A stretch of 64,000 bases of DNA. It comes from Bremerella sp. P1 (GTDB lineage: Bacteria; Planctomycetota; Planctomycetia; Pirellulales; Pirellulaceae). A model generated the notes under the pieces. It was not told the DNA's origin. It searched no databases and saw nothing but the letters and a program-made list of their open reading frames with translations. A program made the position numbers and the translations under genes. The stretch covers positions 4,985,814 to 5,049,813 of the forward strand of contig NZ_CP118164.1 of the NCBI RefSeq assembly GCF_028748185.1, written 5' to 3'. This document shows positions 1-64,000 of this stretch, in pieces (within the stretch, counting starts at the first letter, position 1; each line of letters starts with the position of its first letter).

Positions 1-776
1 CCCAGGACCTGAGCTCTTCTCAAGCTCCTGCGTATGAAGAGATCGAGCCACTCCCGAAATCAATTCTCGATGCGGAAACAATCGACGTCGATTCCAAGCA
101 AACCTTCGAGCAGCCAGGATCAACGGAGAACTGGTTCGGAGGTAAGCATGGTCACGGTCAGTTCGCTCACCGATTCGATTTGGTACATAGTCATCCGGAC
201 GATCCCTCCCGGCATATCGGGTTTGGTCAGCCGCTAACAGGGATGAGCTGGCGCAATCGCCCGATTCATGCAGACGTGTTTGCCGGCGCGATCATGTTGC
301 AGAATCTGATTCCTGGCGAAGTCGAGCAGGAAGGTTCGTTCTTTGATGGACTGCGATTGGGTTACGACTTCGATCACTACTGGGGAGCTGAAGTTCGATT
401 AGGCTTTGCCGAAGGGCGTTTGAACTATCCGACGAATGCTCATTTTTCTGGAAAGAGTCAGCTGATCATTCTCGACTACAGCGTGCAGTTTTATCCTTGG
501 GGTGACGCTGCCTGGCGACCCTACGCGATGCTCGGGTTAGGGGCGGCCATGTTCCAATACGAAGACGCTCTGGGCCGCGATCGAGGTCAGGCTCAGGTTT
601 CTATGCCGTTTGGCTTAGGGCTCAAGTACTTTGTGCACAAGCGTCTCGCTCTGCGGTTTGAACTGCTCGACAACATGACCCTTGGCGGTACCGATGCAAT
701 GTCCGCAAGCAACTTCTCGGTCACCGGCGGATTTGAATACCGGTTTGGCGGCAGCGCCCCTGGTTACTACCGCTGA
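1..776 (+). CDS. Outer-membrane beta-barrel protein, 5' end outside window
   Basis: The reading frame is open from base 3 to the stop at 774-776 with no upstream stop, so the gene starts before the window; starting it at the TTG at 180 would cut off coding sequence. The visible N-terminal part is acidic and Ser/Glu/Pro-rich, then comes a GGKHGHG stretch. From about base 270 the protein has alternating aromatic strands (DYSVQFYPWG, RPYAMLGLG, GLGLKYFVHKRLALRFEL) and ends in FEYRFGG followed by APGYYR. This is the pattern of an 8-10-strand OmpA/OmpW-like porin-type barrel (PF13505-like) in the outer membrane. Closing strands give the family call; no ligand or partner can be named. Confidence 0.75.
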   Translation, partial: QDLSSSQAPAYEEIEPLPKSILDAETIDVDSKQTFEQPGSTENWFGGKHGHGQFAHRFDLVHSHPDDPSRHIGFGQPLTGMSWRNRPIHADVFAGAIMLQNLIPGEVEQEGSFFDGLRLGYDFDHYWGAEVRLGFAEGRLNYPTNAHFSGKSQLIILDYSVQFYPWGDAAWRPYAMLGLGAAMFQYEDALGRDRGQAQVSMPFGLGLKYFVHKRLALRFELLDNMTLGGTDAMSASNFSVTGGFEYRFGGSAPGYYR

Positions 777-1082
777 CCTCGGCTGCGGCCCAATTCAAGC
801 GAGGTCGTCTCCACGTTGGTCAGCCCTGTTGTGCAAAGCAGGCGTATCGAACCAACGATGCACACCGCTTCACGCAGATGTTCTAAGAACGCTCTCAGGC
901 GCCGCAGACGCGAGTTGTTCATCGGTGATTGACCCCACCATCCGGCGTCTCTTCTCCCGATCTCTGTCGAAGGCAACTCGTTGTAACGCATTGACTGCGC
1001 GATTGCCTGAGCCAAGAAAAAAAGAGACGCGGTCGCAATGTGACCGCGTCTCTTTCAAAAGCCCCCCTGGCTATTAGATTGG
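777..1082. other. Intergenic gap between convergent genes
   Basis: Apart from the terminator at 1017-1056 I see nothing supportable. Short open frames on both strands here lack family resemblance, start signals or sensible composition. Confidence 0.6.
1017..1056 (-). terminator. Rho-independent terminator for the Cys-rich lipoprotein gene
   Basis: A perfect 14-bp stem (1021-1034 AAAGAGACGCGGTC with 1042-1055) encloses a 7-nt loop. On the minus strand the stem runs into an eight-T run followed by CTTGGC, so it terminates leftward transcription from the lipoprotein gene. It may also stop rightward read-through from the barrel gene. Confidence 0.85.
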
Positions 1083-1763
1083 TTACATGCTTCCGCGACC
1101 GAGGTTGTGCGGATGGCGTCCGGTCGTGGAGGTGGGGTAGCTTCGCATCGATCCAGAGTTCATTTCGTACATCATCTGATCGGATGGTGATGCCGGCGTG
1201 GGCGTGCTGTACTGCATCGAAGATTCCGAGTCGTACAGAATCGTCGATTCGCCTGGGACCATTTCTTCGTAGCTCACCATTTGTGACTGGGCTTGGCAGG
1301 CACAGCTGTTACATGGGATGCCTTGATCGCACATGCTCGAGCAACATTCATCGCCTCGACGAATGCCAGTGATGCCAGGGCGACAGCGGCCGCCGACAGG
1401 GCCAACGTAGTTGCCGAAGCAGTCGCAAGGATCGCATGTCGGTGGATGGGAGATCCATTCACCCCAGTACACTTCATCTGAACATCCTGCCGTGCAGGTC
1501 AGGTTGTTGCGGAGGTGTTGGCGAATCTCTGCAAACGGTGGCTTGGGCAGACAGACTGGGTAGCTGGGACCGCAGCAAGTTGTACATGTTGTGCCGCAAC
1601 CGCACGAGTCTCCGCAGGTGGCACCGCAATCGTCGCAGGCGCATCCGGAAGTTGGGGCAACATGTCCGATGTGACATGAGTTGCAGCTGGGGACGGTTCG
1701 ACATCCAACCGCAGCCAGCAGCGCGGCGGCGAATAGACTGAGGATCAAGTGGCGTGACATCAT
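1083..1763 (-). CDS. Cys-rich planctomycete lipoprotein
   Basis: The product has 226 residues from the ATG at 1763, preferred over the ATG at 1784 because AGGAAAG lies 7 nt upstream and the signal peptide then starts cleanly (MMSRHLILSLFAAALLAAVGC). The lipobox AVGC marks a lipoprotein anchored by its Cys. The mature part carries 25 Cys including the lipobox one, many as CxxC or CC pairs in the first half, then the block EVYWGEWIS..P..CDPCD that I associate with a planctomycete-restricted family. The C-terminal 60 residues are Ser/Met/Thr-rich and probably disordered. It is exported to the periplasm or cell surface. Dense Cys suggests disulfide cross-linking or metal binding, which is inference. 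No catalytic motif is visible. Confidence 0.8.
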   Translation of the reverse strand: MMSRHLILSLFAAALLAAVGCRTVPSCNSCHIGHVAPTSGCACDDCGATCGDSCGCGTTCTTCCGPSYPVCLPKPPFAEIRQHLRNNLTCTAGCSDEVYWGEWISHPPTCDPCDCFGNYVGPVGGRCRPGITGIRRGDECCSSMCDQGIPCNSCACQAQSQMVSYEEMVPGESTILYDSESSMQYSTPTPASPSDQMMYEMNSGSMRSYPTSTTGRHPHNLGRGSM

Positions 1764-1949
1764 GTCGAGACTTTCCTGGTTCACATCAAACGAACCACCC
1801 TGATACGACAGGGCAGGGGGGAGTGGGAACGTGACTCAAGAACGGATATCGGCCAGAAAGTCGGCATAATCGAGAGAATTGCCGTAATCGGCAAAGTTTG
1901 CCACAAAAAGGCGCCGATGCCACCAATGAATGCATCTCTGTCAGCGCAT

Positions 1950-1989
1950 AAAAAAACCGTTGTGATCCGCCCCCAGATACACAACGGCT
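1950..1989 (-). terminator. Minus-strand terminator
   Basis: An 8-bp stem (CCGTTGTG at 1957-1964 with CACAACGG at 1980-1987) has a 15-nt loop. On the minus strand it is followed by a run of at least seven T. A second hairpin with a TAGT tetraloop lies just upstream in that direction (1996-2013). No annotated gene ends here, so it points to an unrecognised small transcript to its right. Confidence 0.65.
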
Positions 1990-2024
1990 TCCTGCCCACG
2001 ATTAGTATCGTGGCATTTCGGTAT

Positions 2025-2093
2025 TTAAGAGCATCGGTCGATCTGATAGCAGACGCGGAACAAGTTGCCGTAGAATTCGGGGAACCGCATCAT
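2025..2093 (-). CDS. Possible 22-residue peptide between two terminators
   Basis: On the minus strand ATGATG opens a 22-codon frame, MMRFPEFYGNLFRVCYQIDRCS, closed by TAA at 2027-2025. An in-frame TAA lies six codons before the first ATG, so the frame cannot be longer. It sits between a minus-strand terminator at 2135-2173 and hairpins plus a T-tract at 1950-2013, as expected for a short independent transcript of about 150-200 nt. Against it: no clear Shine-Dalgarno sequence, and a frame this short occurs often by chance. The aromatic and Cys-containing composition is peptide-like. I do not recognise the family; the transcript could instead be a non-coding RNA. Confidence 0.3.
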   Translation of the reverse strand: MMRFPEFYGNLFRVCYQIDRCS

Positions 2094-2134
2094 GCCAATG
2101 TGAGGGGTTTAACAATCCGATCGAACGCGCGCAG

Positions 2135-2173
2135 AAAAAAGGCCGTCAAGTGGGGCAGGTACTCGACGGCCTT
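2135..2173 (-). terminator. Minus-strand terminator downstream of the membrane-protein gene
   Basis: Stem AAGGCCGTC (2139-2147) pairs with GACGGCCTT (2165-2173) around a 17-nt loop. The minus-strand reading gives TTTTTT after the stem. It may end the transcript of the membrane-protein gene that stops at 2431, leaving about 260 nt of 3' UTR. A smaller hairpin (GCCATCGT 2241-2248 with 2259-2266) lies in that UTR. Confidence 0.65.
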
Positions 2174-2430
2174 GACCAGGCAACCGGAGTTGCCAGTCAT
2201 GATTAAGGTGAATGGACAGCGTCCATTTGAATGTTGATCGGCCATCGTCTCGAAAGAAACGATGGCAATTTAAAGCGGTGTCAAAGCTTAGCTTTTCTGA
2301 GGCAACGTGAAGCTATTTACTGGCTGATTTACTGCAGATTCTGAAAATCGGAAAAGCGTCAGAATTACGTTTTACTTATGTGCCGGCCAAGTTAATTGCG
2401 TGAGCAATCCGCGCGTTCGGAATGTACGGA

Positions 2431-3711
2431 TTATTCCGACGCGAGATCATCTGGCTTAGGTGATCGGCCAAAGAAGCTCTTCCAGACGGTGTTCCAGGCA
2501 GACTTGGCCATCGTGCTCAATCGAAAGTCTTGGATTTCGCTCGTCTTGAATACAGCGGCCAAGGCCTCTTCTCGTCCGCGATAGGAAGCAGGGAAGCGAA
2601 CCACTAGCTGAGCGCCCTTTTCGGTTTGGGTTAGAAGCCCAGGAAATAGCGAGCCCTTGGCAATGACATACGGTCCAGGTGTGATTGCGATGTGGTGGGT
2701 TGGCCCAATCGAGAACCGTCGATAGGCGAAGGTCCAGGTATCGTCCTTCTTGATCAGTTTGCCCAGGGTCATCCAAGGGAGCGTTCCACCTAAGGATGCA
2801 AATGCTGTGAGTTGCTTTGCATCTTCTTCGACTTTGTCCGAGCGAAAGAGAATGACATCGACAGCCAGGCGGAAGCCGAGAAGCATGGTCCTCAACGATC
2901 GCTCAAAGGTAATCAGGGATATGATCAAAATGGGAAGAGCAATGAGTCCGCCAAGTGCCGGGTGGATCCAGCAAGCCAAGTACATGACGAGTAAGACGCA
3001 GATCCGGCTGACACGCAAAAACGTGTCGACTAACGGAAATGGGTTGATCAGGATCATTACTTCGAAGACGTTACTCAGCACCCAAACACTCGTGTAAAAA
3101 GCGAACATCAGGATGATGATGGCAACCGTCAAGACCGTACCCAGCGGGCCTCCTTCTGCTCCGAGATTGATATCTAGGAAGTGATAAATGAGTCGGAAGC
3201 CAAGTAGAAAACCGATCAGGTGAAACAGGATGCCTAGTATGTCCAACGGCATCTTCAGGTAACTGGCAAAGGTCAGAACCGTGTCCTTAAATGCCATCAA
3301 CAGCGTGACCAGGATGATGGGAATAAAGAACCACGGCTGGTAAAGGAAAATCAGTTCGCCACGCCGATCTGGTTCGGTTAGGAAGTAAACAACCGGCGAC
3401 GCAATCGAAAGAACCATCAGTGGTGATAGGCCTGTGGCGGTAATCCCCACCAAGTCTTCCAGGCCGTTGACGAGCATGCCCGCCCTACGTCTTCCGAAGA
3501 AATCGGCCAGGATGCTTTGTGGAGACGTATAAACCTTGTCGCGCGAGTCCTCATCCAGAGATTCGATTGGCGCCGAATAGCCTTCGTCGCCAGGAGCCAA
3601 GGCGTCTTGAGCAGCGGCACTGGGTAATTGGTCAGAAAGGCCCCAGCCAGCTACGAGAAGTAGCAGGCAAGCAATCCAGTTGGTGGGCAGGCGATGCGTG
3701 AGATAAGTCAT
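2431..3711 (-). CDS. Multi-pass membrane protein of unknown function
   Basis: The 426-residue product has an N-terminal signal or anchor segment (residues 12-36, ending near PSAAAQ), a short acidic periplasmic stretch, and then hydrophobic segments at roughly 92-112, 122-140, 155-180, 190-215, 222-250 and 255-275. The C-terminal 130 residues are soluble and contain a beta-rich stretch (TWTFAYRRFSIGPTHHIAITPGPYVIAKG). No catalytic motif or known family is apparent. Translation terminates on GAGTAG-type context; the next gene on this strand is the tiny frame beyond the terminator at 2135-2173. It is probably an inner-membrane protein; I cannot assign a role. Confidence 0.75.
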   Translation of the reverse strand: MTYLTHRLPTNWIACLLLLVAGWGLSDQLPSAAAQDALAPGDEGYSAPIESLDEDSRDKVYTSPQSILADFFGRRRAGMLVNGLEDLVGITATGLSPLMVLSIASPVVYFLTEPDRRGELIFLYQPWFFIPIILVTLLMAFKDTVLTFASYLKMPLDILGILFHLIGFLLGFRLIYHFLDINLGAEGGPLGTVLTVAIIILMFAFYTSVWVLSNVFEVMILINPFPLVDTFLRVSRICVLLVMYLACWIHPALGGLIALPILIISLITFERSLRTMLLGFRLAVDVILFRSDKVEEDAKQLTAFASLGGTLPWMTLGKLIKKDDTWTFAYRRFSIGPTHHIAITPGPYVIAKGSLFPGLLTQTEKGAQLVVRFPASYRGREEALAAVFKTSEIQDFRLSTMAKSAWNTVWKSFFGRSPKPDDLASE

Positions 3712-3887
3712 GCGAGTTGGCTTGGTTTCACATCATGGTTAGTCTTCCTCTGGCCTATCATAACGTTATTGTGCTGCGGAATTCGATTATTGAGTGAAGC
3801 GCACAAAAAAACGAAATTCGCGGAGTATCGAATGGCCCCGCGGGGCCGGGCAACCGTTGTAACCCGAGCAGAATGGCCTTCGTCCCG

Positions 3888-3916
3888 TTGACATAAATCC
3901 CGAGGCTCGTTAGCGT
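3888..3916 (+). promoter_or_regulatory. Sigma70-type promoter of tRNA-Ser
   Basis: TTGACA at 3888-3893 is a consensus -35 box. A 17-bp spacer is followed by TAGCGT at 3911-3916 as a weak -10 box. The mature tRNA begins 14 nt further on. The position fits a dedicated tRNA promoter; the poor -10 box keeps confidence moderate. Confidence 0.5.
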
Positions 3917-3930
3917 TAACGAAGATAGAT

Positions 3931-4014
3931 GGAGGCGAGCCGAATTGGTTAGGGAGCGGATTTGAAATCCGTCGCCGGTTACGCCGGTTGCAGGTTCGAG
4001 TCCTGTCGCCTCCG
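3931..4014 (+). tRNA. tRNA-Ser(UGA)
   Basis: The acceptor stem GGAGGCG (3931-3937) pairs with CGCCTCC (4007-4013), with discriminator G at 4014. The anticodon arm GCGGA-TTTGAAA-TCCGT gives anticodon TGA. A long variable arm (CGCCGGTTACGCCGG) identifies a type II tRNA, as expected for serine. The T-arm GCAGG-TTCGAGT-CCTGT is canonical. CCA is not encoded. It is followed at once by a terminator, so the tRNA is a single-gene unit. Confidence 0.95.
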
Positions 4015-4017
4015 CTC

Positions 4018-4056
4018 AAAAAGCCACGTCGCCTTTTCGGCTGCGTGGCTTTTTTG
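4018..4056 (+). terminator. Terminator of tRNA-Ser
   Basis: AAGCCACG (4021-4028) pairs with CGTGGCTT (4044-4051), with an inner GCC/GGC pairing, followed by a T-run (4050-4055). The A-run on the left side means it can also serve the convergent beta-helix gene. Confidence 0.85.
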
Positions 4057-4072
4057 TTGGTCGCACCTGATC

Positions 4073-5689
4073 TTAGTTCTGCTCAGATGCGGTGAATTGA
4101 TTGTCTTCTAGGATCAAATCTTTGCATCCGTGATGCTCAATCGACTGGACAGCGCCGGAGAACGTGTTGCCTCGGATCGTGATGTTCTGGCCGCCTGGCT
4201 GGCACTCGATGGCGAATGCGGCGTGCTCCCCGCTGACGAATACATTGTCCCGCACAATCACGTTGCCATAGCGACCGTTGGGTTCATGGATTGTGAAGTA
4301 GAGTTCGGGGTAATCCTCGTAGTCGCCTGTTTCGAAGGACTTGCGACCACGACCTGGCTGGGGTTCGCACTTGGTCGTGTTGTTGACGAACACGTTGTTG
4401 GCAAGCACAAAGTTTCTGGGCTGATTGATCCAGCTTCCCCGTCCGCCATTACGAAACGTGTTGCCGACGATAACGACATCTTGGCAGGACTTTTCAACGC
4501 TCACCACGCGCGACCCGTTGCTGCCGTCGACGGTGTTGCCGACGATGACGGCGTTCTGGCAATACTCGGCAAGGAAGAACGCACCCATCCGAGAGCCGAG
4601 AATCTGGTTGTTGGAAAAGGTGATATTCTTGCAACGCTGGATGTGCATCGTATCACCCAGGGCGCTGAATTGGCTTCCCTGAACGATTACATCCTGACAG
4701 CCAACCAAGTCAAACGAACCTTTGCCGGGGCCGCTGCCTGTCGGTGCGTAAAGTGCCAAGTGGGCCTGAAAGACATCGGTGATCAGTTTTAAGTCTGGAC
4801 CGGAATCTTCCTCGAGTCGGATCGGTTCACCACGATAAGTCTCAGACACTGCAATCGAGTGCTCGTCGCTTTCGACGACGAAGTACTTCTTGCCACGCAA
4901 GATGGGGCTGGGAACTCCCTGGCCGAAAAAACAGACACATCCTTGGCCACGATAATCTCGTGGCGTGGTCTTTAACGTCGTATTACCACCCAGGTCAATT
5001 TTCGTTTCTCCCTTTTTGGCAGAGAGCCCCTCGCGTATGAGGTCATGTCGAAAATAGGTCTTGGCTAGTTCGCGTTCGCGGGGAGTTGCTTCTTCAGGCC
5101 AAACAATGATTTGCCATAGATATCCGTAGTCCCACATAAACTTGCCGGTACGGAGCAGTCGGCATTCGTCGAGCCGAACTCCTTCGACGTAGGAATCAAC
5201 ATCATGCTGGCTGCCTGGGGTGAGGCGTCCGGTAACAGTAATGGCCGCGCCGGCCAAGTCTTGGGATTGGATCTCGCGAAAGCGAAGGTTTCGGCATGTG
5301 CCGTCGCTGCTTGTGCTGATGACGATCCCGCGTGAATTCGTATTAGGCGGCCAGACGTTTTGGGGCTTATCCGGATCGAAGACGTGCCCAACAAACTTGC
5401 CTCCGTTCCAAGTGAAATCATACAGGTCGACGCCAGAAAACATCACGGCTTTTGGTGTCGTCATCTTTTCGGGGAAGTGGAACTCCGCGCCGTAGGCTTC
5501 TACGCGGATTTGCGATGGCAGTTGAATTGCCTGCGATCCGTCGAGGAAGTATCGCCGTGGCGCGATTTTTACCGTGTCTCCAGGTAGCGTCTGAGAGAAT
5601 AGGGATTCCAGCGTTTCACGGTCGCCAGCAGCAGCGGCGGTGGTGCATATGAGCAAGAGGATGCCGCATATCGTAAAGCGAGAAAACAT
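4073..5689 (-). CDS. Secreted right-handed parallel beta-helix protein
   Basis: The 538-residue product starts with a Sec signal peptide (MFSRFTICGILLLICTTAAAAG). The N-terminal part has the SLFSQTLPGDTVKIAPRRYFLDG block typical of polysaccharide-lyase/beta-helix proteins, where a short loaded turn precedes the solenoid. From about residue 330 it consists of 20-25-residue coils with Asn ladders (VIVGNTVDGSNGS, VVIVGNTFRNGGRG, FVLANNVFVNN, ITIRGNTFSG), the PbH1/NosD-type repeat. Such proteins bind or cleave acidic polysaccharides; the active residues cannot be fixed from sequence, so lyase activity is only possible. The gene is monocistronic and convergent with the tRNA. Confidence 0.85.
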   Translation of the reverse strand: MFSRFTICGILLLICTTAAAAGDRETLESLFSQTLPGDTVKIAPRRYFLDGSQAIQLPSQIRVEAYGAEFHFPEKMTTPKAVMFSGVDLYDFTWNGGKFVGHVFDPDKPQNVWPPNTNSRGIVISTSSDGTCRNLRFREIQSQDLAGAAITVTGRLTPGSQHDVDSYVEGVRLDECRLLRTGKFMWDYGYLWQIIVWPEEATPRERELAKTYFRHDLIREGLSAKKGETKIDLGGNTTLKTTPRDYRGQGCVCFFGQGVPSPILRGKKYFVVESDEHSIAVSETYRGEPIRLEEDSGPDLKLITDVFQAHLALYAPTGSGPGKGSFDLVGCQDVIVQGSQFSALGDTMHIQRCKNITFSNNQILGSRMGAFFLAEYCQNAVIVGNTVDGSNGSRVVSVEKSCQDVVIVGNTFRNGGRGSWINQPRNFVLANNVFVNNTTKCEPQPGRGRKSFETGDYEDYPELYFTIHEPNGRYGNVIVRDNVFVSGEHAAFAIECQPGGQNITIRGNTFSGAVQSIEHHGCKDLILEDNQFTASEQN

Positions 5690-5864
5690 CGCAGGAGCTT
5701 TCGCATGGCAAGAGGACGGATGGCGTCGGGCAGGAAGCTTTTACGATAAACGGCCCACGCTGACTTTTCCAATTAGAAATGTCACTTGCTTTGCGATGCG
5801 ATGGATTTAGCCGCCTGGTGGAAGGATTGGGGGGCCAGGTCAATCGTTGGGAAGGCTCGTTTAA

Positions 5865-6626
5865 TCAAGCCGCTTGCAGTTCATGCCAGAACCGCTCTTC
5901 GTAGCTCTCATTCATGATGTCGCTATGGTCAGCTGCCTGGCCAACGAGCCAGGTTGCAGGAGCATAAACATTTGCCTGCTGCAGGCGATGGATCGCGCCG
6001 AAGTGATGGTCGACGTGAATTGATTGTTCGCTATTCGACTTTGACCACAGGCTTTTGGGACGCGCGAGAACTCGCTTGGCGTAGCGTGCAACCGGGCTCG
6101 CGTTTCTCTGCTGGTATTGATCGATGGTTGGATAGGAAATCAGGTAATCGTAGGCCTCTCGGATGTAGTCACCACGCAAGGCATGGGCATGGGTGCGATG
6201 CACTTGAGTTCCACGGACGACATGATCGTTGATAGCAACCGGCGACTTCATGTGCTCGCCACCAAAGTAGAGATGATCCCAGTCCTCTGGCACGTGATTC
6301 AAAAATTGAACGATTCCCTCGAGTGATCTCGCATTGAGCAGGGCATCGTCTTCCAGGATTAAGATCGATTCGTGTTGGTCGAGTAGTGCATCCTCAAGGA
6401 TACGAAGGTGCGATTGATAGCATCCCCAAGCACCAGGGCATTCGCGATAGCGGTTCCGCACCCAGGAAGGTGGAGGACAGACCCGGCCGTCCACGGCTCG
6501 GACTCGCTCGACTTGGACAAAGGGCCAATCGATCTTTTCCACATTCTCGGAAAAGCGGTCCCAGCGATCTGGTCGGCTATTCAGGTTGATGCATACGACC
6601 TTCGAGAAAATTGGATTCCGAGGCAT
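5865..6626 (-). CDS. Glycosyltransferase family 25 protein
   Basis: The product is 253 residues. It opens with VVCINLNSRPDRWDRF, the family-25 start block, then has GCYQSH at 68-73 and ILILEDDA with the metal-binding acidic triad at 92-94. These are hallmarks of LPS-type beta-galactosyl/glucosyl transferases (PF01755). The C-terminal half (HYHFGAIHRL-type region, LVGQAADHSDI) matches the family's usual length and a VG..SDI ending. It probably adds a sugar to LPS or another surface glycan in the cytoplasm. There is no neighbouring glycan operon; the gene seems to stand alone, so the acceptor is unknown. Confidence 0.85.
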   Translation of the reverse strand: MPRNPIFSKVVCINLNSRPDRWDRFSENVEKIDWPFVQVERVRAVDGRVCPPPSWVRNRYRECPGAWGCYQSHLRILEDALLDQHESILILEDDALLNARSLEGIVQFLNHVPEDWDHLYFGGEHMKSPVAINDHVVRGTQVHRTHAHALRGDYIREAYDYLISYPTIDQYQQRNASPVARYAKRVLARPKSLWSKSNSEQSIHVDHHFGAIHRLQQANVYAPATWLVGQAADHSDIMNESYEERFWHELQAA

Positions 6627-6801
6627 CTATTCGACTTTCTGCGTTGAGTTGGCAGGTCAATCATTCCGAGCGAATACCGGATACTCCTTCGGCTGGGGGT
6701 TGTACTGAAAAACCCGGACTTGCGTCAACGCGAACTTGAAAGTCGCAGTTCAATAGTTCACGTCCGCAGGCCGCGTGTAGATTTCCCGTGATCTAAAGGG
6801 C

Positions 6802-7569
6802 TTAGCTGGTATAGATCAATTTGAGTTTCGTGCCTTGGCGATTCTCAAACGGCCGAGATTCTTCAGTTTGTCGATTGGTCACCAGGTAATCCAGCTGATC
6901 CAAGCTCGCGATATGTCGCATGGCGTGATGCCCGAACTTGGATTCGTCTGCCAGCACGGCAACGCGATCGGCGTGCTTGATCATGAGCCGCTCACTTTCA
7001 ACCACATGCTCGTTGTCATTGAAAATGCCGGCCTCGGTAATGCCGCCTGTCGAGAGAAGTGCCCAGTCGGCGTGGTACTGGGCAATGGAGTACTGCGCGC
7101 TAGGTCCCACGAGAAGTCCTGTGCCCGGAAAAAGATAGCCACCGGTCAGGAACACTTCCCAGGGGCCACGCCCCATCATGCGCCGTTCGATCGCGGCTGC
7201 CAGGGTCAGTGAATTCGTAATGATGCGAAGTTTGATCGGCGGGAGGCTATCGGCCAATTGAAGGGTTGTGGTGCCTCCATCGACGAAGACCACGTCTCCT
7301 TCGCTTAAAAACGCTGTCGCTCGTCGTGCGATTTCCAATTTCTCGTTGGAGTGCTTCACCTCCCGGGCACGAAATGGAAGCAGGTCGACTTGATTCACCA
7401 GCTTGATGCCACCGCGTATGCGTTCGACCAGCCCGGCTTCTGCCATCTGGTTGAAGTCCCGGCGAATGGTTGCGGGGCTCGCTTCCAGACGGGTCACGGC
7501 TTCCTCTACATGCAATTGGCCATGCTCCGATAGCAATCGAAGAATCTGTTCTTGGCGAGTAGGTTTCAT
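6802..7569 (-). CDS. DeoR/GlpR-family transcriptional regulator
   Basis: The product is 255 residues, the usual length. An N-terminal winged helix-turn-helix (3-57, recognition helix SPATIRRDFNQM) is followed by the RIRGGIKL wing. The DeoRC sensor domain carries the sugar-phosphate-binding signature VFVDGGTTTLQLADSL near residue 92. Family members usually repress sugar or polyol operons and release DNA on binding a phosphorylated sugar. It diverges from the isomerase-epimerase/dehydrogenase operon starting at 7803, with repeated boxes in between, so it very probably controls that operon and itself. The ligand is unknown. Confidence 0.92.
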   Translation of the reverse strand: MKPTRQEQILRLLSEHGQLHVEEAVTRLEASPATIRRDFNQMAEAGLVERIRGGIKLVNQVDLLPFRAREVKHSNEKLEIARRATAFLSEGDVVFVDGGTTTLQLADSLPPIKLRIITNSLTLAAAIERRMMGRGPWEVFLTGGYLFPGTGLLVGPSAQYSIAQYHADWALLSTGGITEAGIFNDNEHVVESERLMIKHADRVAVLADESKFGHHAMRHIASLDQLDYLVTNRQTEESRPFENRQGTKLKLIYTS

Positions 7570-7583
7570 GCGTCAAAGAGTTT

Positions 7584-7731
7584 GTGATCAATTGTAGTCA
7601 TAAACGATCATCGCGTGTTGTTGTTTCTGATTGTAGTTGAATCGGTAAATACGGCACAATTTTAAATTTTCCGCAATATAGGCGAATTGGTTCGTGGTGG
7701 ATAGTGATCGTAGTTGATTGATTGTGATTGA
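7584..7731. promoter_or_regulatory. Repeated operator boxes between deoR-type gene and sugar operon
   Basis: The 233-bp divergent gap contains four related boxes in the same orientation: TGATCAATTGTAGTCA (7586-7600), TGATTGTAGTTGA (7628-7640), TGATCGTAGTTGA (7705-7717) and TGATTGTGATTGA (7719-7731). Two of them differ at a single base. Tandem 12-13-nt direct repeats of this kind are the usual binding-site layout for DeoR/GlpR repressors. Assignment to the adjacent regulator is inference. An AT-rich stretch (7660-7675) between the box pairs could hold promoter elements. Confidence 0.6.
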
Positions 7732-7802
7732 TCGGTACGATACAGGCGTTCCTTTAAGAAGCTTCGTTACCCCTGCATGCCCGTATTTCGGAGCACCCCA
7801 AC

Positions 7803-9488
7803 ATGTCTCTCAAGCTGAATCTTGGCGTTAAAACTGACCCGATTGAGTATCGGTATTCGTTTCCTTGGCTATTCCGCTTACTGGCCGAAGAAGGCATTCA
7901 GCTCGTTCAGCTGGGCACCTGGTTCGAGCTATATCAGCTGCCGGACGAGTTCTTTGTGAACCTTCGTCGCGAAGCAGAGGATCACGGCATTCAAATCGAC
8001 AGCATGTTCACCGCTCATCGTGAACTGGGAGGCTTCTTCCGTAGTGAAGCGGGATTCGAGCAAGTGGCTCGGCGGAATTTCGAGCGACTGATCGAAGTAG
8101 GGGCATTGTTGGGGGCAACGTCGGTCGGGTCGAACCCTGGTGCCGTGCTGCGGGATCAGATGGGTACCAAGACTGACGGAGTGAACTGTTATGTTCGCCA
8201 CATGAAGGAGTTGATGCATCTGGCACACGAGAAAGGCGTGTCGTGGCTGACGATCGAGCCCATGTCTTGTCTGGCTGAGCCGCCAACCTTGCCTGAAGAA
8301 GTTGCCGATATGGGGCGTGAGCTGATGGATTACCATCGTCAGCATGCCGACTCGACCGCTGCGATCGGCTACTGTGCGGACATTGCTCATGGCTATATCG
8401 ATCAGCAGGACCAGGTCGGCTACGACCACATCCAGCTCTTTGAAGCCACCTATCCTTGGCTCTATGAAGTTCACTTAAAGAACACCGATACGCGGTTCAA
8501 TTCGACGTTCGGCTTCGGACCCGAGGAACGCGAAAAGGGAATTGTCGACGTTCCTCACTTCCGAGATCTATTGAAGAAGAATGCTGATAAGTTGCCCGTT
8601 CAAGAGATGACCGGCTACTTGGAAATTGGCGGCCCGAAGCTTGGTCGCGACTACAGCGACCATCAGCTGCAAGACCAGCTACGTAGCTCGCTTCGCTATT
8701 TGAAAGATGCATTCCTGGGAGAAACCGAAGCAGCACCTGCGGTTCATGCGGTCCATGGGGCAGGCGATGCCACGACGGCGAAGAACCCGGTCGAGATCTC
8801 ACCATCGATGATGTGCGTCGATGCCCTTAACTTCGAATCGGCTCTCCGGCAGGTAGAAGCGTTGGGCGTTGATATGCTGCACATGGATATCATGGACGGG
8901 CACTTCGTCCCCAACATGCCAATGGGATTGGCGGTGCTTGAGCGTCTGCAGGATGCCACGCAGTTGCCGCTCGATGTGCACCTGATGGTTTCGAATAACG
9001 ACTTCTTCGTTCAGCAGTTGGCCAATTTGCGGGTTAGTCAGATCTCTGTTCATTTGGAGTCGGCCCTTCATCTCGATCGAACACTCTCACACATCCGTGA
9101 CCTGGGGATCAAGGCCGGCGTTGCGATCAATCCGGGCACGCCGTTGTCGGCGATTGATTACGTGCTCGAACGGATTGATTACGTGTTGGTGATGACCGTG
9201 AATCCTGGTTATGCGGGGCAAAAGATGACGCCTGCATCACTGCGGAAGATTGCTGATTGTCACGAGCTTCTCGCGACTCGCGGTTTCGATTTGCCGATTC
9301 AGGTCGACGGCAATGTCAGTTTCGAGAATATCCCTGGAATGGTTGCCGCCGGGGCCACGAATCTTGTTGCTGGTACCAGTAGCATCTTCCATAAATCGGG
9401 TTCGATGCAAGAGAACAAGCGGCGCATGCTTGAAGCGATCGAGGAAGGTCTGGCGGCACGCAAGAAGCCAGAACTCGCGGCCGTGTAG
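7803..9488 (+). CDS. Fused sugar isomerase/epimerase (TIM barrel) and Rpe-type 3-epimerase
   Basis: The product has 561 residues in two TIM barrels joined by an Ala/His/Gly-rich linker (about 305-330). Residues 1-300 are AP-endonuclease-2/xylose-isomerase-like, with likely metal ligands E152, D193, H224 and E268 or E274. Residues 331-555 are a ribulose-5-phosphate/allulose-6-phosphate 3-epimerase: H360 and D362 (HMDIMDG), H393 (DVHLMV), the VMTVNPGYAGQ loop and D502 (VDGNV) are all present, so both halves look catalytically intact. The two steps could act in sequence on one keto-sugar phosphate. It is the first gene of the operon with two dehydrogenases, facing the DeoR-type gene. Fusion of these two folds is unusual to my knowledge. 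Confidence 0.85.
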   Translation: MSLKLNLGVKTDPIEYRYSFPWLFRLLAEEGIQLVQLGTWFELYQLPDEFFVNLRREAEDHGIQIDSMFTAHRELGGFFRSEAGFEQVARRNFERLIEVGALLGATSVGSNPGAVLRDQMGTKTDGVNCYVRHMKELMHLAHEKGVSWLTIEPMSCLAEPPTLPEEVADMGRELMDYHRQHADSTAAIGYCADIAHGYIDQQDQVGYDHIQLFEATYPWLYEVHLKNTDTRFNSTFGFGPEEREKGIVDVPHFRDLLKKNADKLPVQEMTGYLEIGGPKLGRDYSDHQLQDQLRSSLRYLKDAFLGETEAAPAVHAVHGAGDATTAKNPVEISPSMMCVDALNFESALRQVEALGVDMLHMDIMDGHFVPNMPMGLAVLERLQDATQLPLDVHLMVSNNDFFVQQLANLRVSQISVHLESALHLDRTLSHIRDLGIKAGVAINPGTPLSAIDYVLERIDYVLVMTVNPGYAGQKMTPASLRKIADCHELLATRGFDLPIQVDGNVSFENIPGMVAAGATNLVAGTSSIFHKSGSMQENKRRMLEAIEEGLAARKKPELAAV

Positions 9489-9548
9489 TCTTACTGCCTC
9501 GCAAGCGTTCTCGAAATTTCCAGACATTCTGCCCCTATGTGACGTGCT

Positions 9549-10625
9549 ATGAGTTCAACTGAAGACAAGAAGATGGAAGCCATTGTTCTGCACGCCGTGG
9601 GTGACCTGCGGTACGAACAAGTCTCGGTTCCCGAAGTGGAGCCTGGCAAAGTGCGAGTACGCATTGGTTTCTGCGGCGTATGCGGATCTGATATTCCTCG
9701 CTGTTTCTCGAAGGGGACGTATAGCTTCCCCACGATTTGCGGGCACGAATTTGCCGGCACTGTGGAAGCTTGCGGCGATGGTGTTCAGGACTTCCAGCCC
9801 GGGGACCGCGTGGCTGTTTTTCCTCTATTGTGGAAAGACGATCACGCTGCCTGTGAACAAGGGAAATATGCCCAGTCAGACGGGTACGACTACCTTGGGT
9901 CGCGCAGTGATGGTGGTTTCACCGAATATGTGATCGCTCCTGAGCGGAACTTGATTCGAGTGCCGGATAACGTTTCGTTGGAAGAAGCGGCCATGACCGA
10001 ACCAGCGGCGGTGGCGCTGCATGCGGTTCGTCGAGCTAACGTTCGTCTGGGTGACTCGGTTGCCGTGTTTGGCCTTGGCCCAATTGGCTTAATGGTTGCC
10101 CAGTGGTTGAAAGCATCCGGAGCAGGTCCCATTCTGCTGTTCGATATCCAGCCAGAAAAACTGGAAATCGCCAGGAATCTTGGCTTCGAGCATACCTTCG
10201 ATAGCCGCGACGGTAACGTGAATGATATCGTCAAGCAGCATACCGATGGGCATGGTGTCCATGTCGCAATCGAAGCGGCCGGTGTGCCGCCAACGATGCT
10301 GGCGGCGATCGAAGTCGTCCGAAGATCAGGCCGGGTTGTTCTGCTGGGAAATCCGGCAGCCGACGTCACCTTGCCGGCACCACTCATTTCCCAGGCAATG
10401 CGACGCGAGATCGATATGCTCGGCGTCTGGAACTCCGACTTCAGTGTCTACAGCGATGACGACGACTGGCGAACGGTTCTCGCAGCGATGAGCAGCGGAA
10501 TCCTGAATCTCAAACCACTTATCACGCACCGTGTACCTCTGGTCGAAGGAATCGCCGCGTTGGAAATGATGCACCAGCAGTCCGAGTTCTTCACCAAGGT
10601 TCTCATTCATCCCGAAGCAAAATAG
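9549..10625 (+). CDS. Zn-dependent polyol dehydrogenase (galactitol-1-phosphate/sorbitol dehydrogenase-like)
   Basis: The product is a 358-residue medium-chain dehydrogenase. The catalytic-zinc site is intact (C45 in CGSDIPR, H66-E67 in GHEFAG), as is the Rossmann motif GLGPIGL. The CGSDIPR.F.KG and YDYLGSRSDGGFTEYV blocks resemble GatD-type galactitol-1-phosphate 5-dehydrogenase. Oddly, the structural-zinc lobe that normally has four Cys between the GDRVAVFPL segment and the YDYLGS segment keeps only one, so this zinc is probably lost. It follows the fused epimerase by 60 bp and likely oxidises a polyol (phosphate) to the keto-sugar used by that protein. The ATG at 9573 is an alternative start; neither has a clear Shine-Dalgarno sequence. 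Confidence 0.88.
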   Translation: MSSTEDKKMEAIVLHAVGDLRYEQVSVPEVEPGKVRVRIGFCGVCGSDIPRCFSKGTYSFPTICGHEFAGTVEACGDGVQDFQPGDRVAVFPLLWKDDHAACEQGKYAQSDGYDYLGSRSDGGFTEYVIAPERNLIRVPDNVSLEEAAMTEPAAVALHAVRRANVRLGDSVAVFGLGPIGLMVAQWLKASGAGPILLFDIQPEKLEIARNLGFEHTFDSRDGNVNDIVKQHTDGHGVHVAIEAAGVPPTMLAAIEVVRRSGRVVLLGNPAADVTLPAPLISQAMRREIDMLGVWNSDFSVYSDDDDWRTVLAAMSSGILNLKPLITHRVPLVEGIAALEMMHQQSEFFTKVLIHPEAK

Positions 10626-10647
10626 CCCCTATCAGCACGTAAATACC

Positions 10648-11751
10648 ATGAATGCTCAAGTTCAATATCTCGATCAGCCAGGCGGGACGTTCACTACCAC
10701 TTCGCAAGAGATGGCATCCCCAGCCCCGGGCGAAATCCGTCTTCGCACGGTAACGACTTCGGTGTGTCAGTCCGACGTGGTGATCTATAAGCAAGGGCTG
10801 CCGCGAATTAAGAAATGGCCGGCAATTCTACTTCACGAGGCTGCATGTGTCGTGGATGAAGTCGGTGAAGGAGTCACTCAGTTTGAACCAGGGGATCTGG
10901 TCGGCCTTGGCTGCGACATTCCCTGTGGTGATGCCGAGTGCATCTACTGCGGAGAAAACGGAACCGGCGATTGGACCAGCTGCCCTAATACCTGGGCGAC
11001 CGGTCACGAGTTCGATGGCTTTGCTCGTTCGCATGCCGTGTTGCCGGATTGGTTTGTCAAATATGGGCCAATTGTCAAATTCCCCAAGGGCTTCAATCCT
11101 TCACATGCCTGCCAGCTGGAACCCCTGGCGTGCTGCCTGGAAGGGATGACCCGCGTCAATCACTGTATCGAGAACCGGATCGTGGTACTGATCGGAGCTG
11201 GCTCGCAAAGTACGTACGCCTTGCAATGTGCCCAGGCCATGAACGCTCGCAAAATCATCATGATCAATCGTGGGCAGGAACGGCTCGAACGTGTCATGCG
11301 AGATTTTGGGGATGACAACGTTGTGGGGATTCGCTGGGACGAGAACGTCGTCGAGAACGTTTACAAGGAATGTCAGCCATTCAACGAACCACACTTCGTC
11401 ATGGTGAACGCACCCGTCGCAGCTGCCTACGAACTCGCCCCAAAACTGATGGGCTACGGGACGGTGATGGATGCCCATGCCGGTGTTAAGGGAGCCAGTG
11501 GCAAGCCGCGGCTGGCTCATGAAGTTGACCTAAACAACGACATCCACTACCGCCTGCAATGTTACCAGGCCACGCACGGTTCGAGCATGCGTGGGATTCG
11601 GCTGGCACACGAGTTTCTTTCGGAAGGAAGGCTGCCGAAGATTGATTTGATGACCAACGACACCGAACGATTTGGCAGCGACGACATTCAAGCTGCCATT
11701 GCCCGAGCTGCCGACTCGGACAGCCTCAAGGTGATCGTGCACTGGGATTAG
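10648..11751 (+). CDS. Medium-chain alcohol/polyol dehydrogenase
   Basis: The product has 367 residues. The GroES-like N-terminal domain has the catalytic-zinc ligands C40 (VCQSD) and H63-E64 (LHEAAC), and a Cys cluster (CDIPCGDAECIYCGENG) that may replace the structural-zinc lobe. The cofactor domain has VVLIGAGSQSTYALQCAQ. The sequence diverges from classic ADHs, so the substrate is not readable. It lies 22 bp after the previous dehydrogenase, same strand, completing a three-gene catabolic operon. Two consecutive dehydrogenases suggest oxidation at two positions of one sugar alcohol or acid. Its stop lies 3 bp from the stop of the convergent mega-gene. Confidence 0.85.
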   Translation: MNAQVQYLDQPGGTFTTTSQEMASPAPGEIRLRTVTTSVCQSDVVIYKQGLPRIKKWPAILLHEAACVVDEVGEGVTQFEPGDLVGLGCDIPCGDAECIYCGENGTGDWTSCPNTWATGHEFDGFARSHAVLPDWFVKYGPIVKFPKGFNPSHACQLEPLACCLEGMTRVNHCIENRIVVLIGAGSQSTYALQCAQAMNARKIIMINRGQERLERVMRDFGDDNVVGIRWDENVVENVYKECQPFNEPHFVMVNAPVAAAYELAPKLMGYGTVMDAHAGVKGASGKPRLAHEVDLNNDIHYRLQCYQATHGSSMRGIRLAHEFLSEGRLPKIDLMTNDTERFGSDDIQAAIARAADSDSLKVIVHWD

Positions 11752-11754
11752 CTG

Positions 11755-14700
11755 TTACTTCTTCGGCAAGGGAGATTTCAAAAACTCGAGCAAGTTAGCC
11801 ATTTGGTCGAGCGGAATCTCCTTTTCCATTCCATCGGGCATGAGTGACCGATCGCTCGTTTGGAATAGTTCAATCTCGCTTCGCGGGATCTCCTGCATTT
11901 TGCCGTCGGCCATTTGCAAAACAATGGATTGCGGCGACTGGTGCGTGACGATCCCGCTGAAGGCTTGGCCATCCACGGTCAAGATTTGGCTCGCAGCATA
12001 CTTCGGTTCGACCTTTCCGCTTGGGTTGAGAATGTCGAACAGGATCGCTTCCCGCGGTCGATTGGAAGAATCGGCCAAGTCCGGGCCAACGCTTGGCTGT
12101 CCCGCTTCGGCAGGCACATGGCACTTGGCGCACTGCTTCAAGAAAACAGCACGACCAGCCAAAGGACTGCCGATCGTATGCGTAGCCGTTTCGTATTGCT
12201 TCAGGACAGCAGCTCGATCTGCACTGGCTCCGCGTCCGAGCAATTGTTCGGCAAGTTTGCGAATCGAATCACTGCGATGCTGACGAAGTTGCGTCTGTTG
12301 ATCAAGGCTCAAAGCGGTGACGCTTACTGTGCCTTTTTGAATGCCGCCCAGGATGAAGTCGACTCCACGGGTGTTCTTCAACAGCAGTGACAGGGCCGTT
12401 TGACGTACCGATGGCTCTAGCTCGGGCCAGAGGTCGGCAAGAAGCAGTTCTCGGTTATCGGTTAGCGAACCGGCGAGTGCGGTTATGGCCGCCTGCTGTA
12501 CCAAAGGAGGCTCGCGAGGTGAGCATAGGCTGGCAAAGAAGTCGTCTTCGGCCAATGATGCCGATCGCAGTAGGACGATCGCATCGCCACGTGTCTGTGG
12601 AGATTCATCTTCCGCTTTTGCCAAATCAAGAAGCTTCTCAGTGAGATCCTGCTTGCCATTGGGGATCTTGGAAATGAAGGCCTGGAATCGCTTCCCTTGG
12701 GCAAGCCCGTCGGCTATTCCTCGGAGAATTGCCAGTTGCTGAGACGCATCTTGCTGCGCCATTGCCTTTTTGAACGTTGATCCCAGTTCCTCGTCGTTCG
12801 ACCTGGCGCCTACCACTTTTGCCAGCCGATAGGTGAGATCGCTCGTGCTCTTGATTTTGTTTTGAGCAAGAAGCGAAGCGGCACATTCTTGGGTCGCAGC
12901 CACGATCGCATCGGCAAACGCAGGGTCATCTCCGTCGCTTGAAATCAAGTCACTGAGTACGGTGACCTTGCCCGAATCCTCGGTCAATCCCATCGCCAGG
13001 GCAAGTTGGTAGCGAACCCAGGGAGAAGCATCGCCGGTCATCCCAAAGACGCTCTTCAGTGTCTTTTGTTGTTTGGGCCAGTGTCGAGAAGCAAGTCGAA
13101 TAGCGGCAGCACGGACTTCGCTATGGTCATCACCGAGAGCCTTTTCGATGGTTCCATTATCAAGTTGGTTTAGGCCTTCCAGCGTCCAAATCGCATGCAG
13201 ACGTGCGAGGGGGAATTTCGAGGTGGTAGCCAATGCGACTAGTGCATCGGCCGCTTCGGTCTTCTGACCTTCCACAAGAATTTGCTGGGCAGTGCGACGC
13301 CGCCAACCGTTGGCATCTTCCAACATCTGAACAAGTCCGTCGGTCGTTTTCGGCAGCATGTATGTTTGTTGGGTCGTCCTTTGATCAGGCACGACTCGCC
13401 AGATTCGCCCACGGTCGTCACCGGCTCGCCAGTCGAGTTGGGCAGCGATCTCGGGTGGAAGGAATTTGGGATGCTCGACCCAAAGTCGATACATATCGGC
13501 CAGATACAGCATGCCATCGGGACCATTGGCCAGGCTCGCAGGGCGGAACCACGTGTCGGTCGAAGCGATAAAGTCGGCGTCTTCCCGGGCACGCTGCGAT
13601 GAAAGTGTGGCTCCATCACGCGTCACAATTGCCCTGGTGACCAGATGCCCAATTGGTTCGCATGCGAAGACACTACTTTCCATTGTCGGACCTAAACCAG
13701 CCCCGACGTACGCAGTGGTACCACAAGCCGATGTGTGCGTACCAGCGTGAGAAAGCCAGTTGCTTTTCATCGCTACCAGGGGGAATACCTTTGAGTCGCC
13801 GCCAGATGGAGCGACATCGTATTGCACGCGATGCAGTGGAGCATAGCGATTGCGGGCAGCTTCTTCGGTCGACATGGTCGTGGCAATAATCGGATTACGG
13901 TTGGTGCTGAATAGTCGATCTCCCCAGGCCGTGAAGGTGTTGCCATATTGTCCTGTGCCGCTGGCGGAACCGAATTCATAGGTCAGTGGATCGATCCAGA
14001 ATTCCGTACGCCCTATCGTCGTCGGTTCCTTCTGGCCTGGACCTAAAATCTTTCCGATGCCGTAGTTGAAGTAAATGCGATTGTCCAATCCCCAGCGAGG
14101 GCAACCAATTTGCATCTGAGGATGCGCTGGCTGGAATCCGCGAAAGAGAATTTCCCGAGAGTCGGCAACATCGTCGCCGTTCTTATCCTTAAGCAGGATC
14201 AATTCGGTTTGAGCACATGCCAAGATTCCACCACTCAGCGGCATTAAGCTATGACAGAAGTTCAGCTTGTCGGCGAAGACGGTTCGCTTGTCCATCTGCC
14301 CGTCGTTATCGGTATCTTCGACAAGCACGATGCGCGATAGTGGGGCCGCTCCTTCCTCGGACGGTCCAATGGGGTAATCCCCATATTCGGCAACGAACAT
14401 GCGTCCGTTGGGATCGAAGGCTATGGCGACAGGGTCCATTACCAACGGTTCCGCCGCTACCAGTTGCAAGTGGTAACCTGGCTCGACCTGAAATGTCTTA
14501 AGTTGCTCAGCAGCTGACTTGGGGGGCGGTGTTGCCTCGTTGACCCAGTGGCGTCCTCCTTTGTTTTTTTCTTCCTCACTCAGCTTGGCGGTTGTGTCGC
14601 TGGGTTTCGTTCGGCCGTCGTCAGCAAGGGTGGCGATTTCTTCAAGGGATAACGCTCGATTGAAAATCGCCACTTCGTCCAAACGTCCTTCCCAGTTGCT

Positions 14701-16680
14701 GGTGTCATTGGCATGTCCCCCGATGTAAACCTGGTCGGTTGCCGCGGTGGAGTCGGCCTGGGCTTCGATTTCCAGTTGTCCGTTCAGATAGATACGCACC
14801 ATGTCGTCTGTGTGAACCAGCACGACGTTGGCCCACTCCCAACGTTCGATAGGCGTCTTGCCGTACGTCAGTGTCGCGTCCGCGGTTTCCAGGACGAGCT
14901 TGCCTGCGTGGTCTCCCTTTCCAGCGATCCCAAGCGACACACCGTTGGAGAGGAACCATCCCGCGATCGGACGTGCGTTCAGATCGTGACCATTCCAGAT
15001 CCATTGGCTGATCGAATATGTTTCGCCAAGCTCAGGCGCGTCGGCGACGATCCGCCCGTCTGCAAAGTGCGCGGCCCGGTTTAGCTCGGTCTCTGTCGCC
15101 AGAGATGGTCCATCGGCGCCCTCCAGAAAGAAGACGACTCCGTCTTCGATGGCTGCCGGTTTGGCATTGGGGGAAAAGTCACGGGCATTGGGGCCTTCCA
15201 TGTCGTGCAAGGGAAAGTAGCGAATCGGTCCCAGCTTATGGATCGAAGCCGCCATCTTGCTTTCAGGGGGCAGCGATTCCCGGCGAGGTTGGCCGGTAAC
15301 TTTTTCCAATAGCGCTAGATCCGCCTCGACGATCTTGGGCTCTGCGGTGGTTTCGAGGCCTGCGGAGCGGGCTGCCCAGGTGTTGTACCCCCCGAGAACA
15401 TGTTGTTCCGGTGGTGGAATATAGCCATCGCCTCCGTTGGCCAACTCAATCACCATGGTCTGCGGCAGAGGACTGCGACGTTTGAGCTTAAGGCCGGTCA
15501 GTGCATAGGTTTCGTTCGGGGTAGTCGCAATGGCAATTGAGCCAATCCGTAGTGCCTGGAGGACGATCTCCGTTGACTGCCGTTCGTTGAGAATAACCTG
15601 CTCGCGGGCATAGACTTCGGCCGGTGTCTTGGGGTTGCGATCTCCCATCTCAGTGACAATCTCTTGGGCCCACGTGAGTCGCTCGGCAGTAGGAACTCGG
15701 TAGTTCAATCGCATACGCGTTTCTGCCATAGCCAACGGCGCTTCCCGTTGGTACTCGATCCCCTCCAACGCTTGATGCGTTTTGGCGACCATTCCATCGA
15801 CGAAACCATCGAAGGTCTGGTTGGTCCCGGTGCGGTAATCGACGCGCCAGATGTCGCCGCTACAGCCATGCGACATCACAGCAACAAACTTTGGCTCCCC
15901 CTTATCGTTCTTCCCCAACGCTTCTTCAAGTTTTTCGCAATAGGCTCCAAAGTAGTCAGCCGCGCCGCCGCCGCTGAAGTAATGCATCGAAAAATTCGCC
16001 AGCAAGGCAATTGGCTCACCGTCGAGCGATTGGAACGAAATGATCGAGAGTTCCGGGTCTTCAGGACCCGATTCGCCGGTGACGTTTTCAAGATTGTTCT
16101 TTGCTGTGTGCATGCTGGCACGCACGGTCAACTCTCCGAAGGGATCTTCCCGTTCTTGGCCAGGGCGAAGGATCCAGCGGCGGAGGGCGGTAAACTCGTT
16201 GGCATCGGTCGAGCCCCAGCCCACTTGGGCAGGTCGCAAGTTCTTTTCTGCTTCCAGAATTGCTTCGGCCAACTTGATACGCAGGTAGGGGACATACGTC
16301 GGATCAGCGTCCGTTCCCAACGCACCCATCGACGACGGGGCCGTGTGGGTGTGCGTTGCTGAAATGAGCATATGATCAGGACGAATCTTGGCCCGTTGTG
16401 CGGCTAGTTGCTTGGCGCTGTCAGCAAGATCCTTGGGAAGCATGCAGCTATCGGTGACAACAATTGCGATCCGGGTCTCACCATCGTCCAGCACGATCGC
16501 TCGGGCGTGAATATTCTTGGGTTCCCCCTGGCGGGAATAGAAGCCACCATTAATCAAGACAGGAAAAGACTGCGGCGTAATGTCGATTGACGCAGCACCT
16601 ACCTTAAGTTCGGCTTGAAGCGCAAGCGGAGACATGAGAAGGATCAGCAACGCAAAAACAACACAACAACGAAGTCGCAT
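11755..16680 (-). CDS. Secreted ceramidase-like/LamG/PVC heme-binding dehydrogenase fusion
   Basis: This 1641-residue secreted protein has a signal peptide (1-23). Residues 25-440 are neutral/alkaline-ceramidase-like (AASIDITP; zinc-type HTH at 110-112, SATHTHTAPSS). About 495-690 is a LamG/concanavalin-A-like domain (WEGRLDEVAIFNRALSLEEI). About 720-1140 is the PVC-type membrane-bound dehydrogenase beta-propeller (GYHLQLVAAEPLVMDPVAIAFDPNG is its entry; shown here in parts: FDPNGRMFVAEYGDYP). About 1150-1490 are HEAT-like repeats, and the C-terminus is a heme-binding cytochrome domain with CAKCH at 1517-1521 (TIGR02603-like). The propeller/HEAT/heme set is characteristic of Planctomycetes; joining it to a ceramidase-type amidohydrolase is the unusual part. 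Likely periplasmic or surface glycan/lipid oxidation. It diverges from the beta-helix gene. Confidence 0.88.
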   Translation of the reverse strand: MRLRCCVVFALLILLMSPLALQAELKVGAASIDITPQSFPVLINGGFYSRQGEPKNIHARAIVLDDGETRIAIVVTDSCMLPKDLADSAKQLAAQRAKIRPDHMLISATHTHTAPSSMGALGTDADPTYVPYLRIKLAEAILEAEKNLRPAQVGWGSTDANEFTALRRWILRPGQEREDPFGELTVRASMHTAKNNLENVTGESGPEDPELSIISFQSLDGEPIALLANFSMHYFSGGGAADYFGAYCEKLEEALGKNDKGEPKFVAVMSHGCSGDIWRVDYRTGTNQTFDGFVDGMVAKTHQALEGIEYQREAPLAMAETRMRLNYRVPTAERLTWAQEIVTEMGDRNPKTPAEVYAREQVILNERQSTEIVLQALRIGSIAIATTPNETYALTGLKLKRRSPLPQTMVIELANGGDGYIPPPEQHVLGGYNTWAARSAGLETTAEPKIVEADLALLEKVTGQPRRESLPPESKMAASIHKLGPIRYFPLHDMEGPNARDFSPNAKPAAIEDGVVFFLEGADGPSLATETELNRAAHFADGRIVADAPELGETYSISQWIWNGHDLNARPIAGWFLSNGVSLGIAGKGDHAGKLVLETADATLTYGKTPIERWEWANVVLVHTDDMVRIYLNGQLEIEAQADSTAATDQVYIGGHANDTSNWEGRLDEVAIFNRALSLEEIATLADDGRTKPSDTTAKLSEEEKNKGGRHWVNEATPPPKSAAEQLKTFQVEPGYHLQLVAAEPLVMDPVAIAFDPNGRMFVAEYGDYPIGPSEEGAAPLSRIVLVEDTDNDGQMDKRTVFADKLNFCHSLMPLSGGILACAQTELILLKDKNGDDVADSREILFRGFQPAHPQMQIGCPRWGLDNRIYFNYGIGKILGPGQKEPTTIGRTEFWIDPLTYEFGSASGTGQYGNTFTAWGDRLFSTNRNPIIATTMSTEEAARNRYAPLHRVQYDVAPSGGDSKVFPLVAMKSNWLSHAGTHTSACGTTAYVGAGLGPTMESSVFACEPIGHLVTRAIVTRDGATLSSQRAREDADFIASTDTWFRPASLANGPDGMLYLADMYRLWVEHPKFLPPEIAAQLDWRAGDDRGRIWRVVPDQRTTQQTYMLPKTTDGLVQMLEDANGWRRRTAQQILVEGQKTEAADALVALATTSKFPLARLHAIWTLEGLNQLDNGTIEKALGDDHSEVRAAAIRLASRHWPKQQKTLKSVFGMTGDASPWVRYQLALAMGLTEDSGKVTVLSDLISSDGDDPAFADAIVAATQECAASLLAQNKIKSTSDLTYRLAKVVGARSNDEELGSTFKKAMAQQDASQQLAILRGIADGLAQGKRFQAFISKIPNGKQDLTEKLLDLAKAEDESPQTRGDAIVLLRSASLAEDDFFASLCSPREPPLVQQAAITALAGSLTDNRELLLADLWPELEPSVRQTALSLLLKNTRGVDFILGGIQKGTVSVTALSLDQQTQLRQHRSDSIRKLAEQLLGRGASADRAAVLKQYETATHTIGSPLAGRAVFLKQCAKCHVPAEAGQPSVGPDLADSSNRPREAILFDILNPSGKVEPKYAASQILTVDGQAFSGIVTHQSPQSIVLQMADGKMQEIPRSEIELFQTSDRSLMPDGMEKEIPLDQMANLLEFLKSPLPKK

Positions 16681-16777
16681 AGTCAGATCTCCGGTCGAGG
16701 ATACCGAATCGGCGGAAGGAGGGATGCGAAGTCAATATGCCACTTCACTGACGATGACGCAAACATTCTTTTAGCTT

Positions 16778-16791
16778 TGAAAGCGTTTGCA
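16778..16791. promoter_or_regulatory. LacI-family-type operator palindrome
   Basis: TGAAAGCGTTTGCA sits in the 207-bp gap between the divergent mega-gene and the beta-helix gene. It matches the LacI/CcpA-type consensus TGNAANCGNTTNCA at every defined position, with the central CG. No LacI-family regulator is in the window, so the binding protein would be encoded elsewhere. A single short match makes this tentative. Confidence 0.45.
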
Positions 16792-16887
16792 GAACAAAAA
16801 ATGACGAAATATGATGTCTCGTGGTATGTTTTTACAGTTTTGGCGTCAAATGGCGCTACTTTAACCGTTCACAAGAGGGGTGGATTG

Positions 16888-18312
16888 ATGTCACTTACCA
16901 AGTCTCGCACGAGCACGATCAGTTGGAATCGTACGAGTCGAGAGCACTCGTTCCATCCATTTTCGCCTCTCGGTCTGATCCTGCTCGTCGCCAGCACGAT
17001 GAATGCAAGCTTTGCCGTTGCGGATGAACCGGAGGCAATCCCGGCGACGACGGTGGACGTCGACACGACGGTTCGCGCATTTGGCGCCGGTGGCGATGGT
17101 GTGAACGATGACACCGAAGCAATTCAAAATGCGATCAACGCTGGTTCGACCGCGATTCGTTTGCCGCGAGGGACGTATCGGATTAGCAAACCGCTGATCG
17201 TCGACTTGGATAAAGTAGGTGTGACCTCGATTGTTGGTGACGGAACAGCACGCATCATGATGACCGGACCGGGGCCGGCTATTCGGTTCGTGGGAACGCA
17301 TGAGGGGACGGCATCGCCTAAGACCGTTAAGCCTAACGTGTGGCAAAATCAACGCATGCCGCTTGTCGATGGGATCGAAATCATCGGCACCCACGATGAG
17401 GCCGACGGAATCGAGGCCGTGCGAACGATGAAGTTGACGATTTCGCGTGTCGTCATTCGTCAAACTCGCCACGCGATTCATCTAGTCGACCGTAACCGAA
17501 ACGTGATCCTCTCCGACTGTCACATTTATAAAAACCACGGCGCGGGCGTATTTCTAGACAACGTCAACCTTCATCAGATCAACCTTTCGGCATGCCACAT
17601 TAGCTATAACGATGGCGGTGGGTTTGTCTCGAAAGGTGGAAATGTTCGCAATATCCACATCAGTGGCTGTGACATCGAGGCAAACGTTCAGAATGTCTTG
17701 ATCGACAGTGACGGATCGAAGTATGGAACGGCCGAAGTTTCGGTTACCGGTTGCACGATCCAGCATTCTGGTGGACCAGGTTCCGCTAATGTTCGCTTTG
17801 TTGGTGCCAGCCCAGAAGGCGAGTCTTGCTGGGGGTTGGTGACGATTGCCAACAATATTCTGAGTGATGTCGAAACGAATATCGACATCCAGAAAGCCCG
17901 TGATGTTATCATCAACGGAAACACGATTTCCAGCGGTTACAAGTTCAATCTTCGCGTGGAAGATAGCATGAATGTGGTGGTCGGCCCCAACGTCCTGGGT
18001 CGGAATCCACCGTACCGGGATGTAGACACGTGCGATAACGCGGTTCTGTTTCGCAACTGTGATGGCGGTACGGTTACCGGTCTGCATGTTCATCAAACGC
18101 TTCGCGCAGAGGCCGGAATCATGCTGGACGCATGTCGGCGATTTCATGTAACGGGCTGTACAGTGCTTGATTGCGCTAATGCGGGGATCTTCTTGAAGAA
18201 CCTGGAAGATTGCTTGATTTCCGGCAATCTGCTGCGTCATCGGGATACGGGCGACAAAAAATGGGAGCCAATGGTCGTTGTCGGTGGACGCGAAGTTAAG
18301 ATCGTTCCTTGA
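16888..18312 (+). CDS. Secreted pectate-lyase-superfamily beta-helix protein
   Basis: The product has 474 residues from the ATG at 16888, chosen because AGAGGGGTGG precedes it and a signal peptide follows (GLILLVASTMNASFAVA). The frame is open further left to 16615 but that part overlaps the divergent gene's start. FGAGGDGVNDDTEAIQNAI and RLPRGTYRISKPLIV (residues about 57-105) are the Pectate_lyase_3 entry block (PF12708). The rest is parallel beta-helix with Asn-ladder coils (NIHISGCDIEANVQNVLI, VIINGNTISSG, FHVTGCTVLDCANAGIFLKN). It is likely a glycan lyase/hydrolase or glycan-binding protein of the periplasm or surface. It shares its promoter region and the LacI-type palindrome with the ceramidase fusion. 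Confidence 0.87.
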   Translation: MSLTKSRTSTISWNRTSREHSFHPFSPLGLILLVASTMNASFAVADEPEAIPATTVDVDTTVRAFGAGGDGVNDDTEAIQNAINAGSTAIRLPRGTYRISKPLIVDLDKVGVTSIVGDGTARIMMTGPGPAIRFVGTHEGTASPKTVKPNVWQNQRMPLVDGIEIIGTHDEADGIEAVRTMKLTISRVVIRQTRHAIHLVDRNRNVILSDCHIYKNHGAGVFLDNVNLHQINLSACHISYNDGGGFVSKGGNVRNIHISGCDIEANVQNVLIDSDGSKYGTAEVSVTGCTIQHSGGPGSANVRFVGASPEGESCWGLVTIANNILSDVETNIDIQKARDVIINGNTISSGYKFNLRVEDSMNVVVGPNVLGRNPPYRDVDTCDNAVLFRNCDGGTVTGLHVHQTLRAEAGIMLDACRRFHVTGCTVLDCANAGIFLKNLEDCLISGNLLRHRDTGDKKWEPMVVVGGREVKIVP

Positions 18313-18417
18313 TGCTTCGATACTGTCCGCGTGACCGGCGCGTAGGACTCGGTAGAATGGTAGGAAAGCCTAGTGGTCTCCATGAGTTAACTTCCTACGC
18401 ACAAAAGATGGGTATCG

Positions 18418-19554
18418 ATGATATACCGCTTCCTGGTGATTGGTCTGGTGATTATCGTCCTGGGCGGATTGGTCGCGTATAGCAAGTTTGTGCCTGAGCC
18501 GAACGTAGTCTCAGGCTTTCTAGAAGCCGACGAGATAAGAATTGGGTCTCGTATCGGCGGCCGCGTGAAGTCGGTACTCGTGGAAGAGGGAGACCCTGTC
18601 TCGAAAGGGCAGCTTCTTGTCGAGCTCGAGCCGTTTGATCTGCTTCAGCGAGAGCAAGAGGCGATTGATGTGCTTGCTCAGCGAGACGCCGATTACCAAC
18701 GCTTGAAGGCTGGGTTTCGCGTCGAGGAAATTGCCCAGGCTGAAGCACGATACCAGCAATCTCAAGCATATCTCGACAAACTGAAAGCAGGCCCAAGAGA
18801 GCAAGAGATCAAAGCGGCTCGTGGACGCGTAGAAGTCGCGGATGCGGCATTGGTTCTCGCGAAGCAGAACTTTACCCGCCGCAATGAATTGTTTGAAAAG
18901 AATACCATCTCACGGGAGGAATTCGATTCGGCCAGCAAGGAATTGGAAGCGGCAATTGCCGAAGCTGGTGTTCGTACTCAAGAACTCGACCTGCTTGAGG
19001 CTGGAACGCGGGAAGAAGAAATCCGCGAAGCAGAAGGGCAACTGGCCGAAGCGAAGGCTGCCTACGAACTGGTTAAGAATGGCTCTCGCAAGGAAGACAT
19101 TGCCGAGGCAAAGGCAGCTCGCGACGCGGCCCAGGCATCGGTCGAAGTGATTCGTGAGCAGAAGAAGGAATTGCAGATTGTTAGTTCCGTCAATGGATTT
19201 GTCGAAGCACTCGATCTGCAACCAGGCGATCTCGTCGGGGCCAGCGCTCCGGTGCTTTCGGTCCTCGATCAAGAGAATCTCTGGGTGCGTTGCTACGTTC
19301 CACAGAACCGGCACGCAGTAGAAGTTGGCGAAAAGCTGCGTGTGACCGTCGATGGATTGCCGGACGAGGAGTACCTCGGTGAGGTTGTCTTCGTCTCGCG
19401 TCAGGCCGAGTTTACACCGAGCAACGTTCAAACGCTGGAAGATCGCTCGAAACTCGTGTTTCGCACGAAGGTAGAACTGGACGAGAAGGTCGGTCGACTT
19501 CGTCCTGGGATGACCGTTAATGTGTCGCTCGCTCCGATTGAGGATGCTCAATGA
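18418..19554 (+). CDS. HlyD-family membrane-fusion/efflux adaptor
   Basis: The product has 378 residues: one N-terminal membrane anchor (1-24, FLVIGLVIIVLGGLVAY), a lipoyl/barrel half-motif (GGRVKSVLVEEGDPVSKGQLLVELEP), and a long alpha-helical hairpin (about 85-245) made of three repeated Ala/Glu-rich segments (EEIAQAEARYQQS, EQEIKAARGRVEV, EEEIREAEGQLAEA). The second half-motif and beta-barrel follow (DLQPGDLVGASAPVLSVLDQENLWVRCYVP). This is the YbhG/EmrA-type periplasmic adaptor that links an inner-membrane pump to an outer-membrane channel. Its stop overlaps the start of the ABC gene by ATGA, so the two are translationally coupled. No TolC-like gene is nearby. Confidence 0.92.
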   Translation: MIYRFLVIGLVIIVLGGLVAYSKFVPEPNVVSGFLEADEIRIGSRIGGRVKSVLVEEGDPVSKGQLLVELEPFDLLQREQEAIDVLAQRDADYQRLKAGFRVEEIAQAEARYQQSQAYLDKLKAGPREQEIKAARGRVEVADAALVLAKQNFTRRNELFEKNTISREEFDSASKELEAAIAEAGVRTQELDLLEAGTREEEIREAEGQLAEAKAAYELVKNGSRKEDIAEAKAARDAAQASVEVIREQKKELQIVSSVNGFVEALDLQPGDLVGASAPVLSVLDQENLWVRCYVPQNRHAVEVGEKLRVTVDGLPDEEYLGEVVFVSRQAEFTPSNVQTLEDRSKLVFRTKVELDEKVGRLRPGMTVNVSLAPIEDAQ

Positions 19555-21755
19555 ACGACACGGATGTGGTCATCGATGTCCAAGAGCTGACACGTCGATT
19601 TGGCGATTTTACCGCGGTGCGGAATGTCAGTTTTGCGGTCAAACGAGGAGCCATTTTTGGTCTCCTAGGCCCTAATGGAAGCGGCAAGTCGACAATTATC
19701 CGCATGCTTCTGGGGATTTTGCCGCCGAGTGATGGCGGGGCGATGGTCCTTGGTAAAGATGCCTACATCGATTCGGAGAGCATCAAGCCGCGGGTCGGAT
19801 ACATGTCCCAGCATTTCAGCTTGTATGCCGACCTGACCGTTCGAGAGAATCTTGAGTTCTACGGCCGTATCTATGGGCTCAGCTCCGAGCGACTCGAACA
19901 GCGGAAGAAGGCGGTCATGGACCTGACCGGCATCAACGACTTCGTGAATCAATTAGCCGGGACGCTTTCGGGTGGTTGGAAACAACGACTCGCGCTGGCA
20001 TGTTCCTTGATTCACGAGCCTGACCTGTTGTTCCTGGATGAACCGACCGCTGGGATCGATCCGGTGGCTCGGCGGCACCTATGGGATTTGCTCTTTGAAC
20101 TCTCGGGTCGTGGCGTCACGCTGGTTGTCACTACGCACTACATGGATGAAGCGGAACGCTGCACTGAGGTTGGGTATCTCTACCTTTCGCGATTGTTGGT
20201 GCTCGGGAAGCCTGATGAGTTAAAGACACTGCCGCAGATCACACCCGAGGGGACAAAAAGGTACGAATTGCGTGTGCCTCGCGCAACTGAACACCTGGCC
20301 AATTTACGACAACAGCAAGGTGTTCGGGATGCAACCCTCTTCGGTGAGACGCTACATGTGTTGATCGACGAAAGTGTATCGCCTGACGAGCTCAAGGGGC
20401 ATCTTGGTCTAGCCGATCAGGAAGTTGAACTGCGACCGATTCCCCCTTCACTGGAAGATGTTTTCGTTACGCTAACAGCCAATGCGGAGAAGGAGGGGGC
20501 AGATGAGTTAAAGGAAGAAATTGAAGAAGGACTCTCAAGTGAACCAAGTGAAGCCAAAGTCAAAGCCTCTTCCGGAGCTAAGCCGTCGGTGAAACGAAAG
20601 CCCGGGAAGACCTTATTTGGGCTGTGGGCAATCTTGATGAAAGAGTTCTTTCACATCCGCCGACAACCGATCACTCTGTTTTTCATGTTGGTTGTTCCGG
20701 TGATGCAGACCATTATTTTTGGGTATGCGATCGACACGGAAATTGAAAACATCCCCATGGTGGTGCTGGATCTCGATGGTCGACAGCAAGCTCGCGAGGT
20801 CGTCGCGGCGTTTCTAAATACACGCAAGTTTCAACTTGAACGGCGGGTGTACGATGTCGAGTCATTTCATCGAGCACTCACGTCGGGAAGAGCGAAGGTT
20901 GGGTTGAAGATCCCTCCAAACTTCTCCGACCGATTATTGCGTGGAGAGCAGGTTCAACTTCAGGTCCTGATCGACGGAAGCGATTCGCAGGTCGCAACCA
21001 CGGCCCAAAGCACCGCTCAGCTACTCGGGCTCAACCTTTCCATGGGAAGGGCAAAGAACGTTGCCGAGACCCTCAGTGTTGCGCCGGCTCGCGACGAAAA
21101 CGGTCAGATCGCATTGCCGATCGATACTCGCACGCGACTGCTCTATAACCCGGATCTCGACAGTGCCCACTTTTTCGTACCGGGATTGATCGGGATCATT
21201 TTGCAATTGGTGACGTTGTTTTTGACATCATTCGCGATCGTAAGGGAACGCGAGCATGGAACACTGGAACAGCTCTTCGTTACGCCTGTCGGTCGCATGG
21301 GACTATTGCTGGGAAAGCTCTTCCCCTATGCAATGATCGGCTTCGTCGAACTGCTGATCGTGCTATCCGTGATGATTTATGCGTTTGGGGTCCCCGTGAA
21401 CGGCAGCATTATTCTTTTGCTTGTATTGTCGATGCTATTTATGGTGTGCTCGCTGGGCCTAGGGCTGTTTGTTTCCACCGTGGCAACGACGCAGTTGGAA
21501 GCCGTTCAGTTTGCGTTCATTATCATGCTACCCTCGGTTCTATTGTCGGGGTTCATGTTTCCGCGGAGTGAAATGCCGCTGCCCATCTACATCATCACGT
21601 TCGCGATTCCCGTAACGTACTTCATAGAAATACTTCGCGGCATCGTCCTGCGGGCCGCTGATTTTTGGGACCTGATTCCTTCCGTGTTGGGATTAACCCT
21701 CTGCGGGCTGGCCGTCATTTCAGGAAGTGTCATGAGATTCCAAAAACGACTGTAA
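19551..21755 (+). CDS. ABC exporter, fused ATPase and ABC-2 permease
   Basis: The product has 734 residues. Residues 1-310 are an ABC ATPase: Walker A GPNGSGKST at 40-48, signature LSGGWKQRLALA and Walker B DLLFLDEPTAG in the 140-170 region. A charged Glu/Lys-rich linker (about 315-355) leads to an ABC-2 permease (PF12698-like): the first TM at about 374-394, a periplasmic domain, then five TMs from about 541 to 730 with REREHGTLEQLFVTPV, the typical permease motif. One polypeptide replaces the YbhF plus YbhS/R genes of other bacteria, although only one ATPase domain is present (RbbA has two). With the HlyD adaptor upstream it forms an exporter; substrate unknown. Confidence 0.9.
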   Translation: MNDTDVVIDVQELTRRFGDFTAVRNVSFAVKRGAIFGLLGPNGSGKSTIIRMLLGILPPSDGGAMVLGKDAYIDSESIKPRVGYMSQHFSLYADLTVRENLEFYGRIYGLSSERLEQRKKAVMDLTGINDFVNQLAGTLSGGWKQRLALACSLIHEPDLLFLDEPTAGIDPVARRHLWDLLFELSGRGVTLVVTTHYMDEAERCTEVGYLYLSRLLVLGKPDELKTLPQITPEGTKRYELRVPRATEHLANLRQQQGVRDATLFGETLHVLIDESVSPDELKGHLGLADQEVELRPIPPSLEDVFVTLTANAEKEGADELKEEIEEGLSSEPSEAKVKASSGAKPSVKRKPGKTLFGLWAILMKEFFHIRRQPITLFFMLVVPVMQTIIFGYAIDTEIENIPMVVLDLDGRQQAREVVAAFLNTRKFQLERRVYDVESFHRALTSGRAKVGLKIPPNFSDRLLRGEQVQLQVLIDGSDSQVATTAQSTAQLLGLNLSMGRAKNVAETLSVAPARDENGQIALPIDTRTRLLYNPDLDSAHFFVPGLIGIILQLVTLFLTSFAIVREREHGTLEQLFVTPVGRMGLLLGKLFPYAMIGFVELLIVLSVMIYAFGVPVNGSIILLLVLSMLFMVCSLGLGLFVSTVATTQLEAVQFAFIIMLPSVLLSGFMFPRSEMPLPIYIITFAIPVTYFIEILRGIVLRAADFWDLIPSVLGLTLCGLAVISGSVMRFQKRL

Positions 21756-21810
21756 TGCATACAAGTGCTCAGTCGTGTGCAACGGGTTCTATCAGATGTC
21801 TCTGAGAATC

Positions 21811-22221
21811 TTAGGGCCGCGGATTGCTCAGCTGAGAGGTGTCACCCAGGGCCAGGGCATAGGCAACCGCATGCGTGCGGCAATGGCTGATGCTGATTTG
21901 AACTTCTTCAATCCCGCGTCGCTTGGCAGAATCCAACGCTCCGCCATACAGGTGAATGATCGGCTTGCCGCCGAACTGATTGGCAACTTCTACGTCGCGC
22001 CAGGTGATCCCTTTGATCCAGCCGGTGCCAATCGCTTTGAGAACCGCCTCCTTAGCAGCCCAGCGGCCAGCGTAGTGCTGGGTAGCCGCCTTGCGCTCGC
22101 TACAGTATTCAATCTCATGCTGAGTGTAGACCCGGTTGATGAACATCTCACCATGACGCTCAATCATTTGGGCGATCCGCAGGCACTCGATGATGTCGGT
22201 TCCGATTCCGATGATTTCCAT
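21811..22221 (-). CDS. acpS: Holo-[acyl-carrier-protein] synthase
   Basis: The product has 136 residues. It transfers 4'-phosphopantetheine from CoA to the ACP of fatty-acid synthesis in the cytoplasm. Signatures: GIGTDIIE with metal ligand D9, and RWAAKEAVLKAIGTG with E58, the two diagnostic AcpS motifs. C-terminal SISHCRTHAVAYALA completes the fold, followed by a 12-residue extension. It lies 16 bp before trpS in transcription order reversed (trpS is upstream), so the two are probably co-transcribed. This is the primary-metabolism enzyme; a second, Sfp-type transferase occurs at 61156-61839. Confidence 0.96.
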   Translation of the reverse strand: MEIIGIGTDIIECLRIAQMIERHGEMFINRVYTQHEIEYCSERKAATQHYAGRWAAKEAVLKAIGTGWIKGITWRDVEVANQFGGKPIIHLYGGALDSAKRRGIEEVQISISHCRTHAVAYALALGDTSQLSNPRP

Positions 22222-22237
22222 GGGTATTGTTGCCTGC

Positions 22238-23221
22238 CTACTTCAGTTTCGCGTGCCAGCTAGAAATGCCAGAGGCCTCTTGAGCCCGGGTAAGTACTTC
22301 GCGGGCTTTCTTTCGTGCGACCTGGGCACCATCCCCGAGAATTTCCTTTAAGCGAGCTGGGTTGGCAACCAACTCGGCGCGGCGCTCATGGGCTTCAGCA
22401 AAGTAGGCTTCCGCTGCTTCCGCCAAGGCCTTCTTCACATGTCCGTAGCCGAAGCCGCCCTTGCGGTAGAGATCGGCCATTTCCTGCAGCGGTTCTGGCT
22501 CGGCAAACAGCGAGTACAGCTGGTACAGGTGATCCGTTTCAGGGTCTTTCGGATCTTCCATCGGCCGCGAATCAGTCACGATCCGCATGATCTTTTTGCG
22601 GGCCTGCTTTGGCGGCTCGAACAACTCGATGGTGTTGTCATAGCTCTTAGACATTTTCTCGCCATCGGTGCCAGGGACCTTCGCCGAGGCATCCAGCACC
22701 TGTGGCTTTGGTAGCACGAAGACTTCGCCGAACTGATGATTGAAACTCTGGGCGATGTCTCGCGTGACCTCGATATGTTGAACCTGGTCTTGCCCGACCG
22801 GGACGACATCGGAGTCGTAGCCCAAGATGTCCGCAGCTTGCAGCACAGGGTAAGTGAAGAGGCCCGCGTCGGCTTTGAGCCCTTTATCCTTCTTATCCTT
22901 GTAGCTGACACAGCGTTCCAAGAGGCCCATACCGGTACCGGTCATAAGGATCCAGCATAGCTCGCTGATTTCCGGCACATCCGACTGCACGAACAGCGTT
23001 GCCTGATCGGGATCTAAGCCGAGAGCCAGAATATCGAGAGCCATATCGATGGTGGCCTGCTCGAGCTTCTCGCGGTCGCGAACCGTCGTCAGGGCATGCA
23101 GGTTGGCGATAAAGTAGAACGACTGCTCGTTTCCTTGCAGCTCGATATACTGCCGAATCGCACCAAAATAATTGCCCCAGTGGGGACGTCCTGTCGGCTG
23201 AATACCGGAAAGAACACGCAT
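22238..23221 (-). CDS. trpS: Tryptophan-tRNA ligase
   Basis: The product has 327 residues, normal for bacterial TrpRS. It charges tRNA-Trp. The class I HIGH-equivalent is PHWGN (13-17) within [14 protein letters not shown], and the second signature KMSKS is at 189-193. [10 protein letters not shown] (124-133) and [12 protein letters not shown] (140-151) are the tryptophan/ATP-binding blocks of the TrpRS family. It lies upstream of acpS on the same strand (16-bp gap) and downstream of pyrD; all three read leftward. Confidence 0.97.
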
Positions 23222-23357
23222 GGATCTTGTCAGATTACTGGAAGGAACAAAGTCAAAACCAGCGGGTTATTATGACGGACAAATGGGGAAAGTGTCACCC
23301 CGGGGGCCGGAGAAGGGGACCGCAGTTATCACGGATCCGGAGAAATGCGTGTGTGAG

Positions 23358-24275
23358 CTACGAAGGCAGTTGTATCGTACCGATCACTTCTTTCACGCTC
23401 GATGCTCCCAGGGTGCTGAGTGCCCCCGGCAATTCGGTCACGACCCGATTGCAGAGCGTCGGATCGAAGTAATTGGCTGTACCAATCTGTACCGCCGTGG
23501 CTCCGGCAACCAGAAATTCCATCACATCGTCCAACGAACTGATGCCGCCGATGCCAATGATCGGCACACTCGTGGCTTTCGCGATCTGAAAGACGCATCG
23601 CAGGGCGACCGGTTTGATGGCTGGTCCTGAAAGGCCACCGATCACGTTGCCCAGCATGGGCTTCTTACGTTTCCAGTCGATCGCCATCCCTTGCACGGTA
23701 TTGATTGCTGAAACAGCATCGGCCCCACCAGCTTCGGCTGCCTTGGCGACTGCGGCGATACTGGTGACATTGGGCGTTAGCTTGGCGATGATCGGATGAG
23801 GGCAAGCTGCTCGGACTTCCGCTACGAGTTTCTCGCAGGTGGCGGGGTCGGTTCCAAAGTCGATACCACCACTGACGTTGGGGCACGAGATGTTCAATTC
23901 GATGGCGGCGACCTGGGCGTGTTCCCCCAGTTGGGAAGCCATACTGACGAAGTCTTCCTTCGTTTTGCCAGCGATACTGACGACCAACGGAGAGCCGAGC
24001 GAACCTAAGTAGGGCAAGTGATTGGCGATGAAATAGTCGATACCGTCGTTATCGAGCCCGATGCTGTTGAGCATCCCGCCCGTGGTTTCGACCGTACGCC
24101 AGGGCTTATTGCCAGGACGAGGGCTGCTAGTGATCGTTTTCGGCAAGATTCCGCCGAGCTTGGCCAAGTCGACGATGCCCGCCATTTCCTTCGCGTAGCC
24201 AAATGTACCGGAGGCGACCAAAACAGGATTGGGGAGCGTCAGTCGCCCCAACTGAACGGCAAGATCAACAGACAT
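23358..24275 (-). CDS. pyrD: Dihydroorotate dehydrogenase, class 1B catalytic subunit type
   Basis: The product has 305 residues. It oxidises dihydroorotate to orotate in pyrimidine synthesis. Signatures: [16 protein letters not shown] at the N-terminus, FMN/orotate-binding [10 protein letters not shown], and [12 protein letters not shown] with the class-1 catalytic Cys131. KLTPN and the C-terminal [31 protein letters not shown] (shown in parts in the family as GGI..) phosphate-binding region are also present. The Cys base places it in class 1 (cytosolic), not class 2. A PyrK electron-transfer subunit, normally paired with class 1B, is not adjacent. Confidence 0.94.
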
Positions 24276-24394
24276 GCGTTTTCGCTGGCGAAGGATTTCA
24301 ATCGAAAGCGGATTTTACCGCGGAAAGCTAAGCCAATCGTATCGGGGTAGGAAGGATCTCGCAACGAGGGCGAATCGGCAGAGCGTAAACGAAA

Positions 24395-24434
24395 AGACAC
24401 CACCAACCTGCGCAGCGGCAGACCGGTGGTGTCT
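24395..24434 (-). terminator. Terminator of the small lipoprotein gene
   Basis: A 10-bp stem (AGACACCACC 24395-24404 with GGTGGTGTCT 24425-24434) has an inner CTGC/GCAG pairing. On the minus strand it is followed by TTTTCGTTT, the expected T-tract, 38 bp after the lipoprotein stop. Confidence 0.8.
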
Positions 24435-24471
24435 CGTTTCACGGTTTCGGAGTGTTCGGTGCAGGGCAGCG

Positions 24472-24690
24472 TTAGATGATGCCGCCGTGGGTACGATATG
24501 GAGCCAAGTGGCTAGGCTGGTCGAGGAACCAGATGCGTTGCCATTCTTCCAGAACGTGTCGCAGATTTTCCGAAGTGTAGATCAATTCGGTCGTACGAAC
24601 GCTTGGGTCGGCCGAGTAAATGGGCAAGAAGCAACCAGTGTTGCTCATCAAGGCGAATCCAAGCAGCAAAGCGATGATGAAGTTACGCAT
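24472..24690 (-). CDS. Small lipoprotein
   Basis: The product has 72 residues: signal peptide MRNFIIALLLGFALMSNTG and a Cys at position 20 in the lipobox NTGC. The mature 52 residues contain RTTELIYTSENLRHVLEEWQRIWFLDQPSHLAPYRTHGGI, a compact Trp-rich sequence (quoted here in the order seen, RTTELIYTSENLR then HVLEEWQRIWF). It has its own terminator and a plausible purine-rich ribosome site (GGAGGAAAT) just upstream of the ATG. I recognise no family; it is probably a periplasmic lipid-anchored protein. Confidence 0.75.
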   Translation of the reverse strand: MRNFIIALLLGFALMSNTGCFLPIYSADPSVRTTELIYTSENLRHVLEEWQRIWFLDQPSHLAPYRTHGGII

Positions 24691-24813
24691 CTCATTTCCT
24701 CCGTGAAACTTATGAAGCGGTCATCCTGACCGTTTGCGTTCATTTGTCCATCGACCAAGGATTGAATCTTGGAGAGTTCGGAGAGGCCTAACTTCGCGTA
24801 GCGGCCACCCAGC

Positions 24814-25254
24814 TTAGCTACCGTAATCACCCGGGCCAGAGCTCGGTGGGTTCGGCGGGCTAGGATAAGCCGATGGGTAACCGGGCGAGTCATTCGACTG
24901 GGGAGGGGAGTAGGGCTGCTGCTGGGGTGGTGCCGATTGTTGCTCGGCTTCGAGTCGGCCCTGTCGGTCCTTCTCTTCCAGCTGTCGAACCCGTTCTTCC
25001 ATCTCCTTGCCAGGCTTGAAGGTGACGACGTACTTTTCGTCGACATCAACCTTTGCACCCGTACGCGGATTGCGGGCCTTGCGAGCGGCACGCTTCTTGA
25101 CCTCGAAAACGCCAAAGTTTCGTAGCTCGATGCGACCATCCTCGACGAGGGTAGTCACGATAGCATCGAATGTCTTCTGGACGATTTCTTTCGTCTTGAG
25201 TTGTGTGAGCCCGATCTCTTCAGAAATCGTCTTCACAATCTCTTTTTTGGTCAC
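24814..25254 (-). CDS. HU/IHF-family DNA-binding protein with Pro/Gln-rich tail
   Basis: I start it at GTG 25254: TGGGAG lies 8 nt upstream and the HU fold begins at once ([16 protein letters not shown]). The longer frame to 25473 would add 73 residues of non-HU sequence and would lie upstream of a promoter at 25325-25353. The product has 146 residues: an HU/IHF domain (1-90) with [19 protein letters not shown] in the region that contacts DNA, including the arm-tip NPRTG with its intercalating proline, then a Glu/Arg helix and a Pro/Gln/Ser-rich low-complexity tail (about 108-146). It compacts and bends DNA. The C-terminal tail is unusual for HU but occurs in other bacterial lineages. Confidence 0.88.
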
Positions 25255-25592
25255 GAGGCGACTCCCACACGAGGATGAATTGAGTTGTCGTAAGTTTTCC
25301 AGACTTCCGTCAGCAATTGCTCCAAGTGTAAGTGCCACAAGCACTAGAGTCAAGCTCATTCTGGACTTGCGCAGATTTAACGCGACGCAAGCAACTTGAC
25401 TTCTGCCCTTTTTCAGGCTTCTCCGAACTATCCAATTTTCAAAGATCCAAGGTCTCGGAGACCGTAATTTCAAGCGTAAATCAAGACTTTTCAGCCCCTG
25501 CCGTTCGAACGTACCGGTCTCCGTGCAATCGTTATCGACGGAATAATCGGTAAATCTTCAATCCAAACTGGCCAGTTGGACCCGAAAATTCC
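25255..25592. other. Gap upstream of the HU-like gene
   Basis: The 338-bp gap holds the promoter at 25325-25353 and a short perfect inverted repeat GGTCTC-G-GAGACC (25451-25463) that could be an operator. I see no gene in it. Confidence 0.5.
25325..25353 (-). promoter_or_regulatory. Sigma70-type promoter of the HU-like gene
   Basis: On the minus strand TTGACT (25353-25348), a 17-bp spacer and TACACT (25330-25325) lie about 70 nt before the GTG start of the HU-like gene. The match is 5/6 at -35 and 4/6 at -10. It supports the short start. Confidence 0.5.
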
Positions 25593-26024
25593 TCAAATTC
25601 GGATCTCGCTCGCTCGGTCCTGGATCTCTTCGAGGCTGTAGAGACGCCCCTTACCGCTGCCGGGGCAGAAATCGCAGGTAGCCTGCCAATCCTCCGGCGT
25701 CTTGATATTTGAGTCCCAAAATGGCCAAGTACGGCACTGTCGGGGCCGTGCGGAATAAACGGTACAGCCCTTGCTTTCGGTATCGAGAAAAACACAGTCG
25801 CCAGTTGAGTATTCCTTCAAACTCTTTCGTAGACCGACTTCTCGGACATAAACCGACTCGAATTGCTCGACGGTCATGCCTGCAAAGTCTGCCATGGCTT
25901 GGATTTCGGCCGCATTCACCCAGACATAACCCGGGCCGCCGGTGCAGCATCCACCGCACTGGGTGCACTCGAATTGAAGCCCATCCTGGTACCAAGGTTT
26001 ACTTTGATCGGGTTTCTTACTCAT
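25593..26024 (-). CDS. YkgJ-family cysteine-cluster protein
   Basis: The product has 143 residues. Cys motifs ECTQCGGCCTG (N-terminal), GDCVFLD, GCTVYSARPRQCRTWPFW and CDFCPGSGKG match the YkgJ/UPF0153 zinc-or-iron-chelating family (PF03692). Members are small cytoplasmic metal-cluster proteins whose substrate is generally unknown. It lies 83 bp after the cysteine desulfurase on the same strand, which fits an iron-sulfur or sulfur-transfer connection, though that is inference. Confidence 0.9.
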   Translation of the reverse strand: MSKKPDQSKPWYQDGLQFECTQCGGCCTGGPGYVWVNAAEIQAMADFAGMTVEQFESVYVREVGLRKSLKEYSTGDCVFLDTESKGCTVYSARPRQCRTWPFWDSNIKTPEDWQATCDFCPGSGKGRLYSLEEIQDRASEIRI

Positions 26025-26107
26025 GGCGATTGGTGCTGTTTTGAAAGTCGTCCGTGGGTGGCTTGGCCGGCATGCGACCTTGGGTCGGCCATTATTTTGC
26101 CGAACTG

Positions 26108-27268
26108 CTATCGCACGATTGCCTGCATTGCTTCCAGCGTGCGATCAATTTGTTCGGCCGTGGTGAAGATACTCAGGCTGAATCTCAGTGTACCGCCCGA
26201 GCCCAACGTGCCCAGGTGCTGGTGCATGAGAGGGGCACAGTGTAGTCCTGCTCGACACTGCACGCCGAAGGCCGAATCGAGTGCTGTGGCGAGTTCGTGC
26301 GGGTCAAACGATTCGACCTGAATGCTTACAACGCCCGTGCGATGTTCCAGGTTCTGCGGCCCCAGAATGCGTACCTGGGGCATCGATTGCAGACCTTCGA
26401 TCAGGCGGCTGACATTTTGCATCGTATGGCGATGCAGGGCTGTAACCGTTTGCTCGCGGATGTATTCGACCCCGGCACGAAGTCCCAGAATACCGGTGAC
26501 GTTGGCATTGCCACTTTCGAACTTGGCAGGTAGTTCGTTGGGCTGCTCGTCCGATTCACTTTTGGTGCCAGTCCCGCCTTGGCGTTGGCATTGCAACAAC
26601 TCTGCCACTTCCGGTTGGAGGATCATGGCGCCTGTCCCTAGCGGACCCAGCAGTCCCTTGTGCCCGGAAAAAGCCACCATGTCGATCGGTGTCTCTCCCA
26701 GGTTCAGGTCGAGATGACCCGCCGACTGGGCTGCATCGACAAGCATGCGTACACCGCGATTCTTGGCGACGTGATAGATTCCCTCGACTGGCTGAATCGC
26801 GCCAGTCACGTTGGAAACATGCGTGATGGCGATCAAACGCGTGTTGCCTTGGATCGCGTTTTCGATGGCTTCTACGGACACGCGGCCATCTTCGCCAGCC
26901 TCGACATGGGTGAGCTCGATTTCGAGCGTCTTGCGCATGGTCGAAAGGGGACGCAGGATCGAGTTGTGTTCGACCGTGGTGGTGATAACGTGATCGCCGC
27001 GTTTCAGGAACCCGTGCAAGGCCAGGTTCAGCATGTCGGTGCCGTTGTAGCCGAAGATGACGTGTTCTTGGGAATGGGTTCCAAATAAGTATGCGATCTG
27101 TTTACGCGTATCCCCGATCAGTCGTTCGACCTCATTGGCCTCACGATAGCCGCTTCTGCCGGCACAAGCTCCCAATTCCGTCATGTGATGCTGTACGGCT
27201 TCCACAACGCTGGCAGGCTTGGGCCAACTTGTTGCTGCGTTATCAAGGTAGATTCGTTCTCTTGCCAC
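26108..27268 (-). CDS. Cysteine desulfurase family protein
   Basis: The product is a 386-residue PLP enzyme of aminotransferase class V. YLDNAATSWPKP at the N-terminus, AFSGHKGLLGP with PLP lysine K204, DAAQSAGHLDL and RAGLHCAP with the sulfur-accepting Cys344 match the EF2568/SufS-like group. It removes sulfur from cysteine to alanine and passes persulfide on for Fe-S, thio-tRNA or cofactor synthesis. It lies 147 bp downstream of moaA. MoaD-type proteins need a sulfur donor (a desulfurase relay), so association with the moa genes makes functional sense; direct partnership is unproven. Confidence 0.93.
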   Translation of the reverse strand: MARERIYLDNAATSWPKPASVVEAVQHHMTELGACAGRSGYREANEVERLIGDTRKQIAYLFGTHSQEHVIFGYNGTDMLNLALHGFLKRGDHVITTTVEHNSILRPLSTMRKTLEIELTHVEAGEDGRVSVEAIENAIQGNTRLIAITHVSNVTGAIQPVEGIYHVAKNRGVRMLVDAAQSAGHLDLNLGETPIDMVAFSGHKGLLGPLGTGAMILQPEVAELLQCQRQGGTGTKSESDEQPNELPAKFESGNANVTGILGLRAGVEYIREQTVTALHRHTMQNVSRLIEGLQSMPQVRILGPQNLEHRTGVVSIQVESFDPHELATALDSAFGVQCRAGLHCAPLMHQHLGTLGSGGTLRFSLSIFTTAEQIDRTLEAMQAIVR

Positions 27269-27415
27269 CGTGTTTTCATTTCCTTATTGGCCCGTGAACC
27301 CCCGATTGCTTCGCAATGTTGGGGAGGCCGTGTGACGTTTTCAAAACTCGGTCATCCGTGGAAATCGCATCCTGCATTTGCCGCATTGCGACTCGTGAAA
27401 TCCGAGAGTGTCTTC

Positions 27416-28423
27416 CTATCCCCCGATTTGGTACATAGCTCGCTCTGGCGGAACAAACTCGGGGGAGTCCATTCCGTGTGATGGTTTCTTGGCCTGGACA
27501 CAGGAATGTAGTCGTGCTGACAAGTCGGCATCGGTTCCCCCTGTGCGTAGAACTTGTCGAGCATCCCACTCTTCGCTTCCGAACAGGCAGTTTCTCAATT
27601 GCCCTTCTGCTGTGATTCGCAGTCGGTTGCACGTGCCGCAGAAGGGTTCGGTCACGCTGTTAATAAATCCCACGCGTTGTCGACCATCGGCATATTCATA
27701 GTCGACTGCCGGTTGGCTTTTGTCCTCACGGTCGAGATCATGCAGCGGCGCGACTTCCTGGGCAATCATCTCACGCAACTGTCGACCGGAAAGGACCTGG
27801 CTTTTGTCCCAGGCTCGATCCGCATCTAACGGCATGAATTCAATAAAGCGTAAATGGAGGTCGTTTTCACGCGCAAAATTGGCCAGCGGGACAATTTCGC
27901 ACTCTGTGAGATTCTGAATCGCTACCGCGTTTAAGCGTACATTTTCAAAACCGACCGATTTCGCGGCGGCAATTCCATCGAGTACCTTCTGCACGCCTTG
28001 GCGGCGTGTGATTCGCTCGAAGAGTTCCTCACTGAGGGCATCCAGACTGATATTCAATCGGTCAAGGCCGGCTGACTTGAGGTCCGCGGCCTGATCCGGC
28101 AAAAGAATGCCATTGGTTGTCAGGGCAATTTCCTGGATTCCAGGTACCGCCTTGAGCATTTGGATGAGCTGCGAAAGGTTCGACCGAACCAGTGGTTCTC
28201 CACCGGTCAGTCGCAACTTGCTGATTCCGTGACCTGCTGCGACACGTACAACACGCGTCATTTCCTCAAAGGTCAGCAACTCGTCACGAGGCTTAAAGCG
28301 AGCATTCTCCAGCGGCATGCAGTAGAAGCAGCGAATATTACAGCGATCGGTTACGCTAATTCGCAGGCTGGTATGCACGCGCCCGAAGCGGTCGATCAGC
28401 GGTGTGTTCGGTTCGATAGACAT
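27416..28423 (-). CDS. moaA: GTP 3',8-cyclase
   Basis: The product has 335 residues. It is the radical-SAM enzyme that converts GTP to 3',8-cyclo-GTP, the first step of molybdenum-cofactor synthesis. The N-terminal cluster is C28-x3-C32-x2-C35 (CNIRCFYC) and the second cluster is C262, C265 and C279 (FCGTCNRLRI). KLRLTGGEPLVR lies near 72-83. The C-terminal Gly-Gly (YQIGG, 334-335) needed for substrate handling is intact. moaE follows upstream by 4 bp. moaC, needed for the next step, is not in the window. Confidence 0.98.
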   Translation of the reverse strand: MSIEPNTPLIDRFGRVHTSLRISVTDRCNIRCFYCMPLENARFKPRDELLTFEEMTRVVRVAAGHGISKLRLTGGEPLVRSNLSQLIQMLKAVPGIQEIALTTNGILLPDQAADLKSAGLDRLNISLDALSEELFERITRRQGVQKVLDGIAAAKSVGFENVRLNAVAIQNLTECEIVPLANFARENDLHLRFIEFMPLDADRAWDKSQVLSGRQLREMIAQEVAPLHDLDREDKSQPAVDYEYADGRQRVGFINSVTEPFCGTCNRLRITAEGQLRNCLFGSEEWDARQVLRTGGTDADLSARLHSCVQAKKPSHGMDSPEFVPPERAMYQIGG

Positions 28424-28427
28424 GCTT

Positions 28428-28871
28428 CTATTGTAACGTATTTTCGTCCGACCGCTGAACCAATCCGGGGTGAACCCAATCGGTCGAACCGCTGGCCCAA
28501 TGCTCTTTTTTCCAGACCGGGACGAGCTCCTTGAGGCGATCCATCAGCCAGCTTGCCGCCTCAAATGCATCTCGCCGGTGGGGTGTCGAAACTGCCACCG
28601 CCACGCTAGCTTCGCCGATGGGGACTTCGCCGAGTCGATGGATGAGGACGCATTGGTCAATGGGCCAGCGCGCTTTGGCCTCGGCCTCGAGCTTTTCCAT
28701 CTCGCTGGTGGCCATGGGAACATAAGCCGTGTAGGTCAGCGTGACCGTTTCCTTGGCATCGGTAAACTGCCGTGTCGTTCCCAGAAACAAGACCACGGCA
28801 CCTGAGTTGGGCGAAGTCACTGTCTGGGTGACCGCCGAGGCGTCAATCGACTGCTGGGTAAGTTCAACCAT
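28428..28871 (-). CDS. moaE: Molybdopterin synthase catalytic subunit
   Basis: The product has 147 residues. With MoaD it converts precursor Z to molybdopterin by inserting two sulfurs. GAVVLFLGTTRQ, the HRLGEVPIGEASVAVAVSTPHR block (read as HRLGEVPIGE then SVAVAVSTPHR) and the PVWKKEHWASGSTDWV active-site loop with the catalytic lysines match MoaE. It sits between moaA (4 bp) and moaD (9 bp). Confidence 0.96.
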   Translation of the reverse strand: MVELTQQSIDASAVTQTVTSPNSGAVVLFLGTTRQFTDAKETVTLTYTAYVPMATSEMEKLEAEAKARWPIDQCVLIHRLGEVPIGEASVAVAVSTPHRRDAFEAASWLMDRLKELVPVWKKEHWASGSTDWVHPGLVQRSDENTLQ

Positions 28872-28880
28872 TTTGGAAAG

Positions 28881-29126
28881 TTACCCTCCACTTACCGGAG
28901 GCAGGCAGGCGACTTCGTCGGTTTCCTGAACCTCGACGGCATTGCCGGCATATTCATTGTTCACCGCGAAAGCGCAGCTGGGGAGGACTGGTTCCAAGGC
29001 AGAAATCGATTCACCCAGGTTTTTGCGAATTGCACCAACCGTGACGGGTTCTTCCAGGTCAAGTGATACTTCCTCGCATCCTGCCAGATCTTGGGTCAAG
29101 GCAAATAGTTTGACGCGTATTCTCAT
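28881..29126 (-). CDS. moaD: Molybdopterin synthase sulfur-carrier subunit (MoaD/ThiS family)
   Basis: The product is an 81-residue ubiquitin-fold protein. The C-terminal VSGG Gly-Gly is the thiocarboxylation site. RIRVKLFALTQDLAGCEEVSL and EYAGNAVEVQETDEVACLPPV (abbreviated ETDEVACLPPV) are typical MoaD strands. Its start ATG overlaps the stop of the upstream FAD-FeS oxidase (ATGA, 29123-29126), so it is translationally coupled to that gene. Confidence 0.92.
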   Translation of the reverse strand: MRIRVKLFALTQDLAGCEEVSLDLEEPVTVGAIRKNLGESISALEPVLPSCAFAVNNEYAGNAVEVQETDEVACLPPVSGG

Positions 29127-32104
29127 GTCACAAACAAGTCTTGCGAGGAGGGAGAGAACAGATCGGTATCTGGCTCAAGAACGCCATATGACTTGGCCAA
29201 AAGTTTGATCGGATGAACCACCGCCTTGTTACCGGCCTGTTCGATTTGCATCTTACAGGCGCTGCACTCAGTGGAGCCGATTTGTATCTGCTTCCCGCGC
29301 ATCGCAACGATGAGATCCCAGCCGATTCTCAAACTGCTACGGAAATTGTTGCGTGTCAGCCCAAAGGTACCAGCCATGCCTGAGCAACCTTTTTCGATCG
29401 GACGTACGGAGAGGCCGGGAATCAATTGCAGAATTCGTTGACCGTACGAGGCGTCGTGCATCGCTCGCAAGTGACAGGGGACGTGGAAACCAACCGTAAG
29501 ATTCATGGGTTTCAAGTCGAGTTCTAACTCGCCATGGTGGTGGAGGTCCCACAGGAATTCACACGCTTCGCGGGTATTCTCGGCGACGATCTTGGCGTCA
29601 TCCGAATCTAACAGGTTCAAATATTCGTGCTTCAGTGCCATCACCGCCGATGGTTCGGTAGCGACGATTGTATAGCCCTGGCGAACGGCTTCGGCCAATG
29701 CTTTTACGTTCTTGTGGGCCAGTCGCGCCGCCATGGTGACGGCTCCTTGCGAGATCGAAGGCATCCCGCTGACTTGCTGCTTAGGATGGACATAAACCGA
29801 GATGCGATTATGATCCAACACGTTCACAAACGCTTGAGCGAGTTGCGTATCAAAAAGATTCGCATAGAGATCGACGAAGTACAACACCTTGCGGCCGCTG
29901 CGACGCGTCGCGGTTGTCAGACCTCGTCGCGCGGCTTGTTTCACAAAACTTCGATTGGCCAGTCGCGGTAGCTTGCGTTGTTTGGCCAGGCCTATGAAAC
30001 GTTCCATCAGCCAACGCATCGCCCGATTGCCCAGAGCCCAGTTGGCGATGCGGGGAAAACGATTTCCCCAGAGAGCCCAGCGATGGATCTTAGCTTGCAG
30101 CGATCCGTCCTGCGTCAAGCCATTGGCATCAACATTACGGGCCCGCATCTCGAGAACGATGTTGGGAATGTCGACGTTCGATGGACATTCGACACGGCAC
30201 TGATGGCAGTGGAAACACGTATCAAGGATTTCCTTCGTCTCCGTCGAGTCTAAACTGTCTGGTGGGAGCTGACCCGATAGGACGCCGCGAAGTAAATTGG
30301 CCTTGGCTCGTGGCGATGCATCTTCACGCGAGTCGAAGCGAAAGATCGGACACATCCGCGTATCCGCACCATATGTTCGGCAACGCCCGCAGCCGTGACA
30401 ACTTCGAGCTGCGGTGGCCATTTCCTGCGGCGACCAGGTCAAAATGGGAAGCTCAAATTCGCTCGGATCGTTTTCTTTCTTCTTTTCCGAGTTCGCGGAA
30501 CCGTCGCTTGCTTCCGGTTGCGGTACTAACTCGACCCGCCTCACCAGTTCCATGGGCGAGAATGTCGACGAGAGGACCTTCTTGCCGGGATTCAAGATTC
30601 CCGCAGGATCGAAAAGACGCTTGATTCGTCCGAACAGGTCGTACAGCGGTCCGTATTGCTTGGGGAGGTAGGGCGTGCGGCTAATACCGTCACCGGACTC
30701 GCCACTGAGTGAACCACCCACCTTGAATAGCTCTTCGTAGGTCTCGTCCGCGATGCGTTCCAACTTGGCCAGGTCACTTCGATCAGCCATGTTGAGTAGC
30801 GGGCGAACATGCAAGTGCCCGTGGGCCGCATGGGCAAAGATCGAAGCGATCGTTTCGTGCCGCTTCATCACATCCTGGACTTTGGTCAGGAAGTCCGGTA
30901 GTTGCTGCGGCGGGACCGTCATGTCTTCAATGAATGGGAGCGGACGCGTATTCCCTTTCAAGCGATAGAGAATCGGCGTCATCCGACGAGCCAGTTCCCA
31001 GTAAGTACCGACCTCTTTCGGGCTGGTGGTGATTAACGAATGAAAAGCCAGCTTGCGACGCCGTCGAATTCGATCTGCGATCTTTTCCAGTTCCGCGTGA
31101 ACGTCGGCCTGACTTTCTCCAGAGTATTCAACCAGAAGCATCGCTTCGGTGTTTTCTGGAATCAGGTTGGAATAGCGGGGATCAGTTTCACGGGCGATGG
31201 CCAGGATTCTGCGGTCGAGCAAATCGCAGGCACTTATCCCGGCAGACCCGAGTTGTACGGCGGCCTTAGCGGCATTGTCCAAGCGTTCAAAAAACAGCAG
31301 CACCAAGCCGCGCGACTTCGATTTTGGCGATGTGCGGAGCTTGGCCTGAGTAACCAAAGCCAGGCTTCCCTCGGAACCTGCGAGGATCTTCGCCAGATCA
31401 ACAACGTCGTCTTCGACTACGCCGGAAAGACGATACCCACTTCCTTGGTTGAACGTCTTCGGCAAATTGCCTTGAATTTTGTCGGCATGCGATTCCATCA
31501 GCTCGGCAATGCCTGAGGTGATTCGTACCAACTCCGGCGACTCCAGGTGAGCCACTCGATCGAGATGAGTTGGTTTGATGTTAACGACTTCACCGTTCGC
31601 CAGAACGACCTGTAGTTCCAGGATGTGATCGCGGGCCGAACCATGTTGCGGCCAGTGACTGCCAGAAGCGTCGAGCGCGATGACGCTTCCCATGGTCGTC
31701 ACACTTCGAGTCGCCGGGTCGGGACCAAAAATGCGATCACGCTGAGCAAGATGCCGATTCAGGTTGGCGAGAACGACGCCGGGTTGCACCCGTATCCAGT
31801 CGTCACCCGTTTCCAGGATGCGCCGCATCGAGTGTGCGAAATCGAGCACGATACCGGAGCCGAGCGATTCACCGGCCATGCCTGTGCCGGCCCCGCGGGC
31901 ATGAATGGGAATCTGGTTTTCTGCAGCATACTGGACGGTCGCCGAGACATCGGACGTACGGCGTGGACGCACAACGGCCAGCGGTTTGACTTGAAACAGG
32001 CTGGCGTCGGTCGAATAGAGTTCCAGGAACGTATCGTCGCAGCGGATCTCACCATCGAGGACACCACGGAGATCGGCTCGAATTCGTTCTCGTTCTAAAT
32101 CCAT
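29123..32104 (-). CDS. GlcD/GlcF-type FAD and iron-sulfur oxidoreductase (YdiJ-like)
   Basis: The product has 993 residues, as in the YdiJ/D-lactate-dehydrogenase group. An FAD-binding type-4 domain (about 40-230, RPRRTSDVSATVQYA, GAGTGMAGESLG) precedes an FAD-oxidase C domain (about 250-520). Ferredoxin-type clusters follow near 570 (CHGCGRCRTYGADTRMC) and 630 (CFHCHQCRVECP). The C-terminal CCG-type domain carries CHLRAMHD, GCSGMAGTFG and ECSACKMQIE. It oxidises a 2-hydroxy acid (glycolate, D-lactate or D-2-hydroxyglutarate) and passes electrons to quinone. It is the first gene of the moaD-moaE-moaA run; the link to molybdenum-cofactor synthesis is unexplained. Confidence 0.92.
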   Translation of the reverse strand: MDLERERIRADLRGVLDGEIRCDDTFLELYSTDASLFQVKPLAVVRPRRTSDVSATVQYAAENQIPIHARGAGTGMAGESLGSGIVLDFAHSMRRILETGDDWIRVQPGVVLANLNRHLAQRDRIFGPDPATRSVTTMGSVIALDASGSHWPQHGSARDHILELQVVLANGEVVNIKPTHLDRVAHLESPELVRITSGIAELMESHADKIQGNLPKTFNQGSGYRLSGVVEDDVVDLAKILAGSEGSLALVTQAKLRTSPKSKSRGLVLLFFERLDNAAKAAVQLGSAGISACDLLDRRILAIARETDPRYSNLIPENTEAMLLVEYSGESQADVHAELEKIADRIRRRRKLAFHSLITTSPKEVGTYWELARRMTPILYRLKGNTRPLPFIEDMTVPPQQLPDFLTKVQDVMKRHETIASIFAHAAHGHLHVRPLLNMADRSDLAKLERIADETYEELFKVGGSLSGESGDGISRTPYLPKQYGPLYDLFGRIKRLFDPAGILNPGKKVLSSTFSPMELVRRVELVPQPEASDGSANSEKKKENDPSEFELPILTWSPQEMATAARSCHGCGRCRTYGADTRMCPIFRFDSREDASPRAKANLLRGVLSGQLPPDSLDSTETKEILDTCFHCHQCRVECPSNVDIPNIVLEMRARNVDANGLTQDGSLQAKIHRWALWGNRFPRIANWALGNRAMRWLMERFIGLAKQRKLPRLANRSFVKQAARRGLTTATRRSGRKVLYFVDLYANLFDTQLAQAFVNVLDHNRISVYVHPKQQVSGMPSISQGAVTMAARLAHKNVKALAEAVRQGYTIVATEPSAVMALKHEYLNLLDSDDAKIVAENTREACEFLWDLHHHGELELDLKPMNLTVGFHVPCHLRAMHDASYGQRILQLIPGLSVRPIEKGCSGMAGTFGLTRNNFRSSLRIGWDLIVAMRGKQIQIGSTECSACKMQIEQAGNKAVVHPIKLLAKSYGVLEPDTDLFSPSSQDLFVT

Positions 32105-32593
32105 CGGCTGCGAGTCGGAGACGACCCGTCATATTGCGGCACGTGCAAAGTACCTGACCTGCAGGTTCAGGCTTGATTTTAACGGAAGTAGGCTGCCAGG
32201 CAGGAAACGCCAAAGCCACACTACGACGCTTCAATGGTACTCATAAGATGCGACTCTGCACAGGGATACCCTTACAGCAAAGCAGGTTACGTCGAATCTT
32301 AAGTATTTGAAATACTCTGCTCGACTAGGCGAGAGACCGCATCTCAAGTATCGATTGCCTCTTTCTCCTGAAGGTTGTCTTGCGTTCATATGACTAAAGG
32401 AATCGATTAAGTTTTGATCAAACTGTGTTGGGATTTGACCAGCTTCTTTTAATCTCAATTGCTCATCTGCTAGTTTCGGCTTGGTTAAACGCACCAGCGT
32501 TGTTCGGCACATACGCGAATGACCGAATCGTCCCAGCCCCATTCGCTGAGATCGAAGACTCTTGATTTGCCCTACGTTTACCCCTCAAGCCAC
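32105..32593. other. AT-rich gap with no supportable gene
   Basis: The 489-bp stretch before the sulfotransferase is visibly more AT-rich than its flanks from about 32240 on. It contains a near-palindrome CCTGACCTGCAGGTTCAGG (32157-32175) and a small hairpin AGTATT-TGA-AATACT. A 103-codon minus-strand frame (32231-32542) lacks recognisable protein features. Nothing else is visible. Confidence 0.5.
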
Positions 32594-33460
32594 ATGCCCA
32601 AACCAAACTTCTTCGTAATTGGTGCTGCTAAATCGGCAACAACATCGCTGTGTTCGCTACTGCAACAGCACCCAAACATTTTCTTCTCTGATCCCAAGGA
32701 ACCTAGGTTCTATCAATTACCGGATGATGTTCGTGAAAGCAAAAGAACATGGTACGAAGGAATTTTTCTGGATGCCTCTTCAACTGAAACGGCAGTTGGG
32801 GAGGGGAGCGTATGCTACACGTTCAGGTCGAACTGTGCTTCCAATCCAATTCCCTCTCGAATCAAAGAGGACCATCCAGAGGCGAAATTCATATACATTG
32901 TCCGTCACCCAATCGATCGAATCGTTTCCAATTGGCTAATGGTGTCCAATACGGATCCTAACAAGTTTAGATCCCTGAACTCGGACGTAGTGGCACCAGA
33001 ATATGAAGGTGCGTTTGTTGATCGAAGTCTCTATTGGTCCCAGATAAATGATTACCGAGAGATCTTTAAGGATGAACAGATTTTGGTGCTTTTCTATGAA
33101 GACTTTCGTCGTGACCCCAACTCTGTTTTGGATAGGTGTTTTGCTTTCTTAGGTCTGTCAGCCTACTCTGGAATCGAGCATCCGCAGGCAATTCAGAACA
33201 AATTTCGCAGAATGACGCCGGTCATGCGATTTGTTTCGAGGCTGCCTTCGGCTGGGACAGTTCAGGCCATGATCCCACAGCGAGCCAAAACTTGGCTGCT
33301 CGAATACACGAATGTCATTGTCGACAACAACTACAAAAAGCCCCGTCTGTGCAGAGAAACGTGGCAGTCGCTCGTTGATCGGCTTAGGGAAGACTCCGAG
33401 GAATTCTTGTCATACTACAAAAAGCCGACCGATCATTGGTCGTGGAAATTTCCAGACTAG
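32594..33460 (+). CDS. PAPS-dependent sulfotransferase
   Basis: From ATG 32594 the product has 288 residues and begins MPKPNFFVIGAAKSATTSL, the standard sulfotransferase entry with the 5'-phosphosulfate-binding GAAKSATTS loop (P-loop-like). The 3'-phosphate-binding block IVRHPIDRIVSNWLM follows near residue 110-125. Upstream ATG 32519 would add 25 residues without family support; neither start has a Shine-Dalgarno sequence. It transfers sulfate from PAPS to a carbohydrate or other acceptor, and sulfated surface glycans are common in marine planctomycetes. Codon use and AT content differ from flanking genes, a sign of transfer. No neighbour suggests the acceptor. Confidence 0.88.
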   Translation: MPKPNFFVIGAAKSATTSLCSLLQQHPNIFFSDPKEPRFYQLPDDVRESKRTWYEGIFLDASSTETAVGEGSVCYTFRSNCASNPIPSRIKEDHPEAKFIYIVRHPIDRIVSNWLMVSNTDPNKFRSLNSDVVAPEYEGAFVDRSLYWSQINDYREIFKDEQILVLFYEDFRRDPNSVLDRCFAFLGLSAYSGIEHPQAIQNKFRRMTPVMRFVSRLPSAGTVQAMIPQRAKTWLLEYTNVIVDNNYKKPRLCRETWQSLVDRLREDSEEFLSYYKKPTDHWSWKFPD

Positions 33461-33576
33461 CGGATTGTTCATGCACGAACGGGCCAATCTTAACTTTCGC
33501 AATAACCTAATTGGCCTACTCGCGGTCGGTCAGTAATTGCCAAAGAAGTTAGCAGATGAGCCCCAAGGCATACTGC

Positions 33577-34701
33577 CTACCCGTAAAACTTCTTCGAGAG
33601 CAAGCTCAGAGCACCGATCGCGACAATGACACCACCGACGATGTAAAAAACCGGATAGCGCACGTACCAAGGATCGACCGGTGGACCAGTGCCAGGAGTC
33701 ACCCATTCTTCCAGGAAGACGTTACACCGTGGGCAGTGGTCGCCAGGACCGACACCTTGTGGCAGTTCCATGCGACAATTTGGGCAGTAGCCAGGCTTCA
33801 CCCCATTCGACTTATTGCGAAAACGATCGCTAAAGCCAGGGGAAGAACCACCGCCACCCGTTTGTGGATTGGCATCGGATCCACCAGTATTGGTCGAATT
33901 GGCCGCAACCATTCCTTCACCAAAGCCATTGTCCGGCGTGTTGGTGTTTTCTGAATTGTTGCCACCTTGATTCGGATTCACAGGGGTTCCTGGGGCTGAC
34001 GAGGTCGGACTGGTTGGGCCTCCGCCGGCATTCATGTTTTCTGCTGGTGGCTGGTAAGGTGGGTTTGCTGGGGGAACGTAAGCTGGGGGACGTGAACCGC
34101 CGGGCTGGTTGTTGCCTTGTTGAGTGTTGCCAGGAAGACTGGCACGCCGAGCGATGTATTGATCCATTTCCTTATGGACGTTGGGGTCATCCAGCTCCAT
34201 TTCTTGCCGAGAGATAATCTGGTTCACCTCTCCCCGTTTTTGCAGGTGAGCTCGCAGCCAATCCTGATCCTTCTTGCTCAGGATGTAGAACGATACTTTT
34301 TGTGCGTTGGCGCCTTGCAACAGGATCACATATCCCTCGTGCATGCGGACGAATTTGGCTTTGATCGATTCGTCTTTGTAGTCGCTCCAATCACGGTTCT
34401 CGAAAAGCGTTTCATCGCTCTTGTCGACCTTAGGCTTGGGGGGAGTCATTGGCTTACTGGCGTTGGCCTGCTGTTGCTTGGCGTATTGTTGGTCCCCCTC
34501 GACGAAAGCACTAAGAGGGATCACGAAGATCTCGCCATTGGATTCAATCCGGACGTTGTTCTCGGCCGTTAACTCCAGGAACTTGCCACTGAGAGTTCGC
34601 CCATTGGCGTCGGTCCACTCACGAACTTCTTGCGCGCTGACACCGATGGCAAATAGGCAAATCAGAAAGGGAACGCATAAAAAATGTCGGCTGGCCAACA
34701 T
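33577..34701 (-). CDS. SHD1-domain protein with zinc ribbon and C-terminal anchor
   Basis: The product has 374 residues: signal peptide (1-23), first SHD1-like repeat (26-75, VREWTDANGRTLSGKFLELTA in part) and second (103-153, RDWSDYKDESIKAKFVRM). A long Pro/Asn/Gly-rich linker follows, then a C4 zinc ribbon (C306-x2-C309, C323-x2-C326) and a TM (351-368) before KKFYG. Planctomycetes have many SHD1 proteins of unknown role; in yeast Sla1 the domain binds NPFXD peptides. A zinc ribbon next to a membrane anchor suggests a cytoplasm-facing or periplasmic metal-stabilised domain. The next gene upstream encodes a relative. Confidence 0.82.
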   Translation of the reverse strand: MLASRHFLCVPFLICLFAIGVSAQEVREWTDANGRTLSGKFLELTAENNVRIESNGEIFVIPLSAFVEGDQQYAKQQQANASKPMTPPKPKVDKSDETLFENRDWSDYKDESIKAKFVRMHEGYVILLQGANAQKVSFYILSKKDQDWLRAHLQKRGEVNQIISRQEMELDDPNVHKEMDQYIARRASLPGNTQQGNNQPGGSRPPAYVPPANPPYQPPAENMNAGGGPTSPTSSAPGTPVNPNQGGNNSENTNTPDNGFGEGMVAANSTNTGGSDANPQTGGGGSSPGFSDRFRNKSNGVKPGYCPNCRMELPQGVGPGDHCPRCNVFLEEWVTPGTGPPVDPWYVRYPVFYIVGGVIVAIGALSLLSKKFYG

Positions 34702-34853
34702 TGGTGGGACTCCCAGCTTCAGGGATGAATGGACAAGTTGGATGGATGGTTGAGCGAGGCTCGATTCGGGCTTACCCCTTGGAATTGTTCTAATCTCAGC
34801 TCAGGAAGATAAGTCTTCGAAATTAAAAGCGATTCACACAGGTTCGGACGAGT

Positions 34854-36452
34854 CTAACTTACTCCCATTAAGAGGCCAAAGCCCCCCAACGTGAGGCAGA
34901 TACCCAGGAGCATTCCGAGCAAAGGAACGCTCGACTTTTCCGTGTCGGAAAATGCCAGGACGATGGCCATTCCGGGTATCAAGCTTCGTAGGCCAACTTC
35001 CAGGCTTTCCAGAAAAGCGAGGGCGATCAACCAGAGGTAACCGCCTGCGATCATTAAACTGCCAAGTGCCAGTAACATGACACCAAACATTTGCAGATTC
35101 CAGTCAGCGGTGGTGAATTCACGTTCCTCAACGACTTGCAGTGGGGTGAAGTCAGAACTAGGCGTGTACGTCTGAGATTGGAATTCTTCGTCGGAAACCG
35201 GCGCTGGATTGGAACCGTTGTTAGGCAATGAGTTTTTTGTGTCGTCGGTTAGGGGAGTGCCAGCCGTCGAAGTTGGTGACGTCGTGCCCATATTGTTGGT
35301 TGCCTGGGGGGAACCAGGAGGTGTGGCGGAATCATCCGGTGTCGCCGAGCCGAAACCATTGGAACGACTGGGGACCGAGGCAACATCAAAAAGTGGGCGA
35401 TCGGAAGTGTCTGGTTGGGGATTCGAGTTGTCACTAATCGTCGAAGAGGGAAGTCCCACTTTGCCTGAACTGCCAGAAGACGGACTTTGAACCGAACTAA
35501 ACGAGCTATGATCCTCAGTGATCTCGGCCGGTTGGCTTACACTGCCAAAGCCACTGGAAGGGAGTTTAACGTTTGAGGAAGAATCGACTTCGGGTGAAGG
35601 GGAAGTCGCTCCAAAACCGGACGGTGGCAGCTTTACGTTTGACCCGGAATCGGTTGATGTGGTGCTTCCAAAACCACCAGGAGGCAGCTTGGTTGTTTCT
35701 GGGGTGGCACCAAAGCCCCCTGGCGGAAGCTTCACGGAATCGCTGTCACTGCCAAATCCGTTGTCTGGAAGGTTCACCTGAGTTTGTGTTGGTGGCGACT
35801 TGACCGGGCTAGGCATAGGAGATGACGGAACCGGCGGATGATCGCGATAAGGTGGTACTTCGCTTGTTTGAGGCTCCGCATCCAGTAGGTCAGCCCGTAC
35901 TGGCGGGATTAACGCGGCTTTCCCGATGGCTTGATGGGCGTCAGCAAGAAACTGCCGATCGGCCACGGAAAGATCGTAGAACTGAATCCGATGGTAGCGG
36001 GCCCCTTCACGCAAGATGATGGTGCCTTGAACCATGCGGACAAACTGAGCTTCGACCGCGACACCTTCCCGAGAACGCCAAATACGTTTGGCCTTCAAAC
36101 GCACCGGGTCGGCTTCATTGTCGTTGGCGCCTCGCTCATCCTCTGAGACGGCCTCGTCGATCTCGCGCTGCAGTTCGGCGTCGGACAGCGTCGGCATCGA
36201 GTCCTGTAGTCCCTGGATATATCCGCGATCTTTGGGAGATAGTCGTTCCAGAGGAACAGTAAATCGATTGCCATTAACGTCCAGAATTACCGCTTTGCCA
36301 TCCTGGACGACTTCGACCAGTTCGGCTTCGACCTCTTTCCCCTCCAGCGTAGTCCACGTACGCGCGTACGCGGTCGAGATGAGGCATAGCCCCGCGCAGA
36401 CCGTGATTAAGGCCCAGCTAGACCGCCAGAAGTCGGTTGATCGCCTGAACAT
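34854..36452 (-). CDS. SHD1-domain membrane protein with LPxxGFG repeats
   Basis: The product has 532 residues from ATG 36452, chosen because a signal peptide (SSWALITVCAGLCLISTAYA) then begins properly; an ATG at 36497 would add 15 residues. Two SHD1-like domains (about 32-82 and 125-175) have the same order as the neighbouring protein. Residues 227-303 contain five copies of (V/K)xLPxxGFG (227-234, 241-248, 255-262, 274-281, 296-303), followed by a Ser/Thr/Pro-rich disordered region. The C-terminus has three TM segments (about 450-532) including GVMLLALGSLMIAGGYLWLIAL and LGMLLGICLTLGGFGLL. It lies back-to-back with MoxR. No function is known. Confidence 0.78.
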   Translation of the reverse strand: MFRRSTDFWRSSWALITVCAGLCLISTAYARTWTTLEGKEVEAELVEVVQDGKAVILDVNGNRFTVPLERLSPKDRGYIQGLQDSMPTLSDAELQREIDEAVSEDERGANDNEADPVRLKAKRIWRSREGVAVEAQFVRMVQGTIILREGARYHRIQFYDLSVADRQFLADAHQAIGKAALIPPVRADLLDAEPQTSEVPPYRDHPPVPSSPMPSPVKSPPTQTQVNLPDNGFGSDSDSVKLPPGGFGATPETTKLPPGGFGSTTSTDSGSNVKLPPSGFGATSPSPEVDSSSNVKLPSSGFGSVSQPAEITEDHSSFSSVQSPSSGSSGKVGLPSSTISDNSNPQPDTSDRPLFDVASVPSRSNGFGSATPDDSATPPGSPQATNNMGTTSPTSTAGTPLTDDTKNSLPNNGSNPAPVSDEEFQSQTYTPSSDFTPLQVVEEREFTTADWNLQMFGVMLLALGSLMIAGGYLWLIALAFLESLEVGLRSLIPGMAIVLAFSDTEKSSVPLLGMLLGICLTLGGFGLLMGVS

Positions 36453-36722
36453 AGGAGTCTCGTTAATGCTGGCCAAGGGTGCGAATGCCGCGCACATTCC
36501 CCCTTGATATCATTCGTTATACCATCGTTCCGATAGCTATGACGAAATTGCGTGGGAAACGGATTTCATTGCACCTCTGTAGAGGTATTCGATCATATTC
36601 TTCGTGGTGCCTGCACGTCAATTGGAAAATTCCGATCTTAACGCGGGCATTTCACCCAAATCTTTAGATAATAACGATATTCGCGAATCGTCCCCCGCAA
36701 CTTGCCCCAGAAATCAACTTCT
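36453..36722. other. Divergent promoter region of SHD1 and MoxR genes
   Basis: This 270-bp gap must carry promoters for both directions. I see no clean -35/-10 pair, operator or small gene in it. Confidence 0.4.
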
Positions 36723-37673
36723 ATGGATGTCGCCTCAACGGTCAAGAAAATTTTAGGGAATGTTGAAAAAGTCATTCTCGGGAAACGACAGCAAATTGTC
36801 TTTTCGCTCGTAGCTTGGTTGTCGGAAGGGCATGTCTTGATGGAAGACGTCCCTGGGGTCGCGAAAACGATGCTAGCGAGGGCATTGGCGAAAAGTGTTG
36901 GTTGCACGCTCAAGCGGGTTCAGTGTACGCCGGACCTTCTCCCCAGCGATGTCACCGGGACGTCGATCTTCAATCAGAAGACCTCGGAATTCGAGTTTCG
37001 CCCTGGCCCTGTCTTTACCAACATCCTCTTGGCCGACGAAATCAACCGCACAACTCCCCGTACCCAGGCCGCTTTGCTGGAAGCCATGGCTGAGTCGCGG
37101 GTCACCATTGATGGTGAGACGCATTCGCTCGATCCGCCGTTCCTTGTTTTGGCCACACAAAATCCAATCGACCACGAAGGAACCTTCCCGCTGCCCGAGG
37201 CCCAACTCGATCGGTTTCTGATGAAGTTCAGTCTGGGCTATCCGAATCTCGAAGACGAGCTCAAGATGCTCACCGCTTCCCGCAAGCAGCATCCGCTTGA
37301 AACCATTGAAGCGGTGGTCAGCAAAGAGGAGCTGCGAGCCTGCCAGAAGGCCAGTCGCAGCGTTAAATTGCACGAGAAGGTTCAGCGTTACATCGTCGAA
37401 CTTGTCCACGCGACACGGCGACATGACCAGCTTTTGCTAGGGGCAAGTCCGCGAGCATCGCTCGCTCTGTTTCGTACCAGCCAGTCGTTGGCCGCGATCT
37501 TGGGCCGCAACTATGTCCTGCCTGACGACGTCAAACGGGTTCTCACGCCGGTGATGGCCCATCGCCTGATCCTGCGGCCGGAAAGCCGGCTCCGCAAAGT
37601 CACCACCCAGGATGTGCTGGACGATATCCTGCAGGAAGTCCCAGTTCCAATGCTCGACGAGGCAACCGTGTGA
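36723..37673 (+). CDS. MoxR-family AAA+ ATPase
   Basis: The product has 316 residues from ATG 36723 (a TTG 21 nt upstream is a weaker start). GHVLMEDVPGVAKTM contains the Walker A variant (K48-T49), NILLADEINR is Walker B, and the sensor region includes LATQNPIDHEGTFPLPEAQLDRF (cited in part as PIDHEGTFPLPEA). MoxR ATPases act as chaperones that insert or mature partner proteins with von-Willebrand-like domains. Its stop TGA overlaps the DUF58 start, a standard MoxR-DUF58 operon with a DUF4129 protein third. Confidence 0.95.
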   Translation: MDVASTVKKILGNVEKVILGKRQQIVFSLVAWLSEGHVLMEDVPGVAKTMLARALAKSVGCTLKRVQCTPDLLPSDVTGTSIFNQKTSEFEFRPGPVFTNILLADEINRTTPRTQAALLEAMAESRVTIDGETHSLDPPFLVLATQNPIDHEGTFPLPEAQLDRFLMKFSLGYPNLEDELKMLTASRKQHPLETIEAVVSKEELRACQKASRSVKLHEKVQRYIVELVHATRRHDQLLLGASPRASLALFRTSQSLAAILGRNYVLPDDVKRVLTPVMAHRLILRPESRLRKVTTQDVLDDILQEVPVPMLDEATV

Positions 37674-38986
37674 TGCGTTGGGTCTTGGGAGCCGCGATCC
37701 TGCTTGCTCTTTCCTTTGCGTTTGGCTTGGGACTGATGACTTATGCCATGTACGCATTGGTGGCGGTCATCCTCGGTTCGAGAGTTCTGGTTCGCTATTG
37801 GCTACGTCACCTTTCGGCGACTCGGCATGTCAGCCACGTTGATGCGGAAGAAGGAGACACCATCACGGTTGCCCTGACCATTCGGTATTCCGGGGCGATC
37901 CCCATGCCGTGGGTTCTGGTTGAAGATCTACTGCCTCGGCATGCCGTGATCACACGTCCTCCCGCACTGGAAGTGGACGGAAAGCGGATCTTCCTGGCGA
38001 TGCTGTGGCCGCGAGCGACCAAATTGCTTTCCTACCGAATTCACTGCAATCGGCGTGGATACTATCAGATTGGTCCCGCCGTGCTGGAAACGGGGGATGT
38101 TTTCGGGCTCTACAAACAATTCAAGATGATTGCTGAGCCGGAATTTATCACTGTCGAGCCAGCAATCATTCCGCTCGATGGTTTCGATCTTGTGTCAAAA
38201 CGTCCACTGGGCGAGATCAAGATGCAGTCGCGGTTATTCGAAGATCCCTCGCGAATCGCCGGGATACGCCGCTACCAGTTGGGAGATCCCCTCAACCGCA
38301 TTCATTGGGCCTCGACGGCTCGAACGGGCCAGCTGCATAGCAAACAGTACGAAGCAACCTGTATTGCCGGTGTGAGCATTATTCTCGACTTGCACCCAGA
38401 TAGCTTCCCTGTGAAGGACGAGCCAATTCGAAGTGAACTAGCTATCAAGTGCGCGGTGGCAATCGCTAATTCCGTTCATCTTATGGATCAGCAAGTCGGT
38501 ATCTTCACCAATTCCGTCGATGCAGCTCAGCGGATGAAATACGAAGGTTGGGACTTCGATGCCCGTACGCGCGATGCGGCCAGGAAGAGTGCAGGGCGTA
38601 TCGATCGCGACCCTCGCTTGAGTCCCCAAAAAGTGCGAACCAAACGCGGAGCCCATCAGTTTCAGCAGATTCGGCATATGATGGCCAGAAGTGAAAAGAA
38701 CGAAGGTCTGACCTTGCCCTCGCTGCTGCTGGAAATTGAGAGCGATCTGCCGCGCGATGCGACGGTCGTCCCGATCCTCAGCAAAGTCACGCCTGAGGTC
38801 GCCATGGCACTGGGGAACCTGGTTCGAGGAGGCTACGCCGTTGCGCCGATCGTCAATTGTTGGGATGAATACGAATTTGCCCAAGCCGCTGGCATGCTGC
38901 TGGCCGAACGCATGGTGGCCAAACAGCTCAAGTCATTGGAAACCATTAGTCAGATTTGCCAGGAACAGGCCTACCCTTTGTTTTGA
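37673..38986 (+). CDS. DUF58-domain membrane protein
   Basis: The product has 437 residues from ATG 37673, overlapping the MoxR stop (TGATG); GTG 37670 is the alternative. Two N-terminal TM segments (about 3-22 and 24-42) are followed by a beta-sandwich and the DUF58 block with RPLGEIKMQSRLFEDPSRIAGIRRYQ in part (GIRRYQLGDPLNRIHWASTARTGQL in part, with the signature R-x-Y-x-x-G-D-x-x-R-x-I-x-W). DUF58 proteins are the usual MoxR partners and resemble vWA proteins. It probably carries out a MoxR-dependent cell-surface or envelope function. Confidence 0.93.
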   Translation: MRWVLGAAILLALSFAFGLGLMTYAMYALVAVILGSRVLVRYWLRHLSATRHVSHVDAEEGDTITVALTIRYSGAIPMPWVLVEDLLPRHAVITRPPALEVDGKRIFLAMLWPRATKLLSYRIHCNRRGYYQIGPAVLETGDVFGLYKQFKMIAEPEFITVEPAIIPLDGFDLVSKRPLGEIKMQSRLFEDPSRIAGIRRYQLGDPLNRIHWASTARTGQLHSKQYEATCIAGVSIILDLHPDSFPVKDEPIRSELAIKCAVAIANSVHLMDQQVGIFTNSVDAAQRMKYEGWDFDARTRDAARKSAGRIDRDPRLSPQKVRTKRGAHQFQQIRHMMARSEKNEGLTLPSLLLEIESDLPRDATVVPILSKVTPEVAMALGNLVRGGYAVAPIVNCWDEYEFAQAAGMLLAERMVAKQLKSLETISQICQEQAYPLF

Positions 38987-39013
38987 ACATTTCAAACTGA
39001 AAACGAATTAACG

Positions 39014-40906
39014 ATGCGTCCCCGACTTACCGAACTCGACTATGCCATCATCGCCGTTGCCCCGGCGCTGATCATGGTATTGGTAGGTAGTTTGGTGCTG
39101 TTTTCGGTGGGGATTTTCTACGATGGACCGCACGCCTGGCGGCTCAATTTCATCATGTGCATGTTCGTAATGGGGATCGTAGCGAATGCTCGAGTCGGGA
39201 TCGAAGAAGGTGGCGTACGGGCCACTATGCTCGGCGGAATCCTTGGGGTTTGTGTCCTGGCTGCGGTGATGCGTTTCGTGCCTGAGGCGGTCATTCTTAC
39301 GGCTGTCCTGCTGGGAATCGTGTGGTGGTTGAGTACCCGCTTAGTGTACGACTGTACTGTGATGGCAGGTTCCGTCGATGCCTCCAAGAAAGGGTTGATG
39401 CAGTGGATCCGCCGAGAAGAACCAGAAGAAGTTTCCTCCAAGCAGGATCCTCCGCCAGTTGAACAAGAGCACGGCGTTACCGGTCAATCCGAGGAAGAGT
39501 CACAGCAGCCGAAATCGTTCCTGGAAAAGCTCGATGCGTGGGTAAACCCCACCAATACAAAGTTTGCTCCAGGGGCGTGGGTTGTTTACTTCTCGCTGGC
39601 AGCCCTTCCTGTATTTGGCTTCGGGCAGGCTTTCGCCGGCAGTCAGGCTGCCGACATAAAGTGGTACCTATTTACACTGCTGGTCGCGTATGTCTTCGCC
39701 ACGCTGTGCTTGCTAGTAACGACAAGCTTTCTGGGGCTTCGGCGGTATCTACAGACGCGGGGCTTGGTGATGCCGTTGAGCATGACCAGCACATGGCTTG
39801 GGGTTGGGTTTGGTGTCGTGGCACTTGTGCTGATCGCGGTGTCCATTTTGCCGAGGCCCAATGCCGAATACGAATTGGCTGAGTTGCCTTTCTATCAGGA
39901 TGAACAAGAGCGTAGGGCATCGCAGGTTGCCGTGAACAAAGACGGCACCAACGACAACCGGGAAGACCGGTCGCAGACGACCGACAATCAGGAAAGAACG
40001 GACGAAAACTCGCAAAAGTCGAACGAAACACGCGAAGACGGAAAAGACCCCAGCGACCAGAACGATCCTAACGCCGAGAAAAAGAAGCCGGGCGAGTCTA
40101 AGGAGAAGGATCAGCAGCAAAGCAAGAACTCCGACACCAATGACAAGAGCCAGAGTGACGGCAAGCAGGAGTCACAGTCGCAGAAGAAGTCTTCCGATCA
40201 GTCGAAGTCGCAGCAAGGCGAATCGGAACAACAAAAAGGTGATCAGACTTCTGAGAAGTCGGACCAATCAGAGCAAGAGCAACAGCAGGGTGATGCCCAG
40301 CAAAGCGAATCGGAAGACAAGCGTTCCGAAGAGAAGTCATCGGAAGAAGCATCGCAAGAGCAGTCAAGTCAACCGCCGCCTGAGCCGTCAGGCTCCTCTT
40401 TTTCCAACCCGCTTTCCTCACTGGGAGATTGGTTGAAACTGCTGGTCTATGCGGCGGTGATTGGCGTTATTGCCTTCTTTGTTTGGAAGTTCTGGGACGA
40501 TATCGTCAAAGCTTGGAAAGAATTCTGGGCAAGCCTCTTCGGCGGGAAGAAGGAGGACGCGTCTGAGGAAGTGGCCGTGCCTGAGCCGGTTAAGAACCCG
40601 CGTCTTGCGTTCTCGGCGTTTGGCAATCCATTTCAGGACCCGAGTTGGAAGGGTAAGCCACTGGAAGAGTGGATTCGATATTCCTTCGCCGCGTTAGAGG
40701 CCTGGGCCGCAGAGCAGGGGAGTCAGCGTCGCGAAGAGCAAACGCCTGGGGAGTTCGCCATCATGCTTGAAAAAGAGCACGACGAATTGGCGAGTACGGT
40801 CCGGCCAACGGCCGAGTTGTACGGCCAGGTAGCCTACGGCAGCGGTCAGGCCCCTAGGGAAACACTCGAAATTCTGCGAAAACTGTGGGAACGATTGAGA
40901 GGTTGA
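39014..40906 (+). CDS. DUF4129-type membrane protein with long charged disordered loop
   Basis: The product has 630 residues. TMs lie at about 10-35, 45-58, 72-88, 92-108, 188-208, 218-240 and 260-280. Residues 296-460 are a Glu/Asp/Lys/Gln/Ser-rich stretch with no hydrophobic core. A TM follows at about 475-492, and a soluble C-terminal domain (about 540-627) has FSAFGNPFQDPSWKGKPLEEWIRYSF (read in pieces), typical of DUF4129. In related operons this third protein carries a transglutaminase-like domain, which I do not see here. It is the last gene of the MoxR-DUF58 operon. Confidence 0.82.
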   Translation: MRPRLTELDYAIIAVAPALIMVLVGSLVLFSVGIFYDGPHAWRLNFIMCMFVMGIVANARVGIEEGGVRATMLGGILGVCVLAAVMRFVPEAVILTAVLLGIVWWLSTRLVYDCTVMAGSVDASKKGLMQWIRREEPEEVSSKQDPPPVEQEHGVTGQSEEESQQPKSFLEKLDAWVNPTNTKFAPGAWVVYFSLAALPVFGFGQAFAGSQAADIKWYLFTLLVAYVFATLCLLVTTSFLGLRRYLQTRGLVMPLSMTSTWLGVGFGVVALVLIAVSILPRPNAEYELAELPFYQDEQERRASQVAVNKDGTNDNREDRSQTTDNQERTDENSQKSNETREDGKDPSDQNDPNAEKKKPGESKEKDQQQSKNSDTNDKSQSDGKQESQSQKKSSDQSKSQQGESEQQKGDQTSEKSDQSEQEQQQGDAQQSESEDKRSEEKSSEEASQEQSSQPPPEPSGSSFSNPLSSLGDWLKLLVYAAVIGVIAFFVWKFWDDIVKAWKEFWASLFGGKKEDASEEVAVPEPVKNPRLAFSAFGNPFQDPSWKGKPLEEWIRYSFAALEAWAAEQGSQRREEQTPGEFAIMLEKEHDELASTVRPTAELYGQVAYGSGQAPRETLEILRKLWERLRG

Positions 40907-40979
40907 GAGTGAATTGGTCGAGCTTAGGCCGCCTCTCTTCCACGGGAAACGAAACACTTCAGACTGAAACGCTCCCCCA

Positions 40980-41630
40980 ATGATCCAAGACCTCAAAGAG
41001 CGGAAAGCCCAGGCCCGCCGAGTCGTCCGGCAGTTGAAGAAGGATTACGCCGGTGCCGAGTGCGCGTTGAACTACGAAACCCCATTTCAGCTGTTGATCG
41101 CCACGATTCTTTCCGCCCAGTGTACTGACGTGCGGGTTAATATCGTGACGAAGGAGTTGTTCGCTAAGTATCCCGACGCGGACTCCATGTCGCGGGCACC
41201 AGTGAAGACTTTGGAGAATCTGGTGAAGACAACCGGATTCTTTCGGAACAAGGCCAAGAACATTCATGCCGCATCTCGCGCCCTAGCCGACGATTTCGAT
41301 GGCGAGGTCCCCAAGGACTTAGAAACCTTGGTCGCCTTACCAGGCGTAGGTCGCAAGACGGCCAACGTCGTGCTGGGGACCGCCTACGGAATCCCTTCTG
41401 GGATTGTCGTTGATACCCACGTCGGTCGGCTGACCAAACGGATGGGGCTGACCGACAAAGGCGACGCGGTCAAAATCGAACGCGAATTGATGGAGGTCGT
41501 TCCAAAAAAAGAGTGGATCGACTTTTCTCATCGATTGATCCACCACGGCCGGGCCGTCTGTGCAGCCCGAAAGCCGAAGTGTGAATCATGTCATTTTCTG
41601 AAGTTCTGCCCTCAAGTTGGTGTCGCATGA
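40980..41630 (+). CDS. nth: Endonuclease III
   Basis: The product is a 216-residue DNA glycosylase/AP lyase of base-excision repair, removing oxidised pyrimidines. The helix-hairpin-helix has PGVGRKTAN with catalytic K126; the catalytic Asp is D145 in VVDTHVGR. The [4Fe-4S] ligands are C194, C201, C204 and C210 (spacing 6-2-5). The ILSAQCTD block near 44-50 is typical. It follows the MoxR operon by 73 bp, probably as a separate unit. Confidence 0.97.
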   Translation: MIQDLKERKAQARRVVRQLKKDYAGAECALNYETPFQLLIATILSAQCTDVRVNIVTKELFAKYPDADSMSRAPVKTLENLVKTTGFFRNKAKNIHAASRALADDFDGEVPKDLETLVALPGVGRKTANVVLGTAYGIPSGIVVDTHVGRLTKRMGLTDKGDAVKIERELMEVVPKKEWIDFSHRLIHHGRAVCAARKPKCESCHFLKFCPQVGVA

Positions 41631-41643
41631 TTCCGCAAAAAAT

Positions 41644-41669
41644 AAATTGACCCATGGGCGCCAATTTTT
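41644..41669 (+). terminator. Possible terminator after nth
   Basis: AAATTG (41644-41649) can pair with CAATTT (41662-41667) around a 12-nt loop containing CCCATGGG, followed by a short T-run. The stem is only 6 bp, so this is weak. Confidence 0.3.
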
Positions 41670-41740
41670 CGCGTTTGGTAACAAAGGTAGATACCCATGT
41701 CTGAAAAATCCGTGGTCGATCATCTTGTGGAGCCCATGCC

Positions 41741-43183
41741 ATGGAAAAGAATAAGCGGATCGTCAACTTCGGAAGAAATATCGACTTCCAAGCGGCCCAC
41801 TATTACGAGCCAAGTACCGAGGATGAGCTACTCGAAATCTTACAGCAGCATCGCTCTGGCAAGATACGCGTTGTGGCATCGAAGCATGCCTGGAGTGACG
41901 CGATTGTTTCCGCAGCTGTGATCATTAATATGCGGAACTTCAATGGGGTGACGGTCGATGATTCATTAGACCCGCCCCTGGCGATTGTGGGCGGCGGTAC
42001 ACAGATGAAAGCGGTTCTCGCGGAACTTGCCAAAGAAGGGCTGACGACACCTTCGATTGGGCTGATTACCGAGCAAACCATCGCCGGGGCTATCTCGACC
42101 GGGACACATGGCTCTGGGAAGAATAGCCTCTCGCACTATATGGAGTCTTTGCGGATCGCATGTTTCGATAGTAGTGGCAATGCTGAGATCCGAGAGGTTG
42201 ACCACGGTGAAGCGTTACAAGCTGCTCGCTGTGGCTTAGGTTGCCTGGGAGTTATCGTATCCGTCACCTTCCGTTGTGTTCCCCAGTACTGGGTCACTGA
42301 AAAGTCAACATGGTGTGCGACCCTTGAAGATGCTCTGACACTCGAGGACCAATCGCCACTTCAGCAGTTCTTTCTATTGCCACATAGTTGGAGGTTTGTC
42401 GCTCAGGAGAGGCGAGTATCGGACCTCGCGAGGTCGTCGCCAACAGCATGGCTTTATCGCTGGTATTGGTTCCTCAGTTTGGACGTTGGGTTGCATCTGG
42501 GCGTTCTTACTTCGGCACGGTGGCTGCGTAGCCGGACGATGATGCACGCCCTTTATCGATGGGTTTTGCCTGCGTCGGTGTTTTCCAAGTGGATTGTGAC
42601 CGATCGAAGCGACCGAATTCTTGTCATGGAGCACGAACTATTTCGACATCTTGAGATTGAATTGTTTGTAGGGCGGTCGAAGGTGAAAGAGGCCACGCAG
42701 TTCGTGAAGCAGGTACTTCAATTAGCCGATGGTCAGCGGGAGTCGATGGATAAACACTGGCAGGCGAGGCTTGTCGAATTAGAGATGAGTGAGGATCTAG
42801 ACTCCTTGAAGAATACCTATTGTCACCATTACCCGATCTGTTTTCGGCGGATTCTGGCGGACGATACCTTGATCTCGATGTCGGAAGGGGAAGAGCTGTG
42901 GGTCTATTCGATCAGCTTGATTACTTATGTGGAGCCTAGAGAGCCTTTTTACGGGGTCGGCAAGTTTCTTGCCCGCAGTATGGCGAAGCTATTTGGGGCA
43001 CGCCCCCATTGGGGAAAGTGGTTTCCTCTGTCCGGGGGCGAAGTCGATGAGCTCTATTCAGGCCTCGAAGATTTCAGGAATGTCGTGCATGACTTTGATC
43101 CCAATGGAGTATTTCGGAATGCTTACGTGGAAGAGGTCCTGTCTTTGCCAAGTGGAGAAGCGAATTCACTTCAGGAAAACTAG
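41741..43183 (+). CDS. FAD-dependent aldonolactone oxidase-like protein
   Basis: The product has 480 residues: FAD-binding type 4 fold at residues 15-190 (VVASKHAWSDAIV with the His that often binds FAD covalently, GAISTGTHGSG) and a D-arabinono-1,4-lactone oxidase C-terminal domain ending in HWGKWFPL and FDPNGVFRNAYVEEVL. Family members (ALO, L-gulonolactone oxidase, alditol oxidase) oxidise sugar lactones or alditols with oxygen or another acceptor. The motif is ASKHAWS rather than GSGHS, so flavin attachment and substrate are uncertain. It has no signal peptide and no metabolic neighbours. Confidence 0.88.
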   Translation: MEKNKRIVNFGRNIDFQAAHYYEPSTEDELLEILQQHRSGKIRVVASKHAWSDAIVSAAVIINMRNFNGVTVDDSLDPPLAIVGGGTQMKAVLAELAKEGLTTPSIGLITEQTIAGAISTGTHGSGKNSLSHYMESLRIACFDSSGNAEIREVDHGEALQAARCGLGCLGVIVSVTFRCVPQYWVTEKSTWCATLEDALTLEDQSPLQQFFLLPHSWRFVAQERRVSDLARSSPTAWLYRWYWFLSLDVGLHLGVLTSARWLRSRTMMHALYRWVLPASVFSKWIVTDRSDRILVMEHELFRHLEIELFVGRSKVKEATQFVKQVLQLADGQRESMDKHWQARLVELEMSEDLDSLKNTYCHHYPICFRRILADDTLISMSEGEELWVYSISLITYVEPREPFYGVGKFLARSMAKLFGARPHWGKWFPLSGGEVDELYSGLEDFRNVVHDFDPNGVFRNAYVEEVLSLPSGEANSLQEN

Positions 43184-43293
43184 TCCGTTTTAATTTCGTG
43201 AAATCCCTCCTATAATCAGCACTTCGGCATCATCCAGGACTTTTCGCCTGCGACGACTCATGACGACCGTTGCGGACAACCCAAGGCCCATCC

Positions 43294-43866
43294 ATGATTC
43301 TTTCCGGTAACGAGATTCGGACACATCTCGGCAGCAAGATCTTTATCGAGCCTTATGACGAAAGTCGTTTAAATCCCAATAGTTACAATCTGACCCTCAA
43401 CGAAGAATTGATGACGTACGAGGAACTCATCCTCGACATGCGTCAGCCCCATCGGATCCGGCGAATTACGATTCCGGACGAGGGCTACGTGCTGAATCCC
43501 AATCAGCTGTATTTGGCACGAACCAACGAGATGACCGAGACGCATGGGTTTGTGCCCATGATCGAGGGACGCAGTTCGATCGGACGACTTGGCTTGTTCG
43601 TGCATGTGACGGCTGGCTTCGGCGATGTTGGGTTCAAGGGGTTTTGGACCTTAGAGATGTTCGCCGTTCAGCCGATCCGGATCTATCCGAACGTGCCCAT
43701 TTGCCAGATCTTCTACCATGAGATCACCGGCGACATCACCGAATACGTAAGCGACAAGTATCAGAACAATCAGGGAATCCAACCTAGTTTGCTGTTCAAG
43801 GAATTGAATCCTGACGCACAGCCGCCGGATGAATCGCAACTGGCATTTCCCTTCGACAACTCCTAA
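43294..43866 (+). CDS. dcd: dCTP deaminase
   Basis: From ATG 43294 (a TTG 24 nt upstream would extend it without support) the product has 190 residues, the normal length. It deaminates dCTP to dUTP for thymidylate synthesis. EGRSSIGRLGLFVHVTAGFGDVGFKG (91-108 shown in part: EGRSSIGRLGLFVHVTAG) is the family signature and the catalytic Glu is E121 in the TLE element. It resembles the dCTP/dUTP-type bifunctional group in its FVHVTAGFGDVGF loop, so single or dual activity cannot be decided. The next gene starts 34 bp later on the same strand. Confidence 0.95.
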   Translation: MILSGNEIRTHLGSKIFIEPYDESRLNPNSYNLTLNEELMTYEELILDMRQPHRIRRITIPDEGYVLNPNQLYLARTNEMTETHGFVPMIEGRSSIGRLGLFVHVTAGFGDVGFKGFWTLEMFAVQPIRIYPNVPICQIFYHEITGDITEYVSDKYQNNQGIQPSLLFKELNPDAQPPDESQLAFPFDNS

Positions 43867-43900
43867 GCTTCACACCCCATCAACAAGCCAGAGCACTGCC

Positions 43901-44827
43901 ATGCCTCAAAATAAAACCCGCCTGTCTCGCCGTGATCTCATCAAGTCGGCCGTTGGTACCTCCGTGGCTGGCTTGGCGATGGCCTCAACGGTCCATGCCG
44001 CTGCCCCCAATGCGGAAACCAAAATCCCGTCGGAAGATTTCAAGGCAACCGGCAAGAACATCAAGCAGTCGGTGATGGCTTGGTGTTTCAATCCGATGCC
44101 CATGGAAACCTTGGTGCCGGCTTGCGCCAACATGGGCCTCGTGGCGATGGAAGGGATCGACAAAAAATGGTACCCGTTGATGAAGGAGAACGGGTTAAAG
44201 GTGTCGCTGTGCTCGGGGCATGGCTTCAAGGATGGTCCGGTCAATCCTGACAATCACGCGATGTGTACCGAGAAGCTTAAGGGAGCGATCGATACGGCCG
44301 TGAAATGGAATTGCCCCAGCGTGATCACTTTCACGGGAATGAGTGAGAAGGGAATCGGCTTCGAGCAGGGTACCAAGAACTGCGTTGAGTTCTGGAAGTC
44401 GGTAATTCCCTACGCGGAAGAAAACAATGTTCAGCTTGTGCTTGAGCATCTCAACAGCCGAGATGATTCACACCCCATGAAGGGGCATCCAGGGTACTTC
44501 GGTGACGATGTCGATCATTGCCTGGATATGATTAAGCAGGTCGATTCGCCCAAGATGAAATTGCTGTTTGACTTCTATCACGTCCAAGTAATGAATGGCG
44601 ATGTGATTCGACGTTTTCGTCAGAGCCTACCCTACATCGGACACATTCACACTGCCGGTAATCCAGGTCGAGGTGAACTGGATGAAACGCAAGAGATGAA
44701 CTACTCGGCCATCATCAAAGCCGTTGCCGAGTCAGATTACGATGGCTACGTCGTCCAGGAATACATTCCGACCTGGGACGACAAACTGGCCTCGCTGCGG
44801 CATGGTGTCGCTTTGTGCGACGTCTAA
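43901..44827 (+). CDS. Tat-exported TIM-barrel (hydroxypyruvate-isomerase-like) protein
   Basis: The product has 308 residues from ATG 43901; frame positions back to 43829 lie inside dcd. A Tat signal is obvious: SRRDLIKSAVGTSVAGLAMAS (RR at 10-11). The mature part is an AP-endonuclease-2/xylose-isomerase-like barrel: VLEHLNSRDDSHPMKGHPGY in part, LFDFYHVQVMNG, GHIHTAGNPGRGELDE and YVVQEYIPTWDDK, with Glu/Asp/His metal ligands at the strand ends. Planctomycetes carry many such exported isomerase/epimerase-like proteins and their substrates are mostly unknown. It is 34 bp from dcd, possibly co-transcribed. Confidence 0.88.
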   Translation: MPQNKTRLSRRDLIKSAVGTSVAGLAMASTVHAAAPNAETKIPSEDFKATGKNIKQSVMAWCFNPMPMETLVPACANMGLVAMEGIDKKWYPLMKENGLKVSLCSGHGFKDGPVNPDNHAMCTEKLKGAIDTAVKWNCPSVITFTGMSEKGIGFEQGTKNCVEFWKSVIPYAEENNVQLVLEHLNSRDDSHPMKGHPGYFGDDVDHCLDMIKQVDSPKMKLLFDFYHVQVMNGDVIRRFRQSLPYIGHIHTAGNPGRGELDETQEMNYSAIIKAVAESDYDGYVVQEYIPTWDDKLASLRHGVALCDV

Positions 44828-44856
44828 AGCTCGTCATTCGACTTTGGGCTCGTGAT

Positions 44857-45699
44857 CTAACGAGCCCCGTGCTCTCGCAGGCTTTGCTGAAGTGCCCAGT
44901 AGAATGACCGCTGCTGCTCGTACTGGTCTTTCGGGATCTGATGCTGGAAATAGTCGAGATACTCGAGCATTTGCTCGGTAAATCCGGTGTACGAGTAGTT
45001 GGAATCGGCCTGAAGATTTACCCAGTTGGGATCGCCTGGCTCGGTATGGCTCACATAGCGTCCCTGGTCGTCGACCTGAATGTTGGCCAGGAGCGTTGGA
45101 AGTTTCATCTGCAGCTCGTAAAAGCTCTTTTCCATCGGGTCCATGCCGGCCGTTGTTTCATTCCAGGCATTGACGACCGCTTCAGGCGTTCGGCTATCCG
45201 GGAAGCGAATCATGTAGCCTTCGCCGACCTGGGTAAGACCATCGTAGTTCAGATCGATTTGTGCCGGCCGAGGGATCAGCAAGTTCAGTGCTGCCTCAGG
45301 CGTCAGCTCATCCACATCGATAGGATCTGCCAGGCGGTTGACGTGCTGCACCGTGGCCAATTCGTCTTCGGTGAGATGCTTCAGGAAACCCTGCGGATCG
45401 GCGTAGCCACCCTCGTTATAGGTGCGCACAAGCAGGTTGCCGTAGTCGCCGGGAAGTGCCTGGGCATCGACTTCTTCAGGGTAATTCCCGGTGTTGGCCA
45501 CTGAGAACCAATCATTCCAGTCTTGTTGGATATCTTCCGGCATCGAATTCTCTGAAGCGTATGCTTCCGCGGAAGCGTAACCGGGCCGGCCGGCAGCTGT
45601 CAGGATTTCATTGAAGAGGTTTTGTAATTGCTCGCCCGCGGCATGCTGCTTTTGCTCGCGGGTCAGCGTCGAAGATTGTTGAGTCTCGATCCGCATCAC
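44857..45699 (-). CDS. Unknown soluble protein
   Basis: The product has 280 residues (MMRIE; the second Met is equally possible), with no signal peptide, TM segment or Cys. It is acidic and rich in aromatic and Gln residues. LTREQKQHAAGEQLQNLFNEI suggests an amphipathic N-terminal helix; the ending SFYWALQQSLREHGAR is compact. LNYDGLTQVGEGYMIRFPDSRTPEAVVNAW (in part YDGLTQVGEGYMIRFPD) looks like a folded core. I recognise no family. It stands alone between convergent neighbours. Confidence 0.65.
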   Translation of the reverse strand: MMRIETQQSSTLTREQKQHAAGEQLQNLFNEILTAAGRPGYASAEAYASENSMPEDIQQDWNDWFSVANTGNYPEEVDAQALPGDYGNLLVRTYNEGGYADPQGFLKHLTEDELATVQHVNRLADPIDVDELTPEAALNLLIPRPAQIDLNYDGLTQVGEGYMIRFPDSRTPEAVVNAWNETTAGMDPMEKSFYELQMKLPTLLANIQVDDQGRYVSHTEPGDPNWVNLQADSNYSYTGFTEQMLEYLDYFQHQIPKDQYEQQRSFYWALQQSLREHGAR

Positions 45700-45829
45700 G
45701 AAGTCTCGAAGGGCCGAAGTTGTTATCTACGTACCATCTTCGGTCGCCTTCACAGCATGAATTCAGTTTGAATCCCCTCTGCAGCGGTTAACTGCTAAGC
45801 TGCGAGTTCATCGCAAACTGGCGAAGCTA

Positions 45830-46966
45830 TCACTTGCCCTGAAGGCAACCCTTGGCCGCATAGGCAGAGTCGATGGCTGTATCCACCGTGTCCGCCGTGA
45901 CGGTCATGTGCCCCATCTTTCGGCCTATGCGTGGCTCGTGCTTGCCGTACAGATGCAACTTGACATCGGGGTCGGAACAAGCGGCTGCCCAATCCGGCGT
46001 GCCGGGCTCCCAGACGTCCCCCAGCAGATTGATCATCGCAGCGGGTCTCAGTTGCCGGGTAGACCCCAATGGAAGACCGCAGATCGTGCGGACTTGCTGC
46101 TCAAACTGACAGGTAACGTGCGCATCGATCGTCAGGTGACCCGAATTATGCGGACGAGGAGCGAGTTCGTTGATGAGCAGCGTGTCACCGGGAGCAAGAA
46201 AGAACTCGACACACAGCACGCCGACCACATCGAGCTCGGTTAAAACGGCCTTGGCAATTTCCATCGCTTCGGTCGTGGCTTTCTCGGATAGTCGACCCGG
46301 CGAGACGGAGACATCCAAGATGTGGTTCACGTGGATGTTCTCGATCGGTGTGTAGCATTCGACGTGACCGTCCATGCCACGGGCTGCGACAACCGAGAAT
46401 TCTCTCTCGAAGTTTACCAACTGCTCAAGAATGGCTTCTTGCTTTAGCTCGTCTTTCCAGGCCGTATTCAATTCCTCACGATTGGCAACTTTGACTTGCC
46501 CTTTGCCGTCGTAGCCCCAAGCAGCCGTCTTCAATACGCCTGGCAGAAGTTGATCGGGGACACCTTCGAGGTCAGCAGCTTCGCGAATGGCGTGGAAGTT
46601 GGCGACCGGGAATCCGTGATCGCGTAGGAACGACTTTTCGCGAAGGCGATGCTGCGTGGTATGCAGAACGCGGCCGGCTGGTCGGACGGGCACCTTTTGG
46701 TTCACCACATCGACCGTTGCCAGGGGGACGTTTTCAAACTCGAACGTGACGACATCAACCTGCTCAGCGAAGCGAGCAACAGCGTCTAGGTCATCATAGC
46801 TGGCGGTGATCTCAACGTCGGCGACTTGGCCAGTTGGCGTATCGGTTTCCGGTGATAGAACATGAACGCGATAGCCCATGCGTCGTGCCGCGATGGCGAA
46901 CATTCGGCCGAGTTGTCCACTTCCAAGGACTCCGAGGGTTCCGCCCGGAAGAATGGTCTTTGTCAC
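45830..46966 (-). CDS. purK: N5-carboxyaminoimidazole ribonucleotide synthase
   Basis: The product is a 378-residue ATP-grasp enzyme of purine synthesis that makes N5-CAIR from AIR, ATP and bicarbonate. [18 protein letters not shown] at the N-terminus, [24 protein letters not shown] and the metal-binding [14 protein letters not shown] block match PurK. The start overlaps the purE stop by 4 bp, so purE and purK are coupled, with purE first. Confidence 0.97.
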
Positions 46967-47457
46967 AGCTGGGAATCCTCTAGAACTTTCTGCGTTTGTT
47001 CTTCCTGGAACTTGGCGAGCCGCTCTTGGAGATCGGTATCGGTGGTTGCCAGAATTCTTACTGCCAGGAGGCCAGCGTTTTTAGCACCTGCATCTCCGAT
47101 CGCAAGCGTGCCGACAGGAATTCCGCCAGGCATCTGTACGATCGAAAGCAGTGAATCGAGGCCATTGAGAGCTCGGCTTTTGACGGGCACGCCCAAAACC
47201 GGAAGTGTCGTCTGCGAGGCGACCATGCCAGGCAGGTGAGCTGCCCCGCCGGCCCCGGCAATGATGATTTTGATTCCACGACTTTGTGCCGTCGTGGCAT
47301 ATTCATTCATCCAGGCTGGGGTTCGATGCGCAGAGACAACCCGCTTCTCGTACGGGACCTCAAACGATTCCAAAATCTCACAGGCATTCCGCATGGTTTC
47401 CCAATCGGACTTGCTGCCCATGATCACGCCAACCAGCGGCTGGTTTGCTTGGGACAT
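46963..47457 (-). CDS. purE: N5-carboxyaminoimidazole ribonucleotide mutase
   Basis: The product has 164 residues from ATG 47457; GGAGAG lies 8 nt upstream, preferred over GTG 47466. It moves the carboxylate from N5 to C4 of [16 protein letters not shown] (12-22) and the catalytic SAHRTP (42-47, His44) are the class I PurE signatures; [13 protein letters not shown] follows. It is the first gene of purEK and its 5' region carries a 9-bp hairpin. Confidence 0.97.
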
Positions 47458-47486
47458 TCCTGGCACTCTCCATCGTCAGTTTCGGC

Positions 47487-47515
47487 GGAGCATCGACGAA
47501 ACGCCGCGATGCTCC
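47487..47515 (-). promoter_or_regulatory. Hairpin in the purEK leader
   Basis: GGAGCATCG (47487-47495) and CGATGCTCC (47507-47515) form a perfect 9-bp stem with an 11-nt loop, 30 nt before the purE start. No T-tract follows, so it is not a terminator. It may be an operator-like or RNA regulatory element; I see no purine-riboswitch core. Confidence 0.4.
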
Positions 47516-47653
47516 AAAGGTCAAATGTTAACCCGAAACGCAACTTCTCGCACCGGGATAGAGTGCACCAAACGGGCAATTTTCCCCACTGCATGCGGCA
47601 TTTTTCGGAAAAGAGGCAAAGATTACTGGTCGCTGATTTAAAGTTCCGCGCGT

Positions 47654-47690
47654 AAAAAAGCAGCGAAGACCCGGGGGAGGTCTTCACTGC
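47654..47690 (-). terminator. Terminator of the quinone-oxidoreductase gene
   Basis: GCAGCGAAGACC (47660-47671) pairs with GGTCTTCACTGC (47679-47690) with a single mismatch, followed on the minus strand by TTTTTT. It lies 25 bp after the stop at 47715. Confidence 0.8.
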
Positions 47691-47714
47691 TACGGGGGGA
47701 GAGAATCGAGTGGT

Positions 47715-48740
47715 TTACTGTTCGGGTTGTGACTTCTCGTCCGGCATCTCATTTGAGACATGCAACACAATCTTGCCTACGACGTGCCCTCCTTCGCTCT
47801 TGCGGTGTGCCGCGGCGACTTCGTTGAGTGGGAAGACGGTATCCAAGACCGTTCGCAACTTACCCTCGTTAGCTAAAGCTGTCAGCGACTTTAGGATGTC
47901 TCCATCAGGTCGAGCCAGCACAACATGGCATGATTGCTTTTGAAATCTCGAAATCATTGACATGCCCACGCTTTCCACCGATGGCAGCGTTGCGATGTAG
48001 TGGCCCTGCGGTTTCAAGATTCGCCGGCATTCGTGGAATGAAGATTTGCTAACCGCGTCGAACACGATGTCAAACGTCCTCCCGACGCGAGTGAACTGAG
48101 TGGCGTGGTAGTCGATGGTGTCATCCGCGCCTAATTCTCGAACCAACTGGTGGTTGTCCAGGCTGCAAACAGCGGTCACGTTAGCCCCGAGGGCCTTCGC
48201 GATCTGAACGGCGTAAGTACCGACTCCGCCTGAGGCGCCATTAATGAGCACATCGTCGCCAGCGTGAAGTTGTCCGAGCTTGACCAATGCTTTCCAAGCC
48301 GTAGTTGCGGCTAGCGGGATGGCAGCGGCCTCCTCAAACGAACACCCCCCAGGCTTCGCGACGATCACTTTCGAATCGACGGCAATATACTCGGCATAGC
48401 CGCCACCGAGAGCTTGATCGGAGAACGCCATCACTTGATCACCAACGTTCCAACCCTGCTGCTTGGCACTGTAGCCGACTTCAGCTATTTCACCGGCAAC
48501 GTCAAAGCCTAGCGTCGCTGGCAGTTGTGCAGGGATGATCCACTTGAGCATCCCCTGGCGAATCTTCCAGTCGATCGGATTCACGCTGGCAGCCTGCACG
48601 CGGATGAGAACCTGGTCGGCTGTAATCTTCGGCCAAGGAATACTCTCGATCTTGAGATTCTCTTCGTCGCCGTACTGCTCAAGGACGACAGCCTGCATCA
48701 AGTTGGTGTGAACTTCAGGGTCTGCTTCTGCGGTTGCCAC
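47715..48740 (-). CDS. NADP-dependent quinone-oxidoreductase-like protein
   Basis: The product has 341 residues from GTG 48740, preceded by AAGGAG at 8 nt; the frame to 48779 lacks such a site. It is a medium-chain dehydrogenase without zinc ligands (zeta-crystallin type): VQAASVNPIDWKIRQGML, LGFDVAGEIAEVG, and the NADPH site INGASGGVGTYAVQIAKALGA (in part GASGGVGTYAVQ). Members reduce quinones or enals with NADPH. It stands alone with its own terminator. Confidence 0.9.
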   Translation of the reverse strand: MATAEADPEVHTNLMQAVVLEQYGDEENLKIESIPWPKITADQVLIRVQAASVNPIDWKIRQGMLKWIIPAQLPATLGFDVAGEIAEVGYSAKQQGWNVGDQVMAFSDQALGGGYAEYIAVDSKVIVAKPGGCSFEEAAAIPLAATTAWKALVKLGQLHAGDDVLINGASGGVGTYAVQIAKALGANVTAVCSLDNHQLVRELGADDTIDYHATQFTRVGRTFDIVFDAVSKSSFHECRRILKPQGHYIATLPSVESVGMSMISRFQKQSCHVVLARPDGDILKSLTALANEGKLRTVLDTVFPLNEVAAAHRKSEGGHVVGKIVLHVSNEMPDEKSQPEQ

Positions 48741-48791
48741 GTCAATACTCCTTACTCGATATGATCTGCCTCGGAACACGCTTAACGAAAT

Positions 48792-49247
48792 CTACGTGAT
48801 CGTCGAGTTGTAACTGGGGGGATCACTCGCCGGGAACGTTTCTTCCAGGGCTTCCTGAACCTCGTTATCTCGGTGTGCTGGGGTAGAACTCCTAAGCGTG
48901 TTATCGCTATTCGGGCCGGTTTTAGCAGTCAACGATGTCACCAAGACCGCACTATCAAACTTGGCTTCGAGCCGAAATGGACAACCGGCGGGAACATGCA
49001 ATAGTTGATTCGGTTCAAGGACGTAGTGATGTTCATGAACCTTCGCGTCGAGTTTTCCGGCAACGCAGAAGATCAGCACCTCACCGGCAGACGCGTGCGT
49101 GCCCAGATGCTCGGACTCTTTGAGCGGGAGATACCTAGCTTCCGCTTTCACTTGGGCGAGGGCGTCCGACGGTAGGTTAATCACCGGGGTTATCTCGCCG
49201 AGACGTGGTAAGTCAGCAATGGCAAAGTTGGTAGATGAAGTAGACAT
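48792..49247 (-). CDS. Cupin-domain protein with FPASDPP tail
   Basis: The product has 151 residues from ATG 49247, which follows TAAGGAG at 8 nt; longer frames lack support. The cupin (about 25-105) includes YLPLKESEHLGTHASAGEVLIFCVAGKL in part (LGTHASAGE) and the HHYVLEPNQLLHVPAG region with candidate metal-binding His/Glu. After residue 115 comes a short acidic tail, VQEALEETFPASDPPSYN, a motif that recurs at the ends of unrelated bacterial proteins. The gene follows the oxidoreductase by 51 bp (upstream side), so the two may be co-transcribed. No substrate is known. Confidence 0.8.
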   Translation of the reverse strand: MSTSSTNFAIADLPRLGEITPVINLPSDALAQVKAEARYLPLKESEHLGTHASAGEVLIFCVAGKLDAKVHEHHYVLEPNQLLHVPAGCPFRLEAKFDSAVLVTSLTAKTGPNSDNTLRSSTPAHRDNEVQEALEETFPASDPPSYNSTIT

Positions 49248-49546
49248 GGCTAACTCCTTACGTGAGTGCAATCTAAGCACGAGGGTGCACATTGCATACC
49301 AATGCCAGATTGGCCGCCTAGCGAAGGCAAGGGAGAGAGCAAGAGTAATGGCCAAGAAGTCGAATTACGGATGGCCCGGTATTTGCCACTATTGTTTAAG
49401 CGACGTTTTATCGTAGCTCCGAACGGACGCCGTCGTTCGTACTGTTGACTCGACCACAGTCGGGGCTGGTCCATCTTCGACCATCTTGGATCGATGGTGA
49501 CCAGGAGTCTGCGCGAGTCTGGCAACTAGTAGGCAGTCACTAGTTG

Positions 49547-52500
49547 TTAAGAATCTGGCCTTCCAAAGCCCCCGCCCCCGGGTGTCTTCACGATCAGAAT
49601 GTCTCCCGCGTCTACCGAAAAGCTGGCCGTATTAGGCAGGCGTGTTTCTGGGGCGTTAACGCGATGAAGCAGGTTTTCGCCACATTGCCCTGGCTGCCCA
49701 CCGTTGAGTCCGTAGGGAGCATAGGGGCCGCGACGCTGCGTGAGAAGCGAAACGTCGAGCGGTCGCAAGAACTCAATTTCACGAATGATTCCATCACCAC
49801 CTCGATGGTGTCCCGGTCCGCCTGATCCTTGCCGTATGGCAAAGCGTCGGATTCTCGCTGGAAAGCGAAGCTCGAAAACTTCGGCGTCTGTAAGCCGAGT
49901 GTTGGTCATATGCGTATGAACGGCAGAGGCACCAGGGGCGTTTCTCGTCGCTCCGGCTCCCCCGCAGATCGTCTCATAGTAACCGAACGTCGCGTCGCCG
50001 AAGGTCAAGTTGTTCATCGTTCCTTGGCTGGCCGCCGCCATGCCGAGGGCACCCAAAAGAACATCAACCACACGCTGCGATGTCTCGACGTTGCCGCCTG
50101 CTACTGCCGCACACTTCGCTGGACTTTCCTTCTTGGGCGGGTTGAGAAAACACTCAGGAAGGATGATGTCTACAGGCTCAAGTACGCCTTGGTTTAGGGG
50201 GATATCTTCGTTGAGTAAGCACCGCAAGCAGTACATTACCGCTGCCGTTACAATCGCTCGGTTCGCGTTCAGATTACCGGGCAGGACGGGACCGGTGCCC
50301 GTGAAGTCGATGGTCGCGGTTTCTCCCTGCAGGTCGATCGCCACGCACAAAGGAGAACCATCGTCCAAGTGGTCGGCAAACTCGTATCGCCCTGGTGGAA
50401 TTTTCGCGAGTGCGGCACGCGTCTTTCGTGATGCGGCTGCCTGAATATGTTTCGCGTAGGCTACCACTGTTTCCAAGGTGTACTGCTGTGTCATTCGCTT
50501 CAGGTCTTCGATGCCGTGATGATTTGCTGCGATTTGAGCGGCAATGTCAGCCAGGTTGTCGGAAACCTTGCGAGAGGGAAAAGGTGCCTCGGTGAGGATC
50601 CGTTCGAATTCTTCCCAGCGTGGAGTGCCCGCTTCGATCAGACGGAAGTTTTCGATCAAGACGCCTTCTTCTGCCAGGTTCTTTGATCCGGAGGGCATTG
50701 AACCAGCTGCTATGCCTCCGATCTCGGCATGGTGTGCCCGACTGGCGGCGAAGAAGGTTGGCTGGTTATCCGATTCATGCACGAACATCGGAGAAATCAC
50801 GGTCACATCCGGCAAATGGGAACCGCCATGGTACGGATCGTTAGTAACGAAAACGTCTCCGCTCTTCATGTTCGGGTGCTGTTCAATCGTCGCTTTGACG
50901 GTCTCAGCCATCGCACCTAAGTGAACTGGTATATGGGGAGCATTCGCAATCAAGTCGCCTGACGAAGTAAACAACGCACAGCTAAAGTCGAGACGTTCCT
51001 TGACATTCACGCTGACCGACGTGTTCTGTAGGGCAACACCCATTTGTTCGGCAATCGCCGCGAACTGTTTGTTAAGGATCTCCAGCAGAACGGGATCGGG
51101 ACTATCAAGAGAAGTCAACGAATCTTGAAGGTCGTGCGTGCTTTGATCCGCAGTCCGCCCTGCCAGTAATTCACCTCCACTCAAAATTTCTGCTTTCCAG
51201 CCTGGGTCGATGACTGTCGTGGCTAGCGACTCCGCGATGAGAGCAGGACCAACAATCCTTGCCCCCGGCTTTAGCTGGTCGCGGTCGTATACCTTGGTGT
51301 CGATCTGCTTGCCCTGAAAGACGAGAGGAACGGTTTGGACTACCGCAGGTTCGTAGGGGGGTTGAGATTCGCTGAGAACAGATTCGGTTGTGCCTTGGCT
51401 AATGGCCTCTACCCGAGTGGCGACAACTTCGATCGGATGTTCCTTGCGCTCGTAACCATAACGGCGACGATGCTCCTCGTGATAACGCTGTCCCAAAGAA
51501 GCAAGGGGCTCCGCTTCGATCGTTAGCGAGGCCTCGAGACCGCGATACCGGAGTTCGATCTGCTTTTGGTAGATAATCGAATTCTGCTCGACGTCTTCTT
51601 CATTCAACTCGGCAGTGGCAGTTTGTTTCAATGCTTCGAGCGACGACGGCAGTTCCGGTAAAGCTTCGTCCAAAGCCAGGTAAAAAGGCTGGGTGGCAAA
51701 CCGAGATGTGTCAGCCGCACCAATTCCAACTGCGCTGAGGATGCCTGCACTGGGATGAAACAGGAGTTGCCGTGCGCCGAGGATTTCTGCGACGGCACAT
51801 GCATGCTGGCCGGCGGCCCCGCCAAACGGAACGAGTAAATACGATCGCGGGTCGTAGCCTTTGGCGACCGAGATCGTACGGATCGCTTCGGCGATGTTGG
51901 CATTGGCAATCTGGAGGAAACCAGCGGCTAGCTCTAACGGTGTTCGCTTTTGCCCGGTTGCCACTTCGACTTGCTCGCAGACTTCGGATAATCGCCGATC
52001 GACCGCTTCAGCATCGAGCGGGAAGGGAAGCCGAGCCGCTTTCAATTTTCCGAGGGCAAAGTTGATATCGGTAACCGTTAGGGGACCACCTCTGCCATAG
52101 CAAGCGGGGCCGGGATCTGCCCCGGCACTCGCTGGGCCTACCACCAGTTTCACTCCATCGAACGCGCAGATCGAGCCACCACCCGCGGCAACGGTTTCAA
52201 TGGCCATCATCGGTGCCACGATCCGTACGCCTGCCTTTTCGGTTTCAAACTGGCGTTCGTAAATCCCATCGAATCGAGAGACGTCGGTGCTGGTGCCTCC
52301 CATGTCGAAGCCGATTGCTTTGTTGAATCCGGCCAACTTCGCGGCAGCGGCAAAGCCGACTACGCCACCGGCAGGCCCGGAAAGGATGCTGTCTTTGCCT
52401 GAGAACGACTCCGCGGCCACTAAGCTTCCAGCCGAAGTGAGCAGGCGAAGTTGGCTGCCGGTGCCGAGCTTCGACTGAATCTTGTGGACGTAGTCTCTTA

Positions 52501-53365
52501 GGATCGGATTGAGATAAGCGTCCACAACGGTGGTGTCACCACGGGAAACAATTTTGATCAGCGGAGCCACGGAGTGCGAAACACTGACATCGGTAAACCC
52601 GACTTCGCTGGCAATTGTTCGTGCGGCGATTTCGTGTTTCGGTTCACGGTAAGCATGCAGGAAGCAAATCGCTACGCTACGAACGCCGGATGCGTATAAG
52701 TTGCTCAATTTGTCTTTCAGATCGACTTCATCAAGCGGCGTGAGCGTGTTGCCGTGGGCATCGAGTCGTTCCCGAGTTTCGATAACCTGAGATACAAGCG
52801 AAGTTGGCTTCTTGATGTCCAAATTGAATAGTTGTGGACGGCTTTGCGAACCGATCTCCAGAATGTCAGCGAAGCCCTCGGTGATGATCAAGCCAACGTC
52901 TGCTCCGGTTCGCGTCAGCAAGGCATTCGTTCCGCGAGTTGTCCCTAGGCGTACGTTCACTGAGGGAATGGGATCGCTGAGCGAGAGTCCGAGTAAATAT
53001 CGGATCGATAGCAAAGGTGCTTCTTCGTGTCCCGTCAACTGATAGACGCTTCCCGATTGTGGCACCTTGTCGAGCTGGGCTGCGAGCGTCAGCTGACCAC
53101 TGGCATGGTCAAAGCCGGTGACCATCTGGGACTCGATTCGCTCGCCGTGGTGGTCGAACAACTCAAGTTGGTAGCCCTGCCAGACGTTGGGAGGGTCGTT
53201 GCATCGAATCGGGTCGATGATTACTTGTTGAGTGCTTCCCGGGCCTACGGTTCCTTGGGTCGTGCCAGAACTAAGAACCTTTTTTCGGCGGGTTGACTTA
53301 CCTGGCAGGTGAAGCAGGCAATCTGTGAATGTTCCCCCGACATCAATCCAGAACTCAGGTCGCAT
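49547..53365 (-). CDS. 5-oxoprolinase, single-chain HyuA-HyuB type
   Basis: The product has 1272 residues: HyuA-like ATPase half (1-700, FWIDVGGTFTDCLLHLPG, IGFDMGGTSTDVSRFDG) and HyuB-like half (about 755-1265, PHIPVHLGAMAETVKATI in part, VFVTNDPYHGGSHLPDVT, GGGGFGRPDS). It hydrolyses 5-oxoproline to glutamate with ATP, or a hydantoin in related enzymes. Two-subunit forms are split into two genes elsewhere; here one chain, as in eukaryotic OPLAH. It lies 71 bp after the acyltransferase gene on the same strand, so it might be transcribed with the lipid cluster, but the role is not obviously linked. Confidence 0.92.
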   Translation of the reverse strand: MRPEFWIDVGGTFTDCLLHLPGKSTRRKKVLSSGTTQGTVGPGSTQQVIIDPIRCNDPPNVWQGYQLELFDHHGERIESQMVTGFDHASGQLTLAAQLDKVPQSGSVYQLTGHEEAPLLSIRYLLGLSLSDPIPSVNVRLGTTRGTNALLTRTGADVGLIITEGFADILEIGSQSRPQLFNLDIKKPTSLVSQVIETRERLDAHGNTLTPLDEVDLKDKLSNLYASGVRSVAICFLHAYREPKHEIAARTIASEVGFTDVSVSHSVAPLIKIVSRGDTTVVDAYLNPILRDYVHKIQSKLGTGSQLRLLTSAGSLVAAESFSGKDSILSGPAGGVVGFAAAAKLAGFNKAIGFDMGGTSTDVSRFDGIYERQFETEKAGVRIVAPMMAIETVAAGGGSICAFDGVKLVVGPASAGADPGPACYGRGGPLTVTDINFALGKLKAARLPFPLDAEAVDRRLSEVCEQVEVATGQKRTPLELAAGFLQIANANIAEAIRTISVAKGYDPRSYLLVPFGGAAGQHACAVAEILGARQLLFHPSAGILSAVGIGAADTSRFATQPFYLALDEALPELPSSLEALKQTATAELNEEDVEQNSIIYQKQIELRYRGLEASLTIEAEPLASLGQRYHEEHRRRYGYERKEHPIEVVATRVEAISQGTTESVLSESQPPYEPAVVQTVPLVFQGKQIDTKVYDRDQLKPGARIVGPALIAESLATTVIDPGWKAEILSGGELLAGRTADQSTHDLQDSLTSLDSPDPVLLEILNKQFAAIAEQMGVALQNTSVSVNVKERLDFSCALFTSSGDLIANAPHIPVHLGAMAETVKATIEQHPNMKSGDVFVTNDPYHGGSHLPDVTVISPMFVHESDNQPTFFAASRAHHAEIGGIAAGSMPSGSKNLAEEGVLIENFRLIEAGTPRWEEFERILTEAPFPSRKVSDNLADIAAQIAANHHGIEDLKRMTQQYTLETVVAYAKHIQAAASRKTRAALAKIPPGRYEFADHLDDGSPLCVAIDLQGETATIDFTGTGPVLPGNLNANRAIVTAAVMYCLRCLLNEDIPLNQGVLEPVDIILPECFLNPPKKESPAKCAAVAGGNVETSQRVVDVLLGALGMAAASQGTMNNLTFGDATFGYYETICGGAGATRNAPGASAVHTHMTNTRLTDAEVFELRFPARIRRFAIRQGSGGPGHHRGGDGIIREIEFLRPLDVSLLTQRRGPYAPYGLNGGQPGQCGENLLHRVNAPETRLPNTASFSVDAGDILIVKTPGGGGFGRPDS

Positions 53366-53436
53366 TTATCCGTCGCAATTGGCTTTGAGAATCAACAAGT
53401 TTCCACCGAAACTCTTATGATAGGCCAAAGTAATGC

Positions 53437-54831
53437 CTAGGCGGAAGGACCGGCGGCACTATGGGTAATCTGGTCGATGTATCGCGAAAGAAGTTCGTGC
53501 GACTGATCCAGCGTGTAGTGAAAGGGATCATGCTTGAGGCTGACGAAGATCTGGTTAGCCGAAGTGCAGACGCAAAACGCGGCGGCAGTGTTGGGGCGGC
53601 AAGGTGGCGTGCCGGTGAGACCGTCATACACGAGATTTCCGGCGGTCAGCCCACCGTCGGCAGGGGGAAGCTTCGATTGAAATCGTCGCCAGGAATTACC
53701 GAAGTTGGTCAGGACGGCCGTTGAGAAACAGGAAGAACCATTAAGCATCCATGGGAGCAGTCCCAGTGATTGCACCGCGGCCAGTCCTCCAATGAAATGA
53801 CGAGAGAGATTGTCTTTGCGAATTGCCGCCGTTTCAGGAGCGAGCGAATCGAGTAGTTCATCTGGCTTTCGGATCAGATTGCCACGTCGTGCCATAAAGG
53901 CGAAGCCGATGTCGTTGGTGGTCGGCATCGCGGCATCGCCACGGCCTCTTAGACTTTGCGGCATGAGGATTCTCAAGTGACGCGAACCGACGTCAATACC
54001 TTGATCCCCCATCCAGTCGTGAAGCGTTACGAACAGATCACGTAGCAGCACGTCATTGACCGTAACCTTTTGGGCGGATGTCCATTTGCGCATTGCCAAC
54101 GTGGCGTCCACACTAACAGACTTGGTGATATGTCCGTTCTGTTGCCGGGTAGCGTCATCGTCTAAGCGAGGAAGCTTGGTGGTCATCGGCAGGGGACGCT
54201 GCATGAAAAAGTTACTTGCTCCGTAGATCCCACAGTAGACGTCATAAAGGCCACGCTTCCAGCCTGGGTTTTCCAGCGCAGAATTGCAGCGGTTGAGTAG
54301 ACGTTCAGGCTCCCACTTTCGCGGCTTAACGAATTTCGCGCCGGGCGTAGCGTTGTGGTAGGCCGTCAACAAATCTTCGACGAATGCGATCGAACCAACG
54401 CCATCCGATGTGGCGTGGTGAAAATGAAGCAGAAACGAGGATCGCTCGCTTCCGGGTCGCACAAAGATTTTGATGCCGAGGTCTTGGGAGAGGTCAACAA
54501 ATGCATCGTATCCAGTCGAATAAGGTACGCCATATTCATCCCATTCGACCTCTGGCATGCGATCCGTTAGCTGCCAGACTAGACCGAGCTTTTTGTCTTT
54601 CTGGACAATGCTTCGAAAGAAGGGAGCCCGCTGGATGGCGAACGCGAGAGCTTCCTCGAAAGGACCCCGTTCAATGGTGCCTTGGACGTGAACTTCGATG
54701 TCGCACATCATCGGGTACTGCGAACGTCCGTCGGCGAGCATAAATGCTTCGACCGGCGAAAGAGGCAGAGGAAACAGCTTGGCCAACTGAGACTTGACTT
54801 CGGAATTCGGCTGCATGGCAAGCTGTGGCAT
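53437..54831 (-). CDS. Condensation-domain/wax-synthase-like acyltransferase
   Basis: The product has 464 residues from ATG 54831, preceded by GCAGGAA at 6 nt; the frame to 54861 starts at TTG. HHATSDG (138-144, the HHxxxDG catalytic motif) and LPLSPVEAFMLADG at the N-terminus match the chloramphenicol-acetyltransferase-like fold shared by NRPS C domains, PapA proteins and wax-ester synthases. It joins an activated acyl group to an amine or alcohol. It is the most downstream gene of the lipid cluster; the AMP-ligase gene lies 26 bp upstream. Confidence 0.85.
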   Translation of the reverse strand: MPQLAMQPNSEVKSQLAKLFPLPLSPVEAFMLADGRSQYPMMCDIEVHVQGTIERGPFEEALAFAIQRAPFFRSIVQKDKKLGLVWQLTDRMPEVEWDEYGVPYSTGYDAFVDLSQDLGIKIFVRPGSERSSFLLHFHHATSDGVGSIAFVEDLLTAYHNATPGAKFVKPRKWEPERLLNRCNSALENPGWKRGLYDVYCGIYGASNFFMQRPLPMTTKLPRLDDDATRQQNGHITKSVSVDATLAMRKWTSAQKVTVNDVLLRDLFVTLHDWMGDQGIDVGSRHLRILMPQSLRGRGDAAMPTTNDIGFAFMARRGNLIRKPDELLDSLAPETAAIRKDNLSRHFIGGLAAVQSLGLLPWMLNGSSCFSTAVLTNFGNSWRRFQSKLPPADGGLTAGNLVYDGLTGTPPCRPNTAAAFCVCTSANQIFVSLKHDPFHYTLDQSHELLSRYIDQITHSAAGPSA

Positions 54832-54857
54832 GTTGATTTCCTGCGGTTGCGAAGTGA

Positions 54858-56339
54858 TCAAGGAAGCTCTTTCACTTGAATCTTGCCCGCCGGGTTCCGG
54901 GGGAGCTTTTCGACGATCGCGAAGTCGCGAGGGCGCTTGTAGTAAACAAGGTGTTCGTCGCAGTAAGCTTTCAGGGCGTCCTCATCGATTCCGTCATTGA
55001 CGGCAACGGCCGCTTTGACGATCTCTCCCTTAGACTTGAGTTGTCCGGCATAGACTTTCACTTCGCGAACGCCAGGCATCGCCGCGATGACTTCTTCAAC
55101 TTCACAAGGTACGACCTTCAGTCCCAGGACGTTAATCATCTCGCCCGTGCGACCGCGGAGATGGATGACGCCATCTTCGACAACCTTCGACAGATCGCCC
55201 GTCTCGAAGAAACCTTCGGAATCCCATGGTTTCAGGACTTCACCCGTATCGGATAGATAGCCGGTCATCATCGACGAACTCTTCACATGAAGCTTGCCGA
55301 CCCCGGGTGCCAGTCCTAGTTCATCGGCGTTGGCCGGCGGACGAACACGGACTTCGACGCCATCCATCGGTGGTCCAACACGACCGTCAACATCTTGACC
55401 ATCCGCGATTGTTGCTACTGAAATACCGCCGGTTTCTGTCGTTCCGTAGAGAGGGCAAACGGTAACACCAGTTTTTTTGCGGAACTGATCAGCCGACCGT
55501 TTGGGCATCATAGAGCCTGCAGTCAGCAGCCATCGCAATCGTCCGAAATCGATGCCACCGCCGAAGAGCAGTATGTCAATGTGGGCAGGGACCATCGGCA
55601 GAACGGTGACAGGGAAATCTCGCAAGACACGAGCTAGTTGCTTGATGCTAAACTTTGCGGTGGTGACGATACTTGCTCCGGTCAGAAGCGGAACCATCGT
55701 CGTAACGCCATAGCCGTAGGCATGGCTCATCGGTGGAATAGCCATCATGCAATCATCTTCGCAGATAGCCATTGTTGCCGTATAGTGCCGAGCTTCTTCC
55801 ATCGCTGGAAATCCAGGGCGCAGGGCAATTTTGGGCAGTCCCGTCGAACCGGAAGTTGGATGCAGGGGAACGCCGCGAAGCTCAGGGCCTGGGATATTGG
55901 TCGGTTCGGGAAAACGACCCAGCAACAGGCTCCAGTCGTCGCCAGCGAAAATCATCCCATGTTGTTCGAGGACCGACTCGGCCTGGTCGTCTCCGCCTGA
56001 GGAGATCAGCCACTTCACGCCGAATCGCTGCGCGTAACGAGCCAACTCGGCCGGTGGTGTCATCACGTGAACCAACAGCGGAGATGCTTCGCAGGCAAGA
56101 ATGGCTGTAAGTGCCACGGGGAACATCGGCCCGTTGGCGATCGTGACCAAAACACGATCGCCTGCAGCGATGCCCTTCTGTTTCAGGGTCTGCGCGAGCT
56201 GCTGTCGCAGACGTTGAAATTGATCGGAAGAGACACTGCGGCCAGAATCTAAGTCGAAAATCTGACCGCGATAGCTTTCCGCCGCCTCCAGTATGGGAGT
56301 AGGGCTCCATACGGATTTTGGCGTTAACGTACCAGGCAT
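54858..56339 (-). CDS. Acyl-adenylate-forming ligase
   Basis: The product has 493 residues from ATG 56339. The AMP-binding signatures are all present: TSGSTGLPKIALRP (A3), YGTTETGG (A5), ETGDL and LRGRTGEMINVLG (A7/A8), and PRNPAGKIQV at the C-terminus with the catalytic Lys. It activates a carboxylic acid as an acyl-adenylate and loads it to CoA or a carrier protein. The substrate (fatty, amino or aromatic acid) is not readable. Its start overlaps the stop of the aminotransferase by 16 bp; all genes from 53437 to 64000 read leftward. Confidence 0.93.
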   Translation of the reverse strand: MPGTLTPKSVWSPTPILEAAESYRGQIFDLDSGRSVSSDQFQRLRQQLAQTLKQKGIAAGDRVLVTIANGPMFPVALTAILACEASPLLVHVMTPPAELARYAQRFGVKWLISSGGDDQAESVLEQHGMIFAGDDWSLLLGRFPEPTNIPGPELRGVPLHPTSGSTGLPKIALRPGFPAMEEARHYTATMAICEDDCMMAIPPMSHAYGYGVTTMVPLLTGASIVTTAKFSIKQLARVLRDFPVTVLPMVPAHIDILLFGGGIDFGRLRWLLTAGSMMPKRSADQFRKKTGVTVCPLYGTTETGGISVATIADGQDVDGRVGPPMDGVEVRVRPPANADELGLAPGVGKLHVKSSSMMTGYLSDTGEVLKPWDSEGFFETGDLSKVVEDGVIHLRGRTGEMINVLGLKVVPCEVEEVIAAMPGVREVKVYAGQLKSKGEIVKAAVAVNDGIDEDALKAYCDEHLVYYKRPRDFAIVEKLPRNPAGKIQVKELP

Positions 56340-57676
56340 TGTCGAGCACCTTCTTCCCAACGCTCCAAGACTTCGTCGATGTCACTCGACGAATGAGCGA
56401 TGGATAGGAACATCGGTTCAAATTCATTGGGGTGGAAATAGACACCACGCTGTTGCATCCAGTGTTGGAACTGAATGTAGCGTTCAAAGTCGGCATGTCG
56501 TCGGACGTCTCGATAGTTATACAGTCCGTCGGTTTCTTCCTTTGTGATCATGGCTGCCATCAGCGGACCCAAGTGATTCACTTGAGCCGGAATGTTCAGG
56601 CGCGAATAGATGTCCTTCACGCCGTTGGCAAGTTGATCGGAAACGGCGTGCAAATGTCCGTAAATACCTTCCTTGTCTGCGAGCACGGTATCGAGGACAG
56701 CTTCTGCAGCGGACATCACAATCGCATTTCCGGAGAACACGCCACCATGGAACAATGGGCCTTTCACGATACACTGCATCATTTCAGCCGAGGCGCCAAA
56801 TGCGCTGACCGGATAGCCGCCGCCCATTGCCTTGGACATCACGGTGATGTCTGGGGTAACCAGGTAATGCTCTTGAGCACCACCCGGCGAAACTCGCATG
56901 CCGGTGATCACTTCGTCAAAGATCAAGAGGGCACCACAGTCGTGTGCCATTTCTCGGACCGTTGCCAGGTAGCCATCCTTCGGCATCAGCAAACCAGCGT
57001 TGCCTGAAATGGGTTCCATTATGACGGCACAGACTTCGTGGCCATGTTCGGCAAGAGCTCGTTCCAGAGCATCGAGGTCATTCCACTGGACCGTGATGAC
57101 GTCCTTGATGCTGTCGCCCATGCCCGAGGTACCGGGGATCGCCGGGCCATAGCCTTTTTCAGGTAGTTCTTCCAACGGAGCATGGTACTTGGTAAACACC
57201 GCTTCGCTCCAGCCGTGGTAATGGCCTTCAAACATGATTAGCTTGTTGCGGCCGGTGTAAGTCCGTGCAAGACGGACGGCGGAAGCACATGCTTCGGTTC
57301 CCGAGTTAGCGAATCGAAGAAGCTCGATGCTTGGGAAAAGCTTCTTGATCTTTTCAGCCACACGCATGGTGACTTCGGTTGGGAAGCCAAGCTGGCTGCC
57401 TTGCTCAGAGATTTGACGATAGACGGCCTCGATTACGGCCTTGGGACGATGCCCCAGCAGCAGTGGACCGTACGACATGTTGAGGTCGATGTATTCGTTG
57501 CCGTCAACATCCCATAGGCGGCAGCCTTCGGCTCGATCGGCAACCAGTGGGATATGGTAAGGCAGAACCCGCATGGTGCTGCTATCGCCACCAGCCAGGC
57601 TGTTCTTTGCACGTTCGAGAACTTCCGAGCTTACCGAGCAGTTAGCGGCTTCAAATTTGGAAACAGTACCGGACAT
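56324..57676 (-). CDS. Class III aminotransferase (glutamate-1-semialdehyde aminomutase-like)
   Basis: The product is a 450-residue PLP enzyme. PLP lysine is K282 (VMSKAMGGGYPV), the cofactor-pairing Asp is D254 (LIFDEVITGMR), and ANSGTEACASAVRLAR is typical of GSA aminomutase. Location in a lipid cluster argues against tetrapyrrole synthesis; GSA-type domains also aminate acyl chains in iturin/mycosubtilin synthases. It probably transfers an amino group to a keto or aldehyde intermediate here, but that is inference. It lies 52 bp from the thioester-reductase gene. Confidence 0.88.
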   Translation of the reverse strand: MSGTVSKFEAANCSVSSEVLERAKNSLAGGDSSTMRVLPYHIPLVADRAEGCRLWDVDGNEYIDLNMSYGPLLLGHRPKAVIEAVYRQISEQGSQLGFPTEVTMRVAEKIKKLFPSIELLRFANSGTEACASAVRLARTYTGRNKLIMFEGHYHGWSEAVFTKYHAPLEELPEKGYGPAIPGTSGMGDSIKDVITVQWNDLDALERALAEHGHEVCAVIMEPISGNAGLLMPKDGYLATVREMAHDCGALLIFDEVITGMRVSPGGAQEHYLVTPDITVMSKAMGGGYPVSAFGASAEMMQCIVKGPLFHGGVFSGNAIVMSAAEAVLDTVLADKEGIYGHLHAVSDQLANGVKDIYSRLNIPAQVNHLGPLMAAMITKEETDGLYNYRDVRRHADFERYIQFQHWMQQRGVYFHPNEFEPMFLSIAHSSSDIDEVLERWEEGARQCLVR

Positions 57677-57728
57677 AATTAATCCCCTGTGAGATTCGCT
57701 GACGATGTTGTCGATCGTGTCTTGCTAC

Positions 57729-59219
57729 TTATTGGATGAAACTGGACTGACTCTCGGCCTTGGTGGCGGTCGAGAACTCTTGAAAACACCGGGCGATTTC
57801 TTCGGAACTGGTAGCATTCCCAGCTGTGAACAATCGTCCTGATTGCAGTGCGGCTTCCCAACTGAGTTGGCCGCGAGTGATGCGATGGAATGTATCGGAG
57901 TTGAGATAGCAGGTTGAGCTGTCTCCGTTCTTGAGTCCGGATCCAATGCCCACCAGGCGACCGTGATCCAGAATCATGTGCCATTGACCACCGCCATTTC
58001 CGCTGATGCGGAGGCTGACGTAACGTCGGTCATCGGAGTCGTCCGATGATCGAGTGGGATTCATCCAGGGCGCGAGTTCTTCGGCTATCGGGAACTTGCG
58101 ACTGACGGGTGTTTCTCTCGGCCAACCGAAGTTCTTGTCGATGGCATACTTCACCAGCAGATCCATCAGGGACTGATCGACCTGAGGGCAGGGCAGGTGA
58201 GGTAGGCACGTTTCGGTGCGAGTACTATCGAAGGTCGGATCGTCGCTCCAATACGACTGATAAACCTTCATCTGATCGCGGAATGAGTCCATCATCTTTT
58301 CCGCGTCTTCCGAAAGCTTCGACTGGTCGGCTTCTTCGTGCTTGGCCAAATCGAGAACAGCTTCCCCAATGGAGGCCAACATGTCGGCAACGGTTGCCGC
58401 TTTGGGGTTGGTGAAGTGATAGGTCTCGCCATGAAGGTCTTGGCGAGCGATAACTTCGGTCATAGCAGCCGAAACCCAGTCGACTGGCACAAGGTTTTTG
58501 CGCTCGTCACCCGAGAGCGCCAACGTGCCGAGCCAGTCTCCTTGGGCAATCACATCCCAGGGTAGGGTTGTAACCAGCGTATGAACGAGTCGGAGCGGCG
58601 TGTAAAAGCCGTGATACGACGTGGTGAAACCAGTTTGAGAGTCTCCCACGATGATCGACGGACGATGAACCGTTAGCGTATCGAATCCTGCAGCACGGAC
58701 TTCCTTTTCGGCCGTGATCTTGCTGGATTCGTAGTCGTTGCTGGGAAGTTGGCCGACATCCAATTCGTCCTCACGAATGACTTCGCGACGCTGCCCGCAT
58801 ACGTAAGCGGTCGAGACGTGGTGGAACTTTCGGATGCCCGCCTCGCGGCAGAGATCGAGCATGTTGCGCGTGCCATGGATATTGCTACGCCATGGTTCGC
58901 CGCCTTCTTCCTCCGCATAGAAGGTCAACGAAGCAGCCGAATGAACAGCTGTGTCGCAGTACTCTCGGACCCACTGCTGATCTTCGTCGGACAGTCCACA
59001 CATTGGCTGTGTGATATCGCCTTCGAGAACGATAGGACGCACCAGTGCGTGCCCCAGTTCCTTCTCCCAGTAGGTCATGGCCGTTTCGATACGACCCACC
59101 GCCGATTCGATTCGCGATGGGCGCACGATGACCGCTAGCGGAATGTCCGCCAATGTCAGATCGCGAAGTAGGTAGCGGCCAAGTAAGCCTGTGCCGCCAG
59201 TTAACAGGTGATACTTCAT
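57729..59219 (-). CDS. Thioester reductase-like SDR protein with SCP2-like tail
   Basis: The product has 496 residues. Residues 1-350 are an extended SDR/Lys2-type thioester reductase: TGGTGLLG at 7-14, HVSTAYVCG, and Y163-x3-K167 (YESSK). Such domains reduce acyl-ACP or acyl-CoA to aldehyde or alcohol with NADPH. Residues about 400-480 (GNGGGQWHMILDHG, CYLNSDTFHRITRGQLS, FTAGNATSSEEI) look like a SCP2 sterol/lipid-binding domain, which could present a lipid substrate. The tail assignment is tentative. It lies 21 bp from the FabL-like gene. Confidence 0.85.
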   Translation of the reverse strand: MKYHLLTGGTGLLGRYLLRDLTLADIPLAVIVRPSRIESAVGRIETAMTYWEKELGHALVRPIVLEGDITQPMCGLSDEDQQWVREYCDTAVHSAASLTFYAEEEGGEPWRSNIHGTRNMLDLCREAGIRKFHHVSTAYVCGQRREVIREDELDVGQLPSNDYESSKITAEKEVRAAGFDTLTVHRPSIIVGDSQTGFTTSYHGFYTPLRLVHTLVTTLPWDVIAQGDWLGTLALSGDERKNLVPVDWVSAAMTEVIARQDLHGETYHFTNPKAATVADMLASIGEAVLDLAKHEEADQSKLSEDAEKMMDSFRDQMKVYQSYWSDDPTFDSTRTETCLPHLPCPQVDQSLMDLLVKYAIDKNFGWPRETPVSRKFPIAEELAPWMNPTRSSDDSDDRRYVSLRISGNGGGQWHMILDHGRLVGIGSGLKNGDSSTCYLNSDTFHRITRGQLSWEAALQSGRLFTAGNATSSEEIARCFQEFSTATKAESQSSFIQ

Positions 59220-59240
59220 AGTTTCCTATACTTTGCCTGC

Positions 59241-60005
59241 TTAAACGTGAACCGCCGCGCCACCATCGACGACCAGCGTTTCTCCTTGGACCAAATCGGA
59301 CAGAGGGGATGCGAGGAAGATCACCGCGTTGGCGATATCTTCGATGGAAAGCATACGATCCCCCATCATTGTTTTGTCTTTACGGTGAGCGAACATCTGG
59401 TCTGCACCGGGCAGACGCTTGGTTGAATCCGTTTCGACAAGGCCAGACTTGATGATGTTAACGTTGACTCCTTTGTCGCCGACTTCGAGGGTCAGGTGAC
59501 GTGCGAGGCTTTCCAGAGCGGCCTTCGAGCTTCCGATCAAGCCGTACCACGGCAACGCCGTATCACTACCATGGCTGCTGATGCCAATGACCTTGGCTCG
59601 ACCCTGGCTCTTTTCCAGCAGCGGCATGCCGGCTTGTACCAGGTACAGCATGGCCAGAACGTTGGTGTGATAAGTGTTCTCGAAATGCTTTTCGTTTGCG
59701 GCGAGCAGCGGGCGGAAGCCGCCGGTGGCTGCGTTGCTGACAATGATGTCAAGCTGCTGGATGTGCTCACCGATGTACTCCATCATCGATTCGACATCAT
59801 CCTTCTGGCTGACATCCGCCTTGACGACGAAAGAACGGCGACCCATTGCGCGGATCTCTTTGGCCGTCTCCATGGCAGCGGATCGGGAGGTCACATAGTT
59901 CACGATGACGTCCGCACCAGCTTCCGCCAGACGAAGCGCACAGGCACGGCCCATGCCTCGCGAGCTACCGGTGACGAGAGCCATTTTTCCGGTCAAATCA
60001 ATCAT
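59241..60005 (-). CDS. FabL-like enoyl-ACP reductase/SDR
   Basis: The product has 254 residues. The SDR Rossmann motif is TGSSRGMGR, and the active site is Y154-x6-K161 (YGLIGSSK), the Y-x6-K spacing of FabI/FabL enoyl reductases, not the Y-x3-K of ketoreductases. NAATGGFRPLL and the C-terminal VDGGAAVHV resemble FabL. It probably reduces the enoyl intermediate left by the KR-DH of the adjacent megasynthase. The stop overlaps the Rieske gene start by 4 bp. Confidence 0.88.
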   Translation of the reverse strand: MIDLTGKMALVTGSSRGMGRACALRLAEAGADVIVNYVTSRSAAMETAKEIRAMGRRSFVVKADVSQKDDVESMMEYIGEHIQQLDIIVSNAATGGFRPLLAANEKHFENTYHTNVLAMLYLVQAGMPLLEKSQGRAKVIGISSHGSDTALPWYGLIGSSKAALESLARHLTLEVGDKGVNVNIIKSGLVETDSTKRLPGADQMFAHRKDKTMMGDRMLSIEDIANAVIFLASPLSDLVQGETLVVDGGAAVHV

Positions 60006-61165
60006 GAAGTCTTACCTTTATAGCTAATTGGAATAGTGTCTCGTTGAGTGTGACCACTGCCATCGTTCACGGCACGGTCAATATAATTTTGAAAGTGATA
60101 AACGCGTTCTTCTCGCGTCGAAATCAAACCACCCAAGGGCTGGTCGACCGAACTCAGACCGTGTTGAACCTGTGTCATGACCTGGGCATCTTCATCGCCA
60201 ACTTGGCATAAGAAGTCATTGGCCCAACGGCTAATCAAGTAACGATTCCAGAGTCTTCGCAGTTTGCCCTTCTGGCCGACGTGGCACATCAGCCGAATGA
60301 TCGATATCGAACTATTGGGTGATACAGGGACTACGCATTCCACCCAGCGATAAAGCGATAGATGGGCGATCATGACATTTGGGTAGTGAGCGACGTGTTG
60401 ATACTCAGGGGTTCGGTCGCGACCAACGAGCCAATGCCCAAATTTGTCGAGGGATGCTCGAAAGGACTGCTCCTGGCTGAAGTCAACGCGAAGGGAACTT
60501 CCCCAGTCGTCTAGTTTGTGTTCGCAGTCTTCTTCCGAAGGTGACTCGCCGAATGTCTTGGGATGGACCTCGGTCGTGTGATAGCTTTCCAGAGCATTCT
60601 CGATGAGGCATTTCCAGTTTGCTTGAATTGGTCGATTGAGAACAATCGCCGTATGCATGTCAGGCGAAAACCACTCCTGGTAGGTCGTATACATCTCGCC
60701 CAGGAATTCGCGAAGCGAAGGGCCTTCATCAGTCAGGTTAATGAAGAGCAGCTCGCCACAGGTTTCCAGGCGATACTTTTTTAGCCCTAACATGCCCTGC
60801 TTCAGAGGACGAAACGACTTAGCGTCGGGGATCTTGCGTACGTTACCGGTCTCGTCGAACTGCCAGCCGTGATACTGACAACGAAGGCGTTCACACGTAC
60901 CGCAGGAATCACTACGCAGTTTTGAGTAACGGTGCGAACAAACGTTCAAGAAGCAGTGGAACTGGTCATCGCATCGCCAAATAATGAGCGGACGACCGTA
61001 CATCTCAAGTGTTACGTAGCTTCCGTTTTGGGGGAGCTCACTCTTCAGGGCAACCGCATGCCAAGTAGGAATCAGAAGTGAGTCGACCTCTTTCTGAAGA
61101 ACTTCTTTACTCGTGTAGCAGTCGCGTGAAAGGATTTGTGGATGGTGCTGGGTACTTAAGAACAC
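60002..61165 (-). CDS. Rieske non-heme iron oxygenase alpha-subunit-like protein
   Basis: The product has 387 residues. The Rieske [2Fe-2S] ligands are C76, H78, C96 and H99 (CSHRYS, CQYHGW), and the catalytic iron site is N190, H196 and H201 (ENALESYHTTEVH). It is a ring-hydroxylating-oxygenase/choline-monooxygenase-type enzyme and may hydroxylate or desaturate the acyl product. Ferredoxin and reductase partners are not adjacent. The gene overlaps the phosphopantetheinyl-transferase gene by 10 bp. Confidence 0.92.
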   Translation of the reverse strand: MFLSTQHHPQILSRDCYTSKEVLQKEVDSLLIPTWHAVALKSELPQNGSYVTLEMYGRPLIIWRCDDQFHCFLNVCSHRYSKLRSDSCGTCERLRCQYHGWQFDETGNVRKIPDAKSFRPLKQGMLGLKKYRLETCGELLFINLTDEGPSLREFLGEMYTTYQEWFSPDMHTAIVLNRPIQANWKCLIENALESYHTTEVHPKTFGESPSEEDCEHKLDDWGSSLRVDFSQEQSFRASLDKFGHWLVGRDRTPEYQHVAHYPNVMIAHLSLYRWVECVVPVSPNSSISIIRLMCHVGQKGKLRRLWNRYLISRWANDFLCQVGDEDAQVMTQVQHGLSSVDQPLGGLISTREERVYHFQNYIDRAVNDGSGHTQRDTIPISYKGKTS

Positions 61166-61839
61166 AATGACACCTCCTGTCCTGACGTGTTACTCCATAC
61201 CGCCGTCGCGGCACCTTGGTTTGTGGCACGAACCCAAGTCGTCAACGGATCAACATCGAGCCCGTGAATGCGGCTACGGACTTGATTCTTGTCGATCGAA
61301 ACAAGCTCGACGGAGCGAGGATCCCACTTGCTACCATCGCCGCAGGCCTTGAAGATCGATTCCTTCAGCGCCCAAGCAACCGGCAAGCGGTTGGAAACAT
61401 CATTTTCAATCCACTTCACTTCCTGATCGCTAAACCAGTGCGATCGAAAACTTCTCGTCTCGGGAACGCAGGATGCTACGTCGACGCCGATTCGAGCATG
61501 ACTGCTGGCAATTCCAACCAGAATCGCCTGATTGCTATGCGAAATCGAAAGACGACAAGCACTGGCCATTCCACCGACTGAGACGGCGGGAGACTTTCCG
61601 AGGCCATCTGCACCTCGGGATAGGATTTCCACCTCACGCAATATGTCCACTTGCGACGAACGAGCAACGAGACGCTTAGCGATCCAACGTCCGGCCAACC
61701 ACTGGCTACGTCGTGAAGAGTCTTTCCAGAAGGAAAGCTCCGACAACTCCAGTTCGGTCAACCAAGTTGACGCCTGGGGGATACCCAGCTTCTCGAAGTT
61801 CGCGACGTAGCGAACTGTACGTGGGTAGGAAGAAATCAT
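61156..61839 (-). CDS. Sfp-type 4'-phosphopantetheinyl transferase
   Basis: The product has 227 residues. The three PPTase motifs are visible: SISHS (98-102), GVDVA (118-122) and WALKES (156-161), giving the Sfp/Gsp family with magnesium-binding Asp/Glu. It activates carrier-protein domains, most likely the ACPs of the megasynthase next door, as in polyunsaturated-fatty-acid operons that carry a dedicated PPTase. Start and stop overlap both neighbours. Confidence 0.95.
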   Translation of the reverse strand: MISSYPRTVRYVANFEKLGIPQASTWLTELELSELSFWKDSSRRSQWLAGRWIAKRLVARSSQVDILREVEILSRGADGLGKSPAVSVGGMASACRLSISHSNQAILVGIASSHARIGVDVASCVPETRSFRSHWFSDQEVKWIENDVSNRLPVAWALKESIFKACGDGSKWDPRSVELVSIDKNQVRSRIHGLDVDPLTTWVRATNQGAATAVWSNTSGQEVSLCS

Positions 61840-64000
61840 TTCACCTCCCCTCGCATAAGAATGACTTTCTCGTAACCGGTCGCCTTGAGAATGACGGTGC
61901 CGTCCTGTCCGACAACAACCATGTCGTACAACGCGGACTTCTCTGCGATGTTGCGACAGGTGAAGTGGACGTAGCAGTTCTCGCCATCTTGCGGAACGCG
62001 TCCTAGTTCAAGTAACTCGATCTTGCGTGGCAGCGATACAGCGCCTTCGCCATGCAAATACAAGTGGCAACCGCATGCGTAAAGAGCCGAATCGAGAACG
62101 CACGAGGGGACAATCCATCCGTCGCGTTTTGACTCGCCGGTCAAATCTACCAGGGGTTGCGCCACGATATGGCCCCAACCATTGGATGCTTCGCAGCTAA
62201 TGGCTTTCAAACAGCGGAAGGGTTGGCCGTGATAAATGGCGCTGTCTTCCGGGTACTCAACGGCGTGCCATTCACTCGGGAAGGTTGGCAGGGTCGTCGT
62301 TGGTGCGGCAGGCGAATCGGCAACAACCGCTTTCGCTTCCAGGTACAGCCGATCCTTCTGGATCAAGCCACCGGTTCGGTTGCGGAAGTCGCAAGTCCAG
62401 CGGCATTGAACAAGCTGATCGTCAATTAATTCGCTGCGAGCCTGTGCCGTTTGCGGGTTGTCGGTGTGGAAGACGAGTCCATCCACCATGTCGACATCAC
62501 GGAAAGCAACTACCGTTTTACCGCTTGCGATCGCTGCTGCCTCACGCAAGGCTTCCAAGGTAGCCACAACCGGCATGATTGGTTTGCCACGCAGGCGATG
62601 CTGGATCAGGAACGGATCCGCGGTTGGATCAAGCGGAACGTCTCCGATCAACTCATCCCCTTCGCGGCGGGTCGTTTGGATGAGTGGGACATCGCTGGCC
62701 TCTTCACCCGAACGCGGTTGGAACTCGCCCAATGGGTACTGCTCTTCCGGGTAAAACATGGGATAGAAGTCACCGAACGTATAAAGCGTTTCGGCCTTCT
62801 TTCCGCCACCGGCCATTTCTTCTTCCAGTCGGCGGACGCCTTCCTCTGGCAGCATGTATTTCATCTTCATCACGCTGCGCGGTCCCCAGGCAAAACGGGA
62901 CAGGGTAGCGATGCCAGCCCCTTCCCAGGATTCCCAGTGAATGCAAAGGGTCGTGCAGTCGGGACTAGCCTTGCGGTGCCAGTCGAGGGCCTTCGACATC
63001 GAGTCGTTTCCGGCGGCGTAGTCGCTGAGCCCGTTGCCCCCGAAACGACCGCTAATCGAACCGAAGCCGATGCAGTGCGTCAAAGGGTCATTCTTGGTGA
63101 GGGCAAGCAAGTGCATGAGTCCATCGAACTTCGTGCGTACTAGCTTCTCGACGAATCCACGTCGCTTGTGCTCGAAGCGACCTGGCTCGATCAGCCCGGC
63201 ACCATGCATGAGGCCAGTCACGGGGCCATCGGTTGCTCGGACCTTGTCCAACGCTGCGGAAAGTTCGTCCCGGCTGGTAACATCGCATTGATGGTACGTT
63301 GCCTGAATGCCTGCTTCGGCAAACTTCTGTAGGTTGTTGAAGATCTCGCAATCCTTCAAGACTCGATCCCAAGCAGCGCCGGGTGATTGCCCATCGGCGA
63401 CAGCCTGACGGGTGATCTGGGTCTTGTAGGTCTTGAGTTGCTCTTCGTCGAAGTTGCGCCACGGAGCGTTTACGATCGGCGGTGGGCTCTTGCCGAAGAG
63501 ATGAAGTTTCCAGCCATAACGTCGAGCAAGTTCTCGGGCCGCGATAGCGGTGATCCCGCGTGCGCCGCCGGTTACTACCCAGACACCGCCTTGCGGAATA
63601 TTGGCGAGCGGTCCAAGAGGAAGGTCGACCGGAATGGGGCGTACGACGCATCGCTTGCCAGCGTTCCAGCTCACTTCGACTTCAGGCCGATACGATGCCG
63701 CTTCACGCAGCAATGCATCAACGACCACTTGCGACGATTCGCCAGCGGGGGAGTCGATCACTTTGCATCGAGCTGCTCGCTCATCACGACGTGAATCTTC
63801 GATATGCAGTGACTTAACGAAGCCAGCCATGCCACCGCCATCGGGCAGTGATACAGTTGACTCGAAGCCGAAGTCACCACCAAGGCTCGTTGCGGCGACA
63901 AGTGTGCCTGGGCCATGTTCGGTCAATTTGATAAGGCGCTTGTACCAACTCTGGGCGATGAAGAACGGCGCGATGATACCATCGTGTCGTCGCTTCTCGA
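61836..64000 (-). CDS. PUFA/polyketide-type megasynthase, C-terminal KR-DH part (5' end outside window)
   Basis: The frame stays open to the right window edge without a start, so only the C-terminal part (at least 720 residues) is seen; the leftmost TTG (63926) is not a real start. The ketoreductase has TGGARGI (about 63555-63572) and a catalytic Ser/Tyr/Asn set (FGSISGRFGGNGLSDYAAGN). A double-hotdog dehydratase follows, with H-x3-G-x4-P (QHRLRGKPIMP) and the second half with D-x-A (VLDSALYACG). Order KR-DH at the C-terminus matches PfaA-like or similar synthases; KS, AT and ACPs would be upstream. It overlaps the PPTase gene by 4 bp. Confidence 0.88.
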   Translation of the reverse strand, partial: EKRRHDGIIAPFFIAQSWYKRLIKLTEHGPGTLVAATSLGGDFGFESTVSLPDGGGMAGFVKSLHIEDSRRDERAARCKVIDSPAGESSQVVVDALLREAASYRPEVEVSWNAGKRCVVRPIPVDLPLGPLANIPQGGVWVVTGGARGITAIAARELARRYGWKLHLFGKSPPPIVNAPWRNFDEEQLKTYKTQITRQAVADGQSPGAAWDRVLKDCEIFNNLQKFAEAGIQATYHQCDVTSRDELSAALDKVRATDGPVTGLMHGAGLIEPGRFEHKRRGFVEKLVRTKFDGLMHLLALTKNDPLTHCIGFGSISGRFGGNGLSDYAAGNDSMSKALDWHRKASPDCTTLCIHWESWEGAGIATLSRFAWGPRSVMKMKYMLPEEGVRRLEEEMAGGGKKAETLYTFGDFYPMFYPEEQYPLGEFQPRSGEEASDVPLIQTTRREGDELIGDVPLDPTADPFLIQHRLRGKPIMPVVATLEALREAAAIASGKTVVAFRDVDMVDGLVFHTDNPQTAQARSELIDDQLVQCRWTCDFRNRTGGLIQKDRLYLEAKAVVADSPAAPTTTLPTFPSEWHAVEYPEDSAIYHGQPFRCLKAISCEASNGWGHIVAQPLVDLTGESKRDGWIVPSCVLDSALYACGCHLYLHGEGAVSLPRKIELLELGRVPQDGENCYVHFTCRNIAEKSALYDMVVVGQDGTVILKATGYEKVILMRGEVK

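Follow-up and report, generated by a model that had tools for sequence, protein, structure and literature searches.

We find that a ten-gene unit, composed of an MMPL transporter, an MBL-fold hydrolase, a megasynthase, a PPTase (PPT), a Rieske oxygenase, a FabL-like SDR, a thioester reductase (TR), an aminotransferase (AmT), an acyl-adenylate ligase (AL) and a condensation-type acyltransferase (C), comes or goes as one block at a single site in Bremerella sp. P1 and its relatives. Bacterial lipid pathways of this kind are known, and the unit is a new version of them; the presence in its synthase of a domain resembling isopenicillin N acyltransferase (IAT) was unexpected. As a call from gene content, a secondary-lipid synthase core with likely export is solid. 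The window, by which we mean the whole 64,000-nucleotide stretch of DNA that was analysed, ends within the synthase gene (Table 1).

The original prediction described a compact operon of eight leftward genes. All eight ORFs were recovered on the minus strand, with overlaps of 4, 37, 4, 10 and 4 bp and gaps of 52 and 21 bp, the ligase gene overlapping that of the acyltransferase by 4 bp. Pfam and NCBIfam also backed the family names given to the PPTase, Rieske oxygenase, FabL-like reductase, thioester reductase, acyl-adenylate ligase and condensation acyltransferase. The extent, however, had to be revised. The whole ~23 kb unit is absent at this site in three of the eight genomes of the genus, where the flanking genes, a hydantoinase on the left and a gene of 364 aa on the right, are spaced by 264, 201 and 247 bp (G097, G188 and G152, respectively); the same flanks in the window genome are 22,997 bp apart and enclose everything from the MMPL gene to C. 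Because the empty sites lose the entire segment and bring the flanks together, the MBL-fold hydrolase and the MMPL transporter are counted in. The hydantoinase (49547-53365), although adjacent and co-directional, was rejected as a member since it is still there where the unit is missing. Gene order is identical at eight of the nine reductase loci read in genera g1 and g2 (G101, G032, G063, G071, G078, G088, G015 and G093), including that of Blastopirellula marina DSM 3645 (G088), so the arrangement proposed earlier is not due to chance. At the reductase locus of the ninth relative, G152, lies another system that is more distant. An MMPL orthologue is found at the locus in 8/8 carrier relatives of g1/g2 and directly adjoins TR in five more genomes (G038, G046, G121, G127 and G166); the stretches of G052, G013, G062, G173, G059, G130, G108 and G083 yielded none at 1e-10.

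Table 1 Genes of the unit and domains of the synthase. Positions are those of the window, except for the MBL-fold hydrolase and MMPL transporter (genome coordinates, outside the window) and the synthase domains (aa).
Feature	Position	Strand	Evidence or remark
C: condensation-fold acyltransferase	53437..54861	-	HHATSDG at aa 148
AL: acyl/aryl-adenylate ligase without carrier domain	54858..56360	-	AMP-binding
AmT: class III aminotransferase, nearer PctV than HemL	56324..57676	-	Aminotran_3, PDB, columns, tree
TR: stand-alone thioester reductase (R domain)	57729..59219	-	Y163-x3-K167, NAD_binding_4
SDR: FabL-like, probable trans enoyl reductase	59241..60005	-	YGLIGSSK at aa 154 (Y-x6-K)
Rieske non-haem iron oxygenase, alpha-subunit type; tailoring, lineage-restricted	60002..61165	-	Rieske, Ring_hydroxyl_A
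PPT: Sfp-type phosphopantetheinyl transferase	61156..61839	-	ACPS; GVDVAS and KESIFK motifs
Megasynthase, C-terminal 720 aa in window: region before KR2, KR2, DH	61836..64000 (open)	-	
MBL-fold hydrolase	5058917-5059750	-	beyond synthase
MMPL transporter	5059892-5062165	+	completes ten-gene unit
Synthase KS	aa 11-475		
Synthase CLF-like KS (inactive)	aa 492-888		
Synthase AT	aa 1048-1329		
Synthase ACP x3	aa 1522-1852		
Synthase IAT-like domain	aa ~1910-2214		segment Pfam could not name
Synthase KR1	aa 2466-2687		
Synthase KR2	aa 3017-3238		
Synthase DH	aa 3326-3589		

The KR-DH end recognised in the window (Pfam KR 3e-25, PKS_DH_N 1.3e-8) belongs to an open frame. Extension to the right met no stop or unrelated protein, and the gene (G000:C1:5047649-5058448, up to window-equivalent position 72635) encodes a single protein of 3,599 aa. 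The Cys-His-His residues of the KS are kept in 17/17 synthases, and the aligned site of the partner KS lacks the Cys in all 17 (in G046 a Cys lies one residue further on). The PfaA profile TIGR02813 scores 924.7 bits, short of its cut-off (1010.1), which places the protein as related but below the subfamily line, and among the proteins of the unit (Pfam at 0.001) there were no separate pfaB/C genes and no PfaD-type enoyl reductase, the synthase being fused and a FabL-like SDR taking the place of the reductase. All features of the broad class of iterative secondary-lipid synthases are present, namely KS, CLF-like KS, AT, tandem ACPs, KR, DH and an adjoining PPTase gene. The proposal of a megasynthase of PUFA/secondary-lipid type next to a PPTase gene is supported by this domain content and by the ACPS match of PPT (2.5e-10, Pfam).

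Between the ACPs and the KRs, the synthase is predicted to contain a domain with the Ntn fold of IAT. The model of this segment (mean pLDDT 75.9) resembles IAT (2x1c, of the C45 Ntn enzymes) with a Z score of 24.1 and an rmsd of 3.4 over 270 residues. Pfam AAT scored above gathering in two of seven embedded segments scanned and gave no match on the window genome's own. The embedded domain differs from these enzymes in sitting inside a synthase and in missing the catalytic Cys; the nucleophile-aligned site is Ser in six of ten homologues and Val, Met, Ala or Gly in the other four. It is probably a structural or docking module. A narrow search found no literature on its Pfam family together with a polyketide synthase, and an acyltransferase fold that lacks its nucleophile would be an additional domain type among polyketide/fatty-acid megasynthases.

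TR matches NAD_binding_4 (8.7e-42) and a thioester-reductase domain (1.4e-36) and scores 126.6 bits against NCBIfam TIGR01746, below the cut-off of 213. Its model (pLDDT 67.9) retrieves R domains by Foldseek (8v1x, 1.8e-15; myxalamid, 9.8e-15), and the protein combines this R-domain fold with GxxGxxG and Y-x3-K motifs, the latter at aa 148-163 in 24/24 loci. The reductase part of the earlier description, a thioester reductase with an SCP2-like tail, therefore stands. The C-terminal tail of ~120 aa may be SCP2-like, although support for it is weak and all matches lie below curated cut-offs: Alkyl_sulf_C, presumably akin to SCP2, gave 2.2e-4 in the window protein, and the SCP2 model gave 0.05 and 0.08 in two relatives. 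The Foldseek list for the TR model did not bear on the tail. Of the 196 genomes of the order, 88 have a TR homologue, usually with a similar synthase next to it. Beyond g1/g2, but including G152 of g1, synthase domains are present at 12 of the 15 TR loci read, and among those 12 an SDR is present in 11 and a PPT match in six; five further TR loci all have synthase domains. No synthase was seen in the TR stretches of G083, G108 and G121 (G108 lies at a contig end). Many of the genomes are drafts, so absences, here and in the other counts, may be gaps.

C matches Pfam Condensation (4.2e-10) and, weakly and below cut-off, a wax-ester synthase/DGAT model (1.8e-8); its HHxxxD[GA] motif is kept in 18/18 loci with a match, and no PDB sequence relative was found at E<=1. 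The best NCBIfam model of SDR is FabL (265.6 bits, cut-off 328) and its best PDB relative is the enoyl-ACP reductase 3oic, with the Y-x6-K motif in 21/21 loci with a match. The Rieske protein (Pfam Rieske 1.5e-20, Ring_hydroxyl_A 6.5e-18) carries CxH...CxxH and YHTTEVH motifs, and among the loci read its gene is limited to g1, g2, G059 and G091. PDB searches with the Rieske and MBL proteins returned family names only.

The aminotransferase had been called GSA-type. It does belong to class III (Aminotran_3, 1.2e-64), but it is nearer to PctV than to HemL. Its best solved relative is 4zm3 (343 bits, compared with 308 for the best HemL and 174 for the MycA domain); the PDB output names this entry only 'Aminotransferase', and we take 4zm3/4zm4 to be PctV, a 3-aminobenzoate synthase. 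The two share the motifs IDLNMxYGP, SKxxGGG, HxGV and FHPN and differ in the substrate-loop residues. AmT has 20 signature columns in common with PctV and five with HemL, in a comparison that excluded the L098 copy, which was matched as two overlapping pieces and may be frameshifted. A tree lacking zeamine, GntE and MycA rows grouped AmT with PctV at 92/92, PctV being a single long-branched row, and we regard support for the grouping as moderate.

AmT and AL form a two-gene cassette that is also found without a thioester reductase. AL (AMP-binding, 5.9e-44) has 4-coumarate-CoA ligases as its best PDB relatives, with malonyl-CoA synthetase close behind, and HAY[GA][YF]G is present in 17/17 aligned cassette ligases; its pocket residues are only suggestive. 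AL immediately adjoins AmT in all 21 distinct loci read, a count that leaves out the G047 AmT fragment, takes L090, L094, L096 and L097 once each with G088, G149, G062 and G013, which they repeat, and includes AmT read by tblastn in L089 and L091. Six of these loci have no TR match in the stretch read (L082, which is G090, L091, L092, L093, L095 and L098). AmT orthologues occur in 16/196 genomes, 14 with TR and two without (G047 and G090); genomes of g1 or g2 make up nine of the 16. Conversely, 74 of the 88 TR-positive genomes lack an AmT orthologue, and no AmT above 50 bits was present in the 40-kb stretches around TR of G127, G166, G067, G052 and G152. Since AmT is PctV-like and travels with AL, also where TR is missing, the amine is more likely carried by the activated acid than by the lipid chain.

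We consider it an even chance that the unit serves the synthesis and export of a specialised lipid as follows, with AmT-AL giving an activated amino acid that C would join. PPT would arm the tandem ACPs, three in number. From malonyl units, the KS and its CLF-like, inactive partner, with AT, KR, DH and the FabL-like SDR acting in trans, would assemble a long and mostly reduced chain, which TR would free reductively as an aldehyde or alcohol. AmT-AL would make and activate an amino acid, most likely of aminobenzoate type and formed from a ketone of the shikimate pathway by PctV chemistry, and C would attach this acid to the freed chain through an ester or amide bond. The amino(aryl) head group itself, made and activated by AmT-AL and attached by C, we place a little short of even. 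In this lineage the Rieske enzyme might hydroxylate or desaturate the product, the MBL-fold hydrolase might edit thioesters or lactones, and MMPL would carry the lipid outwards. Of the aminated, oxidised long-chain lipid linked to a second activated acyl unit that was originally predicted, the lipid synthase and the ligase-acyltransferase pair hold, whereas the amine is probably not on the long chain, given the PctV-like, AL-paired AmT and the many TR genomes without it.

Terminal amination, as in zeamine or tambjamine, is an unlikely alternative, in which TR would yield an aldehyde, AmT would convert it to a primary fatty amine and C would couple the amine to an AL-activated acyl group. The zeamine authors propose such logic for a comparable gene set (portions of PMC3547906), and TamH is described, in an excerpt of PMC9594044, as a transaminase fused to a thioester reductase. 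AmT adjoins TR here, 52 bp apart, and it is the adjacency of the two in g1 and g2 that keeps this route in consideration. The co-occurrence of TR, AmT and AL set out above, that is, TR without AmT in most genomes and AmT-AL without TR at six loci, removes it as the default reading. Moreover, AmT-AL lies ~32 kb from TR in G046 and on another contig in G149, and AmT is far from the MycA aminotransferase, the domain used for this comparison. It is quite improbable that an aminoaryl thioester from AmT-AL instead primes the synthase KS to give an aryl-ended chain. AmT-AL of a Fuerstiella MAG (L092) does adjoin a stand-alone KS-KS protein (48% to the window-genome KS) with no TR in the stretch read, and L091 and L093 have LpxL-type acyltransferases next to AmT-AL; but AL overlaps C here, not the synthase, and related synthases are found in clusters that lack AmT-AL in the vicinity, so that the KS of those synthases can do without an aminoaryl starter. 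That AmT is an extra HemL for tetrapyrrole synthesis, merely located in the operon, is highly improbable and was rejected: it passes the NCBIfam aminomutase subfamily cut-off (401.9 bits, cut-off 398), but misses that of the hemL equivalog (376.7 versus 527.3), its tree position and signature columns favour PctV, and a HemL-like gene is encoded separately in the genome (C1:5574880), clustering with sequences from Yersinia and Arenibacter (support 100/99).

The natural empty sites set the borders of the unit, the core is found across the order and the enzyme that forms the amine receives a new assignment, so that a prediction that had been vague can be put to specific assays. Some genomes of one and the same genus carry the unit and others do not, which provides a natural comparison of their lipids. 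To our knowledge, few natural products of Planctomycetes have been characterised. We hold only tentatively, as somewhat unlikely, the widest reading, that of a widespread planctomycete megasynthase class with the nucleophile-less IAT fold as a new synthase domain and, here, an exported lipid capped by an aminobenzoate-type amino acid from a portable AmT-AL cassette, an undescribed lipid class.

Several known systems resemble the unit. The heterocyst glycolipid (hgl) island also has a PUFA-related synthase, a thioester reductase and a PPTase (parts of PMC11804610); the present unit differs in its single synthase, its amino-acid cassette and MMPL in place of ABC export, and no Pfam match to an hglT-type glycosyltransferase or hgdABC export was found inside the 22,997 bp. 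Counts of antiSMASH hglE-KS clusters exist for a Pirellulaceae genome, and genome papers list such clusters without a product (excerpts of PMC13190842). The Type R secondary lipid synthase of Shulse and Allen is likewise a single fused protein (KS-MAT-CLF-ACP3-6-KR) followed by a PPTase gene (sections of PMC3098273, the main text of which does not name Blastopirellula); the order here is KS-CLF-AT-ACP3, then the acyltransferase-fold domain, two KRs and DH. The original prediction knew of no characterised pathway with exactly this combination, and a limited search, partly of excerpts, did not meet the exact ten-gene set; the polyamine half of zeamine, which had not been weighed, comes close. 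This half is the closest characterised logic: zeamine/fabclavine (zmn10-14, zmn5 and zmn19) brings the same enzyme types together in one cluster, namely a PUFA-type synthase, a GSA-related aminotransferase, an SDR, a stand-alone thioester reductase, a free-standing C domain and a PPTase (portions of PMC3547906). Unlike zeamine, the unit has no NRPS or modular PKS partner assembly line between its flanking genes, and one fused synthase, with no PfaD-type reductase found, replaces the PfaA/C/D homologues. Its aminotransferase is PctV-like and paired with a ligase, and the Rieske, MBL and MMPL proteins are additional.

The eight leftward, tightly packed genes described in the original prediction are real, as judged from the open reading frames of the window, and profile searches concur with the gene and family names proposed there. 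The megasynthase frame left open at the window edge was read further in the same genome (G000, one contig of 6.96 Mb, where the window spans C1:4985814-5049813) and forms part of a single 3,599-aa protein. Upstream of this synthase lie an MBL-fold hydrolase gene in the same direction (motif HLHWDH) and a divergent MMPL transporter gene. In a sample of eight genomes of the genus, the unit is carried by five (G000, G032, G063, G071 and G101) and is absent at this site from three (G097, G188 and G152), in which the spacing between the flanking hydantoinase and 364-aa genes is 264, 201 and 247 bp, respectively, compared with 22,997 bp in the window's genome. Since the flanking genes are adjacent in these three genomes, the ten genes from the MMPL transporter through MBL, synthase, PPT, Rieske, SDR, TR, AmT and AL to the condensation-type acyltransferase (C) are present or absent together. 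The two flanking genes (hydantoinase and 364-aa gene), which are still neighbours where the unit is absent, are not members, and neither are the kinase/FHA genes; the latter keep their order beside the 364-aa gene in all four genus relatives checked. The thioester reductase (TR) had no match in G097 or G188 at 1e-30, and G152 harbors a more distant system elsewhere in its genome (TR 45%), a split and more elaborate version in a member of the same genus with an empty site at the unit's position.

The synthase domains are arranged as KS, second KS, AT, three ACPs, a segment without a Pfam name, KR, KR and DH. The first KS contains Cys217, His349 and His389, the second KS of the window's own synthase is without these Cys/His/His residues, and the AT carries the motif GHSYG. 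The synthase scores 924.7 bits on the PfaA profile, below the profile's cut-off of 1010.1. The KR1 motif is present in all 17 synthases that exceed 3,000 aa and the KR2 motif in 16 of them, the exception being that of G152. KR1 bears a substitution (Table) and may be altered in function.

The segment embedded between the ACPs and KR1 was compared in ten genomes, and seven of the segments were scanned with Pfam. Its N-terminal start contains invariant G, YE, G and HG in all ten. The AAT family was matched above the gathering score of 23.2 in two of the seven (33.3 and 24.4) and narrowly under it in a third (22.7), and was not matched by Pfam in the window genome's own segment. A predicted model of that segment (mean pLDDT 75.9) matched isopenicillin N acyltransferase with a Foldseek E of 1.4e-12 and a Z of 24.1 over 270 residues at 3.4 Å, and the next structural matches were acid ceramidase and NAAA. 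The residue with which mature Ntn enzymes begin corresponds to approximately model residue 113, a position taken from alignment ranges that could be 1–2 residues off; here six of ten homologues have Ser and the others Val, Met, Ala and Gly. No Cys occurs in the ~22 columns around the nucleophile site in any of the ten. Thus, the predicted fold is kept while the nucleophile is not, which argues for a non-catalytic role of the embedded domain.

The best solved relative of the aminotransferase (AmT) is 4zm3/4zm4 (343 bits, titled 'Aminotransferase'), which we take to be PctV of pactamycin, followed by HemL (308 bits) and a mycosubtilin domain (174). Across 16 AmT orthologues, 20 invariant columns agree with PctV and with none of three HemL-type sequences, while five are HemL-type and not PctV. 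In a 33-row tree the long-branched PctV groups with the AmT clade at 92/92, below the tree's own mark of 95; against the likeness to PctV, AmT barely passes one NCBIfam aminomutase subfamily model. Of the order's 196 genomes, 16 have an AmT orthologue at 1e-120, 14 of them with TR and two without. The acyl-adenylate ligase (AL) gene adjoins AmT in all 21 distinct loci read, six of which show no TR match within the DNA stretch read (Table), and the simplest reading is that AmT would make the acid that AL activates. The two-KS protein of L092 is 48% to the KS of the window's synthase, a hint that the AmT-AL cassette is able to supply paired KS domains directly.

At all 21 loci with a match, the FabL-like reductase (SDR) shows Y-x6-K spacing; FabL is its nearest solved relative, and so it may act as an enoyl reductase in place of the missing PfaD. 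In structure, TR matches R domains from two systems, a Streptomyces PKS and myxalamid, and the myxalamid domain generates alcohols by four-electron reduction. The nearest solved relatives of AL are 4-coumarate-CoA ligases, with malonyl-CoA synthetase nearly level; its motif HAY[GA][YF]G, the Tyr of which presumably lines the acyl pocket, is kept in 17 of 17 sequences, and HHxxxD of C in 18 of 18. The Glu that we would expect in the phosphopantetheinyl transferase (PPT) motif GxDxE is absent at that position in all 15 loci with a match, and stands one residue later in three.

TR was found in 88 of the 196 genomes of the order (1e-30), including G180 and G192, whose matches sit within far longer frames and are probably domains of larger assembly-line proteins. 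Across the phylum, a profile search at 1e-60 found TR in 40 of 392 genomes (families f1, 8; f13, 1; f21, 24; f63, 7), many f21 matches spanning only ~residues 1–372, without the tail. Besides the window's genome and eight relatives with identical order, we read 15 further TR loci, several of the stretches stopping at contig ends. Synthase domains are present at 12 (exceptions G083, G108 and G121), with SDR in 11 and a PPT match in six of these 12, and at all five additional TR loci (G012, G045, G091, G149 and G185). Among the TR loci read, the Rieske oxygenase was found only in the window's genus, a second related genus, G059 and G091. C homologues occur in 101 of 196 genomes (1e-15), and the C family is wider than this lipid system. 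G052 has a third TR on a separate contig.

Table. Locations of individual features and of AmT-AL loci without a TR match
Feature	Location	Observation
PPT	window 61156-61839	P2 motif GVDVAS
KR1	synthase residues 2639-2660	Ser at the place of the KR2 YxxxN Asn, 16 of 17 synthases
FHA-domain protein and FHA-protein kinase	L003:2299-5336	beside the 364-aa gene, right border of the unit
TR-like match	G180:C181:54534-55661	within an open frame of 2,939 aa
TR-like match	G192:C1:4625649-4626767	within an open frame of 3,031 aa
G152 system	G152:C1 around 1208248 (L053, L054, L085)	TR, 1,367-aa KS-CLF-ACP protein, PPT, SDR, 3,558-aa synthase bearing further KS domains
G052 system	G052:C223 (L051, L052)	one synthase with five ACPs flanked by two TR and two C genes
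AmT-AL	L091	LpxL-type acyltransferase
AmT-AL	L093	LpxL-type acyltransferase, thioesterase
AmT-AL (Fuerstiella MAG)	L092:659-5915	adjoins stand-alone 822-aa KS-KS protein
AmT-AL	L095	C genes, MMPL
AmT-AL	L082	GNAT-like protein
AmT-AL (acidobacterial MAG)	L098	AmT-AL alone recognised

Apart from the genes present, their order, their motifs and the predicted fold, the biology of the unit is what we infer. A literature search, with most subscription journals outside its reach, found no description of the ten-gene unit. The window's genome lies in the family of Blastopirellula marina, in which genome papers tally hglE-KS clusters without products (one example, PMC13190842). The clusters covered by a survey of PUFA-type hybrids published in 2026 (PMC13291983) also contain NRPS and PKS genes, neither of which the present unit has. 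The nearest listed synthase architecture is Type R of Shulse and Allen (PMC3098273), and the nearest characterised logic to that of the unit is zeamine (PMC3547906).
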